A program made the translations under genes and the position numbers. A DNA stretch of 64,000 nucleotides from Verrucomicrobiota bacterium (GTDB lineage Bacteria; Verrucomicrobiota; Verrucomicrobiia; Opitutales; UBA953). This document shows positions 1 through 64,000 of the stretch, piece by piece. The notes below the pieces were generated by a model that searched no databases, was not told the origin of the DNA, and saw nothing but the letters and a program-made list of their open reading frames with translations. Positions within the stretch are counted from its first letter, which is position 1. Every line of letters begins with the position of its first letter. The stretch spans positions 1-64,000 of the forward strand of contig VHDL01000004.1 of assembly GCA_016871415.1 (NCBI GenBank), given 5' to 3'.

Positions 1-504
1 TTCATGGCCCGTCAGCCCGGTGCCGTCGAGGACGCCAGCTGGCCCAAGATCCGTGAGTCCATGGAGTGGATCACCGACAACGTCCCCGGCGCCATGATGT
101 CCGTGAACATCGACCTCGGAGAGGAGAAGGACATCCATCCCAAGGACAAGCTGCCCGTTGGCGAGCGTCTCGCCGCCGTCGCCCTGCAGCGCGTCTACAA
201 AGACCGTAAGGACGGGGAGGCTCCCCGCGTGGTGAAGGCCGCCCGTGACGGCGACGCCTGGAAGCTGACCTACGACCGCCCCGTGACCATCCGCGGCGAA
301 GGCAAGGGCTTCGGCCTCATCAAGTCCGACGGCCAGTGGGCGCACGCCTCCGCCAAGGCCGACGGCAGGGTCGTGACTGTCACCGCCGCCGGCGTGATCG
401 AGCCCAAGGAAGTCCGTTACGCCTGGGCTAACTTCCCAGAAGTCTGCGTCTATTCCGCCGGCAAGGACGGCCTCCCGGCCGGTCCCTGGCGCAGCTCCAA
501 GTGA
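1..504 (+). CDS. Sialate O-acetylesterase, C-terminal part (5' end outside window)
   Basis: The reading frame is open from base 1, so the gene begins upstream and the first in-frame ATG (base 4) is unlikely to be the true start. The visible ~167 residues match the C-terminal part of secreted sialate O-acetylesterases of Verrucomicrobia/Planctomycetes: a stretch around PGAVEDASW, then SVNIDLGEEKDIHPKDK with the Asp...His pair typical of the SGNH catalytic end, then LPVGERLAAVAL, followed by a beta-rich C-terminal domain. Such enzymes deacetylate acetylated sugars in the periplasm or outside the cell. The catalytic serine region lies outside the window. The TGA stop overlaps the GTG start of the next gene (GTGA), so the two are probably cotranscribed. 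Confidence 0.85.
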   Translation, partial: FMARQPGAVEDASWPKIRESMEWITDNVPGAMMSVNIDLGEEKDIHPKDKLPVGERLAAVALQRVYKDRKDGEAPRVVKAARDGDAWKLTYDRPVTIRGEGKGFGLIKSDGQWAHASAKADGRVVTVTAAGVIEPKEVRYAWANFPEVCVYSAGKDGLPAGPWRSSK

Positions 505-1352
505 GCCGCCTGCGAATCGCCTTCCTCTGGGCGCTCCTGGCGTCGGCCCTCTCCGCCGCGCCGGAGGCGCCTGGCCTGCGTGTCGCCACCGCAGGGCACA
601 GTTTCCACGTGTGGATGGCGCCCATCGTCGATGAGCTCGCGAAGGGCGCGGGCATCGAGGGACACCGCACCGTCGCCTCCTCCTTTATCGGCGGTTCGGC
701 CACTTCGCAGCATTGGAACCTGCCGGAGGGCCGCAACAAGGTGAAGGCCGTGCTGACTGACGGAGGGGCGGACGTGCTGACCCTTTCGCCCACGCTCGTG
801 CCGGATGACGCGATTCTGAAGTTCACGCAGCACGGACTCGCTAAAAACCCCGGTCTCAAGGTCACCGTGCAGCAGAGCTGGATTCCTTACGACGACCTGA
901 GCTTTTGGATCATGCGCAAGCGTCCGGCGTCCGTCGAGCGCGACAGCAAGACGCCCGAGCAGCTGCGGGCCGCGCATGCCGACTATTTCAAACTCATCGA
1001 CGCCGAGGTGCGTTCCGTGAACGCCAAGCTCGGCAAGGAGATTGTCAAAATCGTCCCCGCCGGGTCGGCCGTCCTCGCTCTACGCGAGAGAGTTCTGAAG
1101 GGCGAGGTGCCTGGAGTAGCCAAGCAGTCACAGCTTTTCAGCGACCCCCTGGGGCATCCCACCGAGCCGATCAAGGCCCTCAACTCCTACTGCCATTTCG
1201 CCGTTATCTACGGACGTAGCCCCGTCGGCCTGCCCGTTCCGAAGGGACTGCAGCGCGCACCCGAAGCCCCGCGCCTCAACTCCTTGCTTCAGCAGATCGC
1301 CTGGGACGCCGTCCTCGCCCATCCTCTGGCCGGCGTGCCCCGTCAGAAGTGA
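501..1352 (+). CDS. Secreted SGNH-hydrolase-like protein
   Basis: 283 residues from a GTG that overlaps the stop of the preceding esterase gene. Residues 1-20 form a signal peptide ending SALSAAPEA. Just after it is GHSFHVWMAPIVDELAKGAGI, which resembles the nucleophile block (G-x-S-F) of SGNH/DUF4886-like proteins. Near the C-terminus DPLGHPTEPIKAL could supply the catalytic Asp and His, followed by a Tyr-rich helix (SYCHFAVIYGRSP) seen in related planctomycete/verrucomicrobial proteins. Activity on an acylated carbohydrate is inferred from family and from its esterase and sulfatase neighbours. Exact substrate unknown. Confidence 0.65.
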   Translation: MSRLRIAFLWALLASALSAAPEAPGLRVATAGHSFHVWMAPIVDELAKGAGIEGHRTVASSFIGGSATSQHWNLPEGRNKVKAVLTDGGADVLTLSPTLVPDDAILKFTQHGLAKNPGLKVTVQQSWIPYDDLSFWIMRKRPASVERDSKTPEQLRAAHADYFKLIDAEVRSVNAKLGKEIVKIVPAGSAVLALRERVLKGEVPGVAKQSQLFSDPLGHPTEPIKALNSYCHFAVIYGRSPVGLPVPKGLQRAPEAPRLNSLLQQIAWDAVLAHPLAGVPRQK

Positions 1353-1361
1353 CCTCCGGTC

Positions 1362-2087
1362 GTGCGCAGGGCCGTCTGCATCACCAACGTCGCCCATGAA
1401 GGCCCTGGCCTCCTTGGCAATCTCGTCGCGGACGCCGGCTTCTCGCTGACTCAGGTCGAGGCTTGGAGGGGAGAGCGCTGGCCTTCGGACTTGGGTGCCG
1501 CTGACCTCGTCATCGTCATGGGCGGCCCCATGGGCGTGGCGGACGTCGGCAAGCCCGGATTCGAATGGCTCGGCGATGTCACGGAACTCCTCGGACGCAG
1601 ACTCGCAGCCGTTCATCCGTGCATCGGCGTCTGCCTGGGCATGCAGCTCATGGCGCATGCCGCCGGGGCGAAAGTCGCGCCCATGCGCGATACAGAGGGC
1701 GCGTCCGTGCGTGAAGTCGGCTGGGGGTCGCTCGAACTTGTCGGAGCCTCGTCCATTCTGGCAGGACTCCCCCGGCCCATGGACGTCCTGCACTGGCATG
1801 GTGACGCCTGTGAACTGCCGGAGGGGGCCGAGCTCCTCGCTTCCACGCCCGCCTGTCCCGTGCAGATGTTCTCCGTGGGCAGGTCGGTCGGCATGCAGTT
1901 CCATCCCGAGGTCGACGGGGCGACCGCCTGCATCTGGGCTTCCGAAGACGCGGCGTTCGTGCGGGCCGCCAACGGAGCTGACGGCGTGCAGGCCCTGCAG
2001 ACCGCCTCGCCCGCCGCCGCGGCCCGAACCTCGGCTTCCAGGCGACGCCTGCTTTACAACGTCTTGCGACACGTCCTGCGCCCCTGA
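1362..2087 (+). CDS. Class I glutamine amidotransferase-like protein
   Basis: 241 residues from a GTG start. The class I GATase triad is complete: nucleophile Cys91 in GVCLGMQ, and His181 and Glu183 in QFHPEVD; GGPMG at about 54-58 is the oxyanion strand. It resembles stand-alone YfeJ/GuaA-like amidotransferases that act on free glutamine or gamma-glutamyl compounds. It carries no synthetase domain and no synthetase partner is adjacent, so the physiological acceptor is unknown. It starts 9 bases after the previous gene's stop and may belong to the same transcript. Confidence 0.85.
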   Translation: MRRAVCITNVAHEGPGLLGNLVADAGFSLTQVEAWRGERWPSDLGAADLVIVMGGPMGVADVGKPGFEWLGDVTELLGRRLAAVHPCIGVCLGMQLMAHAAGAKVAPMRDTEGASVREVGWGSLELVGASSILAGLPRPMDVLHWHGDACELPEGAELLASTPACPVQMFSVGRSVGMQFHPEVDGATACIWASEDAAFVRAANGADGVQALQTASPAAAARTSASRRRLLYNVLRHVLRP

Positions 2088-2132
2088 GGGCTTGAACGGC
2101 GTCCTCGCAGGGGTGAGCATGCCTTCACCCCG

Positions 2133-2945
2133 ATGAACCTGCGTCCCCTTGCCCTCGTTCTACTGCTCGGCCCCCTGACCTGCTTTGCGCAGGTGACCAA
2201 GGGCGAGCCCACGAATGTGAAGGAGGCGGCGGCCAAGAAGGCGGCCCAGGACGTCTTGGTCGATTCTCGGTACGAGGCCTGGCTCACCAAGCTTTCGCCC
2301 GAGGAGCTTGCCTGGGAGAAAGTCCTCCAGTTGCAGCTTGGCGGCTTTTATCTGCCTCTGCACAAGCGCGACAAGATCGCCGGCAGGTCGAACGCCTGGG
2401 ACTTCGTGAAGGACGATTCGAAGCTCCCGCACGTCCTCCTCATTGGGGACTCCGTATCGCGTGGCTACACCCAGCCCGCGCGAAAGGCCCTGGCCGGCAA
2501 GGCCAACCTCCACCGCGCGCCCGCCAACTGCGGACCCACCGCCTCCGGCCTGAAGAACCTCGACGTCTGGCTCGGGGAAGGGAAGTGGGACGTCATCCAT
2601 TTCAATTTCGGCATCCATGATCGCGCAACTCCGGTGGCCGATTACCGCAAGCGTCTTGAGGAGATTGTCGTCCGACTCAAGAAGACCGGCGCCCGGCTCG
2701 TCTGGGCCAGCACCACGCCCATCCCGGACAACCCCGCTCAGAAGCAGACCGCGGCCTCGATCGTCGAGCGCAACAAGGTCGCCGCCGAGGTCATGGCCGT
2801 GCATGGCGTGGCCGTGAACGACCTCTTCGGTGCGATGACCCCGCATCTCGGGAAATATCAGCCGCCCCTCGACGTGCATTTCAAGGCCGAGGGCTATGAC
2901 TTTCTCGGAGCCAGGGTGGCGGAGGCCGTGATGGCGGCGAAGTGA
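2133..2945 (+). CDS. Secreted SGNH/GDSL hydrolase
   Basis: 270 residues. Residues 1-19 form a signal peptide (cut likely near CFAQ). SGNH blocks are all present: GDS at 105-107 with nucleophile Ser107, Asn132 in PANCGPT, the NFGIHD block at 158-163 (His replacing the usual Asn), and the terminal Asp247-x-His249 in LDVHF. Predicted to be an exported esterase, probably a carbohydrate esterase given the flanking sialate O-acetylesterase and sulfatase. The roughly 80-residue helical spacer before the GDS motif is longer than in typical GDSL lipases. Confidence 0.85.
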   Translation: MNLRPLALVLLLGPLTCFAQVTKGEPTNVKEAAAKKAAQDVLVDSRYEAWLTKLSPEELAWEKVLQLQLGGFYLPLHKRDKIAGRSNAWDFVKDDSKLPHVLLIGDSVSRGYTQPARKALAGKANLHRAPANCGPTASGLKNLDVWLGEGKWDVIHFNFGIHDRATPVADYRKRLEEIVVRLKKTGARLVWASTTPIPDNPAQKQTAASIVERNKVAAEVMAVHGVAVNDLFGAMTPHLGKYQPPLDVHFKAEGYDFLGARVAEAVMAAK

Positions 2946-2993
2946 TCCGACGTCCCGCCTTGCCACCTTCCGCGCCCGCGTCCTTCTAGAAGC

Positions 2994-4259
2994 ATGTCAG
3001 AGCAGACTGTGCATGTCGCCCGGCAGGGCAAGGTGCTCGGCGTCATGCCTTTCGGCGAAGCCGTGACCCGTCTCGCATCCGGGGAGTTCCGCCCCATCGA
3101 CCATTACTGGATGCCCGGCATGGCCGAATGGCGGGCGCTTTCCGAGCTAGCGCCGCCTCGGCGCAAACCGCCTTTCCCCCGGCCCGTGCCCGAGCCTGCG
3201 GGCCTCATGGACCGCATGCTCGGCCGCATGCACCCCAACGCGGCCCTCGCTGAATTCTGGGACCTCCTCAACGAGTCTCCTGTGGAATGCCTCTTGGGCG
3301 CTGACCGCCTTGCCGAGCTGGAGCGTCGCGTCGGATTCGACGTCCGGAGCCGCTGCCAGAAGCAGCTCGACGCCTGGTATCTTCAGGCCGTGGCCGCCTT
3401 TCTGGCGGACCGTCAGTTCACCCCCCAGGAGCGGGTCAACTTGGGCAACCTTGCGGCCACCTTCGGCATGAGCGACGCACGCGCCCTCGCCCTCCGCCGC
3501 GCCGCATTCCGGGCCCATCTCGTCAGCGGTACCCGCTTCGCGCTGGACCGCGACGCCCCGCCTGAAGCCAAGGCCGCGGACATCCGTGAACTTTCCCTCG
3601 GCGTCCCGCTGCCCCCCGCCGAGGTCGAGGACGTCAGGCAGGAAGTCGTCGGCGTGCACATGGACCGCATCCTCGGCGAGATGGTGGAGAAGGAGGACGG
3701 CGAGGAGCTCCTCGATCCGCGTTCTGCCGAGGCCTTGGAGCGGGAGGCGCGGCTCCTGGGCGCACCGCTCGCCGAGGGCACCTTCGCCGGGCGTCTGGAT
3801 TCGGCCGTGAACGCATGGAAAGTCTTCCGCGGCCCCTTGCCTCAGGTTCCGTGCCCCCTCGAGCTCGGGAGCGAGCCCTGCCATTGGAGCTCCGAGGTCC
3901 AGCTCATCCAGAACAAGCGGATTGTCACCCGTCGTTCCTACGGTGGCCTTTTCGGTTCCAGTCGTTCCATTATGGGCGTGCGCATCCGGGCGGGCAGTTA
4001 CAACGTGCAGCGTGAGACCGAGGACCAGCTGACCAAGATTGACGACGGCGTGGCTGTCTTCACCCCGCGTCGCGTCCTGTTCGACGGCGCCTACAAGAAC
4101 TTCACCGTTGCTCACGCCAAGATCACCGACGTCGTGGCCTACACCGACGCCATCCAGATCAGCCGCGAGTCCGGTCCCGACGTCTATTTCGTCTTCCGTC
4201 AGGACCCCGAGGGCGTGGCCCGTCTCCTGCGCCGACTCGTGCGCGAGGCCCGCCGCTGA
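2994..4259 (+). CDS. GYF_2-domain protein with TerB-like middle and PH-like C-terminus
   Basis: 421 residues, no signal peptide. Residues 1-55 form a GYF_2 (DUF4339) module: V-x-R-x-G-K-x-x-G-x-x-x-F early on, and YWMPGMAEWRAL as the W-containing end. Residues 120-180 (AFLADRQFTPQERVNLGNLAATFGMS) resemble the helical TerB-like fold. Residues 300-415 look like a PH-type beta domain (LTKIDDGVAVFTPRRVLFDG...ITDVVAYTDAIQISRE), as in membrane-associated bacterial proteins with a short-tail PH fold. Such modular proteins are thought to be adaptors at membranes; no enzymatic motif is visible. Function unknown. A second GYF_2 protein lies at 15859-16446. Confidence 0.75.
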   Translation: MSEQTVHVARQGKVLGVMPFGEAVTRLASGEFRPIDHYWMPGMAEWRALSELAPPRRKPPFPRPVPEPAGLMDRMLGRMHPNAALAEFWDLLNESPVECLLGADRLAELERRVGFDVRSRCQKQLDAWYLQAVAAFLADRQFTPQERVNLGNLAATFGMSDARALALRRAAFRAHLVSGTRFALDRDAPPEAKAADIRELSLGVPLPPAEVEDVRQEVVGVHMDRILGEMVEKEDGEELLDPRSAEALEREARLLGAPLAEGTFAGRLDSAVNAWKVFRGPLPQVPCPLELGSEPCHWSSEVQLIQNKRIVTRRSYGGLFGSSRSIMGVRIRAGSYNVQRETEDQLTKIDDGVAVFTPRRVLFDGAYKNFTVAHAKITDVVAYTDAIQISRESGPDVYFVFRQDPEGVARLLRRLVREARR

Positions 4260-4299
4260 AACGCGTTGCCCCCGGGTCGTCGCCGGACATCAAGGACGC

Positions 4300-5634
4300 A
4301 TGAGACCCGCCCCGGTACTGTTTTGCTTCCTAGCGTGCTTCTCGGCCCTGCTGCCGGCCGCCGACCGCAGGCCCAACGTCATCCTCATCCTCGTCGATGA
4401 TTTCGGTTATGAGTGCGTCACCGTCAACGGCGGGCAGAGCTATCGCACCCCCGTTCTGGACCGCATGGCCAAGGAGGGGGTCCGCTTCACCCAGTGTCAC
4501 GTCCAGCCCCTGTGCACCCCGACCCGTGCGGCGCTGATGACCGGTATCGACAATTTCCGCAACTACACCCGCTTCGGACATCTCGATCCCTCCCAACGCA
4601 CCTTCGCAAACCTCTTCCGCGAGGCAGGATACGCCACCGCCGTCGTCGGCAAGTGGCAGCTGCAGGGCGGGCCCGACGGCGTGAAGGCCTTCGGGTTTGA
4701 CGAGCATTGCCTGTGGCAGCTCGACCGCCGGCCCAGCAGATACCGCAATCCCGGGCTCGAGGTGAACGGCAGGCAGGTTGACTACGTCAACGGCGAGTAC
4801 GGCCCCGACGTCCTGAACGCCTACGCGGTCGACTTCATCTCCCGCAAGAAGAATGGGCCCTTCTTCCTGTATTATCCGATGGTGCTCACCCATGACCCCT
4901 TTGAGCCGACCCCTGCGTCACCGGACTACGGCAAGAAGCCCGGCGAGAAGCAGGCCAATTTCAGCGACATGGTCTCCTATGCGGACGCCGAGATTGGCAG
5001 GCTGCTCGACACGCTGACCAAGACCGGCGTCAGGGATGACACCCTCGTGCTGGTCGTCGGCGACAACGGCACCGGCAGGTCCATCGTCTCGAAGTTCGAA
5101 GGTCGTGACTACGCAGGAGGGAAGGGCGGCCGTACCGTCTCGGGGTCGCACGTGCCGCTGATTGTGAGCTGGCCGAGACGCGCGTCGGCAGGGCGTGTCA
5201 GCGACGGCCTCGTTTCCGCCGTGGATTTCCTGCCCACCGTGGCCGAAGCCTGCAGCATCGTGCGCGATAAGAATCACGTCATCGACGGCTTCAGCTTCCT
5301 GGGTGAAATCACCGGTCAGAGCCGCACCGAGCGTACCGCCATCCATTCCTGGTATGCTCGTGAAGGCGGAACCCGTCCTTCACACCAGTCGGCCTTGGAT
5401 GGACGCCACAAGCTTTACGTCGACGGTGCGCTTTACGACATCGTCTCCAATCCGGCAGAGAAATCTCCCATTCCCGCACCTGCGCAGAACGAGGCGCAGG
5501 CCCGCGCCCGGACCGCCTTGGCCGCCGAGCTCGCCAAATTCAGCGGCTCCAGGCCGGAATGGACCCTGGCCAAGTCGGGTCCCGGGGCGGAGACTCCCGT
5601 CAAGGCCGCGAAGAACAAGAAGAAGGCCAAGTGA
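4300..5634 (+). CDS. Secreted sulfatase
   Basis: 444 residues. I chose the ATG at 4300, preceded by AAGGA, because it begins a good signal peptide (residues 1-21, ending LLPAA) directly before the sulfatase start RRPNVILILVDDFGYE; the open frame extends upstream but without signal or homology. Asp33/Asp34 are calcium ligands. The formylglycine motif is C72-T-P-T-R76 followed by AALMTG, so Cys72 should be converted by a formylglycine-generating enzyme. VVGKWQL and GDNGTGRS further support the alkaline-phosphatase/sulfatase fold. The C-terminus is Lys/Ala-rich. Likely removes sulfate from a polysaccharide. Confidence 0.92.
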   Translation: MRPAPVLFCFLACFSALLPAADRRPNVILILVDDFGYECVTVNGGQSYRTPVLDRMAKEGVRFTQCHVQPLCTPTRAALMTGIDNFRNYTRFGHLDPSQRTFANLFREAGYATAVVGKWQLQGGPDGVKAFGFDEHCLWQLDRRPSRYRNPGLEVNGRQVDYVNGEYGPDVLNAYAVDFISRKKNGPFFLYYPMVLTHDPFEPTPASPDYGKKPGEKQANFSDMVSYADAEIGRLLDTLTKTGVRDDTLVLVVGDNGTGRSIVSKFEGRDYAGGKGGRTVSGSHVPLIVSWPRRASAGRVSDGLVSAVDFLPTVAEACSIVRDKNHVIDGFSFLGEITGQSRTERTAIHSWYAREGGTRPSHQSALDGRHKLYVDGALYDIVSNPAEKSPIPAPAQNEAQARARTALAAELAKFSGSRPEWTLAKSGPGAETPVKAAKNKKKAK

Positions 5635-5642
5635 TTTCAACC

Positions 5643-5927
5643 ATGCGATTGCTGTCCCTCCTCCTGCTGGCGCCTTTCATCCAGCTTGCTCAGGACAGGA
5701 AGCCCAACGTACTCGTCATCGTCAGCGATGACCAAGGTTACGTCGACGCCGGCTTCTAGGGTGGCAAGGACGTGCCCACTCCGAGCCTCGACGCCCTGGC
5801 CAAGTCCGGCGTGCGTTGCACCAGCGGTTATGTCTCGCATCCCACCCTGCCCGGCCGTCGGCCGTCCGCAACGCCTACGACAGGGCAGCCCCTTGCGGGC
5901 GGGCAGGCCGTGTGCATAAGAATTATC
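5643..5927 (+). pseudogene. Broken sulfatase remnant
   Basis: A second sulfatase gene starts 8 bases after the first ends: the ATG at 5643 encodes a signal peptide and the canonical start RKPNVLVIVSDDQGYVDAGF, then a TAG at 5757-5759 interrupts it. In the same frame after the TAG the sulfatase sequence continues (GGKDVPTPSLDALAKSGVRC, then TSGYVSHP), so the stop probably replaced a CAG or similar codon. After SHP the homology ends exactly where the C-x-P-x-R formylglycine motif should be, and at least 300 further residues are missing. The frame stays open into the next gene. Non-functional as a sulfatase. Confidence 0.85.
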
Positions 5928-6803
5928 ATGAGCACACAGACCTCGCGCCCACTGCGCGTCCATTATTCCGAAGACTACTGCTTGCCGTCCGGTCCGGAGA
6001 CCGTGACCAAGTCACGGCTCGTGGCCGAGGCCATACGTCGCGATCTGCCCGAGGTCGTGATCGTCGCCCCGGTGCCGGCGAACCGAGAGGAGCTCCTGGC
6101 TGTACACGATGAGGCCTACCTGGACCGTGTCTTCGGGGCGGACGGGGGCGAGACGGCTCTTGGCGACTGGTCCGAGCCCCTATTGGCGAGCATCCTCGCC
6201 ACCACCGGGGGGGTACGTGACGCCGTCACGGAGGCCTTGCGCAGCGGCCGGTCCGGCAGCCTGTCCAGCGGACTACATCATGCTGGTCGCAGCTACGGGA
6301 CCGGCTATTGCACCTTGAACGGCCTCGCCTTGGCGGCGCTGCACGCCCTGCGGAGTGTGCCGTCCGTCGGCATCTTGGACCTCGACGCCCATTGCGGCGG
6401 CGGCACCGCGGACATCCTGGCCGCCGACCCGAGGGTTCGCCTTGTGGACGTCAGCGTCTCCTCCTTTGACCGCTGGACCCCTTCCGACAAGGCCCGTCAT
6501 CACCTACGACTCGTGACGGATCCCGCGCAGTATCTCGCCGCCGTCGACGAGGCCCTTGATCGCCTCGAAGGAGTCGCCTTCCTCATCTACAACGCCGGCA
6601 TGGACGCCCATGGGGCGGCCGGCGGGCTTGAGGGCGTCGACACCCCGATTGTCCGCGAGCGCGAGCGACGCGTCGTCGCCTGGGCGCAGTCACGACGTGT
6701 CCCGATCATCTTCGCCCTGGCCGGCGGTTATCGTTGGGACGGACTCACCTTGGAGCAGGTGGCCGACCTGCATCTGGAGACCGTCCGGGCCTTCGCCGCC
6801 TGA
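5928..6803 (+). CDS. Histone-deacetylase-like Zn amidohydrolase
   Basis: 291 residues from the ATG at 5928; the open frame extends upstream into the sulfatase remnant, but homology starts here (RPLRVHYSEDY). The deacetylase core is clear: tandem His117-His118 in SGLHHAG, the metal motif D151-L-D153-A-H155-C-GGGT, and YNAGMD226AH. Members deacetylate acetyl-lysine, acetylpolyamines or other amides; the bacterial role is uncertain. The usual DP after the last metal Asp-Ala-His (DAHxxDP) is absent here (DAHGAAGG), which may mark a substrate subgroup. It ends 2 bases before the convergent gene at 6806. Confidence 0.9.
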   Translation: MSTQTSRPLRVHYSEDYCLPSGPETVTKSRLVAEAIRRDLPEVVIVAPVPANREELLAVHDEAYLDRVFGADGGETALGDWSEPLLASILATTGGVRDAVTEALRSGRSGSLSSGLHHAGRSYGTGYCTLNGLALAALHALRSVPSVGILDLDAHCGGGTADILAADPRVRLVDVSVSSFDRWTPSDKARHHLRLVTDPAQYLAAVDEALDRLEGVAFLIYNAGMDAHGAAGGLEGVDTPIVRERERRVVAWAQSRRVPIIFALAGGYRWDGLTLEQVADLHLETVRAFAA

Positions 6804-6805
6804 GT

Positions 6806-7126
6806 TTAGGCCGGCGGAACCTCGAGCGCCTTGAGCTGGTGCGCGCCGTTGCCGTCGGGAATGACGAGGAACAGCGCGCATGACTGCGTCTGAGCGAGCG
6901 CAATCATCTTGGGCCAGTGCGATTCCTCGATCCCAGCGATGATGAAGACCGCCCCGTTGGGCGTCCCTTCGATCGTCACCCCCTTGTGCGTCAGCGAGAA
7001 CTCGGCCGAGAACCAGCGCCCCAGCTGCTTGGCCAGCATCCGGAGGTCGGAGACCCCGGGTTCGACCTTGGAGGCGTCGACCAGTGCCGTCAGCGGGAAA
7101 GCGAACGTGTGGAACCGACCTTCCAT
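6806..7126 (-). CDS. Hypothetical protein downstream of purA
   Basis: 106 residues, begins 4 bases after the purA stop on the same strand, so probably cotranscribed and perhaps translationally coupled. Mixed alpha/beta composition without signal peptide or membrane segment; a short hydrophobic strand GAVFIIAGI and another CALFLVIPD suggest a compact cytosolic domain. No motif I recognise. Function unknown. Confidence 0.65.
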   Translation of the reverse strand: MEGRFHTFAFPLTALVDASKVEPGVSDLRMLAKQLGRWFSAEFSLTHKGVTIEGTPNGAVFIIAGIEESHWPKMIALAQTQSCALFLVIPDGNGAHQLKALEVPPA

Positions 7127-7130
7127 AATC

Positions 7131-8678
7131 TCAGGCCTGCCTTATCAGGTCGGCCGTCGCCGGGATGTCCGAGATGATCTGTTCGGGGTCGGGGCCGATT
7201 CCCACGTAGCGCAGGTTCGGCAGCGCGGGCAGCGAGCCGCCGCGCGAGGCAAGCCTGATGATTTCGGCGACCGTGAAGGCCACGTAGCGTCGGGCGGCCG
7301 TGGGCAGCCCGCCGAATGAGCGTACCTTCGAGATGTCCTCCGTCCAGCCGGGTAGCGTCGCGTAGACCGGGCGGAGCGTGCGGCGGACCGCGTCATTGCG
7401 CGGCACCCCGGACAGCGTCCGTCCCGAAGTGTCGACGTAGCCCGTGCAGACCTGCAGGTCACCGCCCTTCCAGGGCCCGTGGGGTGAGAGCGCGTCGAGC
7501 TTGTTGATGACTAGGTCGTCGTAACCCCCGTAGCGGAGCGCGTCGGCCTTCTCGACTAGGTCGGACCAGCCCACCATGCGCTGGCGGCCGGTGCTTGTGC
7601 CGAACTCCAGCTTCGCGAGGGCGCGCTGGAGCGGGTGTTCGTCGGGCATCTTCGTGAGGAACACGTGCGTCCCGACCTTCGTGTCATAGGCCTTGCAGCA
7701 GCCCACCGTATGGACCGCCTGGGCGGGGATGCCGGCTGAATGGAAGAATTCCGGTACGTAGGTGTGGGAGGCCGTGACGTTAGGTGCGAAGCCCGCGCGC
7801 TTGTCGAGCCAGTAGGCCTGGCCGAACTCACCGAGCACCGTACGGCCTGCGGCGAGGTCGCCGAGCACCCGTTCCCGGACGTCGCCGACGCAGCCGGCGA
7901 GCCGCGAGCCCGCGTCCCACCAGGCGGCGAGCACCGCCGCGTGGTCGAACGTGAAGGGGTCCTTGCCGGCGAAGCGCGTGAAGTCGAACTCCGAGGCCGG
8001 GAACACCCCGGCGTCGATGGTGCCCTGGTTGGCGCGTTGCTCGGCCTCCGTCAGCCGGACGAAGAGACCGGACCATTTCTCTGGAGCCAGCCGGCAGACG
8101 TCGCGCACGGTGCCGGCGGCGCGGTCGAGCCGGGCGGAGAGCCGGGCTGCGTATTCGGAGCGGTCCGCGAGGAACTCCGCGTAGTGGATCTGGAACTGCC
8201 CGACCTCGTCGGCGTAGGCCGGCGTGATGCCACGTCCCGTCGACCCGCGTGGATCCTGGCCGAGCCGTTCCACCCGGTAGTCTTCCCAGGCCAGATCAAG
8301 CACCCGGTGGGCGATGTCGCTGACCATGCAGCGTTCGTCGATAAGGAGTCGGGAGAGCACCGGTAGACCGGCGCGTTCGAGCGGCAGCGCCTCCCAGAGC
8401 GCCTTGCGCGGGTCGGCGACCACGCCTGCGCCGAGACCGAGGCAGGGCACGTCGCGTTCCGCGACCCCGCCCGGCAGCAGGTTGAGCTTCAGTCCGGCTA
8501 CCGTGTGGCCCGAGTTGGCGCCGCCGTTGACCTTGAGCACCGTGCCGACCGCGTCACGCCGGCCCGTCGAGGCCTGGAGTTCGCGAACAATCTCGGGGAT
8601 GAGACGGCCCTTGCCCTCGTCCCCCATGCTGATGCCGACGTCGGCGATAAGACGGCTGCGGAAAGGAGTGAGTGCCAT
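7131..8678 (-). CDS. purA: Adenylosuccinate synthetase, long divergent form
   Basis: 515 residues from the ATG at 8678; 63 further upstream codons are open but have shadow-like composition. PurA joins IMP and aspartate with GTP in AMP synthesis. Motifs: GDEGKG at 19-24 (usual WGDEGKGK), [10 protein letters not shown] (usual GGNNAGHT, catalytic His), [14 protein letters not shown] and [15 protein letters not shown] near the IMP-binding end. At 515 residues it is about 80 longer than the usual ~430, and several signature positions vary, as in other PVC-group versions I would expect; the activity is still the best call. Confidence 0.85.
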
Positions 8679-8730
8679 GGGCAGGGTGTGGCGTCGGCGC
8701 GGGGCGCCGTCCGGGAGCCTACTGGGTCGT

Positions 8731-10128
8731 TCAGGCGCCCTTCTGGCGCTCGTAGAAGTCGTTGATCTTCTTGGCCACGTCGCGGAAGCCCGAGTCGGCC
8801 ATGTAGATGACCTTGTATTCGTCGACCGACTCCTTGGCCTTGCCCATCTTCTCGTAGGCGAGGCCAAGTTCGTAGATGACCTCCTTCTTGAGGTCGTTCA
8901 TCACCTGGATCTCGCCCTTGGCGGCGGTGAGCTGCTCGACAGCGAGGTCGAACTTGCCCGACACCACGAACGCGCGGCCGATGGCGAGCAGGGCCGGCTG
9001 GCGGTATTTCGGGTTGCGCTGGGCGTATTGCAGCTGCTGGACCGACTCGTCCGTGCGGCCGGAGGCGAGGAGCAGGATGCCGAATTCGTAGCGGAAGGAG
9101 TAGTCGTTCGGATAGCGTTCGACCAGACTTGCGGCCGTGCGCAGCCGGTATTCGGCGAGCTCGGACTCAATGGCGGCCAGCTCGGCCTGGGCGGCAGCGT
9201 CGCCCGGTGCGGCGTTGGCGCGTTCCCGAAGCTGCTTCGAGCGGTTCTCGAGCCTCTGGACCACGAGATCGGTCTCCTGCCTTTCGAGCGACGTGTCGGC
9301 CCTGCCGAGCGTCGTGAGACGTCCCCGCTGCAGCCAGGCGATGGCGTTGTCGAGGTCGCCGATGGCGGTGAACTGGCGGACGATGTCACGGTAGAGGTCG
9401 ATGCTGTCGGGCTGTTCCTGCAGCTTCTGGGCGAGCAGGGCGATCTGCTCGGCGGCCGTGGTGGCGTCGGTCACCTTGCGCGCGGCCTGCTCGAGGCGGA
9501 GCGCCTCATCCTTGTCCTTGAGCTTGGACTGGAAGTCGCCCTTGTCCTCCCAGTTGCCCTTCTTCATCGTCTTGTTGACCGAGGCGCGGCGGACGGCCTC
9601 CTGCAGGTCGCCGTTGCCGGGGAAGAGCTTGAGTCCGGCGTCAGCCGCGTGGAGGGCGTTGTCGTATTCTCCGCCCGCGATCCAGGTGTTGGACAGGTCG
9701 ACGTGATGCTGAACCTGCTTGGGGTCGTGGGCGGCGAGCTCCTCGTAGGCGAAGGCCGCGAGCGCGTGAAAGCCGAGCTTCGTTGCGGCGAGGGCGATGG
9801 TCTTGTTGGCGTTGGGGTCGGTGGGCTTCTTGGCCAGCGTGGCCTCGGCTTCGCTGATGGCGGCCACCGGATCGGCCTCGACCGCCTTGGCGATCATGCC
9901 GGAGGTTAGGACGCCGACCACGCCGTCGAAGAGCCCCTTGCGGGTGCCGAGGACGGCCTTCTGGGCCTGGCGGAGCGAGCGGCGCACCTCTACGCAGCCG
10001 GGATTCCGGGACAGGATGCCGGCGAGGATTTCGACGGCGTACTGGGGGTTGGACCGGATTTGCTGGTCCGCCTGACCCACCTGCTTCTGGAGGCGGGGGT
10101 CGAGCTCGTTAAGGGCGACTTTTTTCAT
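8731..10128 (-). CDS. Tetratricopeptide-repeat protein
   Basis: 465 residues from the ATG at 10128 ([13 protein letters not shown]); a TTG two codons upstream is less likely. No signal peptide and no clear membrane segment, apart from a mildly hydrophobic patch near 80 ([12 protein letters not shown]). The rest is a series of helical pairs with TPR spacing, for example [60 protein letters not shown] and [20 protein letters not shown]. Probably a cytosolic protein-interaction scaffold. It lies 52 bases upstream of purA on the same strand. Partner unknown. Confidence 0.8.
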
Positions 10129-10180
10129 GAACAAAGGGTCGGGAATGACCCTCGGAAAGTGAGCGTCCCCGGCGAGGGGG

Positions 10181-10642
10181 TCAATCCCTCCTTGCCCCGG
10201 GGTGCCGGAGGTGCCGCCGGAGCGAAGCGCGCAAGGGCGCGGCCACGATGCGCCCCACGCAGGAGGGGCTGCCGCAGAGGCAGTGGTGGGTAAGCGCCTC
10301 GGTCAGGCTGAACCCGTAGTCGAAGGTCACCTCCGTGCCTGCCCGAAGATCCTGCCTTGCCGAGAGCCAGGCCGCACCCTCGGCCTCATCCCAGACCAAG
10401 TCGGCGTTAGGTTCGCAGGAATGGTTAGCCGTCCGGGCCGGGTTGTCTTCCGAAGCACCGTCCAGCCAGAGCCCAGGGCGGACCTCTAGGCCGAAGACCA
10501 TGCCGTCCGAGGGCGGCGGCGGCGTGACCGAGGTCGTGCCGACGTAGCGGACCATCCTTTCGCCGGCGGCGAACGGCTTGGTCGTGAAGAGCCCTTCGCC
10601 CGCGATGGCCGAGCGTCGGCGTTCCGTACTCCGATTCGTCAC
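10181..10642 (-). CDS. SET-domain protein methyltransferase-like
   Basis: 153 residues, essentially a SET domain alone. Visible motifs: GEGLF (SAM-loop start, residues 15-19), the pseudoknot motif ANHSCEPNA, EVTFDYG with the catalytic-site Tyr, and a post-SET-like cysteine cluster CLCGSPSC. SET enzymes transfer methyl from SAM to protein lysines; bacterial targets are mostly unknown. Its start overlaps the gpsA stop by 4 bases (ATGA), so it is the last gene of a panB-gpsA-SET operon and is translationally coupled. Bacterial SET proteins are often seen as acquisitions from eukaryotes, but the base composition here matches its neighbours. Confidence 0.85.
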   Translation of the reverse strand: MTNRSTERRRSAIAGEGLFTTKPFAAGERMVRYVGTTSVTPPPPSDGMVFGLEVRPGLWLDGASEDNPARTANHSCEPNADLVWDEAEGAAWLSARQDLRAGTEVTFDYGFSLTEALTHHCLCGSPSCVGRIVAAPLRASLRRHLRHPGARRD

Positions 10643-11640
10643 GCTTCCGAGCGCAGGTCGCGGGTCATCAGCGCTGTCACGCCCGCGCGGGGATCGAGAC
10701 CTGCGTACATGATGTCATGCAGGCAGAACAGGATGGGAGCGTCGATGCCCTTGGCCTTGGCGAGGCGCGTGAGCGTCTCAGTCGCGCGGTGGCCTTCGAC
10801 CGCCTCCTTGCGGCGCGCCAGCGAGGCCAGCGTCCCGGGCGCGTCGGTGGCCAGTTCCTCGCCGAGCGAACGGTTGCGGCTCCAGGGGCCGTGAGCCGTG
10901 GCCATCAGGTCGCCCACGCCGCCGAGCCCGAGGAACGTCTCGATGCGACCGCCGACCGCCTGACCCACCCGGATCATCTCCTGGAGCCCGCGGGTGAGCA
11001 GCGCGGCCTTGGCGTTGGAGCCCAGGCCGAGTCCGTCGCAGAGCCCGGCGCCTACCGCGTAGACATTCTTGATTGTGCCCCCGATCTCGACGCCCGCCAG
11101 GTCCGAGGACGTGTAGACGCGGAGCGTCGGTCCGCTGACCGCCGACTGGACCTCGCGGAGCAGGTTGTCATCGCGTTCGGCCGCCAGCACCATGGCCGTC
11201 GGCAGCCCGCGCGCCACCTCGTCGGCGTTGCTCGGGCCGCTGAGCGTCGCAACCGGCGTTCCAGGGAACGCCTCGGCGATCATCTCGCTCGGGCGACGCA
11301 GCGTCGTCTGGTCGAGTCCCTTGATGAGCGAAACGGCCATGCGCGGCCGGGCGGTCTTGGCGGCCGGGACGATGCGGGCCAGCAGTTCGGAGAGTCCCTT
11401 GGACGGGCAGGCGAGGAACACCAGGTCCGCGTCCATCAGGGCCGGGGCTGGCTCCAGCCCGATCTGCATGCTGTCGTCGATTGCATGGCCGGGAAGATAG
11501 TCGCGGTTCTCCCGGCAGTCGGAGATGGCGAGGGCCTGTTCGAGGCGGCGTGGCACCAGCGTGACCGTATGGCCCTGCCGGTGGAGGTGAATGGCCATCG
11601 CGGTGCCCCAGGCGCCCGCTCCGAACACGACGCAGTTCAT
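10639..11640 (-). CDS. gpsA: Glycerol-3-phosphate dehydrogenase [NAD(P)+]
   Basis: 333 residues, normal length. Reduces dihydroxyacetone phosphate to sn-glycerol 3-phosphate, the backbone for phospholipids. The N-terminal Rossmann motif is VFGAGAWGTAMAIHL (residues 4-18). The catalytic region includes the conserved IKNVYAVGAGLCDGLGLGSNAKAAL block with the active-site Lys, and LGGVGDLMAT downstream. The ATG overlaps the panB stop by 4 bases and its own stop overlaps the SET gene. Other phospholipid genes (plsY, cdsA) lie far away in the window. Confidence 0.95.
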   Translation of the reverse strand: MNCVVFGAGAWGTAMAIHLHRQGHTVTLVPRRLEQALAISDCRENRDYLPGHAIDDSMQIGLEPAPALMDADLVFLACPSKGLSELLARIVPAAKTARPRMAVSLIKGLDQTTLRRPSEMIAEAFPGTPVATLSGPSNADEVARGLPTAMVLAAERDDNLLREVQSAVSGPTLRVYTSSDLAGVEIGGTIKNVYAVGAGLCDGLGLGSNAKAALLTRGLQEMIRVGQAVGGRIETFLGLGGVGDLMATAHGPWSRNRSLGEELATDAPGTLASLARRKEAVEGHRATETLTRLAKAKGIDAPILFCLHDIMYAGLDPRAGVTALMTRDLRSEA

Positions 11641-12401
11641 GGGGAAGATCGGCGGACCTTGGCGGCCCAGCGGCGGATGGCGGCGACTGCGTCGCGGTGG
11701 AGCCGGGCTTCCGGCCGTGCGAAGGGCGGCGGCGCGGGCGTGAGGCCCAGCAGGTCATGGATGACGAGGATCTGTCCGTCGCAGCCCCGGCCGGAGCCAA
11801 TGCCGATCGTCGGGATGCCGACCGCCGCGGTGATTTCGGGCATGAAGGAAGCGTCGACGCACTCGACGACCATCGCGAAGGCGCCGGCCGCCTCGATTGC
11901 CCGTGCGTCCATGAGGATCGAGGCACGTTCCGAAAGCGTGACCCCCTGCTTGCGGAGCCCCTTGGAACGGGATCGTTGCGGGAGCAGCCCCACGTGACCC
12001 ATGATCGGGATTCCAGCGTCGACGAGCTTGGCGACCGATTTGGCGAGCGAGGCGCCGCCCTCGATTTTGACCGCCTGGGCGCCGCCTTCCTGAAGCAGCC
12101 TACGGCAGGCGTCCAGAAGCCGGCCGAAGCTCTCATGGGCCACCCCGAAGGGCAGGTCGGCGACCACCAGCCGGTCCGGCGTCGTCCGGCTGACCGCGGC
12201 CGTATGGTGGAGCATTATGTCCAGCGTGACCCCCACCGTGTCCGGAAGCCCCAGGACCACGTTTCCGAGCGAATCTCCGACCAGGATGAGGTCGGCGCCC
12301 CCCTCGGCGGCCATGCGGGCCGTCGGGGCGTCATAGGCCGTCAGGCAAACGACGGGCCGGACCCCCTTGAGGGCGCGGACGGACCTGGCGATGGACTTCA
12401 C
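11637..12401 (-). CDS. panB: 3-Methyl-2-oxobutanoate hydroxymethyltransferase
   Basis: 254 residues, the usual PanB size. Transfers a hydroxymethyl group from 5,10-methylene-THF to ketoisovalerate, the first committed step to pantothenate/CoA. Family signatures: CLTAYDAPTARMA near the N-terminus, LVGDSLGNVVLG (metal-binding Asp), VVADLPFG, VKIEGG, MGHVGLLPQ, and IGIGSGRGCDGQILVIHDLLG near the C-terminus. First gene of the panB-gpsA-SET operon; divergent from the small membrane-protein gene at 12467, leaving about 65 bases for both promoters. Confidence 0.95.
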   Translation of the reverse strand: MKSIARSVRALKGVRPVVCLTAYDAPTARMAAEGGADLILVGDSLGNVVLGLPDTVGVTLDIMLHHTAAVSRTTPDRLVVADLPFGVAHESFGRLLDACRRLLQEGGAQAVKIEGGASLAKSVAKLVDAGIPIMGHVGLLPQRSRSKGLRKQGVTLSERASILMDARAIEAAGAFAMVVECVDASFMPEITAAVGIPTIGIGSGRGCDGQILVIHDLLGLTPAPPPFARPEARLHRDAVAAIRRWAAKVRRSSP

Positions 12402-12466
12402 GTCGAAGGGACTACCCGCGTAGCCTTCGCTTGTAAAGCGTCTGGGAGAGGTTCATAGAGGAAGCG

Positions 12467-12733
12467 ATGGTCCGATTGCTCGATGCCCGCCGTTGGAAAC
12501 GCCGCGATTACCGCGAGGGCGCCTACGTGCACCGGGACCTTTCCGATCAGACCGTGCTTCCGTGGTACGTGCGGATGAGGATCTCCTTCTCTTCGGAGTA
12601 CGGCGCCAACCATGCCGACCTCGATGAAGCCGGCGCGAGGGTGCGTCGTCGCCGCATCTTCCTGGCTGCGCTCGCCCTGGTCGCGGGATGGCTGCTTGCG
12701 CAGAGCCTTCCCGGCTGGGAGTTCTTCGACTGA
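12467..12733 (+). CDS. Small single-pass membrane protein
   Basis: 88 residues. A good Shine-Dalgarno sequence (AGAGGAAG) sits 4-5 bases before the ATG at 12467. The N-terminal 60 residues are charged and Arg/Asp-rich; residues about 63-80 (IFLALALVAGWLLAQSL-like) form one hydrophobic helix preceded by RVRRRR, so the N-terminal part should be cytoplasmic. Ends 8 bases before the convergent phosphoesterase gene. No family recognised; called real on the ribosome-binding site, the hydrophobic segment and the lack of a better frame. Confidence 0.6.
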   Translation: MVRLLDARRWKRRDYREGAYVHRDLSDQTVLPWYVRMRISFSSEYGANHADLDEAGARVRRRRIFLAALALVAGWLLAQSLPGWEFFD

Positions 12734-12741
12734 GCGATTCC

Positions 12742-13665
12742 TCAGGTCCGCGCCTTCCAGCCGAAGTCGCGGTAGTTCCAGTCGAACGTGCCGTCGGAAC
12801 GGCAGGTGATGACGCCGTAGCCCTCCGGCTTGCCGAAGACTGGCCCCTTCCACCACATTCCTGAAACGGCGCCGCCCTGGATGTAGGCGATCCTGCCGAT
12901 CTCGATGCGCTCCACGACGTGGCCGTGCCCGCTGAGCACCAACCGTACGTCATGCTGGTCGAAGAGCTTCCTGAATTCGTGCACATTGCCCACGAGCGCC
13001 TTGGCGTCCAGCCGCGCCGTCGGACCGGAGTGCACCTGGTGCCAGACGGAGTAGAAGGGGATGTGCGTCACGATGACCGTGGGCATGCCCCGGCCTGGTC
13101 CGGCGAGGTCGGCGCGAAGCCAGGCCAGCTGTTCCTCGTCGATCCAGCCCCGGTACGAGCGCGTCGCGGCGTCGTAGCCCACCGAGTCGAGCAGCACGAA
13201 GCGCCAGCCGCGGTGACTGAAGCTGCGGTACGTGCGTCCGCGCCCGTAGCGTTCGGCGAAGAGCTTCTTACCGAAGTCGTGATGGGCGTCCGGAACGAGC
13301 CCCTTCGCCGACCATCCCACGACGTCGTGATTACCGAGCGTGTGATGGACTGGCAGCTCGAGACCGCGCATGCACTCATCAAAAAGCCCGAACTCCATCC
13401 GCGATCGTTCCAGCCCCACATCGAGGGCATCCATGACGAGATCCCCGCCCGTGATGGCGAAATCGGGCCTTTTCGCCAGCGCGTTGACCGAGCGGACGCA
13501 GAGCCGCAGCCCGTCCGTGGCCCCGCGTTCGGGCTGCACGTGCATGTCCGTCAGGAAGGCGAAGTCGAACGACTCCGCGTTGGCGGAGCCGGACGGGGAC
13601 GTGCAGCCCTGGCCGAGCGCCGCTAGGCCGGCGGTGGCGAGGAACTGGCGTCGCGTGAAGCTCAC
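12742..13665 (-). CDS. Exported metallophosphoesterase (Tat-type signal)
   Basis: 307 residues from a GTG at 13665, chosen because it lies one base after the lpxI stop and gives VSFTRRQFLATAGLAAL, a twin-arginine-like signal peptide. Calcineurin-type metal motifs are all present: DMH in FLTDMHVQ, GGD in ITGGDLVMD, GNHD in TLGNHDVVG, the single His in VTHIPFY and GHGH in SGHGHVVER. Predicted to hydrolyse a phosphomonoester or diester outside the cytoplasm; substrate unknown. It follows lpxI in the same operon, so a role in envelope phosphate ester turnover is possible but unproven. Confidence 0.88.
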   Translation of the reverse strand: MSFTRRQFLATAGLAALGQGCTSPSGSANAESFDFAFLTDMHVQPERGATDGLRLCVRSVNALAKRPDFAITGGDLVMDALDVGLERSRMEFGLFDECMRGLELPVHHTLGNHDVVGWSAKGLVPDAHHDFGKKLFAERYGRGRTYRSFSHRGWRFVLLDSVGYDAATRSYRGWIDEEQLAWLRADLAGPGRGMPTVIVTHIPFYSVWHQVHSGPTARLDAKALVGNVHEFRKLFDQHDVRLVLSGHGHVVERIEIGRIAYIQGGAVSGMWWKGPVFGKPEGYGVITCRSDGTFDWNYRDFGWKART

Positions 13666-13666
13666 T

Positions 13667-14524
13667 TCAGGCCGCGGGAGGGAAGCCGCTGAGCTCGATG
13701 CCGAGCTCCCTGGCGCGGGCGATGACCGCGGGACGGTCAATTATGAGCACGCCGTCGGCCTCGAGCGAGGCGCGCATCACCTTGCCTTCCGCCATGCATT
13801 CCAGCGTCCTCAGCCCGAAGCAGGGGACGTCGAAGCGCCAGTCCTGCCCGCTCTTGGAGGCCTTGGTGAGGAGCATCTCCTTGCCGCCGGTGACGGCGCA
13901 GCGGCGCAGCATTTCGTCCGTGCCTTCGAAGGCTTCGACTGCGATGACCGTGCCCTTAGCGGTGACGACCGACTGCCCGACGTCGAGCCGGGCCATCTCG
14001 CGCGCTATACACATGCCGAAGGAGATCTCCGGAGCCTCGGCGCCGAAGTTCCGTCCCGTCATGCATCCTACCGAGGCCAGGTGGTCGTCGAGGAAGACGC
14101 GGGCGTCGAGCATGAGCACGCCGGCGGATTCAATCTCTGCGGAGACCGCGCCGAAGATCGTCTCCGCATTGCGTTCCTTCAGCCGGGCCAGCAGGGCGAC
14201 CAGCCTGAGGTCGGGCACCATCCCGGAGAACAGCTTGCGGGGCGTGACCTGTCCGGCCATCACCGCGCCCGCTGCCCCCAGTTCCTTGAGCGAATCGATG
14301 AGACGGCCGAGCTTGCCGACTGCGACCGAGCGCCGGCGGGATTCCGGGAAAGCGTCGAAGAGCGCCGGGTCCGTCTCCTCCTCGAAGGCGACGAGGGCGA
14401 CCTGGGCGCCCCGGGCTCTGGCGCATTCTGCGAGCAGGGCGGGGTAGCGTCCCTTACCGGCGATGATGGCCACGGTCTTCTCCGGACCGAAGTCGCTGGG
14501 CAGGAAGCGTGTGGCCGGCGCCAT
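13667..14524 (-). CDS. lpxI: UDP-2,3-diacylglucosamine diphosphatase LpxI
   Basis: 285 residues from the ATG at 14524; longer open frame upstream is antisense to nadD. LpxI cleaves UDP-2,3-diacylglucosamine to lipid X in lipid A synthesis and replaces LpxH in many non-enteric bacteria. Recognised by the DUF1009 pattern: AIIAGKGRYPALLAECARARG at the N-terminus, GRLIDSLKELGAAGAVMAGQVTPRKLF in the middle, then the C-terminal block DVGQSVVTAKGTVIAVEAFEGTDEML, KASKSGQDWRFDVPCFGLRTLE and ADGVLIID. Indicates an LPS-bearing Gram-negative cell. Divergent from nadD. Confidence 0.93.
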   Translation of the reverse strand: MAPATRFLPSDFGPEKTVAIIAGKGRYPALLAECARARGAQVALVAFEEETDPALFDAFPESRRRSVAVGKLGRLIDSLKELGAAGAVMAGQVTPRKLFSGMVPDLRLVALLARLKERNAETIFGAVSAEIESAGVLMLDARVFLDDHLASVGCMTGRNFGAEAPEISFGMCIAREMARLDVGQSVVTAKGTVIAVEAFEGTDEMLRRCAVTGGKEMLLTKASKSGQDWRFDVPCFGLRTLECMAEGKVMRASLEADGVLIIDRPAVIARARELGIELSGFPPAA

Positions 14525-14605
14525 GACGCATAGTCGGCGCCGTCCCATCCGGGGACAAGCCTGCTTTGGGTTGCCTCGGCTGCCGGGCACGCAAGATGGA
14601 GGCCG

Positions 14606-15196
14606 ATGTCCGTCAAGCTCGGCATACTCGGGGGCACCTTCGATCCGCCCCATCTCGGACACGTTGCGGCGGCGGACGCCGCGTGGCGCTCGCTGGGACT
14701 CGACGCCGTGCACGTCGTGCCGGCAGGACGGTCGCCCTTGCGCGATGCCTCGCCGAGGGCCTCGGACTCGGACCGCCTGGCCATGGCCGCGCTCGCCTTC
14801 GCCGACCGTCCCTGGGCCAGGGTCGACGCGCGCGAGATGAGGCGGGGCGGCATGAGTTGGTCAATCGACACCGCCCGCGAACTTACGGCGGACCATCTCG
14901 GCGCCGAACTCCACTGGATCCTGGGTTCGGACCAGCTCGTGCGTCTCGACTGTTGGAAGGACGCCGCGGACCTGTGCCGCCTCGTGACGTTCGCCGTCTT
15001 CCCGCGTTCCGGCCTGCGTGCGGACGTCCCCGCTACCTTGCGCGGTCTCGCGAAGGTCGTCGTGCTGCCCGCGCCGGAGGAGCCCTGGTCCTCGACCGCG
15101 ATCCGCGAATCACTGCGTGCGGGAGGCCGGGCCGGAAACGGCTTGCCCCGGGCCGTGGTGACATTCATCGAAGAGCGCGGACTTTACCGCGACTGA
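14606..15196 (+). CDS. nadD: Nicotinate-nucleotide adenylyltransferase
   Basis: 196 residues. Makes deamido-NAD from nicotinate mononucleotide and ATP. The nucleotidyltransferase signature GILGGTFDPPHLGHV is at residues 6-20 with both HxGH-motif histidines (His16, His19); WSIDTARELT and the ILGSDQLVRLDCWKDA block are typical of NadD, and SSTAIRESLR is the C-terminal ISST motif variant. Ends 2 bases before rsfS, the usual nadD-rsfS pair. Confidence 0.95.
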   Translation: MSVKLGILGGTFDPPHLGHVAAADAAWRSLGLDAVHVVPAGRSPLRDASPRASDSDRLAMAALAFADRPWARVDAREMRRGGMSWSIDTARELTADHLGAELHWILGSDQLVRLDCWKDAADLCRLVTFAVFPRSGLRADVPATLRGLAKVVVLPAPEEPWSSTAIRESLRAGGRAGNGLPRAVVTFIEERGLYRD

Positions 15197-15198
15197 AC

Positions 15199-15714
15199 AT
15201 GCCCTCTGCCAAGAAGAAGCCCGCCTCCCAGAAGCCCCTCCGCAAGGTCGGCACGAAGCCCGTGGCCAAGCCCGCGAGGCGTGCTCCCGCCAAGCCCGTC
15301 GCCTCCAAGGCGCGTGGTAGCTCAGCCGCGCCCGTCAAGGCGCCGGCGCAGCCCGTGCCCGTGCCGCCCGCGCACGTCGTGGCGGCCGTTAGGGCCCTGG
15401 ATGACAAGAAGGCGGAGGCCGTCCGCGTCCTGCGCCTCGGACAGCTGTCTTCCGTGGCCGACTGGCTCGTCGTCGCCACCGGTAATTCCGAGCCCCATCT
15501 GCGCGCCCTGCGCATCGAGCTTGAGCGTTCCCTGGACGAATCCGGTTCTCCGGCGCGGGGCATCGAGTCGCATAAGGATAGCGGCTGGACCGTCGTGGAC
15601 GCCTTTGACGTCATCTTCCACCTCTTCCGTGATGACGTGCGCCGCGACTACGCCCTTGAGTCCCTCTGGAAGGACGGACTCGACGTGCCGGTGTCGGCCA
15701 TGCTCAAGGCCTGA
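15199..15714 (+). CDS. rsfS: Ribosomal silencing factor RsfS with basic N-terminal extension
   Basis: 171 residues from the ATG at 15199. RsfS binds uL14 and prevents 30S/50S joining in slow growth. The conserved core (residues about 60-171) reads LDDKKAEAVRVLRLGQLSSVADWLVVATGNSEPHLRAL ... HKDSGWTVVDAFDVIFHLF in separate parts, with the terminal RDDVRRDYALESLW. The first ~58 residues are a Lys/Ala/Pro-rich tail absent from most RsfS proteins; low-complexity basic tails can bind RNA, which is inference. Cotranscribed with nadD. Confidence 0.92.
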   Translation: MPSAKKKPASQKPLRKVGTKPVAKPARRAPAKPVASKARGSSAAPVKAPAQPVPVPPAHVVAAVRALDDKKAEAVRVLRLGQLSSVADWLVVATGNSEPHLRALRIELERSLDESGSPARGIESHKDSGWTVVDAFDVIFHLFRDDVRRDYALESLWKDGLDVPVSAMLKA

Positions 15715-15724
15715 GGCACCGGCC

Positions 15725-15801
15725 TGGTGGTAGCGGGCGGGATCGAACCGCCGACCTAGGGCTTATGAGTCCCTCGCTCTAACCAACTGAGCTACGCTAC
15801 C
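15725..15801 (-). tRNA. tRNA with CAT anticodon (probably elongator tRNA-Met)
   Basis: On the minus strand the sequence folds as a cloverleaf: acceptor GGTAGCG paired with CGCTACC, D-arm GCTC-AGTTGGTTA-GAGC, anticodon loop CTCATAA (anticodon CAT), T-arm GGCGG-TTCGATC-CCGCC, and an encoded CCA end. The anticodon stem AGGGA/GCCCT has one A-G mismatch next to the loop. CAT anticodon with this loop fits elongator Met; an Ile tRNA with lysidine-modified CAT cannot be excluded by eye. The G1-C72 pair excludes the initiator, which usually has a mismatch there. Confidence 0.9.
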
Positions 15802-15858
15802 GTTTGGCCGGGTGCGGAGTTCACCTGCAGGTGGCCTCTCCGTCAAGCCCTTAGCGGT

Positions 15859-16446
15859 TCAGGAGCCTCCCTTGAGGAACCAGAACATGACCAGCCAGAA
15901 GGCCAGTCCGAGCACGGCCAGCATGACGGACAGCCTGCCCTGGGCCTGCCTGAGTTCGCCCAGCCCCTCGTGGTCCAGCACCGAGCCTACGCGCCTCACC
16001 ATGGCGACCGGCAGCAGGCTCCCGACGAGCGAGCAGAAGGTCAGCAGCACGAAGCGGGACAGCGGCTGCGTCTCCGGCACCGCCAGCACCCACAGCCAGA
16101 CCAGCAGTCCGAAGGCGGGCGGGAGCAGGAAGGTGGAGCCGCACCAGAGGTAGCCTTCCCGCACGGCGCGCTCAATGGAGTCATCCGACGTCCGTCTCCC
16201 CGCTGCGACGTCGTCTTGGCGGTCGGCCTCACGGGTCTCCGTGCCGGCCATCGCCGAGGGGGCGCTTTCAGACTTGGGGTGCGTCCCGCGAAGGAATTCC
16301 CGCACCGTGATCCAGCGGCCTTCCGCCTCGACCGAATGGGCGAGGCTGACCTCCCCCGCGCGAAGCATGTCGATGATGACCGAGGCGGGGAAGGGGCCGC
16401 TGACGGCGCCTTTCCAACGAATCCTATGGGTGCCTTCGAAGCGCAT
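15859..16446 (-). CDS. GYF_2-domain membrane protein, last gene of the GTPase operon
   Basis: 195 residues from the ATG at 16446 (MRFEGTHRIRWKG), 5 bases after the stop of the 970-residue gene. Residues about 5-55 form a GYF_2-like module (IRWKGAVSGPF...AGEVSLAHSVEAEGRWITVREFL). A linker follows, then at least three hydrophobic segments: LPPAFGLLVWLWVLAV, FVLLTFCSLVGSLLPVAMV and LSVMLAVLGLAFWLVMFWFL. Probably an inner-membrane adaptor whose cytosolic GYF_2 head binds proline-rich ligands; the GAP1-like protein of the same operon has a ten-proline run. That pairing is inference. Confidence 0.75.
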   Translation of the reverse strand: MRFEGTHRIRWKGAVSGPFPASVIIDMLRAGEVSLAHSVEAEGRWITVREFLRGTHPKSESAPSAMAGTETREADRQDDVAAGRRTSDDSIERAVREGYLWCGSTFLLPPAFGLLVWLWVLAVPETQPLSRFVLLTFCSLVGSLLPVAMVRRVGSVLDHEGLGELRQAQGRLSVMLAVLGLAFWLVMFWFLKGGS

Positions 16447-16451
16447 GCGGG

Positions 16452-19364
16452 TCAGAGGTCGCGCCCTTGCAGGATGGATTCCCACCCTCCGGGCGGGACG
16501 GGGACGCCTTCGTTGCCGGCGGACTTCGCGGCCTCCTCCACCGTGCCAGGCATGCGCAGCAGCGGCGAGTAGGGCGCGGCGTCGACGACCTGTTCGGGCA
16601 CCCCTTGCGGGTCGGTGCGGAAGAGCAGCGCGGGCTTGCCGTCACGGTTGAGTCCGAAGAGCCCCTCGCCGGGGATCTTCTCACGCACCACCGGACGTCC
16701 GTCCGCGCCCACGTGTCCGGCGAAGACGACCTGCTTGGAGCGGAGGGCGCCGGCGAGCGTGCGCCAGAAAGTCGCCTCCTTGTAGTAATCGGGGCCGGAC
16801 GAGCGCACCAGCGCCAGCGTGAGGTCGGAGAGCGAAGCCGCCCAGCGCTCGCGGAAGAGGAAGTCATGCTGGGCGACCGCGTTCTGCGTGATGCGACGCA
16901 GCTTCTCCGCGTCGCGTTGGGCCGAGGGGGTGAACGTCAGCCCCCAGACCTCCGGGCGCATGGCGGCGACCTTGAATAGCTCCTGGGTCTGCCAGGCGCG
17001 CAGCTCGACCGGTACCTTGTCGGCGCGGCGGACAAGGTCGAGCGTGCGGAGGACCGGCGCCGTGGCCCGGCCCGTCTCATCGACTAGCCGCGCGAACTGC
17101 CTGAGGTGCGAGGCCTCCGTCACCGGCCCCTCGTCCGTCAGGAAGTCGCCGACCTTGACGTCGTTGTTGAACTCGATGCGACGCCAGCTTCCGCGGACCA
17201 CCGCGCCCTCGGGGGAGAGTTCATCGGCCGTCGTGACGTATTCCGTGCCGTTGCTGATGACGTTGCGCTGCGTGACCGGCTCGCCGATGACGACGATCGG
17301 CCGCATCGGCCGGCGGCCGCGTGGCTCGACGTAGTGGTGGCTCAGACGGCGCAGCTGGCGCGTCAGCGAGTCGTCCCCGATTCGCTTCAGCGTGGCGGCC
17401 TCGCCTTCGCTGAGCGTGAGCGGCAGGAAGCTTCCGGAGCTTTCGGGCGTGCCCGCGGCGTCCCACATGGCGGCGAAGCGCGGGGCGAGGGCCGCCCGCG
17501 GCAGTTCGCGCAGCGACGGTGCGCCGGCGAGCACGTGGGAGGCCCTCCGGTGGGAATCGGATCCGGCGGGCATCTCCCTGAGCGCGCTGCTGAGCGCCTC
17601 GAGGTAGGCCTTGAGGTCGGGGGACTGCTCCAGGGAGCGCCTGATCTCGATGGCGCGCCTTTCGTCGGCGAGCCTGACCGAGGCGCGGTCGGCTTCGGCC
17701 GCGAAGGCGTCGAGCCTCACGTCTCCGGCCTCCGTCAGCAGGCGCACCAGCGCCTTCATGCGATCGAGCGCGGCGACCGCGGCCGCGGGATCCGCGGCCC
17801 GTTCGCCTTCGCCCAGCGCCGCCTTGAGTGCGGCGGCCTGGGCGGAGAGGTCGGAGCGGGCCTGATCGAGGGAGCGCACGCATTCCGCGGCCAGACGTCC
17901 GCCTTCGGAAAATTCCTTCTCCAGGGATTCACGCACGGCCGCGCCGGCCGCCTCAAGCCTGGTCATGTAGGCGCGCAGACGACGCTCCACCTTGGCGGCG
18001 TCCTCGGTGCGGACGCCCGCCTTGAGGACGTCGCGCAGGTAGGCGGCGTCCTCGCGCAAGCCCGTCTCGGTCCTCCGGTTGGCCTCCATGGCGGTCCTGA
18101 GGCCGGAGAGCTCCTCCGGTGTGGCGAAGCCGGTCGGCAGCGACTGCAGAGCCTTCTCGGCGGCGCCGTGTTCCCAGCGTGCGACCAGCGCGCGGACCTG
18201 TTCGAGCCCCTGGGCCGTGCGGAGCTGCTCGCTCTGACGCTGGCTCCACCAGACGGCGCCCGCCCCGATGACCAGCAGGGCGGCGACCCAGCCGGTCAGA
18301 AGGAGCGTGTAACGGCGGCTCAGGCGCGCCCGGGCCTTCTGGCGGAGCGAGCGGGCCTGCTTGGCCGAACCTTCGGCAATCCGGTCGCCGTGCTCGCCGG
18401 CGCGTTCGAGCCAGCTGCCTAGCCTCGCGATGAGCGCCGCTGGGTGCAGCCCGCGGGCCGATTCTTCGCGGAGCCGGTCCAGTTCCTCCGCAAGTTCCTG
18501 GAGGGCGGTCCTGACCGCGGCCTCGCGCGCCGCGTCGGCGGCCAGGGTTCCCGCCCACGATTCGATTTCCGCGATGTCTTCGCCCGCGGGTTCGAGGCGG
18601 TGGTCCCTTTCCAGCGCGCGCAGACGCGGCAGGGCCGTGGCGCAGGACTCCCAGTCCCCGGCGCGTCGGGCGGAGCGGATCTCCTCCGCGAGCGTCGAGG
18701 CCTGCTCCGCGGCGCGCAGGCGGAGCCAGGCCTGCCGACGCAGGAGGGCCTCGTCCCAGCGCGGTTCGCCCGTCAGGTCGCCGGTGCCGAAGCGTTCCAT
18801 GCGGTCCATCAGTCTGGCCGCTTCGGACTCCCTGCCTCCAGCGAAGGCCGCAGCCACCTTCACCAGTGACTCGCGCAGGAATTTCGAGGACAGCCGGGAT
18901 AGCTCTTGGCGGGCGTTGGGGTCGTCGGGATTGATGCGGACGATGGATCTCAGCACCTCGAGGGCGCGTTCCTCATCGCGTCTGCGGATCGCGTCGCGGT
19001 AGTCGCGGTAAAGCGGGTGGCTTTCGCCGATGGCGCGCCCGTAGAGTCCCTCGACCGCCAGCAGGTGGCGGTCGTCGAGCGGGAAGCCGGCGGGCAGCCC
19101 GTGTTCGCGGCAGAATCCGTGCCAGCGGTCCGCGTCGGAGAAGCTCAGGTGCGCGCAGAGTCCCAGCAGGTCGGGATCCGCCTCGGCCGCCTGAAACGCG
19201 GCGTGGTCGTCGCCTGCGCCGATGAGCGTGGCGCACTGTTCCAGCCGTTCTCGGACCCGGGAGCAGAGCGAGGCGTATTCGGCCGCGAGCGAACGAGACT
19301 CAAGGTCGGGGGTGCCCAGCTCCAGCTGGAGCCTGATCCGTGCGATGAGACGTTCGGGGGACAC
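16452..19364 (-). CDS. Large one-TM helical protein of the GTPase/GAP1 operon
   Basis: 970 residues, starting 2 bases after the GAP1-like gene stop. Residues 1-350 are Arg/Glu/Ala-rich helices with TPR-like or coiled-coil repeats (ALEVLRSIVRINPDDPNARQEL). A single transmembrane helix lies at about 352-373 (YTLLLTGWVAALLVIGAGAVWW), preceded by KARARLSRR, so the first half should be cytosolic. Residues 380-600 are again helical; the last ~300 residues form a mixed domain with VVIGEPVTQRNVISNGTEYVTTADE and a Gly-rich GEGLFGLNRDGKPALLF segment. No known enzymatic motif. Function unknown. Confidence 0.8.
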   Translation of the reverse strand: MSPERLIARIRLQLELGTPDLESRSLAAEYASLCSRVRERLEQCATLIGAGDDHAAFQAAEADPDLLGLCAHLSFSDADRWHGFCREHGLPAGFPLDDRHLLAVEGLYGRAIGESHPLYRDYRDAIRRRDEERALEVLRSIVRINPDDPNARQELSRLSSKFLRESLVKVAAAFAGGRESEAARLMDRMERFGTGDLTGEPRWDEALLRRQAWLRLRAAEQASTLAEEIRSARRAGDWESCATALPRLRALERDHRLEPAGEDIAEIESWAGTLAADAAREAAVRTALQELAEELDRLREESARGLHPAALIARLGSWLERAGEHGDRIAEGSAKQARSLRQKARARLSRRYTLLLTGWVAALLVIGAGAVWWSQRQSEQLRTAQGLEQVRALVARWEHGAAEKALQSLPTGFATPEELSGLRTAMEANRRTETGLREDAAYLRDVLKAGVRTEDAAKVERRLRAYMTRLEAAGAAVRESLEKEFSEGGRLAAECVRSLDQARSDLSAQAAALKAALGEGERAADPAAAVAALDRMKALVRLLTEAGDVRLDAFAAEADRASVRLADERRAIEIRRSLEQSPDLKAYLEALSSALREMPAGSDSHRRASHVLAGAPSLRELPRAALAPRFAAMWDAAGTPESSGSFLPLTLSEGEAATLKRIGDDSLTRQLRRLSHHYVEPRGRRPMRPIVVIGEPVTQRNVISNGTEYVTTADELSPEGAVVRGSWRRIEFNNDVKVGDFLTDEGPVTEASHLRQFARLVDETGRATAPVLRTLDLVRRADKVPVELRAWQTQELFKVAAMRPEVWGLTFTPSAQRDAEKLRRITQNAVAQHDFLFRERWAASLSDLTLALVRSSGPDYYKEATFWRTLAGALRSKQVVFAGHVGADGRPVVREKIPGEGLFGLNRDGKPALLFRTDPQGVPEQVVDAAPYSPLLRMPGTVEEAAKSAGNEGVPVPPGGWESILQGRDL

Positions 19365-19366
19365 GA

Positions 19367-21478
19367 TCAGCGGAACTCCAGCAGGACCGGACCGGCCTGT
19401 CCTCGGGCGTCCACCGCACGTAAGGACCAGGGAGCCCCGGCTCCGACTGGGTCGCCGGCTTCGAGGAGCCGTCGGCGGCGGGAGACCTCCCCCTGGCTGG
19501 GTGCGGACGGACCCGTGGCCCTCTCCAGCCTGATGAGGTCCGTCTCCAGCATTGAGCGCGTAGCGCGCACGGAGGGCAGGTCGCGGTCGGGGAACTCATG
19601 CCCGTCGGGGTAGAGGCCGACGCTTCCGGCCGCGTGCACGAATCCGTTGAGCGCGTTCTCCGCCCAAGGGGCGGCGCGGACCGCCTTCGTGTCCGGGTCG
19701 GCGATGAGGGCGGAGGTTCCTAGGTCCAGCGGGCGCAGCGCCTTCGGTGAGCCGATGAGCGCGAAGGCCCGGCGTTCGCCGCCGGGCAGCTCGACTTCCA
19801 GCAGACGGTTGGCGTCGCGGTCGCCGCCGCGTCCGTCGTTGAACTGCAGCGTGACTTTGCGAGCCTTGGCTCCGATTCCGACCATGATGGAGGACAGCCT
19901 GCCGGGTTCCGGCGTGGCCTCGATCCAGTCGGCCTCTCCGCCCTTGCGGATCTCCCCACCGATGAAGCGCGTCGCGTCCTTGCGATGGAATGATTCGAGC
20001 GTCACCACGCGCAGGCGCACGTCGACCGACCTGGACTTGGTGATGCCGACCGAGCTGATCAGGGCGGCGAAGGCGTCGGCACCGGCGGGCGGCAGTTCGA
20101 AGTCGGCCTGGGACGGGCCCTTCGGTCCCGAATCAGCTGTCACCCATGTCCCGACGATGAGCGTCGTGGGTCGGACGTCGAGTTCGGCCGCCGTGCGGAG
20201 CTTGGTGACCGTCGCCGTCAGGGCGGCCCATCCGGCGTCCTCGGGGACGCCCAGGCTCTTCCCCACCGAGACCGCCTCGAGCGCCTCCTTGAGCAGGTAG
20301 GAGGCGGCGGTGACGCCCTTACGGTCGAGCTCCGAGGACAGCTTGCGCGCGGCTCCGGCGGAGTACCTCGACCTGAGTCCGGGGAGATTCTGACTCGCTT
20401 GGCGTCTGGTGAATTCAGGCGAGAGCTCGGCGCTCAGCAGCCAGAGCTTGGCCGCCTCAACGAATTCCTCCCGTGCGACGAGTCCTTCGATCGCTCCGAG
20501 GGCGCTGTTGACGCGCATGATCTCGTCGGCCCTGGCGATCTCCTCCGCGGAAGGGGCGCGGGGCGCGGCGGGCGGAGGGGGAGGGGGTGGCGGCGGCGGC
20601 GTGCGGAAATAGGCGATGCCCAGGCCGACGGCCGCGAAGGCGATCAGCGCGACAGCGCCGATGAGCAGGCCGGAGGGGCCGCTTTTCCTGGCCGCCGCTT
20701 CCTTCAAGCGCGCCGTGGCGTTCGAACGGACCGGCGCGGCGGCACCGGTGGCGGCCGCTTTGGCGGCGGGGCCGGTCGGTGCGGGGAGCGAGGCCGCCTG
20801 GGAAAGGTCGAGCGTGTCGAGGCGTCCTGCGGCCGTGCCCACGCACCAGTCGAAGCCCTCGCCTCCGGTCACGCCTGCGTCCGTCGTGAAGGAGACGGAC
20901 CAGGCGCCTTCGCCGAGCAGGGCGGCGGATTCGGCCAGCAGGCGTAGCGTGCGCGGCGTCGCGGGTGCGTTGATCAGGCAGACCGGCGTCGCCGAGCTCC
21001 CTTGGACCAGCCAGGCCGCCTTGGAACCCGTACCCGTGACCTCGCGCCAGGTCACGGCGGGCGTGAGCGGCGCGTCCTTGGAGAGCGTCAGCGGACGGTC
21101 GTGGCCTTCCAGCCAACGGGGCTGTTCCGTCCACTCGTCCTTCCAGCCCTTCCAGCGCAGGGCCACCGCTGCGGCTGGCGGCAGCACCGTCGCCTCTTCG
21201 GGCGTGAAGACCAAGTGATGCGCGAGACGGTTGTCCCGGCGCGTGTAGTCAAGCCCTCGGGCGACGAACCTCGAGAGCGCGATCCAACGCCGCCCTCCGG
21301 CCTCGATTGAACGGCAGGTGAACGTCTCGCCTTCGCCCGCGGCGTGGGGCGTGCCGAGGGTTTCCAGGATCTGCACCAGACGGTCGGGCATCTCCCGGTG
21401 GCGCGACACCGTGCAGAAGCCGGAGCGTCCGGCGGCCAGCCCCTGCGGAGCCGAAGTGAAGATGAGCTGCAGGGGCAT
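19367..21478 (-). CDS. GAP1-like (GTPase-associated protein 1) one-TM protein
   Basis: 703 residues. The N-terminus matches my memory of the GAP1 type-2 N-terminal domain: FTSAPQGLAAGRSGFCTVSRHREMP at 7-31, RRWIALSRFVARGLDYTRRDNRLAHHLVF in two pieces at 63-91, and GEGFDWCVG at 206-214. A transmembrane helix spans about 270-291 (LLIGAVALIAFAAVGLGIAY), followed by ten consecutive prolines at 294-303 and a ~400-residue extracytoplasmic region with no recognised motif. Such proteins accompany P-loop GTPases in clusters proposed to act in conflict or stress responses. Located 1 base after the GTPase stop. Confidence 0.8.
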   Translation of the reverse strand: MPLQLIFTSAPQGLAAGRSGFCTVSRHREMPDRLVQILETLGTPHAAGEGETFTCRSIEAGGRRWIALSRFVARGLDYTRRDNRLAHHLVFTPEEATVLPPAAAVALRWKGWKDEWTEQPRWLEGHDRPLTLSKDAPLTPAVTWREVTGTGSKAAWLVQGSSATPVCLINAPATPRTLRLLAESAALLGEGAWSVSFTTDAGVTGGEGFDWCVGTAAGRLDTLDLSQAASLPAPTGPAAKAAATGAAAPVRSNATARLKEAAARKSGPSGLLIGAVALIAFAAVGLGIAYFRTPPPPPPPPPPAAPRAPSAEEIARADEIMRVNSALGAIEGLVAREEFVEAAKLWLLSAELSPEFTRRQASQNLPGLRSRYSAGAARKLSSELDRKGVTAASYLLKEALEAVSVGKSLGVPEDAGWAALTATVTKLRTAAELDVRPTTLIVGTWVTADSGPKGPSQADFELPPAGADAFAALISSVGITKSRSVDVRLRVVTLESFHRKDATRFIGGEIRKGGEADWIEATPEPGRLSSIMVGIGAKARKVTLQFNDGRGGDRDANRLLEVELPGGERRAFALIGSPKALRPLDLGTSALIADPDTKAVRAAPWAENALNGFVHAAGSVGLYPDGHEFPDRDLPSVRATRSMLETDLIRLERATGPSAPSQGEVSRRRRLLEAGDPVGAGAPWSLRAVDARGQAGPVLLEFR

Positions 21479-21479
21479 G

Positions 21480-23180
21480 TCAGGGGGCGGAGGAGATGAG
21501 GTCGGGAGAGGCGAGCCGGAGTAGCCAGTAGACCGGCTCGTGCACGTGCGCGGGCGAGAGCCGCAGGGGGTCCGGCGCGATGCGTCCGCGGTTGGGTCCC
21601 GCCTCGACCGTCACTGGGCAGTGACCGAAGGAGGTGGCGGCGAAGTAGAGCAGTTCGGAGGCGAGCGACTCTGCCGAGGCGACGAGCTCGGGGCAGAGTT
21701 CGGCGAGGACCGTGCGCACGCGGCCGGAGTTGCGGTCGAGCGCGGCGAGGTCGAGTCCTCCGTTGCGCACGACCGGCTCGAGCGGCGAAGGCAGCAGGTG
21801 GGCCCAGGTGTCGCACTTGCCGACCACGAACGCCAGCGGCGTGGCGATCTTCTGCTCGTGCGAAAGGCCCAGCACCCGCTTGATGCGCGTCTCCATCTCG
21901 GCGAGGATCGTGTCCTGCTGGTCGATTCGGCCGCGCATCGTGAGCTGGGGATCCCCGACGCCCACCAGCCTGGACTTGAAGCGGGCGTTCGCGGTGGGGT
22001 CGAAGAGGAAGATCAGCCCGGAGGAGGTGGCGATGTGCATCGCCCCGGGCGAGTCATGGATGTCGATGCCCGGTTCGAAGTGCTCGCCGGCGTTGTCGTA
22101 GAAGATCATCGAGTTCTCCTTCGAGCGCTGGCCGGGCCGGCCCACCGAATAGATGAATGGACGCGGGAGGGACACCATCTTGCCCAGGCGCGGCAGCTTC
22201 TCATAGGTCGCGCCTTCCAGGGCGGTCTTGCCGAGCAGCGCCTCCTCCGGCGTGGTCGCCGAGAACAGCGAATTGCGCATCTGGTTGAGCAACATGTTGC
22301 CGCTCGGGTCGCCGTCGCGGAACGCCAGACCGAAGTCCGTCGGCAGGCGTTCCTGCAGCACGCGCGTGAGCACGGCCAGGTAGTAGGACTTGCCTGAGCT
22401 CGGCGCGCCGATGAGCGAGATGATGCGATGAGGGAGGTCGAGGTAGCCGGGCGGCAGCTGGCGGCGGCAGTGAGGGCACGCCATGTCGGTGCAGGCGAGG
22501 CCCTTCGGGTCGAGCGCGAGCCCCTGGTCGTTGAAGCGCGTCGGATGGAAACGGAGCCTGGCGTCAGAGCCCAGCACCGGATCGCCGCGCAGGTCCTCAT
22601 GGACCGCGACGCTGAGGGCATCGCCGGCGTCGAAGCGCGTCCAGCAGACCGGGCAGACGTGGGCCCCCTTGTTCAGTTCTGCCGAAAGCGAAGCCGTGGC
22701 CGACTTGACGGGCTCGGGGGCGGGAGCGAGCAGGGGGGCGACCTTGGAGAGGCTGAACCCGATTTCCAGGCCGCACGGCGTGCAGCCCAGCGTGTCCGGG
22801 GCGCGACCCAGTTCGGCGGCGCGGTCCAGCAGCGCGACCGCCGGGCACTCCGCGATCTGTTCGCCCGTGATGACGTCGAACAGCGCCCACCGCGAGCAAT
22901 CCGCGGCCTCGATGGTCGTGTCATCCTCCGGGCCCACCACCAGGAGCGCCCCGTCGGTCTGCAGGGTGGAGACCTCGGTGAGTCCGGTCGGCGAGCGGAA
23001 GGCGGCTCCGTTCAGGAACGAGGGCCTTTCGCCGGGCTCCAGCATAAGGTCCGCACCGCCTTGCATGACGCGGACGGAGCAGTTCGGATGGGCCGCCGAG
23101 AGATCCTTGGCCAGGCCACGGGCGCCGGAAAGACAGTTAAGCCAACGCACTTGGGAGGACTTCTTAAAAGAGGGCAGCAT
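21480..23180 (-). CDS. Zinc-ribbon P-loop GTPase (double-GTPase-like), partner of GAP1
   Basis: 566 residues from the ATG at 23180; 26 further in-frame upstream codons run toward the sigma gene's start and look non-coding. Residues 1-170 form a beta-rich unknown domain. Zinc ligands are seen as C176-P-V-C179 and C230...C235-P-H-C238. Then comes a P-loop GTPase: Walker A GAPSSGKS at 258-265, YDNAGEHF at 361-368 as the G3 region, and GKCD at 454-457 as a G4 variant of NKxD. It heads the four-gene operon. GTP specificity is inferred from the G4 motif. Confidence 0.82.
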   Translation of the reverse strand: MLPSFKKSSQVRWLNCLSGARGLAKDLSAAHPNCSVRVMQGGADLMLEPGERPSFLNGAAFRSPTGLTEVSTLQTDGALLVVGPEDDTTIEAADCSRWALFDVITGEQIAECPAVALLDRAAELGRAPDTLGCTPCGLEIGFSLSKVAPLLAPAPEPVKSATASLSAELNKGAHVCPVCWTRFDAGDALSVAVHEDLRGDPVLGSDARLRFHPTRFNDQGLALDPKGLACTDMACPHCRRQLPPGYLDLPHRIISLIGAPSSGKSYYLAVLTRVLQERLPTDFGLAFRDGDPSGNMLLNQMRNSLFSATTPEEALLGKTALEGATYEKLPRLGKMVSLPRPFIYSVGRPGQRSKENSMIFYDNAGEHFEPGIDIHDSPGAMHIATSSGLIFLFDPTANARFKSRLVGVGDPQLTMRGRIDQQDTILAEMETRIKRVLGLSHEQKIATPLAFVVGKCDTWAHLLPSPLEPVVRNGGLDLAALDRNSGRVRTVLAELCPELVASAESLASELLYFAATSFGHCPVTVEAGPNRGRIAPDPLRLSPAHVHEPVYWLLRLASPDLISSAP

Positions 23181-23220
23181 GGGGCCGGACGGCTGGGCGG
23201 ACGGAGATTGGAAAGAGCAG

Positions 23221-23249
23221 TTGAAAAGTGGGTTTTTGTCAGCATCATT
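23221..23249 (+). promoter_or_regulatory. Possible promoter of the ECF sigma gene
   Basis: In the 86-base gap between the divergent GTPase and sigma genes, TTGAAA (23221-23226) and ATCATT (23244-23249) are 17 bases apart and 17 bases before the sigma ATG. This is the most A/T-rich part of the gap. Only moderate similarity to the sigma-70 consensus; an ECF-type autoregulated promoter cannot be told apart by eye. Confidence 0.3.
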
Positions 23250-23266
23250 TCCCTTCATTGGACCCC

Positions 23267-23857
23267 ATGGAAACTGAAGCCGACCAGTCCGCCCTTGATC
23301 GGGCCAGAAAGGGCGACCTTTCGGCCTACAATGAGCTCGTCCTGAAATACCAGGGGCGGATCTTCGCCAAGGTGTTCTCCCTGCTGCGCAACCGTCAGGA
23401 CGCCGAGGAGATCACCCAGGACACCTTCATAAGGGCTCACCGGGTGCTCACTTCGTTCCGCGGTACGGCCACTTTTTCGACCTGGATTCATCAGATTGGC
23501 GCCAATCTCGCTCGTAATCGCTACTGGTACTGGCGTCGGCGCAAGCGTGATCAGTCCATGTCCTTGGACGCCGACCTCGGCGAGGACCAAGGAACCACCC
23601 TGCATGACATCCTTCCGGACGGATCCCAGGGTCCGGGCGGCGAGGCCCAGCACAACGAATTTGTGAGCAAAGTGGCCGAGTGCATGGAACAACTCAAGCC
23701 GGAGCACGCTCAGATACTTACCATGCGGAACGTCCAGAACTTGTCCTATGAGGAGATCGCCGAGGAGCTCGGCCTTTCCATCGGCACGGTCAAGAGCCGC
23801 ATCAACCGGGCCCGCGAGGCCCTGCGCAATCTCATGGGAGGGGAGTTCAGGCAGTGA
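23267..23857 (+). CDS. ECF-family RNA polymerase sigma factor
   Basis: 196 residues from the ATG at 23267. Region 2 reads YNELVLKYQGRIFAKVFSLLRNRQDAEEITQDTFIRAHR, with FRGTATFSTWIHQIGANLARN as the promoter-melting end; region 4 is KPEHAQILTMRNVQNLSYEEIAEELGLSIGTVKSRINRAREAL (shown here in parts of the family signature). No anti-sigma or extra C-terminal domain is fused. The next gene starts with GTG overlapping its TGA, the usual sigma/anti-sigma coupling. It is divergent from the GTPase/GAP1 operon and is a candidate regulator of it. Confidence 0.93.
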   Translation: METEADQSALDRARKGDLSAYNELVLKYQGRIFAKVFSLLRNRQDAEEITQDTFIRAHRVLTSFRGTATFSTWIHQIGANLARNRYWYWRRRKRDQSMSLDADLGEDQGTTLHDILPDGSQGPGGEAQHNEFVSKVAECMEQLKPEHAQILTMRNVQNLSYEEIAEELGLSIGTVKSRINRAREALRNLMGGEFRQ

Positions 23858-24561
23858 ACGTCCTTCAGTTCGAATCATTGGTCGTCCGCTACGTCGAGGG
23901 GTCCGCCTCCGCTTCCGACCTTTCCGCCCTGCGCGCCTTCGTCTCCGGATCGCCCGACAACCGGGAGCTCTTCCGCGCCCGCGTACGGCTGCGTCGCGCC
24001 CAGCGCGGCCTGGCCAGCCGCGAGGCCGCCGAGGCCGTGCTCCGCAAGGAGACGCTCCCTTCGCTCCCCGAGTTCGACCAGCTGACCTACGCCTACCTTG
24101 ACGGCGTGGCCGGCCAGGCCCAGGTCCTGCGGCTGCGCGACGCAATCCGGGCCTCCGGCGACCTGAGCAGCCGATTCCAGTCGCGCATGCGGCTGCATGC
24201 AGCCCAGACCGCCTACCTCCGTTCATGCCGTCAGGCCGGCGCGGCCCAGGCCCTTCGTTACCTGAGCGCCTTCGCCCAGAGGCTCGGACGCGTCTCCGCG
24301 CATCTGTGTCTGCTGCTCCTCATCTTCGTCGAGCTGAGGGTGACCGTGCCCGCCGAGTATTCCGGTCTGATGTACTACGTGGAGTCGGCGGTCGGCGCCG
24401 TGTCCGAACCCGAATTCCCCCTTTCCGTCTCCCCTGACGAACCCGACCCGCCGGTTTCCTCCGGCGTCTTCGACGGCTTGCCGCCGCCCATGCCCATGCC
24501 TGCCTTCATTCCTGAGCCCGGACTGGACGAGGCGTCCGAGCCCGATTTTGCGGAGGCATAA
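23854..24561 (+). CDS. Putative anti-sigma factor with duplicated N-terminal domain
   Basis: 235 residues from a GTG overlapping the sigma stop. Two tandem copies of a short helical domain are visible: residues 6-50 (LVVRYVEGSASASDLSALRAF ... FRARVRLRRAQ) and 74-118 (LTYAYLDGVAGQAQVLRLRDAI ... FQSRMRLHAAQ). Each resembles the N-terminal helix bundle of planctomycete-type anti-sigma/FecR proteins. A hydrophobic stretch at about 149-162 (HLCLLLLIFVELRV) may be a transmembrane helix, and the C-terminal 70 residues are Pro/acidic and would be extracytoplasmic. Role inferred from position and the helical repeats. Confidence 0.72.
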   Translation: MNVLQFESLVVRYVEGSASASDLSALRAFVSGSPDNRELFRARVRLRRAQRGLASREAAEAVLRKETLPSLPEFDQLTYAYLDGVAGQAQVLRLRDAIRASGDLSSRFQSRMRLHAAQTAYLRSCRQAGAAQALRYLSAFAQRLGRVSAHLCLLLLIFVELRVTVPAEYSGLMYYVESAVGAVSEPEFPLSVSPDEPDPPVSSGVFDGLPPPMPMPAFIPEPGLDEASEPDFAEA

Positions 24562-24603
24562 GGCCTTGCCACCGTCACTTGCGGGCGTGAACTGACATCC
24601 CGC

Positions 24604-26352
24604 ATGCAGGCTGCAAGTCACAGGACCGAGGTACGCCTCGTCGGCACGGCCTCCTCAGCCGGAGTGGCCCGTGGGCCGGCTTACGTGCTGTTCCGTGGCA
24701 TGGCGCTCGTGCCGTGCGTCGAGAACCAGGATCCTGAGGCCGAAATCCATCGCCTGGAGTCGGCCATTTCCGCCACCCGTGCCGACATCATCAAGGTGAG
24801 GGACGAGGTCGCCCTCCGCCTCAACGAGGCCGAGGCGCAGATCTTCGACGCCCAGCTGCTCGTCCTCGAGGACGTGGCCCTGCTGGATGACGTCGTGTCG
24901 CGCACCCGCGCCACGCGTCGCAACATCGAGCACTGCTTCAAGGAGAGCGCCCAGCATTACGTCGGACTCTTCGAGAGCATGGAGTCCGAGATTATCCGGG
25001 GCCGGGCGGCGGACATCCGCGACGTGACCGGTCGCGTGCTCGACCATCTCGTCGGAGCCCAGCCCGAGCGTGGCGACCAAGTCGGCGGCGGACGCGTGCT
25101 CGTCGCCCGCGACCTCACGCCCAGCGACACCGTCAGCGCGGAGTCCGGCGGCATCACCGCCTTCGTCACCGAGGAAGGGGGGCGCACCAGTCATTCCGCC
25201 ATCATGGCGCGCGCCCTCGGCATACCCTCGGTCGTCGGCGTGACCGGCCTGATGGCCGCGGTGAACGATGGCGACCTCGTGCTGGTCGACGGCGAGGACG
25301 GCCTGGTCATCGTCAATCCCACCGCCCCGACCCTCGAGTCATACCGCGCGCGTGAGCTCATCATCCGGACCCGACGCGACCGCGTCATGTCCGAGGTGGC
25401 CTTCGAGGACGTGATGTCGGACGGCTCCCGCTTCGAGCTGCGCGCCAACATCGGCGGGCCTTCGGACATGGAGGACCTGAAGGCTTTCCACGTGCGCGGC
25501 GTCGGACTGTACCGTACCGAGAACCTCTACCTCAGGATCGATGACTGGCCGAGCGAGGACGAGCAGTACGGCGAGTACACGGAGGTCATCCGTCGGGCGT
25601 CGGGCGATCCGGTGACCTTCCGCACCCTAGACCTCGGCGGAGACAAGCGTCTGGGCGTGCTCGAGCCGGAAGACAACCCCTTCATGGGGTTCCGTGCCGT
25701 TCGTCTCTGCCTGGCCCACCCCGAGGTCTTCCGGCCGCAGCTCCGGGCCATCATCCGGGCCGCCGTGCACGGCCCCGTCTCCATTATGTTCCCCATGATT
25801 TCGGGCGTGGAGGAGATGCTGGCGGCCAAGGCGGCGTTCCGTGAGGCCGAGGCCTCGCTGGCCGCGGAGGGCGTGCGTCCCGCGGCGCCCGTGCGACTGG
25901 GGGCGATGATCGAGATCCCTTCGGCCGTGGCGGTGGCGGACCGTCTCGCGCGCGAGTGCGACTTCTTCAGCGTCGGCACCAACGACCTCGTCCAGTACAT
26001 GCTGGCCGTCGACCGGGGCAACCGCAAGGTCGGCTCGCTTTACGACCCGTGCCATCCCGCCGTGGTGCAGAGCCTCCGCGCGATCTTCCGTGCGGCCGAG
26101 TCGGCGCGTATCCCCGCCTCCGTTTGCGGGGAGCTTGGCGGCGACCCCGAGTGGGCGCCCCTGCTGCTTGCGCTCGGCGCCAGCGAGCTCAGCATGTCGG
26201 CCTCGGCCATCCCCGAGGTGCGCTTCCTGCTGCGCCACTGCCAGCGTCCCGAGCTCGACGCGCTGGCGACGCGGGTGCTGGCCGCGTCCGACGCGGCGCA
26301 GACGCGGACTTTGCTCCGTGAGTTCGCCTCGAAGCGGCTGGGACACCGATGA
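24604..26352 (+). CDS. ptsI: Phosphoenolpyruvate-protein phosphotransferase (Enzyme I)
   Basis: 582 residues, full length. Transfers phosphate from PEP to HPr. Catalytic His197 is in GGRTSHSAIMARALGIPSVVG; the PEP-binding TIM-barrel shows FRTLDLGGDKRL, the FMGFRAVRLCL region, MFPMISGVEE, GAMIEIPSAV, FFSVGTNDLVQYMLAVDRGN and the C-terminal VCGELGGDP with the active-site Cys. The helical HPr-binding insert (residues ~40-140) is present. No ptsH or EII gene is in the window, so it may serve a regulatory (nitrogen-type or HprK-linked) PTS. Its stop overlaps the hisC start. Confidence 0.95.
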   Translation: MQAASHRTEVRLVGTASSAGVARGPAYVLFRGMALVPCVENQDPEAEIHRLESAISATRADIIKVRDEVALRLNEAEAQIFDAQLLVLEDVALLDDVVSRTRATRRNIEHCFKESAQHYVGLFESMESEIIRGRAADIRDVTGRVLDHLVGAQPERGDQVGGGRVLVARDLTPSDTVSAESGGITAFVTEEGGRTSHSAIMARALGIPSVVGVTGLMAAVNDGDLVLVDGEDGLVIVNPTAPTLESYRARELIIRTRRDRVMSEVAFEDVMSDGSRFELRANIGGPSDMEDLKAFHVRGVGLYRTENLYLRIDDWPSEDEQYGEYTEVIRRASGDPVTFRTLDLGGDKRLGVLEPEDNPFMGFRAVRLCLAHPEVFRPQLRAIIRAAVHGPVSIMFPMISGVEEMLAAKAAFREAEASLAAEGVRPAAPVRLGAMIEIPSAVAVADRLARECDFFSVGTNDLVQYMLAVDRGNRKVGSLYDPCHPAVVQSLRAIFRAAESARIPASVCGELGGDPEWAPLLLALGASELSMSASAIPEVRFLLRHCQRPELDALATRVLAASDAAQTRTLLREFASKRLGHR

Positions 26353-27443
26353 ATTCTTCGCCTTCGCCTAATCCCCACGTCGCGGCCATGCCCGTCTACG
26401 TTCCCGGCGAGCAGCCGCAGGGCGGGGCGTGGGTGAAGCTCAACACCAACGAGAACCCTCATCCTCCCAGCGAAGCCGCACTCGACGCCATCAGGTCCGC
26501 GGTCGCTGGCGACGGCGCGGCGCTCCGTCTCTACCCCTCGCCGGATTCATCCCCCCTGCGCGAGGCTGCCGCCAAGGTCCACGACTTTCCGGCCGACAGG
26601 ATCGTGGCGGGCAATGGCTCGGACGACCTGCTTAACCTCATCATCCGCGCCTATGGCGGCCCCGGCCGCGCCGTGGGCATGCTTGATCCCAGTTATTCGC
26701 TCTACCCCGTCCTGGCGGCGGCGCAGGGCGCCCCGGTGGTCAAGGTGCCGGTCCTGCCGGACCTGAGCTTCGACTTGGAAGCGGCCGCCGCCTGCGGAGC
26801 CGCCGTCTTCTTCCTCACCAATCCCAACGCGCCTCTGGGCATCCGGTTCACGCCCGACCGCGTCTCCGCTTTCGCGGATCGGTTCCCTGGACTGCTAGTG
26901 GTCGACGAGGCCTACGCCGCTTTCTCGGATTCCGACTGCGTGGACCTCGCGCGCGGGTCACCCAACGTCGTCGTCACCCGCACCCTTTCCAAGGGGCATG
27001 CCCTCGCCGGGCTCCGGGCCGGCTACGCGCTGTGTCCGCGGGAGACCGCCCCCTTGCTGCACCGCGTGCGCGACAGCTACAACCTCGACCGTCTCGCCCA
27101 GGCCGCGGCCGCGGCGGCGCTGCACGACCGTGCCTGGCTTGACCGCAGTGTCTCCGCGGTGAAGTCCACCCGGCGTCGCATGCTTGCGGAGCTCGCCGCC
27201 ATTGGATGGAGCAGCGTGGAGCCGCACGGCAACTTCGTCCTCACCGAGCCCCGGTCCGTCCACCGTCCGCCGTCGCCCGAGACCTCCGCTCACGCCTTCG
27301 AATTCCTGAAGGCGCGTCGCATCCTCGTGCGCAGATTCCCCGGGCATCCGCTCACTGAGAAGTGCCTGCGCGTGAGCGTCGGAACCGACGCCGAGGCAGA
27401 CGCCTTCCTCGCCGCGGCCCGTGCCTGGACGGCCGAGGGTTGA
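26349..27443 (+). CDS. hisC: Histidinol-phosphate aminotransferase
   Basis: 364 residues; the ATG overlaps the ptsI stop by 4 bases. PLP fold-type I enzyme converting imidazole-acetol phosphate to histidinol phosphate. [11 protein letters not shown] near the N-terminus, [35 protein letters not shown] and the PLP Lys215 in [19 protein letters not shown] are the family blocks; [19 protein letters not shown] near the C-terminus carries the phosphate-binding Arg. Followed by hisB and hisH, so a partial his operon. Confidence 0.95.
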
Positions 27444-27474
27444 CATCGCAAGGCGCCGGGGAGAGTTTGACCGC

Positions 27475-28077
27475 ATGAGCGCAGGGTCCCGCAAGGCCAG
27501 CATCCACCGCGACACCGCGGAGACTAAGATCGCCCTCGAGGTGGACCTTGACGGCACGGGTGCGTCCGAGGTCTCGACCGGCGTCGCCTTCTTCGACCAC
27601 ATGCTGACCCTCCTGGCCCGCCACTCCATGGTGGATCTCAAGGTCAAGGCCGACGGAGACACCGACGTCGACTATCACCACACGGTGGAGGACGTCGGCA
27701 TCGTCCTCGGGCAGGCCATCAAGCAGGCCCTGGGCGACAAGGCCGGCATCCGCCGCTACGGTTTCTTCATCCTACCTATGGACGAGACCTTGGCGCGCTG
27801 CGCCGTGGACCTGAGCAACCGGCCCATACTCGTCTATCAGGCCGACGTCTCCAATTACATGGTGAAGGACTTCAACATCGCCCTGATACGCGAGTTCTTC
27901 CAGGGCCTCGCAAACTCCCTCGGCTGCAACCTGCACCTCAAGCTCGAGTATGGAGAGGAGCCTCACCACGTGGCGGAGGCGCTCTTCAAGGCCTTTGCGC
28001 GTGCCCTCAGGCAGGCCGTCGAGACCGACCCCCGTCAGGGCGGCCGCGTCCCCAGCACCAAGGGCACCCTAGCCTGA
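27475..28077 (+). CDS. hisB: Imidazoleglycerol-phosphate dehydratase
   Basis: 200 residues from the ATG at 27475; monofunctional (no HisB-N phosphatase domain). Mn-binding motifs are intact: [38 protein letters not shown] in the place of CAVDLSGRP, and [19 protein letters not shown]. Removes water from imidazole-glycerol phosphate to give imidazole-acetol phosphate, the substrate of the upstream HisC. Starts 31 bases after hisC. Confidence 0.96.
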
Positions 28078-28078
28078 C

Positions 28079-28723
28079 GTGACCGGAAGCGTCGCAGAGC
28101 GTCGCCCGCGGGTCGCCGTGATCGACTACGGCATGGGCAACCTGCGCAGCGTCTCCCGTGCGCTCGCCGCCGTCGGGGCTGATCCTTTCCTGGCGGCCGC
28201 TCCGGCGGAAGCCGCCTCGGCCGAAGCGGTCGTCTTTCCCGGGCAGGGCGCCATCGCCGACTGCATGGACTGCCTCGGTGGGTCCGGCTTCGATGACTTC
28301 CTGAGGGGTTGGATCCGGGAGGACCGTCCCTTCCTCGGCGTATGCCTCGGCCTGCAGGCCCTCTTCGAGCGTTCCGAGGAGGCCGACCGACGCGGCCTCG
28401 GCATCTTCCCCGGACAGGTCGTCCGCTTCGTCTCCCGGCCCGGCCTGCGCATCCCGCACATGGGGTGGAACGAGGCGGTCTTCAGGCCCGGCGCGCCCCT
28501 GACCGAGGGCCTGCGCACCGAGGGTGAACCCTTTTATTTCGTGCACAGCTACCTCGTCCCGGACACCGATCCGTCGCTTGTCTGGTGTGAGACCAATTAC
28601 GACGGAGGTTTCGTGAGCGGCGTCCGCAAGGGGAGGGTGTTCGCCGTGCAGTTCCACCCGGAGAAAAGTCAGGCCAAAGGCTTGCAACTCTACCGGAATT
28701 TCGTGAATTTAAGAGTCCGCTGA
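28079..28723 (+). CDS. hisH: Imidazole glycerol phosphate synthase, glutaminase subunit
   Basis: 214 residues from a GTG one base after the hisB stop. Class I amidotransferase that supplies ammonia to HisF. VIDYGMGNLRSV at the N-terminus, PGQGAIADCM as the oxyanion strand, nucleophile Cys in GVCLGLQALFE, PHMGWNE, FYFVHSY and the terminal VQFHPEKSQAKGL with catalytic His and Glu are all present. No hisF follows directly; the next gene is citrate synthase. Confidence 0.95.
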   Translation: MTGSVAERRPRVAVIDYGMGNLRSVSRALAAVGADPFLAAAPAEAASAEAVVFPGQGAIADCMDCLGGSGFDDFLRGWIREDRPFLGVCLGLQALFERSEEADRRGLGIFPGQVVRFVSRPGLRIPHMGWNEAVFRPGAPLTEGLRTEGEPFYFVHSYLVPDTDPSLVWCETNYDGGFVSGVRKGRVFAVQFHPEKSQAKGLQLYRNFVNLRVR

Positions 28724-28756
28724 GGACAGCCCTGCGTCCTGGTGGAATTCCCCGCC

Positions 28757-30055
28757 ATGACCGACAAGAACGCCACCCTGAAGCTGGACGACAAGGAAAT
28801 CGTCCTCCCCATCCTAGTCGGCTCCGAGAACGAGCGCGGCATCGATGTCCGCAAGCTGCGCGACGAGACCGGCTACATCACCTTCGACGACGGCTATGCC
28901 AACACCGGCGCCTGCGAGTCCAAGGTCACCTTCATCGACGGAGAGAAGGGCGTGCTGCGCTACCGCGGTTACGCCATCGAGGAGCTGGCCGAGAAGTCCA
29001 ACTTCATCGAGACCGCCTACCTGCTGATCTACGGCGCGCTTCCGACCACCGCCCAGCTGACCGCCTTCAAGGCGCGCATCCTTGATAATTCGCAGATTCA
29101 CGAGGGCCTGCGCATCGCCCTCAGCGGCTTCCCCGGCAACGCCCATCCCATGGCCGTGCTTTCGGCCACCCTCAACACCCTCGGCTGCTATTACTCGCAG
29201 CTCGGCACCAACGAGCGTGCCAACGACCTGGCCCATTTCGACGAGACGGCGGCCGTGCTCATCTCCAAGGTCCGCACTTTGGCCGCCCTCGCCCACCGCT
29301 CCAAGGAAGGCGAGCCCTCCGTGTATCCCAAGCCGGGCCTCGATTATTGTTCCAACTTCCTGCACCTGCTCTTCTCCCAGCCCAACGCCGACTATCAGGT
29401 GCATCCTGAAATCGCCAAAGCGCTCGACCTCATCCTCCTCCTGCACGCCGACCACGAGCAGAATTGCTCCACCTCCACCGTCCGGATGGTGGCTTCCGGC
29501 GGGGCCAACCTCTTCCCCTCCGTCTCCGCAGGCGTCTGCGCCCTCTGGGGTCCCCTACATGGCGGCGCCAATCAGGCCGTAATCGAAGTGCTGCAGGAGA
29601 TCCATGCCTCCGGCGACGACGGTTCCAAGTTCATCGCCAACGCGAAGGACAAGACCAAGAACGTACGGCTGATGGGCTTCGGCCACCGCGTCTACAAGAA
29701 CTACGATCCGCGAGCCAAAATCATCAAGGCCCAGTGCGACAAGGTGCTGAAGATCCTCGGCATCAACGACCCGCTCCTGACGATCGCGATGCGCCTTGAG
29801 GAGGCCGCCCTGAACGACCCCTACTTCAAGCAGCGCAATCTCTACCCGAACGTCGACTTCTACTCGGGCATCATCCTGAAGGCTATCGGCATCCCGACCG
29901 AGATGTTCACCGTCATCTTCGCCATCGGTCGCATGCCGGGCTGGATCTCCCACTGGAAGGAGATTGCCGAGACGCCCAAGCAGAAGATTCACCGTCCCCG
30001 TCAGATCTACGTCGGTTCCGCCTCCCGGGCCTACGTGCCGATTGCCCAGCGTTGA
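28757..30055 (+). CDS. gltA: Citrate synthase
   Basis: 432 residues from the ATG at 28757; a GTG at 28742 is a less likely start. Condenses acetyl-CoA and oxaloacetate. Type II (hexameric-type) layout: [20 protein letters not shown] and [13 protein letters not shown] near the N-terminus, catalytic His in [16 protein letters not shown], the signature [15 protein letters not shown], and [14 protein letters not shown] with catalytic His; the catalytic Asp is in NVDFYSG. It lies 33 bases after hisH and ends before a strong hairpin shared with rnpB. Confidence 0.97.
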
Positions 30056-30082
30056 CTAGCGCGTCGCTGAGGGCGGAAGGGG

Positions 30083-30110
30083 AAGGGCCGGGCGTCTCCG
30101 CCCGGCCCTT
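30083..30110. terminator. Bidirectional terminator between gltA and rnpB
   Basis: A perfect 11-bp stem AAGGGCCGGGC (30083-30093) / GCCCGGCCCTT (30100-30110) around a 6-base loop. It lies 27 bases after the gltA stop (+) and about 10 bases beyond the rnpB 3' end (-), so it can serve both convergent units. The following U-tract is short on both strands (TTCGTCTTCT on +, TTCCCCTTCC on -). Confidence 0.8.
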
Positions 30111-30120
30111 CGTCTTCTGA

Positions 30121-30480
30121 GTCGCACACTGTAAGCCGGATTCTGTCTGGGGCGGCTCTCACCGACCCCCTGCGCGTCCATTTCTCTGGCCTTGCGGTCC
30201 CGCCTTGCGGCGGTGCGACAACCCGGGTCCTCGGCGGGCGGCCTGATGACGGCCCCTGTTTGTCTTGCACCGGATTGGGTTTTCCGTGCCTCCTCGGTCG
30301 CCCTTGGAGCGGTGGGCTCTTACCCCACCTTTTCACCCTTACCCCTCGCGGGGCGGTCTGTTTTCTGTGGCACTTTCCGTCACGGCTTGCGCCGTGCCCC
30401 GGCTTGCGACGGGAATCCTGCCCTGTGGTGTCCGGACTTTCCTCACGGATCGCTCCGTGCGGACGCGCGTATACGACTGT
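30121..30480 (-). ncRNA. rnpB: RNase P RNA (class A)
   Basis: The minus strand carries the invariant RNase P RNA elements in order: GAGGAAAGTCCGGAC near the 5' end, GTGAAAAGGTGGGGTAAGAG with GAGCCCACCG in the middle, the GGTGCAAGACAAAC segment, and ACAGAATCCGGCTTAC close to the 3' end. The terminal helix P1 pairs GUCGUAUAC with GUGUGCGAC (with three G-U pairs), fixing the ends near 30480 and 30121. About 360 nt, a usual class A size. It cleaves 5' leaders from tRNA and tmRNA precursors. Exact ends are estimated within a few bases. Confidence 0.93.
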
Positions 30481-30562
30481 CCTGTCATGATTGATGCTGC
30501 CGCCCGCAGGGGCGAGCAGAAACCTCGTCCGTCCCGGAAAGACCCCCTTGAGGCCTTTATTC

Positions 30563-30985
30563 ATGGCCTTGAGCCGGATTCTCGCCTCCTTTCTCCTTCT
30601 GCTTCTGGCCATGTCCGCTCGCGCCGCCCAGCCCGAGAAGATCGCCTGCGTCGGCGACAGCATCACCCAGGGGGTGGGTGCCCAGCGCGGCAGATCATAC
30701 CCCGCGCAGCTGCAGGAGCTCCTGGGTGACGGTTATCTCATCGGAAACTTCCGGGTGAGCGGCCGCACCCTGCTGCGTAAGGGCGAATTCCCCTACCAGA
30801 AAGAGAAGAAGTATCGGAACGCGCTGGCCATGGAGCCCGACGTCGTGGTCATCATGCTGGGCACCAACGACACCAAGCCTCAGAACTGGAAGCATGAGAA
30901 GGAGTTCACGGGGGACTGCCGCGGCCGCGATCAGGAAGCGGTGACGGTCCGGCGGGCAGACTCGAGCGCGAGCAGGGCGTCATAG
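30563..30985 (+). pseudogene. Truncated secreted SGNH/GDSL hydrolase
   Basis: 140 codons from the ATG at 30563: signal peptide (LASFLLLLLAMSARAA), block I GDSIT at about 32-36, the FRVSGRTLL block with Gly instead of the usual Asn, and block III GTND followed by KPQNWKHEKEFTGD. Homology stops near base 30917; the remaining codons only read through the 3' end of the opposite-strand helicase gene. The last ~90-100 residues, which carry the catalytic Asp-x-x-His, are missing, so it cannot be an active hydrolase. Probably a deletion joining it to the helicase 3' end. Confidence 0.82.
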
Positions 30986-33297
30986 GAAGCACGTTTCAGC
31001 GCCTGCCAGCGTGGCCAGAGGTGGTCTGGGCCGTGGGCGATGAGCTGCAGCGTGCTGCGCCATTCGAGGGCGGCGCGCTCGAGGTCGCCCGCGTCGGCGC
31101 CGTCCTCCGACTGCGGCGGCGTCTTGCCGTGAAGGGCGTAGGCACGGAGCGCCTCGGCGCACCCTTCGCCGAAGCTCGTCGGCAGGCCGTCGCGAAGGTA
31201 GCCCTCGGCCGTGAGCGAACGGTAGGTGAGACGGCAGACTGCCCCGAGCCGGCTGGCATTTCGGCCCGACGCTCCCAGTCGGTCGCCTGCGCGCAGTTCG
31301 GCCAGGTCCCAGACAAGGTCTTCGACATGATAGCCTTCATCCTCGAGGGCCGCGGCGACGGCGAGGCCTTCGCCGTGCAGGAATAGGGAGGCGATTTCAC
31401 CCCGGCGCGTGGGGTGTCCGGATGGATTGATGAGTCCCAGCCGTCGCCAGAGGCGTCCAGCCCGGGCCGCATGAAGCGTCGCTCCTCCGAGCGCCTCCGA
31501 GAGCACGATGTCGCGCTTCTCCACCTCCCGTCGCTCGGGGTTGAGCAGGGCCGCGCCAGAGGCGTCCTGGAACGCGTCCACCATGACGCCCGCGTAGTCG
31601 AGACGCACTTGGACGCTATCCCGTCCCAGGAAGATCTGCCCCGTCGCGACGCCGCCGTCCGTCAGACTCGGCAACAGCGGGAGAATCTGGTTTTCCAGCG
31701 TCTCGAGTTTCCAATCCAGCCGACGTGTCCGGCCTCCGTCCTGCTTGCGCAGGGCCTTGAGGAGCCATTCGGCGGGGACGAGCCGCGTCGCCCCTTCCTT
31801 GGCGGGGAAGTGCGCGAGCGTGACCGTCCGGCCGTAGCGGACGGAGCCGTCGGCGGGCGCCAATTTGCACGGCGTCCCATGCCTGATGAAACGGAGCGAG
31901 TCCGGCTTGGAGACGGCGGGGTGCCAGTCTCCCCTCGCTTGGTAGAGCGTACGGTCGAGCCGCAGCCTTACTAGGGGGCGTTCGCGTTGCCAGGTGCCGT
32001 CCGCGCCCTTGATCTCCCTGATTTTACGCAACGGTCCTTCAGAGACCGGAGCCGTCGGGTCGTCGAGTTCCTCCAGTCGGTCCAATGCGAGGTCGATTGG
32101 CTCTTTGGTGAAGAGTGAGCCAGCGAATCGTGCGGCGGCGGTCATCGGTTCATCGGCCTTCCGCATCAGGTGAAGGAAGGCCGGCCAGTCCAGCCTCTCG
32201 GCGCGGCGGAGCTGAAGCGGGCGGGCTTCACCCAGACGCGGGGAGTCCCCAGTCCAAAGCGCGTAGCCCCTTTCGTCCATTCCCCGTCGCCCGGCCCGTC
32301 CGAACATCTGCAGCAGCTCGTCCGGCCTGATCTCCCGCTCGGCGTGCTCGGACATGTAACGACGGTCCGTGACCAGTACCGAGCGCAAGGAGAAGTTGAT
32401 TCCCGAGGCTAGCCCGGTCGTGGCGACGACCACCTTCAGTCGGCCTGACTTGGCCCAAGGTTCGACCAGGTCGGCCCGTTGCGAATAAGTGAGTCCGCTG
32501 TGGTGGAGTCCGACCCCTTGTCGGAGCAGCCTCGTCAGGCGGTCGCCGGCCAGCGTGCGCTGCCGGGAGGAAAGTTCAGGTCCGCAGCCCAAGGGGAGGC
32601 CGGCGGCGATCGCGTCGGCCAGCTGTTCCGCCGCCTTGCGTCGTGGCGCGAAGACCAGCACCGGTCCCAGGTCCGCCATCACGGCCTTGATGACCGCGCG
32701 GGCGACCACGCCGCGTGCGTTGGGGGCTTCACTGACCTCGAGTCCGTCGAGCGAGGCCTCCTCGAGCGGGACCGGCCGGTTCGTCTCCACGATCAGCTCG
32801 ACCGTACGTCCCAGGCCCCGTAGCCAATCCGCGACCGCGGCGGGATTGCCGACGCTGCCGCTCATGAGCAGGAGTTGCGTGCCCTTGCCCGCCAGGGCCA
32901 GCACCGTCTCATAGGCTATCCCGCGCCTCGGGTCGGCCAGCATCTGGAACTCATCGATGACCAGCAGGTCGGGTCCCCGGCCGTCGAGGATGCGTTGCCG
33001 CTGGGTCTCCAGCGTCGCCACCACCACCGGTGCGCCGAGGTTCTCGCTCAGGTCACCCGTGGCGATGCCGACGTCCCAGCCGGCCGCCGACCATTCGGCA
33101 CGCTTGTCATTGGCCAGGGCGCGGGTCGGGACCGTATAGACCGCCTGACCGCGGTTCCCGCCGTCCATTAGCAGCTCAAAGACGTGGGTCTTACCGGCAC
33201 CCGTGGGAGCCTGCAGGACCACGTCCCGACCCATCCGGAGCGCCCAGAGCGCCTTCTGCTGCCAGAGGTCGGGCAGGATGATCCTTTCGGTAGCCAT
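30931..33297 (-). CDS. Superfamily 2 DExH-type helicase (Ski2-like)
   Basis: 788 residues from the ATG at 33297. Helicase motifs: Walker A QAPTGAGKT at 29-37, PTRALANDK (Ia), box II D115-E-F-Q118, SGSVGNPAA (III), VLVFAPRRKAAEQL (IV), GLHHSGLTYSQR and ATTGLASGINF (V), and QMFGRAGRRG (VI). The motif order and the LHHSGL/INF pattern are those of Ski2/Mtr4- and Hel308-like helicases; the Gln in place of the box II His is unusual. C-terminal ~350 residues have a winged-helix/unknown region. Likely acts on RNA or structured DNA; substrate unknown. Divergent from ppc. Confidence 0.9.
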   Translation of the reverse strand: MATERIILPDLWQQKALWALRMGRDVVLQAPTGAGKTHVFELLMDGGNRGQAVYTVPTRALANDKRAEWSAAGWDVGIATGDLSENLGAPVVVATLETQRQRILDGRGPDLLVIDEFQMLADPRRGIAYETVLALAGKGTQLLLMSGSVGNPAAVADWLRGLGRTVELIVETNRPVPLEEASLDGLEVSEAPNARGVVARAVIKAVMADLGPVLVFAPRRKAAEQLADAIAAGLPLGCGPELSSRQRTLAGDRLTRLLRQGVGLHHSGLTYSQRADLVEPWAKSGRLKVVVATTGLASGINFSLRSVLVTDRRYMSEHAEREIRPDELLQMFGRAGRRGMDERGYALWTGDSPRLGEARPLQLRRAERLDWPAFLHLMRKADEPMTAAARFAGSLFTKEPIDLALDRLEELDDPTAPVSEGPLRKIREIKGADGTWQRERPLVRLRLDRTLYQARGDWHPAVSKPDSLRFIRHGTPCKLAPADGSVRYGRTVTLAHFPAKEGATRLVPAEWLLKALRKQDGGRTRRLDWKLETLENQILPLLPSLTDGGVATGQIFLGRDSVQVRLDYAGVMVDAFQDASGAALLNPERREVEKRDIVLSEALGGATLHAARAGRLWRRLGLINPSGHPTRRGEIASLFLHGEGLAVAAALEDEGYHVEDLVWDLAELRAGDRLGASGRNASRLGAVCRLTYRSLTAEGYLRDGLPTSFGEGCAEALRAYALHGKTPPQSEDGADAGDLERAALEWRSTLQLIAHGPDHLWPRWQALKRASYDALLALESARRTVTAS

Positions 33298-33391
33298 GGC
33301 TAACGTGACCAAAAGCGGTCCGCCCACGGACGCAAGCCGCGCCCGATTGCGGTTGCGGCGTTTCCGACCGCCGTGCTACGACTCACGTCGC

Positions 33392-36145
33392 ATGGGCACC
33401 GCAATCAGCAACGATCTGGCCAAGGGCCTGCGCAAGGTCGACAAGGACCTCGACTTCATGATGGGCTGCTTCGTGGACGTGCTCGAGCAGCTCGGCCACA
33501 AGGACATCGCCGGCACGCTCCCGTGGATGGGCAAGCGCAAGTTGCGCGGCGTGCAAATCTTCTCCTACCGCGGCGTGCAGGCCTACTCCATCGCCTTCCA
33601 ACTACTGAACATGGTGGAGGAGAACGCGTCGGCCCAGTCCAAGCGCCTCCGGGAGGACCGCCACGGGCTCGCCTCGGATCCCGGCTCATGGGGCAGGGCG
33701 CTGAAGGAACTGAAGGAGGCCGAGCTGACCGACCGCCAGATCGCCAAGCGTCTCTCCCGCATCGTAATCGAGCCCGTGCTGACCGCCCACCCGACCGAGG
33801 CCAAGCGCGCCACCGTGCTCGAGATCCACCGTGAGATCTACAAGCTGCTCGTGCGACGTGAGAACAACATGTGGACCGCGGCCGAGCAGCGCGCCATCCG
33901 TGAGGAAATCAAGGTGGCGTTGGAGCGTCTGTGGCGTACCGGGGAGTTCTACCAGCAGAAGCCCGACGTCCAGTCGGAGCTCCGCAACATCCTGTATTTC
34001 CTGACCAAGGTGTTTCCAGACGCCGTCGTGAGCATGGACCTGCGCCTCCGTCAGGCGTGGGAGGAGGCCGGCTTCGACCCTGAGCGCATCGAGCATCCCG
34101 ACGCCCTGCCGCATATCTGCCTCGGCACCTGGGTGGGCGGGGACCGTGACGGACACCCTCTGGTGACCGCTGAGGTGACCAAGGGCGCCCTTGAGCAGCT
34201 GCGCGCCGCCGCCCTGGGCATCTGCCATGAGCGGCTGGATCAGCTGGGCCAGCGACTCTCTCTGGGCGATCACCTGCAGGAACCTCCGCCCGTCTTCATC
34301 CGGCAGGTCGAAAATCACGCGGCCGCCCATGGCGAGGCCGGCGAGTCAGCCCTGAAGCGCAACCTCGGCGAGACTTGGCGCCAGTACGTCAATCTCTGCC
34401 GACTGCGTGCGCCGAATGCGGGAGAACCCCTGCGGCCCGGCCAGCATGCCACCCCTGACGGCATCGTGGCCGACCTACTGTTCCTTCGCGAGACCTTGGT
34501 CGAGGTGGGAGCGGGGCGCATCGCAAGGTCGGAAATCGACCCCTTGGTCAGGTTCCTGCGCACCTTCGGGTTCCACATGGCCTGCCTGGACATCCGCCAG
34601 AACAGCGCCTTCCATGACAAGGCGATCGGCCAGCTGCTGGAGGCCGCCGGACAGTACGATCACGACTATGCGCATTGGGACGAGTCGCGCCGGCTCGGTT
34701 TTCTAGACGCTGAGCTGCGCTCACCCCGTCCTTTCCTCCGGGAGCAGACCAGCGTCGGCGCGGAGGCCGACGCCGTGATCGCCTGCCACCGCACGTTGGC
34801 CGAGCACATCGCCGCGCATGGCTCGGCCGGACTCGGCTCCCTGATTGTCAGCATGACGCGGTCCGTCTCCGACCTTCTTTCCGTCTACCTGCTCGCCCGT
34901 GAGGCGGGCATGACTGCGGGCGGACCCGATGAGGCGCACTGCCTGCTGCCTGTCGTGCCCCTCTTTGAGACGATCGATGACCTCGAGCGCAGCACCGGCA
35001 TACTCGACGAATTTCTGGCGCATCCCATGACGCGTCGCACCCTGGAGGCACGCCGTGACGCAGGCCTGACCGACGGCCTGGTCCAGCAGGTCATGATCGG
35101 CTACTCCGACTCCAACAAGGACGGCGGCATCCTGGCCTCGCTCTGGAATCTCTATCGCGCCCAACAGAACCTCGCGGGCATCGGCGCCAGGCACGGTGTC
35201 CGCATCGTCTTCTTCCACGGCCGGGGAGGTACAATCTCCCGTGGCGCCGGCCCCACCCATCGGTTCATCGACGCGCTTCCGCCCGGCACCATCAACGGGC
35301 AGTTCCGCATCACCGAGCAGGGCGAGACCATCACCAAGAAGTACGCCAATCACATCACCGCGGTGAACAACCTCGAGCTCCTCACCGCGGGCGTGACCCA
35401 GAACACGCTCCTGCACGAGGTGGCCGTACGCAACGAGGTCTCCCTCGGCAGGGTCATGGACCGTCTGGCCGAGTCCTCGAGGGAGGCCTATCAGGAGCTC
35501 ATCCGGACCCCCCGTTTCATCGAGTTCTTCAGACAGGCCACCCCCATCGACGTCATCGAGGCCAGCCGCATCGGTTCCCGTCCTTCGCGGCGAACTGGCG
35601 CGGCCTCCCTGGAGGATCTGCGTGCCATTCCCTGGGTCTTCGCATGGAGTCAGGCGCGGTTCTACCTCTCGGGATGGTACGGCGTCGGCAGCGCCATGGC
35701 CCGTCTCAAGGAGGAGGACCCCAAGGGTTACGAGCTCATCGTCAGCCATCATGATGACTGGGCGCCCCTGCGTTACATGTTCAAGAACGCTTCGACCAGT
35801 GTCATCGCGGCCAATCGAACCATGATGCGCCTGTACGGCGGCATGGTCACCGACCGCAAGCTGCGTTCGGCCTTCCTGGGGCGGATCCTCACGGAGCATT
35901 CCCTGGCCCGTCGCATGCTCGACGAAATATCCGAGGGGACTCTCACGACCGGTAGGCCGAGGCTCAGGAAGGTCATCGGTCTCCGTGAGTCGGCCATCGA
36001 CCTCCTCCATGAACAGCAGGTGGCCCTCCTCAAGGACTGGCGCCGACATGTCGACGCGGGTGAGAAGAAGGAGGCGGACGCCCTCCTTCCCCAGATGCTC
36101 CTATCCCTCAACGCCATCGCGGCCGGACTGCAGGCGACCGGCTGA
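33392..36145 (+). CDS. ppc: Phosphoenolpyruvate carboxylase
   Basis: 917 residues from the ATG at 33392, a usual length. Fixes bicarbonate onto PEP to give oxaloacetate, feeding the TCA cycle (gltA, acnA in this window) and the aspartate family (lysC, hom). Catalytic His133 is in VLTAHPTEAKR; other signatures are WVGGDRDGHP, GYSDSNKDGG with the catalytic Lys, VFFHGRGGTISRGAGPTH with the second catalytic His, and a C-terminal LNAIAAGLQATG instead of the usual ...GI/AAGMRNTG end. Confidence 0.97.
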   Translation: MGTAISNDLAKGLRKVDKDLDFMMGCFVDVLEQLGHKDIAGTLPWMGKRKLRGVQIFSYRGVQAYSIAFQLLNMVEENASAQSKRLREDRHGLASDPGSWGRALKELKEAELTDRQIAKRLSRIVIEPVLTAHPTEAKRATVLEIHREIYKLLVRRENNMWTAAEQRAIREEIKVALERLWRTGEFYQQKPDVQSELRNILYFLTKVFPDAVVSMDLRLRQAWEEAGFDPERIEHPDALPHICLGTWVGGDRDGHPLVTAEVTKGALEQLRAAALGICHERLDQLGQRLSLGDHLQEPPPVFIRQVENHAAAHGEAGESALKRNLGETWRQYVNLCRLRAPNAGEPLRPGQHATPDGIVADLLFLRETLVEVGAGRIARSEIDPLVRFLRTFGFHMACLDIRQNSAFHDKAIGQLLEAAGQYDHDYAHWDESRRLGFLDAELRSPRPFLREQTSVGAEADAVIACHRTLAEHIAAHGSAGLGSLIVSMTRSVSDLLSVYLLAREAGMTAGGPDEAHCLLPVVPLFETIDDLERSTGILDEFLAHPMTRRTLEARRDAGLTDGLVQQVMIGYSDSNKDGGILASLWNLYRAQQNLAGIGARHGVRIVFFHGRGGTISRGAGPTHRFIDALPPGTINGQFRITEQGETITKKYANHITAVNNLELLTAGVTQNTLLHEVAVRNEVSLGRVMDRLAESSREAYQELIRTPRFIEFFRQATPIDVIEASRIGSRPSRRTGAASLEDLRAIPWVFAWSQARFYLSGWYGVGSAMARLKEEDPKGYELIVSHHDDWAPLRYMFKNASTSVIAANRTMMRLYGGMVTDRKLRSAFLGRILTEHSLARRMLDEISEGTLTTGRPRLRKVIGLRESAIDLLHEQQVALLKDWRRHVDAGEKKEADALLPQMLLSLNAIAAGLQATG

Positions 36146-36160
36146 GGCGTCGGAGGCGCT

Positions 36161-36628
36161 TCAGACGTGGGTCCAGAAGTCCGTCAGGAACTTCGTGGAC
36201 AGACGTGCCAGTAGCACGATGTTCCAGAAGACGAGCTGGAGTCCCAGCGAGGGCCCGAAGCCCATGGACAGCGCCTGGGCGCAGGCGCTCGTCACGAGCA
36301 GAACGGCCACGCCCGTGCAGATCGACACCGTCAGTACGTGCAGGCTGGCCGGGACTAGGCCTGTGAGGCTGCTGTCCGCCATGCAGACCACGGCGAAAGT
36401 GAGTCCGACGGAGACGATTCCGGCCGCACCGAGACCGGGCAGGGATGACTCAGTGCCGAAGAAGTGGCGTGCCGCGAGTCGGCCGAGCAACGGGATGTAG
36501 ACCAGCGCCATGGCCACGGCGATCCAGAGGGCGGTGGAGCTGGCGGCCTGACCGAACACGTTCTCGGCGTGACGGGCCAATGCGACCTCGAAGGACGTGC
36601 CGGCGGCGGCGACGGGTTCGATGAACAT
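36161..36628 (-). CDS. Small polytopic membrane protein
   Basis: 155 residues with four hydrophobic segments: ALWIAVAMALVYIPLLG, AAGIVSVGLTFAVVCM, LHVLTVSICTGVAVLLVTSAC and LGLQLVFWNIVLLARL. No charged motif or known signature. Converges on ppc with a 15-base gap and lies 48 bases after the phosphatase gene on the same strand. Function unknown. Confidence 0.7.
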   Translation of the reverse strand: MFIEPVAAAGTSFEVALARHAENVFGQAASSTALWIAVAMALVYIPLLGRLAARHFFGTESSLPGLGAAGIVSVGLTFAVVCMADSSLTGLVPASLHVLTVSICTGVAVLLVTSACAQALSMGFGPSLGLQLVFWNIVLLARLSTKFLTDFWTHV

Positions 36629-36676
36629 GGACCCGTAGGATGGGGCGGAGAGGGTGGATGTCGACGATGAACCCCC

Positions 36677-37426
36677 TCAAAGGGTCCATTCCTCGCGCGC
36701 CGAAGCCCAGAGGTCGTAGTTGAGCGGCCTCCTGCCGGTCGGGACCAGACGGTAGTGCCCTCCGGAGGCCCGGATGATGGCAAGTCCGGCGGCGATATCC
36801 CAGAGGTTGGTGCCCGACTCGTAGTAGGTGTCAGCGACGCCTTCGCCCACGTAGGCCAAGGCGAGCGCCGCGGAGCCGATCATGCGGATTTTCTTGTAGC
36901 GTCGGACCTGATCGATGAACAGCGCCATGGCCGGGCCTGACTTGTCGGCGGAGGCGGGGAAGCCCGTCATGATGCAGGCGTCGGCGATCGTGTCGGCCCA
37001 GCGCGGTGTAATCCGGACCCCGTTGACCGTCGTGCCCTCTCCGGGCACGCCCAGGTAGGTCTTACCGGAGTTGAAGTCCCTGATCACGCCCAGGACCGGC
37101 TCAGGTCCGCGCATGAGGCCGAGCGAGACGCAGGTGGAGGGCTGGGCTCGGAGATAATTGTAAGTTCCGTCGAGCGGGTCGACGACCCAGTAGAGCTCTT
37201 TGGAGTCGAAGAGGGTGGGGTCGCCGCCGAGTTCCTCGCCGATCACCGGAAGGCCCGTGATCTGGAGCTTCTCCCGGACCAGCGTCTCCGAGTCGACGTC
37301 GGCCTGCATCTTCACGTCATCGGCCGTGCTGGCGTTGACCTTCTTGGAGGCTCCGTTCCTGAGCAGTTCGCCCGCGGCCAAGGCCGTGGCAAGGGCTGCC
37401 TCCCTGAGCCTTCCGTTAATCAACAT
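36677..37426 (-). CDS. Inositol monophosphatase-family phosphatase
   Basis: 249 residues from the ATG at 37426; the open frame extends upstream past the gltD terminator but the family starts at MLINGRLREAALATALAAGE. Metal-binding motifs: Glu-Glu in VIGEELGG, VVDPLDGTYNYL (residues ~79-90) and WDIAAGLAII near the C-terminus. The family includes inositol monophosphatases, CysQ and histidinol-phosphatase (HisN). With hisC, hisB and hisH in the window, a HisN role is possible but I cannot decide it from motifs. Confidence 0.9.
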   Translation of the reverse strand: MLINGRLREAALATALAAGELLRNGASKKVNASTADDVKMQADVDSETLVREKLQITGLPVIGEELGGDPTLFDSKELYWVVDPLDGTYNYLRAQPSTCVSLGLMRGPEPVLGVIRDFNSGKTYLGVPGEGTTVNGVRITPRWADTIADACIMTGFPASADKSGPAMALFIDQVRRYKKIRMIGSAALALAYVGEGVADTYYESGTNLWDIAAGLAIIRASGGHYRLVPTGRRPLNYDLWASAREEWTL

Positions 37427-37483
37427 GCTGACACAGTGCCATGGCGTCGGCCTCCGGGGCAATCCCTCCCTGCGCAAACGAGG

Positions 37484-37506
37484 AGGCCCGGCGGGAAGCC
37501 GGGCCT
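37484..37506 (-). terminator. Hairpin after gltD
   Basis: A 9-bp perfect stem AGGCCCGGC (37484-37492) / GCCGGGCCT (37498-37506) with loop GGGAA, located 21 bases after the gltD stop on the minus strand. The downstream sequence has only CCTCGTTTG, so the U-tract is weak; still the best candidate for ending the gltBD transcript. Confidence 0.6.
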
Positions 37507-37527
37507 CGTCGAGGGGCGCCCAAGGAC

Positions 37528-39012
37528 TTAGGGAAGCTCCGTTCGGCCCATCAGGTAGCGGTCGCACTCGCGGGCGGCTCCACGGCCTTCATTGAAGGCC
37601 CAGACCACGAGGGACTGTCCGCGACGGCAATCGCCCGCCGCAAAGACTCCGGGGACGTTGGTCGTGAACTTGCCGTGCTCCGCCTTGACGTTGGAGCGGG
37701 CGTCGCGTTCGAGACCGAGGGACTCCAGGAGCGGCTGTTCGGGTCCGAGGAAGCCCATGGCAAGCAGGATTAGCTGGGCCGGCATCACCTTTTCCGTTCC
37801 CGGAACCTTCTGGGGGCCGAAGACGCCCTTGTCGTCCTTCTTCCAATCGACTTGGACGGTGTGGACGGCCTTCACCTGGCCCTTTTCATCGGCTTCCACC
37901 TTGGTGGCGGTGGTGAGATAGACGCGGGGGTCGGCGCCGAACTTCGCGGCGGCCTCCTCTTGACCGTAGTCGACCTTGTAGGTCTTCGGCCACTCCGGCC
38001 AGGGATTGTCCTTGGCGCGGGTGAGAGGCGACTTCGCCATGATTTCGACCTGGGCCACCGACCGGCAGCCGTGGCGGAGCGAGGTGCCCACGCAGTCCGT
38101 GCCAGTGTCACCGCCGCCGATAATCACGACATCCTTGCCCTTGGCACTGATGGTCGAGTCCGGAGCCTTACCGTCAAGGAGGTTCTTGGTGTTGGCGCGG
38201 AGGAATTCCATCGCGAAGTGAACGCCCTGGGCGGCGCGTCCGTCGACCGTGAGGTCGCGCGGCTTGGTGGCGCCGGTGCAGATGACGACCGCGTCGAACT
38301 CCTTGCGGAGCTTCTCGACCGGCAGTTCCTGTCCGACGTTCACGCCGCAGCGGAAGGTGACGCCTTCGTCCTCGAGGAGCCTGATGCGACGCAGGACGAC
38401 TTCCTGCTTGTCGAGCTTCATGTTCGGGATGCCGTACATGAGCAGGCCTCCCGGACGATCGTCGCGTTCGAAGACCGTGACGTTGTGCCCGGCGTAATTG
38501 AGCTGGGCGGCGGCGGAGAGGCCGGCGGGACCGGAGCCCACGACCGCGACCTTCTTGCCCGTGCGCCGTGCCGGCGGACGGGCCTGCACCCAGCCGTTCT
38601 GCCAGCCCTTGTCGATGATCGAGACCTCGATGTTCTTGATTGTGACGGGCGGTCGGCTGATGCCCACCACGCAGGATCCTTCGCAGGGTGCGGGGCAGAC
38701 GCGTCCCGTGAACTCGGGGAAGTTGTTCGTGCGGTGCAGGCGTTCGAGCGCCTCCTGCCAGAGACCCTTGTAGACAAGGTCGTTGAACTCGGGGATCAGG
38801 TTGTTGATCGGGCAGCCGCTGGCCATGCCGCCGATGATCTTGCCCGTGTGGCAGAAGGGCACGCCGCAGTCCATGCAGCGGGAGCCCTGCGCGCGCAGCT
38901 TGGCCTCATCGTGGTGGTTGTGAATCTCCTTCCAGTCGCCAACGCGCGTGAGCGCGTCGCGGTCCTTGGGGAGTTCGCGCTGGAATTCGATGAATCCGGT
39001 AGGTTTTCCCAT
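37528..39012 (-). CDS. gltD: Glutamate synthase (NADPH), small subunit
   Basis: 494 residues from the ATG at 39012; upstream open codons lie antisense-frame over gltB and are not coding. Supplies electrons from NADPH via FAD and 4Fe-4S clusters to GltB. Cluster cysteines start at C46-M-D-C49-x4-C54, with CPINN and [12 protein letters not shown] further on. FAD-binding [17 protein letters not shown] and NAD(P)-binding [15 protein letters not shown] are intact; the C-terminal [21 protein letters not shown] is typical. Starts 26 bases after gltB. Confidence 0.97.
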
Positions 39013-39038
39013 GGTGTGAAGTTTTCGGCGGTTCGGGT

Positions 39039-42000
39039 TCAGCCTCCGCCCACGCGGGCCTCGTCGCGGGCGTTGATTTCGAAGGCCTCCTGCAGCGCGG
39101 CGTCGCCGCTGAGACCCTTGGCCTGGGCGGCGGCGATGGCTTGGAGCACGCGCTTGTAGTCCTTGGGCATGACCTTGACGAACTTGCCTGAGGCGGACTT
39201 CCAATCGGCGAGGAGCGACTTGGCGCGCCCGCTGCCGGTGAGTTCGGCGTGCCGCTGGACGATGCCACGGAGCTCCTCGGCGTCCTTTTCGTCGGGTTTC
39301 TCGAGGCCGACCATCTGCTTGTTGCAGCGGGAGGCGAAGTCGCCCCTGTCGTCGTAGACGTAGGCCACGCCTCCGCTCATGCCGGCGGCGAAATTGCGAC
39401 CGGTCGCGCCGAGGACGACCACGCGGCCTCCCGTCATGTATTCGCAGCCATGGTCGCCCACGCCTTCGACGACCGCGGTGACGCCGGAGTTGCGCACGCA
39501 GAAGCGTTCGCCGGCGACGCCGCGGAAATAGGCTTCGCCGGACGTTGCGCCGTAGAGCGCGACGTTGCCGAGCAAGATGTTCTCGTGGGCGTGAAAGGTC
39601 GCCTTGGCGTCGGGGTAGACGATGATACATCCACCCGAGAGGCCCTTACCCACGTAGTCGTTGGCGTCGCCCTCGAGCTCGATGGTCACGCCCCTGGGCA
39701 CGAAGGCACCCAGACTTTGTCCGGCGCTGCCCTTGAGCTTGACGTGCACCGTACCTTCGGGAAGGCCGTCGGGGTGTCGCTTGGTGATTTCATTGCCCAG
39801 GATGGTGCCGACCACGCGCTGGGTGTTGCGGATGGGCAGTTCGAGGCGGACCTTGGCGCCCTTCTCGTAGGCAGGACGGCACTTTTCGAGCAGCACGGAA
39901 AGGTCCATGCCCTTCTCGAGGCCGTGGTCCTGCTTCTCGGTGCAGAAACGTCCCACTTCGGCGCCTACTTCGGGCTGGTAGAGCAGCTTGGACAGGTCGA
40001 CGCCCTTGACCTTCCAGTGGTCGACGGCCTTGCGGGCCTCGAGCACGTCGGTGCGTCCGACCATCTCGTTGAGGGTGCGGAAGCCGAGGGAGGCCATGAT
40101 TTCTCGGACCTCTTGGGCGATGAACTTCATGAAGTTCACCGCATGGGCGGGGTCACCGGTGAAGTTCTTCCGCAGCTCGGGATCTTGGGTGGCGACGCCG
40201 ACCGGGCAGGTGTTCAGATGGCAGACGCGCATCATGATGCAACCGAGCGTCACGAGCGGGGCGGTGGCGAATCCGAATTCCTCGGCGCCGAGCAGGGCGG
40301 CGACGACGACGTCACGGCCGGTCTTCAGCTGACCGTCGGTCTCGACCACGATGCGCGAACGCAGACGGTTGAGGACTAGGGTCTGGTGGGTCTCGGCGAG
40401 CCCGAGCTCCCAGGGCAGGCCGGCGTGCTTGATCGAGGTCTGCGGGGAGGCCCCCGTGCCGCCGTCGAAACCGGAGATGAGGACGACGTCCGCGTGCGCC
40501 TTGGCGACGCCGGCCGCAATGGTGCCGACGCCCACTTCGGAGACGAGCTTCACGGAAACGCGCGCCTCGCGGTTGGCGTTCTTGAGGTCGTGGATGAGCT
40601 CCGCGAGGTCCTCGATGGAGTAGATGTCGTGGTGCGGGGGAGGGGAGATGAGGCCGACCCCCGGGGTGGAGTGGCGCACCTTGGCGATGTTCGGGAATAC
40701 CTTGGCTCCAGGAAGCTGACCGCCTTCGCCCGGCTTGGCGCCCTGCGCCATCTTGATCTGGATCTCACGGGCGTTGGTCAGGTAGCGGCTGGTGACTCCG
40801 AAGCGGCCTGAGGCGACCTGCTTGATCGCGGAGTTCTTGGAGTCGCCCTGTTCGTTGGTCCAGGTGAAACGATCGGGGTCTTCGCCGCCTTCGCCGGTGT
40901 TGGACTTACCGCCGATGCGGTTCATGGCGATAGCGAGGGTCTCGTGCGCCTCCTGAGAGATGGAGCCGTAGCTCATGGCGCCCGTCTTGAAACGGCGCAG
41001 GATGGATTCGACCGGTTCGACCTCCTCGATAGGCACGGGCTGCCTCAGCTTGAAGCCGAGGAGTCCGCGGAGCGTGAACACTTGGGCCTGCTGGTCGTTC
41101 ACCAGGCCGGAGTAGACCTTGAAGGTCTCGTAGTTGCCGGTGCGGACGGCCTTCTGGAGCGAGTGGATGACCTGGGGGCTGAAGAGGTGGGCTTCGCCTT
41201 CGCTGCGCCACTGGTAGTCGCCGCCAACGCCCAGGGTGGCCGGGGTGTCGACGCGTTCGGGGTAGGCGATGCGGTGGCGGGAGAGCGTCTCCTCGGCGAC
41301 GGCCTCAAGGTCGGCGCCCTCGATGCGGGAGGGCGTCCCGACGAAGTAGCGGTCGACGACGGATTGACGCAGTCCGACGCACTCGAAGATTTGGGCGCCG
41401 AGGTAGCTGTGGATGGTCGAGATACCAATCTTGGAGGCCACCTTGACGATGCCCTTAGTGGCGGCCTTCACGAAGTTCTTGTAGGCGGTGTAGTGATCGA
41501 CGCCCTCCAGCAGCTTCTGGCGGATCATGTCGTCGAGGGTTTCGAACGCGAGGTAGGGGTTGATGCCCGCGCAGCCGTAGCCGATGAGCGTGCAGAAGTG
41601 GTGGACTTCGCGGGGCTCGCCCGACTCGAGGATGAGGCCCACCTTGGTGCGCTTGCCTTCGCGGATGAGGTGGTGGTGGAGACCGGAGACGGCCAACAGG
41701 GCCGGGATGGCGGCCTTGTCGCGGCCGACGCCGCGATCGCTCAGGATGATGAGGTTGATGCCGGCGTCGATGTGCAGCGAAGCCTGCTTGCACAGGTCTT
41801 CCATCGACTGCTCCAGACCCTTGGCGCCCGACTTGGCGTCGAAGAGCGTGGGCACGGTGACGGAGCGGAAGTGACCGTGCGCGACGTGACGCAGCTTGGC
41901 GAGCTCCTCGTTGGTGAGGATGGGGGAGGGCAGCTCAATCAAATGGGCGCTCTCAGGGCGCGGGTCGAGTAGGTTGCGTTCCGGGCCGATGGTCGTGACG

Positions 42001-43628
42001 GACGAGGTGATGATCTCCTCGCGGATGCAGTCGATGGGAGGATTGGTGACCTGCGCGAAGAGCTGCTTGAAGTAGTCGTACAGGAGCTTCGACTGGTTGG
42101 ACAGCACGGCTAGGGGGATGTCGGTACCCATCGATCCGATGGCCTCGACGCCGTCCTTGCCCATCGGGACCATGAGCTTGCGCAGGTCTTCGAAGGTGTA
42201 GCCGAAGGCCAGCTGGCGTTGCAGGACCGTGGAATGGTCGGGGTCGGGGACCTCCTTGGCGTCGGCGATGTCGGCGAGCTTGATGAGGTTCTTGTCGAGC
42301 CACTCGCGGTAGGGCCTCTGCTTGGCGTAGCGGGCCTTGATCTCGTCGTCGGCGACGATGCGCCCCTCATTCATGTCCACGAGGAACATGCGTCCGGGCT
42401 GGAGGCGTCCCTTGCTGGCGACGTTCGCGGGATCGACGGGCAGCACGCCGGCTTCGGAGCCCATGATGACGTAGTCGTCCTTGGTGACGTAGTAGCGGGA
42501 GGGGCGCAGGCCGTTGCGGTCGAGTGTTGCGCCGATTATCGTGCCGTCGGTGAAGACGACGGAAGCGGGGCCGTCCCAGGGCTCCATGAGGCAGGACTGG
42601 TACTCGTAGAAGGCCTTCTTCTCCGGGCTCATCGACTCATGGCCAATCCATGGCTCCGGGATCATCATCATCATCGCCTCGGGCAGTTCGCGTCCGCCCA
42701 TGACCATGAGCTCGAGGACATTGTCGAACATGGCGGAGTCGGAACCGTTCGGGTTCACGATCGGCTTGATTTTCTCGATGTCCTTGCCGAACAGCGGGCT
42801 GGCCAGCAGGGGCTCGCGCGCCTTCATCCAGTTCACGTTGCCGCGCAGGGTGTTGATCTCGCCGTTGTGCGCGATGTAGTGATAGGGATGCGCACGCTCC
42901 CAGCTGGGGAAAGTGTTGGTGGAAAAGCGCGAGTGGACGAGGGCGAGCGCGGTGTCCATCGACTTGTCCGCCAGGTCGGGGAAGTACTGTCCGACCTGCT
43001 CGGGCATGAGCATGCCCTTGTAGATGGCGGTGCGGCAGGAGAAGGAGCAGGCGTAGTAGTGTCCGTCCTGGCCGGAGGCGCGAAGTCGGTTGTGAGCCTG
43101 CTTGCCGACGATGTAGAGCTTGCGTTCGAAGTCTTGGTCGGTGGTGCAGGAAGCGGGACGTCCCAGGAACAGCTGACGGATGCAGGGCTCGCTGGCGACG
43201 GCGGTCCTGCCGAGGGTCCGGTTGACGGTGGGGACGGTGCGCCAGCCGAGGACGGTGAGTCCTTCCTGGGTGGCGAGTTCGGCAAGCACGGCTTCGGACT
43301 TCGCGCGGACCTTGACGTCGGGGGAGAGGTAGAGCATGCCCACGCCGTAATGCCCCGGCTTGGGGAGCGACTTGATGCCCGCTTCGGGACAGACCTTGGT
43401 GAAGAAGGCGTGGGGGAGCTGGATCAGGATGCCGGCGCCGTCCCCGGTGTTGGTCTCGCAACCGCAGGCGCCGCGGTGATCGAGGTTCACCAGGATGGTC
43501 AGTGCCTGCTGGATGATGTCGTGAGAACGCTTGCCCTTCATCTGGCAGACGAAGCCGACGCCGCAGGCGTCATGTTCGAACTGGGGGTCATAAAGACCCT
43601 GCTTGGGGGGGAGTCCGTTATGCATCAT
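39039..43628 (-). CDS. gltB: Glutamate synthase, large subunit
   Basis: 1529 residues from ATG 43628 (the next codon is also ATG). Class II amidotransferase: the propeptide of about 21 residues precedes the nucleophile in HDACGVGFV (Cys22), which must become N-terminal by self-cleavage. [19 protein letters not shown] is the glutaminase signature. The FMN synthase domain and 3Fe-4S cluster ([19 protein letters not shown]) are complete, and the C-terminal beta-helix ([19 protein letters not shown]) is present. With GltD it converts 2-oxoglutarate and glutamine to two glutamates. Confidence 0.97.
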
Positions 43629-43704
43629 CTGGTTTTGGTCGTTAAGGTGACGGAAATGGGTCAGGGACCGACTTGCGGAGGCTGGGAATGGCCGCAGACA
43701 ATTA

Positions 43705-43735
43705 AATCTAGTGGGCAATAATTCCCCCCTGTCAA
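43705..43735 (-). promoter_or_regulatory. Probable gltBD promoter
   Basis: On the minus strand a perfect -35 box TTGACA (43735-43730) and TAGATT (43710-43705) are 19 bases apart inside the only A/T-rich stretch between gltB and the divergent methyltransferase gene. The transcript would start about 70 bases before the gltB ATG. Spacing is longer than ideal. Confidence 0.45.
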
Positions 43736-43909
43736 AAGCAACTTAAAGGTAGTCCGGACGGGTCCATGCAGGGCCGCGGAGAGGCTGCCGTAGGTGTGGC
43801 ATGCGCCTGCCGAGCTTTTGGCTTTTTCTGGGAAAAAACCCCTATCCGAAGACGTCGGTCGGGCTCTCCCGTTGACATCGGTTGTCGACGCGGCGGTCTT
43901 CAGACTCGG

Positions 43910-45421
43910 ATGAGGTCCGACCATGAGCTTTACCGTCAGCTGAGGGCGTTACCCGCCGGTCTGCTCCTCGCCGAGGAGGTGCCGGCGTTCGACCGCCTGC
44001 TGGGTCGGGAGCGGGTCGCCCGCGTCGCCCTGATCCGAGCGGTCGGTACGGTCGTCTCGGCCTGTCGGGATGAGCGGCTCAAGGACGCGGCACGGGACTG
44101 GCTGCGGAGCCTGATGAAGGATCCGGAGGAGAAGGTGAGGCGTTATGCCGCCGCGGCTTTGCCCAAGTTCGCCTCCGGAGCCGCCGAGGAGTCGGCGATC
44201 CTGGACGCGCTCAAGGTCAGCGGCGAGGAAAGGGAACGTCGCAGGCTGGCCGAAGCCCTTGAGAAGGTCGGCGGCGAAGCGACGCTCAGGGCCGTCGCGG
44301 CCGGCGAAACCTCCGAGGTCTCGGTCCGCAAGGTCAAGGCCGGCATGGCCCGCAAGTCTGGCGGCGTCTCCGCCAGGATTGACGTGCGCATTCCGTTTCG
44401 CCTGGGATCCATGGTGCATCTGCGCTGCCGTCGCGGGTTGGAGTCCTTCGTGGCCGAAGAGATGTCCGGTTCGCCCTTCAAGGTGCGGGAGGTGAGGGCC
44501 GGCTGCGTCATCGCTGACGTCACTCGGGAGTTCAGTCTGGCGGAGGCCCATGCGCTCAGGTGTTTCGACACCCTGTCGTTCCCCTTGGGCGTCATCCGGA
44601 ATCCGGGCGCGCCGTCGGCCGTGGATGAGCTGGCGGCCCTCATCGCCTCTGCGAGTTCGGTCCGTCTGATGGAGCTGCTCACCGCGGGCGCTCCCAGGTA
44701 CCGTCTTTCCTTGGACGGAGCTTCCGCCAAGGTCATCGACCGCATCGCCGAGCGGGCCTACGCCCTGGCTCCCTCCGTCCTGAACGACCCGAAGTCGGCC
44801 GCCTGGACTATCGATGTCATAAGTTCTCCCTTGGGCGCAGGAGTCGAACTGCGTCCGCGTGTCTCGCCCGATCCGCGGATGCATTACCGCACCGCCGCCG
44901 TCGACGCTGCATCGCATCCGCCGCTGGCGGCCTGCCTCGCCAGGGTTTCGCTCGGTACCGATGCGGAGGTCATCTGGGATCCCTTCTGCGGCTCCGGCCT
45001 CGAGCTCGTCGAGCGGGCCATGCTCGGCGGCGTGCGTCGCGCCGTTGGAACCGACATCGACCCTGCGGCCGTCGCGCTCGCCCGAGCGAACTTCGATGCG
45101 GCCGCGGTCAGAGACGTCACCGGCGAGTTCATCGCCTGCGATTTCCGCGATGCTCCGCTGAAGGTCGGCCTCGGCCGCGGCTCGGTCTCCTTGGTCATTT
45201 CCAATCCACCCCTGGGACGTCGCGTCCGCGTGCCGAATCTCCATGGACTCTTCGCCGACCTCTTCAAGGTTTCGGCCGAAGTGCTCAGGCCCGGCGGGCT
45301 GCTTGTTTTCGTGAATCCTCTCCGCCTCGAGCCCGAGGGGCTCCCGCTCCGCCTTGAGCATCGGCGCACGGTTGACTTGGGCGGCTACGACTGCCGTCTC
45401 GAGGTCTACAGGCGGGTCTGA
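43910..45421 (+). CDS. HEAT-repeat + THUMP-like + methyltransferase protein (RlmL/Trm-G10-like)
   Basis: 503 residues from the ATG at 43910 (upstream open codons are not coding-like). Residues 1-150 are HEAT-like helices (EKVRRYAAAALPKFA). Residues about 165-310 resemble the THUMP-containing N-terminus of RNA methyltransferases (VHLRCRRGLESFVAEEM). The C-terminal SAM-dependent domain has D357-PFCGSG, TDIDPAAVALAR and the NPPLG motif (432-436) of N6-adenine or N2-guanine methyltransferases. It probably modifies rRNA or tRNA; exact target cannot be read from sequence. The HEAT extension is not part of standard RlmL. Convergent with ssrA. Confidence 0.82.
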   Translation: MRSDHELYRQLRALPAGLLLAEEVPAFDRLLGRERVARVALIRAVGTVVSACRDERLKDAARDWLRSLMKDPEEKVRRYAAAALPKFASGAAEESAILDALKVSGEERERRRLAEALEKVGGEATLRAVAAGETSEVSVRKVKAGMARKSGGVSARIDVRIPFRLGSMVHLRCRRGLESFVAEEMSGSPFKVREVRAGCVIADVTREFSLAEAHALRCFDTLSFPLGVIRNPGAPSAVDELAALIASASSVRLMELLTAGAPRYRLSLDGASAKVIDRIAERAYALAPSVLNDPKSAAWTIDVISSPLGAGVELRPRVSPDPRMHYRTAAVDAASHPPLAACLARVSLGTDAEVIWDPFCGSGLELVERAMLGGVRRAVGTDIDPAAVALARANFDAAAVRDVTGEFIACDFRDAPLKVGLGRGSVSLVISNPPLGRRVRVPNLHGLFADLFKVSAEVLRPGGLLVFVNPLRLEPEGLPLRLEHRRTVDLGGYDCRLEVYRRV

Positions 45422-45473
45422 GCGGGCACAAAGGACCAGCCCGTCCCCGTGAGGGGCGGGGTGGCCGTTCAGA

Positions 45474-45840
45474 TGGTGGAGGTGGTGGGAGTCGAACCCA
45501 CGTCTTCCGGCCCTTACGTCGTAACTTCTACACGCTTAGCCTCGCCTTTGATTTCGGCCGCATTGGGGGACGGGCGCCCGTGCGGCCTACCTGTCTTCTC
45601 GCTTACCCCGGAGATGTCAGTCAGAGGAGGGGTTCACCCGCATTGACCGAGCTGATTCTGGGCCGCGGGCGGGCTCAGGGGCTCGTCGCTGTGATTAGGC
45701 AGCGAGCGCGAGAACGTTGTCGTTCTCGAACGTGATGGTGTTTTTGGCAGTTGTACTGCGCCGGTCGGATTTAGGAGGGGACTGGCGTCCTCCGCGTGCC
45801 GTCGCGATATCTTGGCTGGAATCGAATCCGGAACACCCCC
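45474..45840 (-). ncRNA. ssrA: tmRNA
   Basis: The minus strand carries both tRNA-like ends: 5' GGGGGTG paired with 3' CACCTCC (one G-U pair), T-arm GTGGG-TTCGACT-CCCAC, and an encoded CCA. The tag reading frame is GCC AAA AAC ACC... ending GCC TAA and encodes AKNTITFENDNVLALAA, which has the usual LAA-type degron. Length 367 nt. Rescues ribosomes stalled on truncated mRNA; the SmpB gene is not in the window. Confidence 0.95.
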
Positions 45841-45888
45841 GAAATGGATACGTCGGTCTCTCTCGGGGAGGACTGAGAATGAACTGAA

Positions 45889-45919
45889 TTTATACTGTCC
45901 GGAAATGGGACGGAGTCAA
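45889..45919 (-). promoter_or_regulatory. Probable ssrA promoter
   Basis: On the minus strand TTGACT (45919-45914) and TATAAA (45894-45889) are 19 bases apart, upstream of the mature tmRNA 5' end at 45840. This implies a leader of roughly 40 bases that RNase P would remove. It is the only A/T-rich island between ssrA and the permease gene. Confidence 0.5.
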
Positions 45920-45988
45920 GAGCCGGGGAGCCGTCGACGGGGTCCTTTTGTTCTTCCCAATCGGCCCTCTGTTGGGTCGTCTTGGACC

Positions 45989-46942
45989 GTGGACCTATTC
46001 TCTCCCGAACTGGGCATGGCCTTGGCCGGACTGGGCGCCCTGATTTTGCTGGGCTGGTTCCTCGCAAGCCGGGGCTGGATCGGGCCGCAGGCCCGTCAGC
46101 CCATCATGAGGCTGATCATCTGGGTCTTCTTCCCGGCGATGATCTTCGACCGCGTGAGCCGCAATCCGCTCATCGCTTCCGGCGGTCAGGCGTTGCTCTA
46201 CCTCGGCGCCGGCTTCTTGCTCATCCTGACCGGTTACGCCGTGGCGACCGCGGTGGGGGCGCTTTCCGGGATTCCGGCCGGCGTCCGACGCCGGACCTTC
46301 GCCTTCTCCGCAGGCGTGAACAATTTCGGTTACCTGGGCATACCGGTCACCGCCGCGCTCTTCGACCGGGACGTCGTCGGCGTGCTGCTGGTGCACAACG
46401 TCGGCGTCGAGGCCGCGGTCTGGACCGTGGGCATCGCGATGCTGTCGGGGAGTTCCTTGCGCAAGGGCATGGCCAATCTCCTGCAGCCCATGACCGTGGC
46501 CCTGTTCGTCGCTCTGGCCGTCAACCTTTCCGGGCTGGGCGCGACGGAGACCGTCGGCTTCCTCTGCCAGGTGCTCCAACCCGTGGGAGACTGCGCCATC
46601 CCCGTGGGCACGCTGCTGAGCGGCATCTACCTGCATGAGCTGCTCGGCGGCTTCAGGCTCCGGGAGGACCTGCGGGTCAGCCTAGGCGTCATCGTCGTCC
46701 GTTGGCTCGTCATGCCGCCGCTCGTTCTCGGCGTCGTGGCCTGCTGTGTGACCGACCTTTCCCTGCGCCAGGTCATGCTGGTGCAGGCGGCGATGCCCTG
46801 CGGCATCTTCACCTTCCTGATCGTCGACCTCTTCAAGGGGGATGCGATGCTTTCGCTCCGTTGTTCGGCCGTCACCATGGCCCTCTGCGCGGTCGTGACC
46901 CCGCTCTGGCTCAAGGTCGGAAGGGTCCTGCTGGAGATCTGA
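45989..46942 (+). CDS. AEC-family (auxin efflux carrier-like) permease
   Basis: 317 residues from a GTG at 45989, chosen because it places the first hydrophobic helix (LGMALAGLGALILLGWFLASRG) at the N-terminus; an ATG at 45905 or 46016 is also possible. About ten hydrophobic segments. The AEC fold is suggested by the long-spaced N-terminal bundle (RLIIWVFFPAMIFDRV), SAGVNNFGYLGIPVTAALF and the C-terminal AAMPCGIFTFLIVDLFKGD half-repeat. Members carry organic acids or other small anions; substrate unknown. Confidence 0.85.
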   Translation: MDLFSPELGMALAGLGALILLGWFLASRGWIGPQARQPIMRLIIWVFFPAMIFDRVSRNPLIASGGQALLYLGAGFLLILTGYAVATAVGALSGIPAGVRRRTFAFSAGVNNFGYLGIPVTAALFDRDVVGVLLVHNVGVEAAVWTVGIAMLSGSSLRKGMANLLQPMTVALFVALAVNLSGLGATETVGFLCQVLQPVGDCAIPVGTLLSGIYLHELLGGFRLREDLRVSLGVIVVRWLVMPPLVLGVVACCVTDLSLRQVMLVQAAMPCGIFTFLIVDLFKGDAMLSLRCSAVTMALCAVVTPLWLKVGRVLLEI

Positions 46943-46967
46943 GCGCTTGCCCGCTTTACAGCATGCC

Positions 46968-48362
46968 ATGTCCCGACAGCATGATGGTCGCGTGAGTCGT
47001 TTTGTGACCATCGGGCTGTGGCTGCTCCTTTCCGGATGCGCGGGATCTCCCGACCGGCATGCCGCCGTGCGGGCCGCCAATGAGGACGGCGATCCGTCCT
47101 TCGTCGAATCCACCGCGCGGGCGGCGGAAGCGGAGCGGCCGATGGACGGCGTGCTCTGGAAGCTCGAGCGCGGCCTGGCGCTGCGAAGGCTGGGCAGGCT
47201 CCGGGAGAGCATTCGCGCGCTGGAGGAGGCCGAGGGAGCGCTCCGTGCGGAGGAGGATCGTCCGGACTTCTCCGCCGTCGGCGCAGTGTCGGCGTTGCTG
47301 ATCAACGACCTTGCAAGCCCTTATGCCGTAAAACCCGTCGAGCGCATCTTCGCCTCCTCGTATCAGGCCCTAAACCGTTTGGAGTCCGGCGATCAGGCCG
47401 GGGCCCGCGTCTCGCTCAACCGCCTGCGCTTCATCCAGGAGACGTTCGGTGACCCAGAAATCTACCTTCCGCCCGTCAAGAATCCCGAGGCGGATCGGCT
47501 CCTGCGAGCCCCCGAGACCGCTGAGGGTCTGGGTCGCATCGACGCCCAACTCGAACCGATCCTCAAGGACGGCGCCTTTGACGACGCTCTGGCCCACTGG
47601 ATTCAGGGCATGTTCTTCTTCCGTCTCGGCTCGGACACGGCCGACCGCGAGAAGGGTCGGAAGGCCCTCGCCGCCGCCGTGCGTCTTAGTCCCGCCTGCG
47701 AGGCGATGAGGCTGGACCTGTCCGATGCCGAGGCGGGTCGCGACGCTGGCAGAGTGGTTTACTTCATGGCCGAAAGCGGGCTCTGCCCCCAATGGTATGA
47801 GGAGCGTGTGGACATCCCGGTGTTCATCGTCTCCCGCGACATTCCTCTTGTCTCCGTGGCCCTGCCGGCGATGCGGCCCGTCGGCCAGGTCTTCCTGCCC
47901 GAGGTGACCGTCGACGGACGTCCTCTGAAGCTTGTGCAGGCCTCGTCCACCGAGGGTCTCATCGCCTCGCATTTCGCCCGGTCCATGCCGGCGGTACGCA
48001 CCCGTGCGCTGCTTTCCGCCGCAAGCAAGGCCGCTGCGTCCTACGTCCTCAACCGCGCGTCCCGCGTCTCCGCCGATCGTTCCGATGCCGGGACCGCAGA
48101 AATCGCTTGGGCGGTCGCCACCCGTCTCGGAACCACGCTATACGGCTATTCTTCCACGCAGGCTGACCTGAGGAACTGGTCCGGACTGCCCGCCCGGACC
48201 GCATTGGCCCGGACCGACGCGCCTCCCGGGGCCCTCGTCAGTGTCAAAGGCATGTCCGGACCGGCCCTAAGGCTTCCACCGGGCAAGGTTCTGCTTGTGT
48301 CCATCTCGCGGCAGTCAGAAAATACTCCTGTCCTGGTGCGCTGCACGACTCTTTCCCCATGA
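46968..48362 (+). CDS. COG3014-like lipoprotein with TPR-like repeats
   Basis: 464 residues from the ATG at 46968; a GTG at 46992 would also give a lipoprotein signal. The lipobox LLSGC places the modified Cys at residue 24. The mature part has TPR-like helices (WKLERGLALRRLGRLRESIRAL) and a region typical of the COG3014 family (DDALAHWIQGMFFFRLG, ARVLNRAS...ADLRNWSGLPARTALART). Its downstream partners are YcfL-like and LpoB-like lipoproteins, the same trio found in several Gram-negatives. Likely a periplasm-facing component of envelope synthesis. Confidence 0.78.
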   Translation: MSRQHDGRVSRFVTIGLWLLLSGCAGSPDRHAAVRAANEDGDPSFVESTARAAEAERPMDGVLWKLERGLALRRLGRLRESIRALEEAEGALRAEEDRPDFSAVGAVSALLINDLASPYAVKPVERIFASSYQALNRLESGDQAGARVSLNRLRFIQETFGDPEIYLPPVKNPEADRLLRAPETAEGLGRIDAQLEPILKDGAFDDALAHWIQGMFFFRLGSDTADREKGRKALAAAVRLSPACEAMRLDLSDAEAGRDAGRVVYFMAESGLCPQWYEERVDIPVFIVSRDIPLVSVALPAMRPVGQVFLPEVTVDGRPLKLVQASSTEGLIASHFARSMPAVRTRALLSAASKAAASYVLNRASRVSADRSDAGTAEIAWAVATRLGTTLYGYSSTQADLRNWSGLPARTALARTDAPPGALVSVKGMSGPALRLPPGKVLLVSISRQSENTPVLVRCTTLSP

Positions 48363-48787
48363 ACCGCCCAGTACTCATCCTCGCCGCCCTGCTGGCCGGC
48401 TGCACCCCTTTGCTCGAGACCGGCGACAAGTTAGAGCGAGCGATCACCCCGCCCGACGGGGTCAACTACGCGGTCACCCGCCCCGAAGGCGGCTTCCGGC
48501 TGGACACTCAGGACGGACGATTCGCCAGCAAGGTCGAGCTGCTCGCTGTGCGTAAGTCCACGACCAAGGGCGGATTCACCCAGGTTCAGTTCGACCTCCG
48601 CAACGCATCCTTCTTGAGGCAGACCGCCAATTTCGGTTTCGAATGGCTCGACGCCGCCGGTTCCGTCACCGAAGGGCAGCGCGGCTGGACGCCGACCCCT
48701 CTTGAGCCCGGACAAATCACCACCGTCACGGCCGTAGCCCTGCGCGCCGATTCCGCCGAGTGCCGGCTTCGTATTCTCGACCGATGA
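48359..48787 (+). CDS. YcfL-like lipoprotein (DUF1425)
   Basis: 142 residues. Starts with an ATG overlapping the upstream stop by 4 bases. Signal peptide with lipobox LLAGC, Cys15. The mature domain is a small beta-sandwich with VNYAVTRPEGGFRL, LLAVRKSTTKGGFTQVQFDLRN and FGFEWLDAAG...TVTAVALRADSAECRLRI, which is the YcfL/DUF1425 pattern. It sits directly before lpoB-like, as in Enterobacteria. Confidence 0.75.
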   Translation: MNRPVLILAALLAGCTPLLETGDKLERAITPPDGVNYAVTRPEGGFRLDTQDGRFASKVELLAVRKSTTKGGFTQVQFDLRNASFLRQTANFGFEWLDAAGSVTEGQRGWTPTPLEPGQITTVTAVALRADSAECRLRILDR

Positions 48788-49332
48788 AACACCGATTCAC
48801 CCTCCTCGCCGGACTGACCCTCCTCGTCGTCGGCTGCGAAACGCCCGCCACCTACAAGGATCCCGAGGGAAGGGAGCTCGTCGTCTCGCTCGGCAAAGTC
48901 GACATCCAGGACTTCGCCAACGCCGGCAACGCCATGCTCCAGGAGATGGTCAAATCGCCCGCCTTCGACCGCGCGGATTCCGTGCCGGTCATTCAGGTCG
49001 GGCAGATTACCAACGACACCGCGACCAATTTCGACCTTTCCCTGCTGCTTTCCAAGATCACCGGACCGCTCGTCAACGCCGGGCGGGTGCGGCTCATCGA
49101 TTCGGACCCCGTGGCCAGCGCCGCTCGCGCGTCCACGCAAGGAGCCGCCGTTCCCGTCCCGCAATACGTCCTTAGGGGCAAGATTCTTGAGGATCGGGCC
49201 AACGCGGGGCGCACCAAGCAGTCCTCCTTCGTCTTCCAGCTCGCGCTCATCGACGTTAGGACGAGCCTCCAAGTGTGGCAGGGCGAGAAGATCGTGACCA
49301 AGCAGGGTACGACCAACGCAGTCGGCTTCTGA
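48784..49332 (+). CDS. LpoB-like penicillin-binding-protein activator lipoprotein
   Basis: 182 residues from the ATG at 48784, overlapping the ycfL-like stop (ATGA). Lipobox LLVVGC gives Cys18. VIQVGQITNDTATNFDLSLL matches the conserved region of LpoB, which in E. coli stimulates the PBP1b glycosyltransferase from the outer membrane; YVLRGKILEDRA and LALIDVRTSLQVWQGEKIVTKQGT complete the TolB-N-like fold. Assignment to the LpoB family is good; whether it activates a PBP here is inference. No PBP gene is in the window. Confidence 0.82.
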   Translation: MKHRFTLLAGLTLLVVGCETPATYKDPEGRELVVSLGKVDIQDFANAGNAMLQEMVKSPAFDRADSVPVIQVGQITNDTATNFDLSLLLSKITGPLVNAGRVRLIDSDPVASAARASTQGAAVPVPQYVLRGKILEDRANAGRTKQSSFVFQLALIDVRTSLQVWQGEKIVTKQGTTNAVGF

Positions 49333-49342
49333 AAGTCCGTTC

Positions 49343-50383
49343 GTGAGGGCCGACTACATTATCGTCGGCCAGGGTCTCGCAGGGTCTCTCCTCGCCGTGT
49401 CCTTGCGCGGTCGCGGTCTGCGCCCCGTGGTGGTGGATGACGGCTGGAAGACTTCGGCCTCCAAGGTAGCGGCCGGACTGATGACCCCGCTCACGGGCCG
49501 GCGTTTCACCCTCACACCCGAATATCCCGGGCTTTTTAGCGTAGCTTCACGCGTGCTCGGCCAGGAGGGCGTGCTGCGCCCGATGCAGGTGTACCGGGCG
49601 TTCGTGGATGATGAGCAGCGTCGGCGGGGTCTCTCCAGAGCGGAGGATCCGTCCTACGCGCCGTTCGTCGTGCGCAGCACCGAGGGGCAAGGTTTGCTGC
49701 ATCCAGACCTGGACGACCCTCTGGGGGGAGTGCTCATGCACGGGGCGTGGACCGACCTACCTGCGCTGCTGTCACGGCATCGTGAAAGCCTGAGGCAGGA
49801 CGGACTTCTGATCGAGGACCGGCTTCATCATGACGACGTTTCCGTCTCCGTTGCCGGCGTCCTTTGGAAGGGGCTCGCCGCCCGTGGCATCGTCTACTGC
49901 GACGGCTATCGTTCGGCGGTATCCGGACCTTTCAAGCGACTCGGCTGGCAGCCGGCCAAGGGAGAGGCGCTGACCCTGACTTCCGACGCGCCCGTCCCGC
50001 CGTTCGTGCTCAATCGCGAGGGCTGGGCCATTCCCCAGGGCGAAGGCGTCTGGCGCACGGGGACGAACTGGGAGTGGGCGGCGCTCGACGAATCCGTCTC
50101 AGCCGTCCAGAGGGACAAGCTCGTCGCTCGATTCCGGGGGTTCTTCCGGTCCCCTGTCGCGGTCGAGGTCTTGGAACAGCAGGCGGGCGTCAGGCCATGC
50201 ACCGCCGACAGCCGCCCTTACCTGGGCACGCATCCCGAGATCCCTTGCGTCCACCTGTTCAACGGCCTGGGTCCCCGCGGGACCGTCTGGGCGCCCGCCA
50301 TGGCTGAGCTCATGGCCGACCATCTGCATGGACGGGCGGCCATTCCTCAGGAACTCGACCTCAGGCGCTCCTGGCCGGCCTGA
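49343..50383 (+). CDS. FAD-dependent oxidoreductase (DAO family)
   Basis: 346 residues from a GTG at 49343, 10 bases after the lpoB-like stop. The FAD-binding Rossmann motif is DYIIVGQGLAGSLLAVSLRGRG at the N-terminus; SASKVAAGLMTPLTGRRF and the C-terminal EQQAGVRPCTADSRPYLGTHP...VHLFNGLGPRGTVWAP blocks are typical of glycine-oxidase/MnmC-C-type proteins. Those that act on tRNA (MnmC) need a fused methyltransferase, which is absent here, so a small amine substrate is more likely. Substrate unknown. Confidence 0.85.
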   Translation: MRADYIIVGQGLAGSLLAVSLRGRGLRPVVVDDGWKTSASKVAAGLMTPLTGRRFTLTPEYPGLFSVASRVLGQEGVLRPMQVYRAFVDDEQRRRGLSRAEDPSYAPFVVRSTEGQGLLHPDLDDPLGGVLMHGAWTDLPALLSRHRESLRQDGLLIEDRLHHDDVSVSVAGVLWKGLAARGIVYCDGYRSAVSGPFKRLGWQPAKGEALTLTSDAPVPPFVLNREGWAIPQGEGVWRTGTNWEWAALDESVSAVQRDKLVARFRGFFRSPVAVEVLEQQAGVRPCTADSRPYLGTHPEIPCVHLFNGLGPRGTVWAPAMAELMADHLHGRAAIPQELDLRRSWPA

Positions 50384-50392
50384 GCCTCGGAC

Positions 50393-50860
50393 TCACTTGC
50401 GCTTCGCGGCCTTCTCGGCCGGCTTCCCCTTGGCGTCGGCCAGCAGGTGGTCGGCGGCCAGCAGGTATCCTGCGAAGCCGAGTCCCGTGATGACGCCTTC
50501 GCAAGCCGAAGCCGTCACCGAGCGATGACGGAACTCCTCGCGCTTGTAGATGTTGGAGATGTGCACTTCGACCGCACGCATGCCGCTGCCAGCGATGCTG
50601 TCGCGCAGGGCCACGCTCACGTGCGTGTGGCCGCCGGGATTGATCACCAGCAGTTTGACGCCCTCGTCGGACCACTTGGCAATTGTATCGATGATCCTTC
50701 CTTCGTGGTTGGATTGGAAGAACCTCGCTTTCACGCCGCGCTTGCCGAGGTGCTCTGAAATCCGCTTCTCGAGGTCGGCGAGCGTGTCATGACCGTAGAC
50801 CTCCGGTTCGCGCCTGCCGAGCCGGTCGAGGTTGGGGCCGTTGATGACGCCGATTTCCAT
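50393..50860 (-). CDS. aroQ: 3-Dehydroquinate dehydratase, type II
   Basis: 155 residues, the usual AroQ size. Third step of the shikimate pathway. INGPNLDRLGRREPEVYG has the catalytic Tyr and the conserved Arg, QSNHEGRIID the loop, INPGGHTHVSVALRDSI the substrate-binding region (usually NPGAYTHTS), and VEVHISNIYKREEFRHRS the active-site His/Arg. The C-terminus ends in a Lys-rich tail. Lies 68 bases after acnA on the same strand. Confidence 0.93.
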   Translation of the reverse strand: MEIGVINGPNLDRLGRREPEVYGHDTLADLEKRISEHLGKRGVKARFFQSNHEGRIIDTIAKWSDEGVKLLVINPGGHTHVSVALRDSIAGSGMRAVEVHISNIYKREEFRHRSVTASACEGVITGLGFAGYLLAADHLLADAKGKPAEKAAKRK

Positions 50861-50928
50861 AATTAGAGCCTAGTCGGACCTGAGGCCCGGGGACAAGGCT
50901 GTAGGACGGGTCCCCGGAGGATGGGGAC

Positions 50929-53622
50929 TCACCTGAGGATCTGACGCAGCACGTAGGGCAGGATACCGCCGTGGCGGTAGTATTCGCCCTCGATGGCGGT
51001 GTCGATGCGGGCCACCAGCGGCGCCCGGTCCACCTTGCCGTCCGCACGCCGGATGACGAGCGTGACGGACTGCTTCGGCTTCACCGGGTCGGTGAGTCCT
51101 TCGAGGTCGAACGTCTCGTCGCCCTTGAGCCCGAAGTCGGACGCCTTCTTGCCATCAGCGAATTCCAGGGGCAGCACGCCCATGCCGATGAGATTGGAGC
51201 GGTGGATGCGCTCGAAGGACTGGGCGACAACGGCCTTGACGCCCAGCAGGGCGGTGCCCTTGGCGGCCCAGTCGCGGGAGGAGCCCATGCCGTAGTCGAT
51301 CCCGGCGAACACGATCAGGCCCTCCTTGCGGGAGGCGTAGGTCTGGCAGGCATCGTAGATTGTCTCAATCCTTCCCTCAGGCTGCAGCTTCGTGAATCCA
51401 CCCTCCTTACCGCCCGCCATCACGTTCTTAACCTGGGTGTTGGCGAAGGTACCTCGGGTCATGATGCGGTCGTTGCCGCGTCGAGAGCCGTAGGAGTTGA
51501 AGTCCTTCTTCGCGACTCCGGCGGCGACGAGGAACTTTCCGGCCGGGGTGTCCTCCTTGAACGAGCCGGCGGGAGAGATGTGGTCGGTCGTGACGGAGTC
51601 CCCCAGGATTGCCAGCGGCCGCAGCGCCTTCAGGGAGGGCACCGGAGGAGGGGTCATCGAGAAGCCCTTGAAGAAGGGCGGTTCCTGGATGTAGGTGGAG
51701 GATTCCTTCCAGCTGAAACGCGCGCCCGTGCCGCCCTGCACGCCCTTCCACTCTGCGGTGGCGTTGGCGAGCGAGTCGGGGGCGTACTTCGACTTGAACA
51801 TCTCGGGCCTGAGGCCCTTAGCGATGCATTCGGCCACTTCGGCCTGGCTCGGCCAGATGTCGCGCAGGTAGACCGGCTTCCCGTCATTACCCGTGCCCAG
51901 CGGCTCGGAGTCGAGATTGATGTCGGCGCGGCCAGCGAGCGCGAAGGCCACGACCAGAGGGGGTGACATCAGGAAGTTCGCTCGCACCGCGCCATGCACG
52001 CGTGCCTCGAAGTTGCGGTTACCTGAAAGCACGGAGGCGGTGACGAGGTCCCCGTCCTTGATGGCCTTCTCGATGTCGGCGTCCAGGGGGCCGGAGTTGC
52101 CGATGCAGGTCGTGCAGCCGTAGCCTACCAGGTTGAAGCCCAGCTGGTCGAGGTAGGGGGTGAGCCGGGTCTCATTGAGGTAGTCGGTGACCACGCGGGA
52201 GCCGGGGGCGAGCGAGCACTTCACGTCAGGATTCACCTTGAGCCCCCTTTCGACGGCCTTCTTGGCCACCAGGCCGGCGGCGACCATCACGGAGGGGTTG
52301 GAAGTGTTGGTGCAGGAGGTGATGGCGGCGATGACGACCGACCCGTGCCTCAGCGACCTTCCGGTGGCGCCGACCGGTGCGGAGTCGCCGCGTGAGGAGG
52401 CGTCCTTGCCGAAGCCCTGCTTCTCCTTGGGGGCGGTGAAGAGCGTGTTTAGGGTCTCCTGAATCTTCGGGAGGTCGATGCGGTCCTGCGGGCGCTTGGG
52501 ACCAGAGACGCAGGGCACGACCGTGCCGATATCCAGGTCGATGGTCTGGGTGTAGTCGATGGCGCCTGCCTTGGGCACCCCGAAGAGTCCCTGGGCCTCG
52601 TAGTAATCCCGGACCAGTCGGATGTGCGCCTCGTCCCGTCCGGTCTGACGCAGGTAGTCGAGCGACTTCTCGTCGACGGGGAAGAAGCCCATGGTGGCGC
52701 CGTATTCCGGAGCCATGTTGGCGATGGTGGCTCGGTCCGCCAGCGAGAGTGCCTCGGTGCCTTCGCCGAAAAACTCGACGAACTTACCCACGACCTTGGC
52801 CTTGCGCAGGATTTCAGTTAGGCGGAGCGTGAGGTCGGTGGCGGTCACGCCTTCGCGCAGGCGTCCGCTCAGATTGACCCCGATGACCTCCGGCGTCTGG
52901 AAGTAGACGGGCTGGCCAAGCATACCGGCTTCGGCCTCGATGCCTCCGACGCCCCAGCCCACGATGCCGATGCCATTGATCATCGTCGTGTGCGAGTCGG
53001 TGCCGACAAGGGTGTCGGGATAGAACACCCCGTCCTTCTGGAAGACGAGCTTGGCGAGGTGCTCGAGGTTGACCTGGTGCACGATACCGATGGCGGGCGG
53101 CACGACGCCGAAGGTCTTGAAGGCCTGCATGCCCCACTTGAGGAATTCGTAGCGCTCGGTGTTGCGTCCGAATTCCTGGCGCAGGTTCTCAAGGAAGGAT
53201 TCGGGGGTGCCGGCGCGGTCGACCTGCACCGAGTGGTCCACCACGAGGTCCACAGGGACAAGAGGCTCAATCACGGCGCCGTCCTTGCCGAGCCGCGCCA
53301 CCGCCGCGCGCATCGCGGCCAGGTCGACGAGCAGGGGCACGCCGGTGAAGTCCTGGAGGACAATGCGGGCGACGACGAACGGGATTTCGGTGTCGACGGG
53401 CTTCGTGGCGTTCCAGGCGGCGAGTGTACGGACATCGTTCTCGGTCACGGCCACGCCGTCGCAGTTGCGGAGCACGGACTCTAGCACCACGCGGATCGAA
53501 ACCGGCAGGCGGGAGATTTTGCCCAGTCCGGCCTCCTCCAGGGCGGGCAGGGAGCAGAGGCTGCCGGTCTTGCCTCCGGCGGAGAAGGGGCGGAGGGCGT
53601 TGAAGGGGACTTTGAAAGCCAT
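50929..53622 (-). CDS. acnA: Aconitate hydratase A
   Basis: 897 residues, full length. Isomerises citrate to isocitrate with a 4Fe-4S cluster. Cluster ligands are in [11 protein letters not shown] and [40 protein letters not shown], the swivel hinge region and [40 protein letters not shown] (in parts) are diagnostic of AcnA/IRP-type enzymes. Follows gltA's reaction in the TCA cycle although encoded 20 kb away. Begins after the peroxiredoxin terminator. Confidence 0.97.
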
Positions 53623-53653
53623 GGGACGATTAGTAGGGAAAAGGGACAGGAGG

Positions 53654-53691
53654 CAAAAACGAAGAGGGCGGCCGGGGCAAGCCCGACCGCC
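53654..53691 (-). terminator. Rho-independent terminator after the peroxiredoxin gene
   Basis: On the minus strand a 10-bp GC-rich stem, with one T-G pair, runs from GGCGGTCGGG to CCCCGGCCGCC (53691-53667) and is followed within 8 bases by TTTTT (53659-53655). It begins 25 bases after the peroxiredoxin stop and separates it from acnA, so acnA probably has its own promoter in the ~30 bases after the T-run or is reached by read-through. Confidence 0.75.
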
Positions 53692-53716
53692 TTCGGTCGC
53701 GTCCTTCAGGAAGTCC

Positions 53717-54202
53717 TCAGGCCTCGACGGCCTTGCGGATCTTGGCGAAGTTGGGCATAGAGCTGGGATCCCGCTTCACTTCGGAGTGGATGACGTTGCC
53801 ATTCTTGTCCGCCACGAAGACGGAGCGCTTGGCGACGTTAAGGAACCCGAACTTCTCGGGAATGACCCGGGTGTCCTTGACCTTGAAGGCCTTGGTGGCG
53901 ACGCGGTTGAAATCCGACAGGAGCGTCACGGTGATGTTGTTAGCTTTGGCCCATGCCTCCTGGGCGAAGGGGCTGTCTACGGAAATCGCGATCACGTCAG
54001 CGTTAAGGGACTTATACTCGTCCAGCAGGCCGGAGACCTTGCACATTTCATCGGTGCAGACGCCGGTGAAGGCCAAGGGGAAGAAGAGAATGACTGTTTT
54101 TCCCTTGCCGACGTTGCGCCGGATGCTGACGTCGACGACGTTGGCATCGACTTTCTGCTTCAAGGTGATTTCGGGCAGGGGCTGGCCGATTTTGAGGGGC
54201 AT
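53717..54202 (-). CDS. Peroxiredoxin (AhpC/TSA-like)
   Basis: 161 residues. Reduces peroxides with a reactive thiol. Peroxidatic Cys49 is in [10 protein letters not shown]49TDEMC54, with a second Cys five residues on, an arrangement of atypical or PrxQ/AhpE-like enzymes; the conserved Thr precedes Cys49 as [19 protein letters not shown] and [18 protein letters not shown] follow. Single gene with its own terminator. Confidence 0.93.
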
Positions 54203-54325
54203 TGTGAGTTAGGGGTGAGGTTCGGTGTCGAAAATGACCTTAAAACCCTTGAATGCAAGGGCTTACCCTCAAAAACGGGCTTTTAAACCCTTTTTTACAT
54301 GTACCGCGCTTCAGGGGCGTCGAGG
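54203..54325 (-). promoter_or_regulatory. A/T-rich intergenic region with hairpin (miaA end / prx promoter)
   Basis: 123 bases between miaA and the peroxiredoxin gene, the most A/T-rich intergenic stretch here. On the minus strand CCCTTG-CATT-CAAGGG (54261-54246) forms a 6-bp hairpin followed by TTTT, a weak terminator for miaA or an attenuator in the prx leader. Between the hairpin and miaA lie further A/T runs that probably hold the prx promoter; no unambiguous -35/-10 pair stands out. Confidence 0.4.
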
Positions 54326-55225
54326 TTAAGAATTACTTAAACCCAAGCGGTTGAACCACTTGCGTTGTTTTCTGACGAGGGCCCAAGTGTCGAGGTTGAT
54401 CCGCTCGGCCAACGCTTCGCGTGGCAATCGACGGCCTCTTTCGAGCCAGTCCATGGTCGCCCGATATCCGACCGCTCTGGCACTGGGCAGTTCGGGGTTG
54501 AGGTTGAGGCTCAGTAGCCATTCCGCCTCCTCAATGAGCCCTTGGGACAGCATAGATTTGGTTCGGAAGGCGATCCTCCTCCTCAGCTCGTCATCCGGGC
54601 GGTCCAGGAGGTCATAGGTGATCTTGCACCCTTCGAAGGGGCCGGGGCGGGTCAGGAAGGCCTCCCTGAGCTCGGTCAACGGCCTGCCGGATGAAAGCCG
54701 GCGTTCAAGCGCCTTGGCGACTCTGATCGGATTGCGTATGTCCAGCCACTCGGGGAGAGGTGCTGATTCGAGCCCGCGCAGTCGCGCGAGCAGAGATTCC
54801 AGTCCGGAATTAAAAAGACGGCGGACTTCTTGGCTTACGACCGGCGGGATTTCCACCTCATCCGCGACCGGCCCGAAGAAGGCTGCGAGGTAGAAACCGC
54901 TCCCGCCCGTGACGAGGATGCGGCGGCCTCGCCCGGCGGCTGCTTGGACGGACTGTCTGGCGCATTCCACGTAACGGGTCACCGAAAAGCGTTCGGTCGG
55001 ATCCGCCAGATCGATCCCATGATGTCGGACTAGGGACCGCTGCTCGCGGGTCGGCTTGGCGGAGCCCACGTCCATCCCGCGGTAGACGCAGATGGAGTCG
55101 CAGGAAAGAATCTCCGCGTCGTGGGCTTCGGCCCAGGCGATGGCCGCGTCGGTCTTGCCGACCGCGGTCGGACCCGTGAGGACGTGAATCTCGGTCCTTT
55201 CTCTGGTCACGGACGCTTCGCCCAT
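54326..55225 (-). CDS. miaA: tRNA dimethylallyltransferase
   Basis: 299 residues. Adds an isopentenyl group to A37 of tRNAs reading UNN codons. P-loop GPTAVGKTDAA at 18-28, SCDSICVYRGMDVGSAKPT, the HHGIDLADPTERFSVTRYVE block, VTGGSGFYLAAFF, and the C-terminal SARAVGYR (usually AIGYKE) are present. Its start overlaps cdsA by 19 bases; last gene of the TPR-exbB-exbD-uppS-cdsA-miaA string. Confidence 0.95.
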   Translation of the reverse strand: MGEASVTRERTEIHVLTGPTAVGKTDAAIAWAEAHDAEILSCDSICVYRGMDVGSAKPTREQRSLVRHHGIDLADPTERFSVTRYVECARQSVQAAAGRGRRILVTGGSGFYLAAFFGPVADEVEIPPVVSQEVRRLFNSGLESLLARLRGLESAPLPEWLDIRNPIRVAKALERRLSSGRPLTELREAFLTRPGPFEGCKITYDLLDRPDDELRRRIAFRTKSMLSQGLIEEAEWLLSLNLNPELPSARAVGYRATMDWLERGRRLPREALAERINLDTWALVRKQRKWFNRLGLSNS

Positions 55226-56091
55226 TCCAGGAAGAACGTGAGCAGCAGCATCGCGACCGGTGCGGTCAGCACGAGGCTGTCGACGAGGTCGAGCGCGCCG
55301 CCGATGCCCGGAATGATCGCGCCCGAATCCTTAGCGCCCGCTTGTCGCTTGAATGCCGATTCTACGAAGTCCGAGGGGACGCTGAGCGCGGCCAGGGGCA
55401 GGGCGAGCAACGCCGCCTTCCAGGGCACCATGAAGCTCAGCCCGAGCGGTCCGCCGCAAAGCCACGCGAATCCCGCAGAGGCCAGGGCGGAAAGGACGAG
55501 CCCCCCCGTGCAGCCTTCCCAGCTCTTGGCCGGGCTGATGTGCGGCGCGATCTTGTGCCGCCCGAAGGGCACGCCGAAGAGCAGGCCGCCCACGTCGGTG
55601 AACTTGGTCGCGACGACGACCCAGAGGACGTAGTACAAGCCGACCGGCTGGCGGGCCAGCAGCACGCCGTCCTCCATGCGGGCGATCCCGACCAAGGAGG
55701 AGAGCATGAAAGGAACGTAAAGGAAACCGTAGAGGGTGGGCAGTGACTTCAGGAGCCCGGGCGCCTCGCCGGGTCGGCGCAGCACGCTCAGCAGGTGAAG
55801 CCCGAAGCAGAGCGCGGCCGCGTTCAGGGCGGGGCTGACCCTCAGCCTTTCGGGCGCCATGAAGAAGAGGCCGAAGAGCAGCGCGGCTCCGGCGAGGAGT
55901 CCTCCGGGGCTGTGACGCCTCACGCCCGGGATGTCACGGGTGAGACGGTAGAACTCATGCTGCGCCGCCAGCGTGAGTCCGGCCAGCAGGAGGAAGGCGG
56001 CCTGCTCGGCCATGGAGAAGAAGCCGCCGACCCAGATGACCAGGCCGACCACGACCCAGAGGCCGACGGTGCTGAGCGCGCGATGCATCAT
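55207..56091 (-). CDS. cdsA: Phosphatidate cytidylyltransferase
   Basis: 294 residues from the ATG at 56091, overlapping the uppS stop (ATGA). Makes CDP-diacylglycerol. About seven hydrophobic segments; ATKFTDVGGLLFG, ISPAKSWEGCTGGLVLSALASAG and the CTP-transferase signature SDFVESAFKRQAGAKDSGAIIPGIGGALDLVDSL (in parts) near the C-terminus identify it. Classic neighbour of uppS in many bacteria. Confidence 0.96.
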   Translation of the reverse strand: MMHRALSTVGLWVVVGLVIWVGGFFSMAEQAAFLLLAGLTLAAQHEFYRLTRDIPGVRRHSPGGLLAGAALLFGLFFMAPERLRVSPALNAAALCFGLHLLSVLRRPGEAPGLLKSLPTLYGFLYVPFMLSSLVGIARMEDGVLLARQPVGLYYVLWVVVATKFTDVGGLLFGVPFGRHKIAPHISPAKSWEGCTGGLVLSALASAGFAWLCGGPLGLSFMVPWKAALLALPLAALSVPSDFVESAFKRQAGAKDSGAIIPGIGGALDLVDSLVLTAPVAMLLLTFFLEWAKRP

Positions 56092-56849
56092 GGCGCGGGC
56101 GGCGCCCCCTGCACCTGCTGGCCCGTCATCCCGAACCTGCGTTCCCTGGATCGATAGTCGTCGAGAGCCGCCTCGAGCTGAGGCCGTCCGAAGTCGGGCC
56201 AGTATTCCTTGGCGATGTGAATCTCGGCGTAGGCGGACTGCAGCAGCAGGAAGTTGCTCAGCCTGAACTCTCCGGAAGTGCGGATGATAAGGTCCGGGTC
56301 CGGCTGTCCCGCCGTGTCGAGCCTGGATTCCAGGACGGTCCAGTCGATCTGCTCCGCCCGGAGACGTCCGGCCACGACCTCCTCCGCGAGCTTCCGGGCG
56401 GCCTGCGCGGCCTCCTGTCGGGCTCCGTAGTTGAGCGCGACGACTAGGGTGAACGCATCGTGTCCCGCGCTCGCCTCGACCGCCTCGAGCAACGGCCCGC
56501 GGGCGAAGTCGGGCAGCGAGGCCACGTCGCCGATGACCCGCAGGCGGACCTTGCGCCTGTGCAGTCTGGAAAGATGGGCGCGGAGCAGCCATTCCCCCAG
56601 CTTGAACAGCCCGCTGACCTCCTCCTGCGGGCGTTTCCAGTTTTCCGCGGAGAAGGCGAACACGGTCAGCGTGCCGATGCCCAGGTCGATGCACGCGTCG
56701 ATGACTTCGAAGAGCCGTTCCGCGCCGCGCCGATGCCCCTCCAGTCTGGGCAGGCCGCGGGCGGCGGCCCACCGACCGTTTCCGTCCATGATGATGCCCA
56801 CGTGCCGCGGCATCGCGCGAGCGGGGGCGGTGTCATCGGGCGGGGCCAC
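56088..56849 (-). CDS. uppS: Undecaprenyl diphosphate synthase
   Basis: 253 residues. Builds the C55 lipid carrier for peptidoglycan and O-antigen. HVGIIMDGNGRWA carries the catalytic Asp22; RLEGHRRGAER, FAFSAENWKRPQEEV (FSxENW) and the C-terminal DLIIRTSGEFRLSNFLLLQSAYAEIH plus YWPDFG complete the cis-prenyltransferase pattern. Starts 42 bases after exbD. Confidence 0.97.
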   Translation of the reverse strand: MAPPDDTAPARAMPRHVGIIMDGNGRWAAARGLPRLEGHRRGAERLFEVIDACIDLGIGTLTVFAFSAENWKRPQEEVSGLFKLGEWLLRAHLSRLHRRKVRLRVIGDVASLPDFARGPLLEAVEASAGHDAFTLVVALNYGARQEAAQAARKLAEEVVAGRLRAEQIDWTVLESRLDTAGQPDPDLIIRTSGEFRLSNFLLLQSAYAEIHIAKEYWPDFGRPQLEAALDDYRSRERRFGMTGQQVQGAPPAP

Positions 56850-56891
56850 GTGGGTGGTTGTGCTTCCCCCGGCGGGGCTGGCAACCGTGAA

Positions 56892-57374
56892 TCAGCGAGC
56901 CCTCGCGGGTGGCTCGACGGCCGCAATCAGCACGCCCGGAAAGCCGGCGGCCCGGGCTGCGGAACAGACGGACATGAAGTCGCGCATCATGAGGGCGCCG
57001 TCCGCCTTGATGAGCACCGGGCGCGCCGAACCTCCCGTTGCGGCGACCCGCTTGAGCTCGGAACCCAGGCCGGCGGAGTCCACGACCCGTCCTCCGACGA
57101 CATAGACGCCCGTCCCGCGAGTCGAAATGAGGGTGACGGTCAGGGCGGTGCGCGCCATCTCAGCCGTGGCGACTTTCGGGGCGTCCAGGCTGCGTGAAAG
57201 CGCCGGGGACTTCGAGCCGTCGAATCCCACGTACATGCCCGGGGCGTAGACGAAGTCGGAAGCGAGGGCGGCCACCAGCGCGGCGCAGACGGCCACGAGC
57301 GCCAACGGCGCGGCGTCCACGCCCTGCCGCGCCTTCCGCACGCGCCTCAGGACTCCCAGGGGGGTCTCTTTCAT
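56892..57374 (-). CDS. ExbD/TolR-family biopolymer transport protein
   Basis: 160 residues. Single N-terminal transmembrane helix (APLALVAVCAALVAALASDFVY, residues ~22-43) followed by a periplasmic domain ending VLIKADGALMMRDFMSVCSAARAAGFPGVLIAAV, typical of ExbD/TolR. Overlaps the ExbB-like stop by 4 bases. The TM aspartate normally needed for proton flow is at the end of the helix (ASD) rather than near its start, which is unusual. Confidence 0.85.
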   Translation of the reverse strand: MKETPLGVLRRVRKARQGVDAAPLALVAVCAALVAALASDFVYAPGMYVGFDGSKSPALSRSLDAPKVATAEMARTALTVTLISTRGTGVYVVGGRVVDSAGLGSELKRVAATGGSARPVLIKADGALMMRDFMSVCSAARAAGFPGVLIAAVEPPARAR

Positions 57375-58015
57375 GCTTTCTCGGTCGGTTTCTCCGCGGG
57401 CAGTTCATGCCGGACGAAGGTCTGGATGGAGTGGGCGGCGAACTCCATCTCGGTGACGATGGAGCGCACCCTGCCCACCAGGAAGTGGTGGGCGAGGGAA
57501 CATACCGCGGAGACCGTTAGGGCAAAGCCGGCCACGGCCAAGGCTTCCTGGGCGTGACCGAGCAGCGAGTCGGCCGAGCCGTAGATGCTGCCGTCGCGCA
57601 TGGCCGTGACGAAGTCGAACCCGGCCAGCGTCGCACCCGCGAGGCCGACCAGCGGCGCCGTGCGCCCGATGGAGGCGATCGTGCCCAGTCTCCGCTCGAG
57701 CACGGGCAGTTCCAGGAGGGCGGCCTCCGTGGCGGCCGCCCGCATGGCCTCGCCGCCCTGGTCGAGCCGCAGCAGGGCCGCCTTCACGACCCGCGGGACG
57801 GGACCGGGAGACTCTTCGCACGCCGCCAGGGCTTCCAGCGGCCTGCCGGCCCGGAGATTGTTGCGCACGCCTTCGATGAAGTCGGAGGAGAGCACCAGGC
57901 CCCGGTGGAGGAACATCGCGCGTTCGATCACGAAAACCACCGCGACGAACGTCATGGGCAGGAGAATCCAGACGAAGGGCCCGGCGTCGAAGGGGAAGGT
58001 GAAGGCGAGGCTCAT
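57371..58015 (-). CDS. ExbB/TolQ/MotA-family proton channel protein
   Basis: 214 residues. Hydrophobic segments near residues 13-35 (FVWILLPMTFVAVVFVIERAMFL), 116-140 (TAPLVGLAGATLAGFDFVT) and 155-180 (EALAVAGFALTVSAVCSLAHHFL), with the conserved GTIASIGRTAPLVGLAG block of the family. Forms with ExbD a proton-driven inner-membrane motor. The start overlaps the TPR gene stop. Unlike canonical ExbB it is short and its partner is a large TPR protein rather than TonB. Confidence 0.87.
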   Translation of the reverse strand: MSLAFTFPFDAGPFVWILLPMTFVAVVFVIERAMFLHRGLVLSSDFIEGVRNNLRAGRPLEALAACEESPGPVPRVVKAALLRLDQGGEAMRAAATEAALLELPVLERRLGTIASIGRTAPLVGLAGATLAGFDFVTAMRDGSIYGSADSLLGHAQEALAVAGFALTVSAVCSLAHHFLVGRVRSIVTEMEFAAHSIQTFVRHELPAEKPTEKA

Positions 58016-60762
58016 TTCTGGGCGGTGGGATTCGACTGTGCGCCCTCGAGGGCGGCAAGTTTGCTTTCAGCCAACGCGTTGCCCGGGAGCCTGTGCTCGG
58101 AAGCCTTGGTCTCGCGGTTGTAGTCGAGGATGAGCTCGCAGGCCGCGGCGGCCTCCTTGCGGTCGCCCGTCTGTTCGCAGGTCTCGGCCAGCAGCAGCAG
58201 CGAGCGCGAGATCCACAGCCTTGCGGCGGAGGACGTCGCCGAGGCCGGCTCCGAGCGGAGCGTCGCCCCGTTGGCCGCAAGCAGGGCCCTGGCCTCACGC
58301 CGGCTGGCGGCGGCGTCGGCTCCGCCCTCCGCCTTGGCCCTTTCTAGCAGGGAGAAGGCCTGCTTGTGCCTGGCTTCAAGCCTGACGTCGGCCGAGTCCT
58401 TGCCCCAGGTGTCAGCCACGCGTTCGTAGGCGGCCGCCGCGCGGGCCGCGCGTTGGCGGTCGATCTGGCCCGTTCGGTCAGGCCTCTGCTCGGCCTGGCC
58501 CAGCAGGGCGTCCGCCCGCGCCATCTCGGCCGCGGGTCGCGAGGGGTCGGAGGGCGCGTCTCGGATGAGGTCATCAAGCACGCGCAGGGCCTTGTCGAAA
58601 TCTCCCAGTGTGCGGAGCATTTCGGCGCGACGCAGGGACGCATGGAAGGCGAGGGGCCCGACGGGCGCGCTCTCCGAGAAGCGTTCAAGCAGTACGACCG
58701 CCTCGCGCAGCCTCGCCTGTCCCTCGGTGGCTGATAGCAGGGCCGCCTGCTCGGCGGCCTCGTACAGGCCGAGCCTCGAGAAGTCCCGCAGCTCGGCCAC
58801 ATCCTTGAACCCGTCGGCGAGGGCCGAGAAGGCCGCCTGGGCTTCGGCATGCCGGCCCATCCGTGAGAGCTCACGGCCTTCGAACAGGTAGGAGGATGCG
58901 GTGGCGGCGGTCTTTCCGTAGCGCATCCTGAGTTCCTTGAGTTCCTGCTGGTTGCGGGCGGTCAGCGTCTCGCCCTCGCTGCCGGTGAGGGCGCGGATCC
59001 GGAGGAGCGCGACCTGTCCGCGCAGTCCCGGCAGTTCCGCCCGCAGGCCGGCGGGGGCGTCGGAGGGCAGGGACTCCAGCGCGGCGGAGATTTTTTCGGC
59101 GATCTGGGCGGCCTGCTGTCTCTGTCTCATCGCCAGCGCGATGAGCGCGCGCTGCCAGTCGAAGCGCAGCGTGAAGTCCGCACGGGCTCCTGCCAGTAGG
59201 GGCTGGAGCCGGGTCAGGATGCGGGAGGCCTCGGCGGCCTGTCCTGAACGGCGGACTGCGTCCACCAGATTCCACGTCGCGGCCCAGCGGGCCTCGGCCG
59301 TGACCGACCCGCGTCCTCTTGCTGAATCCTCGATGACTTCGGCGGCGCGTTTCCATTGCACCGGGTCATCCCCCTGGGAAAGAAGGCAATGGATGCGCTG
59401 ATGAAAGGCACCGACGGCCAGGTCAGGGGCGCTCGTCCGGGTCTGGACCGAAGCGTAGGTCTTCTCCGCCAGGGCGAAGTCCCTCGCCAGGAAAAGGCAG
59501 TCCGCCGAGACAGTGCGCAGGACGTCCGCCCGGGGGGATGCGTCTCCTTCGGCGAGCGTGGCGAGATGCGTCGCGGCGAGCCGGTAGGATCCTTCACCCC
59601 AGGCCGCCAGCGCCAGCGTGCGGACGGCCTCCCGCGCAAGAGGGCTGGCGGGCGACTCACGCAGGAGGTCTTCGGCCGCGAGCCTCGCCTTCTCCCGGTT
59701 GCCTGCGGCAAGCATGAGCTGAGCGCGCGCAAGGTGGATGGAGTCCAGCACCTCAGGGTCGCGGGGGCAGAGGAACCCCCCTCCGGAAGGGGATGCGCGC
59801 ATCAGGAAGTCGTGGGTCTCGTTGGCGACTCCGGCCGCGGCCGCCGCGTCGGATTCGCCCGCCGCCGCCGCGACCAGGGCGCGCAGCGCCGTGACACGGA
59901 TCCGTGCGTCGGCCCGGTTACGGGCGGCCTGCCTGAGGCGGTCGCGTCCCTCCAAGGAGGCCGGTCCCAGGATCAGTCCCGCAAGAAGGTCGGCCTCGGC
60001 CTGACGTTCGGCCGAGAGCGGTCCTGCGGCGGCCAGGGCGCGCGCGGCCTCCTGAGGTCTTCCGAGGCGGGAAAGCGCCAGGGCGAGGTTCCTCGAGTAG
60101 GCGAAGGACAGCCCCGTACCACGGGCGGATTCGGAAAGCTCTCGAAGGGCCACCAGCGACCGTTCATCGACTTTGCCAGAACGGACCAAGGCGAATCCTC
60201 CCAGCGCCTCCATGCGGGCGCGCTGGGCGGGTGAGACCGCCTCCCTCAGCGCCGATTCGCGAGCCGTGGAGGCCGACGCCGAGTCGCCCGAGGCTTCCGC
60301 GACCATCCACCGGAGCGTCCAAGCCCATCCCCGTTCCTCCGGAGCCGCTTTGTCCGGCGGAGCGTCGGCGGCGTGGGCCGCCGCGGCCGTCAGGTCGTTG
60401 AGCAAGGCAGCGATCAGACCCTCGCGTAGGGATTTGGCGGGGGATGCCTGGAGGAATTTCAGCGCCGCCTGAGCCTCCGTGATGCGTGAACGCTCGATGA
60501 GGGCGGAGGCGAGGCCCAGCCCGGCCTTTTCCCGTTCGTCGGCGGAAATCGAAGCGTCGGAAAGCGTGGCTGCGAAAAGTTCAGCCGCCGTTCCCGAGAG
60601 TCCTGACGCCAGAGCTTCCTCGGCGAGGGCGACCCGGGTGCGTCGCGCATGAACCGGGGTGCCTCGGGCGGCGGGGTCGGAGTCCAGCGCTGTCGGCGGG
60701 GTCTGCTGGCCCCCGCAGCAGACCGCCAGGAACAGAAGGGCGACGTGAAGGGGCCGCGGCAT
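58012..60762 (-). CDS. Exported TPR-repeat protein with ExbB/ExbD
   Basis: 916 residues from the ATG at 60762 (MPRPLHVALLFLAVCCGG), which gives a signal peptide; 12 further upstream codons are not needed. The mature protein is almost wholly helical with degenerate TPR units (ALALSRLGRPQEAARALAAAG, QAAFSALADGFKDVAELRDFSRLGLYEAAEQAALL, FDKALRVLDDLIRDAP). Operon with ExbB/ExbD-like genes suggests a periplasmic partner of the motor, as described for TPR proteins next to ExbB/ExbD in Bacteroidetes and PVC bacteria. Function not assigned. Confidence 0.8.
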   Translation of the reverse strand: MPRPLHVALLFLAVCCGGQQTPPTALDSDPAARGTPVHARRTRVALAEEALASGLSGTAAELFAATLSDASISADEREKAGLGLASALIERSRITEAQAALKFLQASPAKSLREGLIAALLNDLTAAAAHAADAPPDKAAPEERGWAWTLRWMVAEASGDSASASTARESALREAVSPAQRARMEALGGFALVRSGKVDERSLVALRELSESARGTGLSFAYSRNLALALSRLGRPQEAARALAAAGPLSAERQAEADLLAGLILGPASLEGRDRLRQAARNRADARIRVTALRALVAAAAGESDAAAAAGVANETHDFLMRASPSGGGFLCPRDPEVLDSIHLARAQLMLAAGNREKARLAAEDLLRESPASPLAREAVRTLALAAWGEGSYRLAATHLATLAEGDASPRADVLRTVSADCLFLARDFALAEKTYASVQTRTSAPDLAVGAFHQRIHCLLSQGDDPVQWKRAAEVIEDSARGRGSVTAEARWAATWNLVDAVRRSGQAAEASRILTRLQPLLAGARADFTLRFDWQRALIALAMRQRQQAAQIAEKISAALESLPSDAPAGLRAELPGLRGQVALLRIRALTGSEGETLTARNQQELKELRMRYGKTAATASSYLFEGRELSRMGRHAEAQAAFSALADGFKDVAELRDFSRLGLYEAAEQAALLSATEGQARLREAVVLLERFSESAPVGPLAFHASLRRAEMLRTLGDFDKALRVLDDLIRDAPSDPSRPAAEMARADALLGQAEQRPDRTGQIDRQRAARAAAAYERVADTWGKDSADVRLEARHKQAFSLLERAKAEGGADAAASRREARALLAANGATLRSEPASATSSAARLWISRSLLLLAETCEQTGDRKEAAAACELILDYNRETKASEHRLPGNALAESKLAALEGAQSNPTAQK

Positions 60763-60812
60763 CGCCTCGGACGATGACCGAACCCGGCCGGCGGGCAAGA
60801 GGCGAGTGCCGC

Positions 60813-62030
60813 TCAGGCCTTGTCCAGACCGAACGCCGTGTGGACGGCCCTGACCGCCGCATCGGCCTTGGCGGGGTCGACCGCGACCGAGATCTTGATC
60901 TCGGAGGTCGTAATGAGCTCGCTGTTGACGCCGACGGAAGCCAGGGCCTTGAAAAGCGTGCCGGCGACTCCGGGGTGGGAGATCATGCCCACGCCGACGA
61001 TGGAGAGCTTGGAAATCTCGCCGGCCGAACGGACCGAGCCGTAGCCAAGCCGCTTGAGCGTCTGCCCGACGGCCTTCTCGACGCGGGCGAACTGGTCGGT
61101 CGTGACCGAGAAGGTGAGGTTCGCCTTACCGTCCTTGCCGAGGTTTTTAATGATCATGTCGACGCTGAGTCCGGCCTCGCCGAGGTCGTCGAAGAGGGCG
61201 GCGACCGCTTCGGGAGAGTCGGTCAGGTCGGAGACCGTCACGCGGGTCTGCAGGCGGTCGAGGGCGACGCCGGCGATGACGGCGTCCTCCAGGGTCTTGT
61301 TGATGGCTTTCACGATGGTTCCGGGTTGGTCGTTGAAGGAGGAGCGCACCTCGAAGGGCACGTTGTATTTCTGCGCAAACTCGACGGAGCGGGACTGCAT
61401 GACCTTGGAGCCGCTGGAGGCCAGTTCCAGCATCTCCTCGTAGGAGACCTCGGGCAGCTTGCTCGCGGCTAGGACAATGCGCGGATCCGCAGTGTAGACG
61501 CCGTCGACGTCGGTGAAGATCTGGCAGAGGTCGGCCTTGATGGCGGCGGCCACGGCGATGGCGGTCAGGTCGGAGCCTCCGCGTCCGAGGGTGGTGACCT
61601 CGCCCGTTTCAGTGACGCCCTGGAATCCGGCCACGACCACGACCTTGCCTTCCTCGAGTCGGTCGCGGATGTCGCCGCCCGTGATGCGCGTGATGCGGGC
61701 GCGCGAGTGCACGTCGTCGGTGAAGATGCCCGCCTGGGCGCCGGTGCGGGACACGGCCGGCACGCCGATGGCATGCAGGGCCATGACGGTCAGGGCGATG
61801 GTCTCCTGCTCTCCGACCGCCATCAGCACGTCCATCTCGCGTTCGTCCGGAAGCTTCTGCAGGGCCTTGGCTCGCGCGATCAGCTCATTGGTCACGCCGC
61901 TGCGCGCCGAGACCACGACGACCATCCGGTTCCCTTTGGACCACTGCTCCTTGACCTTGGCGGCGACGTTCTGGATCCGATCGACGTTGCCGACTGAGGT
62001 GCCGCCGTACTTCTGGACGATCAGGGCCAT
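60813..62030 (-). CDS. lysC: Aspartate kinase
   Basis: 405 residues, monofunctional. Phosphorylates aspartate for Lys/Met/Thr synthesis. VQKYGGTSVGN at the N-terminus, VVVVSARSG, TLGRGGSDLTAIA, FTDVDGVYTADPR and EEMLELASSGSKVMQSRSVE are the kinase blocks. Two C-terminal ACT domains (from ~265) suggest feedback control by lysine and/or threonine. Lies 3 bases after hom, as part of plsY-hom-lysC. Confidence 0.97.
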   Translation of the reverse strand: MALIVQKYGGTSVGNVDRIQNVAAKVKEQWSKGNRMVVVVSARSGVTNELIARAKALQKLPDEREMDVLMAVGEQETIALTVMALHAIGVPAVSRTGAQAGIFTDDVHSRARITRITGGDIRDRLEEGKVVVVAGFQGVTETGEVTTLGRGGSDLTAIAVAAAIKADLCQIFTDVDGVYTADPRIVLAASKLPEVSYEEMLELASSGSKVMQSRSVEFAQKYNVPFEVRSSFNDQPGTIVKAINKTLEDAVIAGVALDRLQTRVTVSDLTDSPEAVAALFDDLGEAGLSVDMIIKNLGKDGKANLTFSVTTDQFARVEKAVGQTLKRLGYGSVRSAGEISKLSIVGVGMISHPGVAGTLFKALASVGVNSELITTSEIKISVAVDPAKADAAVRAVHTAFGLDKA

Positions 62031-62033
62031 GGG

Positions 62034-63365
62034 TCAGGATTCAGGCGAGAAGATGCGCAGCACCACCGGCTCCTCCAGGACCGTGCGCAGGCCCTTGAGG
62101 CCTCGCACGACGGCGGCCATCCGGCGCTCATTGACGGGGTAGGTCGAAAGCGTGACGGTCCCCCGTCCCTGGTTCGGGTGCTCGTACTGGATCACTCGGG
62201 CGATCGAGACTTTGTGGCGGGAGAAGACGCGGTAGACGCCCTCCGACACGCCAGCCTGGTCGAGCAGGGAGAGACGCAGGTAGAACGGTGCGACGATTTC
62301 CTCCTCGTCCGCCATGCGCAACGCGCGGCCAGACTTCTCGCGCGCCGCCAAGGCTTCGGCGGAAAGTCCCTGCGGGGCTGCGCCCGTCAGGGCGGCGATG
62401 GCGTCCACGATGTCGCCGATGACCGCCGATGCGGTGGCGTCACCGCCCGCGCCCCGACCCGCGAGGGTGGTGGCCCCGACGACGTCGCCTTTGAGCGTGA
62501 TGCCGTTGTTGACGCCGGAAACGCGTGCGAGGATGTCCCGGTTGGGGACGAGGGCGGGGTAGACGCCTACGGTCATCCAGTTCTGTCGGAAGTCGCGACG
62601 CACTACGGCGAGGTGCTTGAGCGCGAAGCCGAAGCGACGGGCGAAGTCGATGTCGGCCGGGCCGATCTTGCGGATGCCTTCGACGAGGGTGCGGTTGCGC
62701 GGCGCCCACTTGCCATGGGCCAGCCAGGCGAGGATTGAGGCCTTGTGCCAGGCGTCGATGCCGTCGACGTCGAGGGTCGGGTCGGCCTCGGCAAAGCCGA
62801 GTTCCTGTGCCTCCTTCAGGGCGTCCGCGAAGGATAGGCCGTCCTCGCCCATGCGGGTGAGGATGTGATTGCAGGTGCCGTTGAGGATTCCGACGATGAG
62901 TTCGAACCGGTTCGCGACGAGGCCCTCGCGGATGGCCTTGATGATGGGGATGCCTCCGGCGACGCTGGCCTCGAACAGGAACTGTCCGCCATGCCGCCGG
63001 ACGGCCCGGAAGATCTCGGGGCCGTGTTCGCAGAGCAGCGCCTTGTTGGCGGAGACGACGACCTTGCCCAGGCGAAGGGCGCGCAGGGTGAGTTCGCGGG
63101 CGCGCGTGGTCCCGCCGATGAGCTCGCAGACGACGTGCACCTTGGGGTCGTCGACGATGGCATGGGGGTCGGAGGTGAGCCGGGATGAGGGAATCCTGAC
63201 CGCACGGCGCTTGCGCAGGTTGCGGACGGAGGCGCCGCGCAGGTCGATGCGCACGCCGAGGCGCGCCTCGAGGTCGGCCTTCTTCTCGGTCAGGTGCTTC
63301 CAGACTCCCTGGCCGACGGTGCCGAGTCCGAGGATGCCGATGCCGATGGTGCGAGGGGCGGTCAT
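62034..63365 (-). CDS. hom: Homoserine dehydrogenase
   Basis: 443 residues. NAD(P)-dependent reduction of aspartate semialdehyde. Rossmann motif GIGILGLGTVGQGVW, KALLCEHGPEIF, EASVAGGIPII, LNGTCNHILTRM, FADALKEAQELGFAEADPTLDVDGIDAWHKASIL (in parts) and a C-terminal ACT domain (about 360-440, AGVSEGVYRVFSRHKVSIARVIQYEH) that senses threonine in the family. Starts 7 bases after plsY ends. Confidence 0.97.
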   Translation of the reverse strand: MTAPRTIGIGILGLGTVGQGVWKHLTEKKADLEARLGVRIDLRGASVRNLRKRRAVRIPSSRLTSDPHAIVDDPKVHVVCELIGGTTRARELTLRALRLGKVVVSANKALLCEHGPEIFRAVRRHGGQFLFEASVAGGIPIIKAIREGLVANRFELIVGILNGTCNHILTRMGEDGLSFADALKEAQELGFAEADPTLDVDGIDAWHKASILAWLAHGKWAPRNRTLVEGIRKIGPADIDFARRFGFALKHLAVVRRDFRQNWMTVGVYPALVPNRDILARVSGVNNGITLKGDVVGATTLAGRGAGGDATASAVIGDIVDAIAALTGAAPQGLSAEALAAREKSGRALRMADEEEIVAPFYLRLSLLDQAGVSEGVYRVFSRHKVSIARVIQYEHPNQGRGTVTLSTYPVNERRMAAVVRGLKGLRTVLEEPVVLRIFSPES

Positions 63366-63372
63366 GGAGAGG

Positions 63373-64000
63373 TCAGGCCTGCTTGACGAAGCGGTTTTCG
63401 GTGCCGTTGAGCAGCCGGCCGATGTTGGAGCGGTGCGTCCAGACGTTGAAGGCGGCGATGGCCGCGGCGAACCAGAACTGGACCGGTCCGAACTTCAGGG
63501 CGGTGAACTGAGGCAGAATCCAGCAGGACAAGGGTAGGGAAAGGCCCAGCGCCAGCGAGGCGAGGGAGACGTAACGTGAGGTGAGGAACACCAGTCCCCA
63601 GAGCGTTGCGCCGATGAGGATCGGGACGGGCAGGAGCACCAGGAGTCCGCCGATGGTGGAGGCCACGCCCTTGCCCCCCTTGAACTTGAGGAAGCAGGAG
63701 AAGCAATGCCCGAGCAGCGTGCCGACGAAGCCGGCGACGCAAATCGTGAAATGAATGTCGGAGGCCGTGGGAGTCTCGCCGACGCGGAGCAGCAGCTGCG
63801 GCAGGCCGGCGCCGACGAAGCCCTTCAGCACGTCGAGCGCGAAGACGAGGTTGCCCGGTCCCTTGCCGAGGACGCGTTTGACGTTGGTCGCGCCCGGGTT
63901 ACCAGAGCCTTCCTTGAGGATGTCCACGCCGTGCCGCTTCGCCACCAGCACGGCGAAGTTGACGGAGCCCACGAGATAGCCGAGCCCGAAGAAGATGGCG
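63373..64000 (-). CDS. plsY: Glycerol-3-phosphate acyltransferase PlsY (5' end outside window)
   Basis: The frame is open to the window edge: upstream of the GTG-like ATG at 63972 it reads AIFFGLGYLVGSVNFAVLV, which is the usual PlsY first helix, so the true start lies beyond base 64000. Motifs: GSGNPGATNV (acyl-phosphate binding), LDVLKGF, GHCFSCFLKFKGGKGVAST, and about five hydrophobic helices. Uses acyl-phosphate from PlsX to acylate glycerol-3-phosphate. Upstream of hom and lysC, a mixed pathway operon. Confidence 0.95.
   Translation of the reverse strand, partial: AIFFGLGYLVGSVNFAVLVAKRHGVDILKEGSGNPGATNVKRVLGKGPGNLVFALDVLKGFVGAGLPQLLLRVGETPTASDIHFTICVAGFVGTLLGHCFSCFLKFKGGKGVASTIGGLLVLLPVPILIGATLWGLVFLTSRYVSLASLALGLSLPLSCWILPQFTALKFGPVQFWFAAAIAAFNVWTHRSNIGRLLNGTENRFVKQA

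Follow-up and report, generated by a model that had tools for sequence, protein, structure and literature searches.

A DO-GTPase/GAP1-N2 operon with a constant large one-TM component, core-like in a freshwater Opitutae lineage and linked to motor genes in relatives

The window analyzed here is a stretch of 64,000 nucleotides (positions 1 to 64,000 of contig VHDL01000004.1, assembly GCA_016871415.1) from a Verrucomicrobiota bacterium whose close relatives are freshwater Opitutae MAGs. Four minus-strand genes, referred to as GTPase, GAP1, BIG, and GYF, are encoded in that order and face a divergent ECF sigma factor gene and a putative anti-sigma factor gene (Table 1). The intergenic gaps are 1 base (GTPase/GAP1), 2 bases (GAP1/BIG), and 5 bases (BIG/GYF), and an 86-base gap (23181-23266) separates the operon from the sigma gene, which starts at 23267. 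An earlier sequence-only reading of this DNA had described the same four genes, their spacing, and the gap held in common with the sigma/anti-sigma pair, and a check of the gene limits bore this description out.

Table 1. Genes and features of the operon and the divergent sigma/anti-sigma pair (window positions).
Feature	Position	Strand	Product or basis
GTPase gene	21480..23180	-	DO-GTPase, 566 aa
Zinc-ribbon cysteine pairs CPVC...CPHC (GTPase residues 176-238)	22467..22655	-	No variation in alignments of 12 and 27 homologues
P-loop GAPSSGKS, GxxxxGKS form (GTPase residues 258-265)	22386..22409	-	Motif reading
Switch II DNAGE (GTPase residues 362-366)	22083..22097	-	Invariant in aligned homologues
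G4-like GKCD (GTPase residues 454-457)	21810..21821	-	G, K, D conserved in close homologues
GAP1 gene	19367..21478	-	GAP1-N2 protein, 703 aa
GAP1-N2 domain	21110..21469	-	PF20013
GAP1 TM helix (residues 271-289), N-in by flanking charge	20612..20668	-	Topology prediction
Ten-proline run (GAP1 residues 294-303), not conserved	20570..20599	-	Sequence comparison
BIG gene, GTG start	16452..19364	-	One-TM protein, 970 aa
BIG TM helix (residues 353-371)	18252..18308	-	Topology prediction
GYF gene	15859..16446	-	GYF-like protein, 195 aa
Element TGACA-N10-TTTCAAC in divergent promoter	23220..23241	-	Conserved
ECF sigma factor	23267..23857	+	TIGR02937, 92.4 bits; Sigma70_r2 and r4_2
Putative one-TM anti-sigma factor	23854..24561	+	Position, overlap with sigma, one TM

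The product of the first gene contains a degenerate FHA/GYF-like N-terminus, a zinc ribbon, and a TRAFAC-type GTPase domain, confirming its earlier identification as a zinc-ribbon P-loop GTPase, and the TRAFAC-type motifs together with the zinc ribbon place it among the DO-GTPases. Both the GTPase motifs and the zinc ribbon are nearly invariant across relatives. Against the DO-GTPase2 profile the window protein scored 22.3, below the cut-off of 27, and full-length homologues scored 28.3, 28.3, 30.7, and 27.6, all above it. An FHA domain (PF00498) was detected over cut-off in the GTPases of loci L164, L171, L193, L196, and L199, and in none of the GTPases of the window's family. In L193 and L199 the FHA domain is followed by GYF_2. 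The N-terminus of the window GTPase aligns with the FHA region of these relatives, and the alignment shows that the FHA hallmarks have been lost. A PDB sequence search with the GTPase returned no relevant match.

The second protein carries a clear GAP1-N2 domain (PF20013, E 1.7e-14, 54.5 bits against a cut-off of 24), as had been anticipated, and its gene lies downstream of the GTPase gene at a distance of 1 base, which is the arrangement of DO-GTPase/GAP1-N2 systems. Beyond the TM helix, a periplasmic helical and beta-rich region is predicted. The AF2 model of GAP1 (mean pLDDT 85.0, pTM 0.55) is good per domain, not for the overall arrangement; compared with PDB folds it gave no match at E <=0.001, and the C-terminal part gave weak Ig-like fold matches. 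The proline run of this protein had been proposed as the target recruited by the GYF head of the fourth protein. That proposal was rejected on topology and on the non-conservation of the run. Since the prolines come after the TM helix of an N-in protein, the run would be periplasmic, whereas the GYF head is predicted to be cytosolic, and at least five consecutive prolines occur in the GAP1 of just 6 of 37 relatives.

BIG is predicted to comprise a cytosolic helical domain, a single TM helix in an N-in topology, and a long periplasmic part. In agreement with its first description as a 970-residue helical one-TM protein without a known motif, one TM helix was found and no Pfam family matched. 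The AF2 model (pLDDT 86.5, pTM 0.48), again good per domain and not for the overall arrangement, gave no match to PDB folds at E <=0.001. Its fold matches were to generic helical repeats, and a PDB sequence search yielded weak helical-bundle and coiled-coil-type matches only. The window GYF protein consists of a GYF-like head and a C-terminus with three TMs. Its designation as a GYF_2 membrane protein stood with respect to the TMs and, by homology, the head, but GYF_2 (PF14237) gave no Pfam match in the window protein itself; the domain was weakly matched in 4 of 17 close relatives and strongly (2.4e-15) in the orthologous operon L193, and on the latter ground the window protein is considered GYF-like. 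The C-terminus of the GYF protein differs among loci, being represented by three TMs, CD225, PrsW, or RDD. Elsewhere in the window, a second protein (2994-4259, plus strand) shows a weak resemblance to GYF_2 at its N-terminus (7.6e-5, 24.1 bits, slightly below cut-off). Two unrelated loci (L044 10604-11074 and L163 12689-13117) encode, near BIG, a small membrane protein that carries a CPGCGTxRAxH motif.

Within the window's family (f1, 79 genomes), BIG was present in 63 genomes and GAP1-N2 in 66. Within the window's genus (g1, 55 genomes), the same eight genomes were without both BIG and GAP1-N2, and the operon proteins were present in 20 of the 22 genomes of at least 90% completeness. In the g1 loci examined, the operon is single-copy and always sits with rsfS/tRNA-Met on one side and sigma/ptsP on the other, not in a mobile gene neighbourhood; the order lpxI-nadD-rsfS, GYF-BIG-GAP1-GTPase, and sigma-anti-sigma-ptsP-hisC does not vary among the g1 loci examined and hardly varies among those of g5. 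The operon in this genus is core-like, unlike a mobile defence cassette. Furthermore, pairwise identity of the operon proteins tracks that of PtsP (Spearman 0.76-0.88). This correlation with the product of a linked gene means that these genes evolve together as a block, and does not establish vertical descent across the genome. In g2, BIG-GYF is mostly split from GTPase-GAP1, with BIG in 9/9 genomes and GAP1-N2 in 7/9. Orphan GAP1-N2 proteins of 465-491 aa, with no GTPase, BIG, or GYF gene alongside, were observed in L155-L159 (g4 of the family), adjoining a lysC-like gene in two of the loci read.

A wider search with HMMs built from f1 proteins showed that the arrangement GTPase-GAP1-BIG, in most cases including GYF, recurs unchanged in many further families of the class, and that it extends to other classes of the phylum. 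Among 384 genomes of the class, 24 of the 26 genomes with BIG also had GAP1-N2, against 2.4 expected (p 5e-27, a statistic that ignores phylogeny), and the association persisted once the window's family was set aside (19 of 21 genomes with BIG; p 3e-23, likewise ignoring phylogeny). BIG is a constant third component of this GTPase/GAP1-N2 module. Order and gaps of about -4 to 20 bases were kept in every examined relative with all four genes adjacent, and on these grounds the four-gene arrangement is far beyond chance. The recurrence of BIG and GYF with GTPase-GAP1 in genomes of many families, together with the cross-genome gene order, supports the earlier view of the four genes as a genuine module to which BIG and GYF belong. 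Some GAP1-N2 loci have no recognisable BIG, namely some loci of f12 and L185 (f35), an HSP70-GrpE locus whose association matches a theme of Kaur et al. 2020. An apparent GAP1-N2 fusion frame of 13,583 aa (L186 1-9636, G432 contig 1) was discarded as an artefact of a masked N run.

The product of the divergent gene contains sigma-70 regions 2 and 4, and the putative anti-sigma factor gave a weak zf-HC2 match (E 0.42). The sequence-only reading had suggested that this pair may control the operon and had proposed to look for a shared sigma-regulated promoter in the 23181-23266 gap across genomes; neither a dedicated regulator nor a shared sigma-regulon promoter was supported. G058 represents a natural deletion (L211 1492-2318) in which nadD, rsfS, and tRNA-Met adjoin the sigma/anti-sigma genes and exactly the four operon genes are missing. 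The genera g2 and g3 also have the sigma gene, at a place away from the operon. As the sigma gene is kept after loss of the operon in the one case and lies apart from it in the other, the pair is not dedicated to the operon, and regulation of the operon by the pair is possible but unproven. Of 39 distinct intergenic regions, 21 contain the promoter element in the form TGACA-N10-(A/T)(A/T)TCAAC, where shuffled sequences gave a mean of 0.003; about half of the distinct regions do not match this expression, many of these being g1 regions with a diverged form. The element has one exact copy genome-wide, at the operon, and was found at none of five examined sigma genes without an adjacent operon (L211-L215). 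It is therefore not, in this form, a sigma promoter shared across a regulon; its occurrence follows the operon and not the sigma gene. Its interpretation as an ECF -35/-10 pair was also rejected, as the spacing does not fit. The ECF sigma factor is the most conserved of the proteins compared (median 90%), far above its neighbours, suggesting a general role in the lineage.

In 16 loci of relatives, the operon region encodes a MotA/TolQ/ExbB-like protein, identified by HMM, and two single-TM proteins, and PF01618 was over cut-off in all five motor loci scanned with Pfam. Both single-TM partners carry an aspartate at the start of the TM in 15 of the 16. An aspartate at this position is the proton-carrying residue in TolR, ExbD, and MotB, and by analogy it may carry protons in these partners. 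The trio is mostly encoded after GYF, but L177 has it on the upstream side of the GTPase gene, so the motor link is not just one frozen gene order. A dedicated TolQ subfamily was evident, with the 13 strongest class-wide matches all in GAP1-N2 genomes and clearly separated from the next matches (1.7e-85 versus 9.8e-56). The HMM search detected no MotA/TolQ motor homologue in the window operon or the window genome, and the motor reading therefore cannot extend to the window genome. In the f93 loci L196, L197, and L200, PilM-like and PilO/GspM-like genes follow BIG in place of the TolQ/TolR trio, with Pfam support that is weak in part.

The chances are about even that these genes specify a GTPase-switch complex of the inner membrane whose arms reach into the periplasm; it would be driven by a motor in many relatives and lack one here. 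The cytosolic DO-GTPase would dock on the GAP1-N2 head of GAP1, GAP1 and BIG would be single-span membrane proteins with large periplasmic domains, and the GYF membrane protein would act as adaptor. The nucleotide state of the GTPase might govern whether the periplasmic part assembles or is active; alternatively, it might report a periplasmic signal inwards. Since many relatives pair this complex with a TolQ-like channel plus two TolR/MotB-like subunits, the fuller form is probably a trans-envelope machine that is ion-driven and gated by the GTPase. A bolder extension, possible though rather doubtful, is that such GTPase-gated ion-driven machines occur phylum-wide, an FHA-GTPase/GAP1 switch controlling a TolQ/TolR-like 5:2 motor via BIG; the window lineage would then have lost the motor, as opposed to never having had it, and kept the switch and scaffold.

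The main rival to an envelope complex is a phage-defence or conflict system in which GTPase and GAP1 would jointly set a threshold, with the membrane proteins as effectors directed at the cell membrane. Membership in the GAP1-N2 family, which is predicted to act in conflict, speaks for it, as do the variable C-terminus of the GYF protein and a patchy distribution in the class, with the system in 36 of 384 genomes as would be expected of a conflict system. Such a role nevertheless appears unlikely given the single copy, fixed site, and near-constant presence in the window's genus; furthermore, GAP1 was unmatched on 72,556 plasmids, BIG was unmatched in 50,697 phage records, and no PADLOC defence family fits. 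Decidedly less probable is that the operon forms an arm of an envelope-stress regulon, turned on when the ECF sigma/anti-sigma pair senses envelope stress. The divergent pair is conserved in f1 and f7 although the flanking genes differ, the promoter between pair and operon holds a strongly conserved element, and the PSP literature links DO-GTPases with membrane stress (PMC11237479); against this stand the sigma gene retained without the operon in G058 and placed elsewhere in g2 and g3, and the absence from those sigma genes of an element that the genome has in exact form at one position.

A chance alignment of unrelated genes, kept in place because the genome rearranges slowly, has in its favour that the housekeeping neighbours are likewise syntenic in f1. 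It is refuted by the identical order in families with wholly different neighbours, the genes being co-retained even when split and lost as one unit in G058, and we regard it as extremely improbable. The GTPase-switch complex at the inner membrane is retained as the preferred reading. What a literature search returned on GAP1/DO-GTPase systems was a computational prediction of a conflict role and one passing mention. The existence of a branch that contains BIG, is associated with motor genes and is core-like in a freshwater lineage points to a role in the cell envelope for at least a portion of these systems.

The sequence-only reading had put the operon forward as a candidate for an undescribed system; comparison with known systems shows that it is not wholly undescribed. 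It is a DO-GTPase/GAP1-N2 system, the GTPase and GAP1-N2 core of which was published in 2020; according to Kaur et al. 2020 (PMC7159879), such systems include planctomycete GYF-TM partners, Verrucomicrobiae are among the listed hosts, and a conflict role is predicted computationally for all GAP1 systems. The order of GTPase then GAP1-N2, the zinc ribbon, and the TM partners are common to both. The differences from that account are that BIG stands in place of an FNIII protein and that the operon is core-like rather than mobile in the genus; as no FNIII match was found in the four operon proteins at E<1, the operon represents a variant and not the FNIII subtype. The BIG protein, the FHA head on the GTPase of relatives, and the TolQ/TolR-like trio lie outside the description of GAP1-N2 systems in the main text of that paper, and a literature search found no other treatment of these three in GAP1-N2 systems. 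In relatives only, the trio resembles the TolQR/ExbBD/MotAB 5:2 ion-driven motors in its MotA/TolQ/ExbB domain and two single-TM partners with a TM-start aspartate; it differs in being encoded with GTPase, GAP1, BIG, and GYF, and is absent from the window genome. The TPR-tolQ-tolR-tolR-vWA clusters of PVC bacteria (Williams-Jones et al. 2025, PMC12204202) likewise have a TPR gene beside a tolQ-like gene that is accompanied by a heterologous pair of tolR-like genes, but by their description a vWA transducer defines the family and neither a GTPase nor GYF is mentioned. Zorya (ZorAB) shares a MotA-like core with the relatives, which gave weak ZorA matches (24-27 bits) and no ZorB, ZorC, or ZorD match, and no Zorya component matched the window proteins. 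Set against these systems, the GTPase-GAP1-N2 core is known, BIG as its constant component is new, and the FHA domains on the GTPases of relatives and the link to motor genes go beyond the main-text account of GAP1-N2 systems; if the motor reading is true, a GTPase-controlled member would be added to the ion-driven motors.
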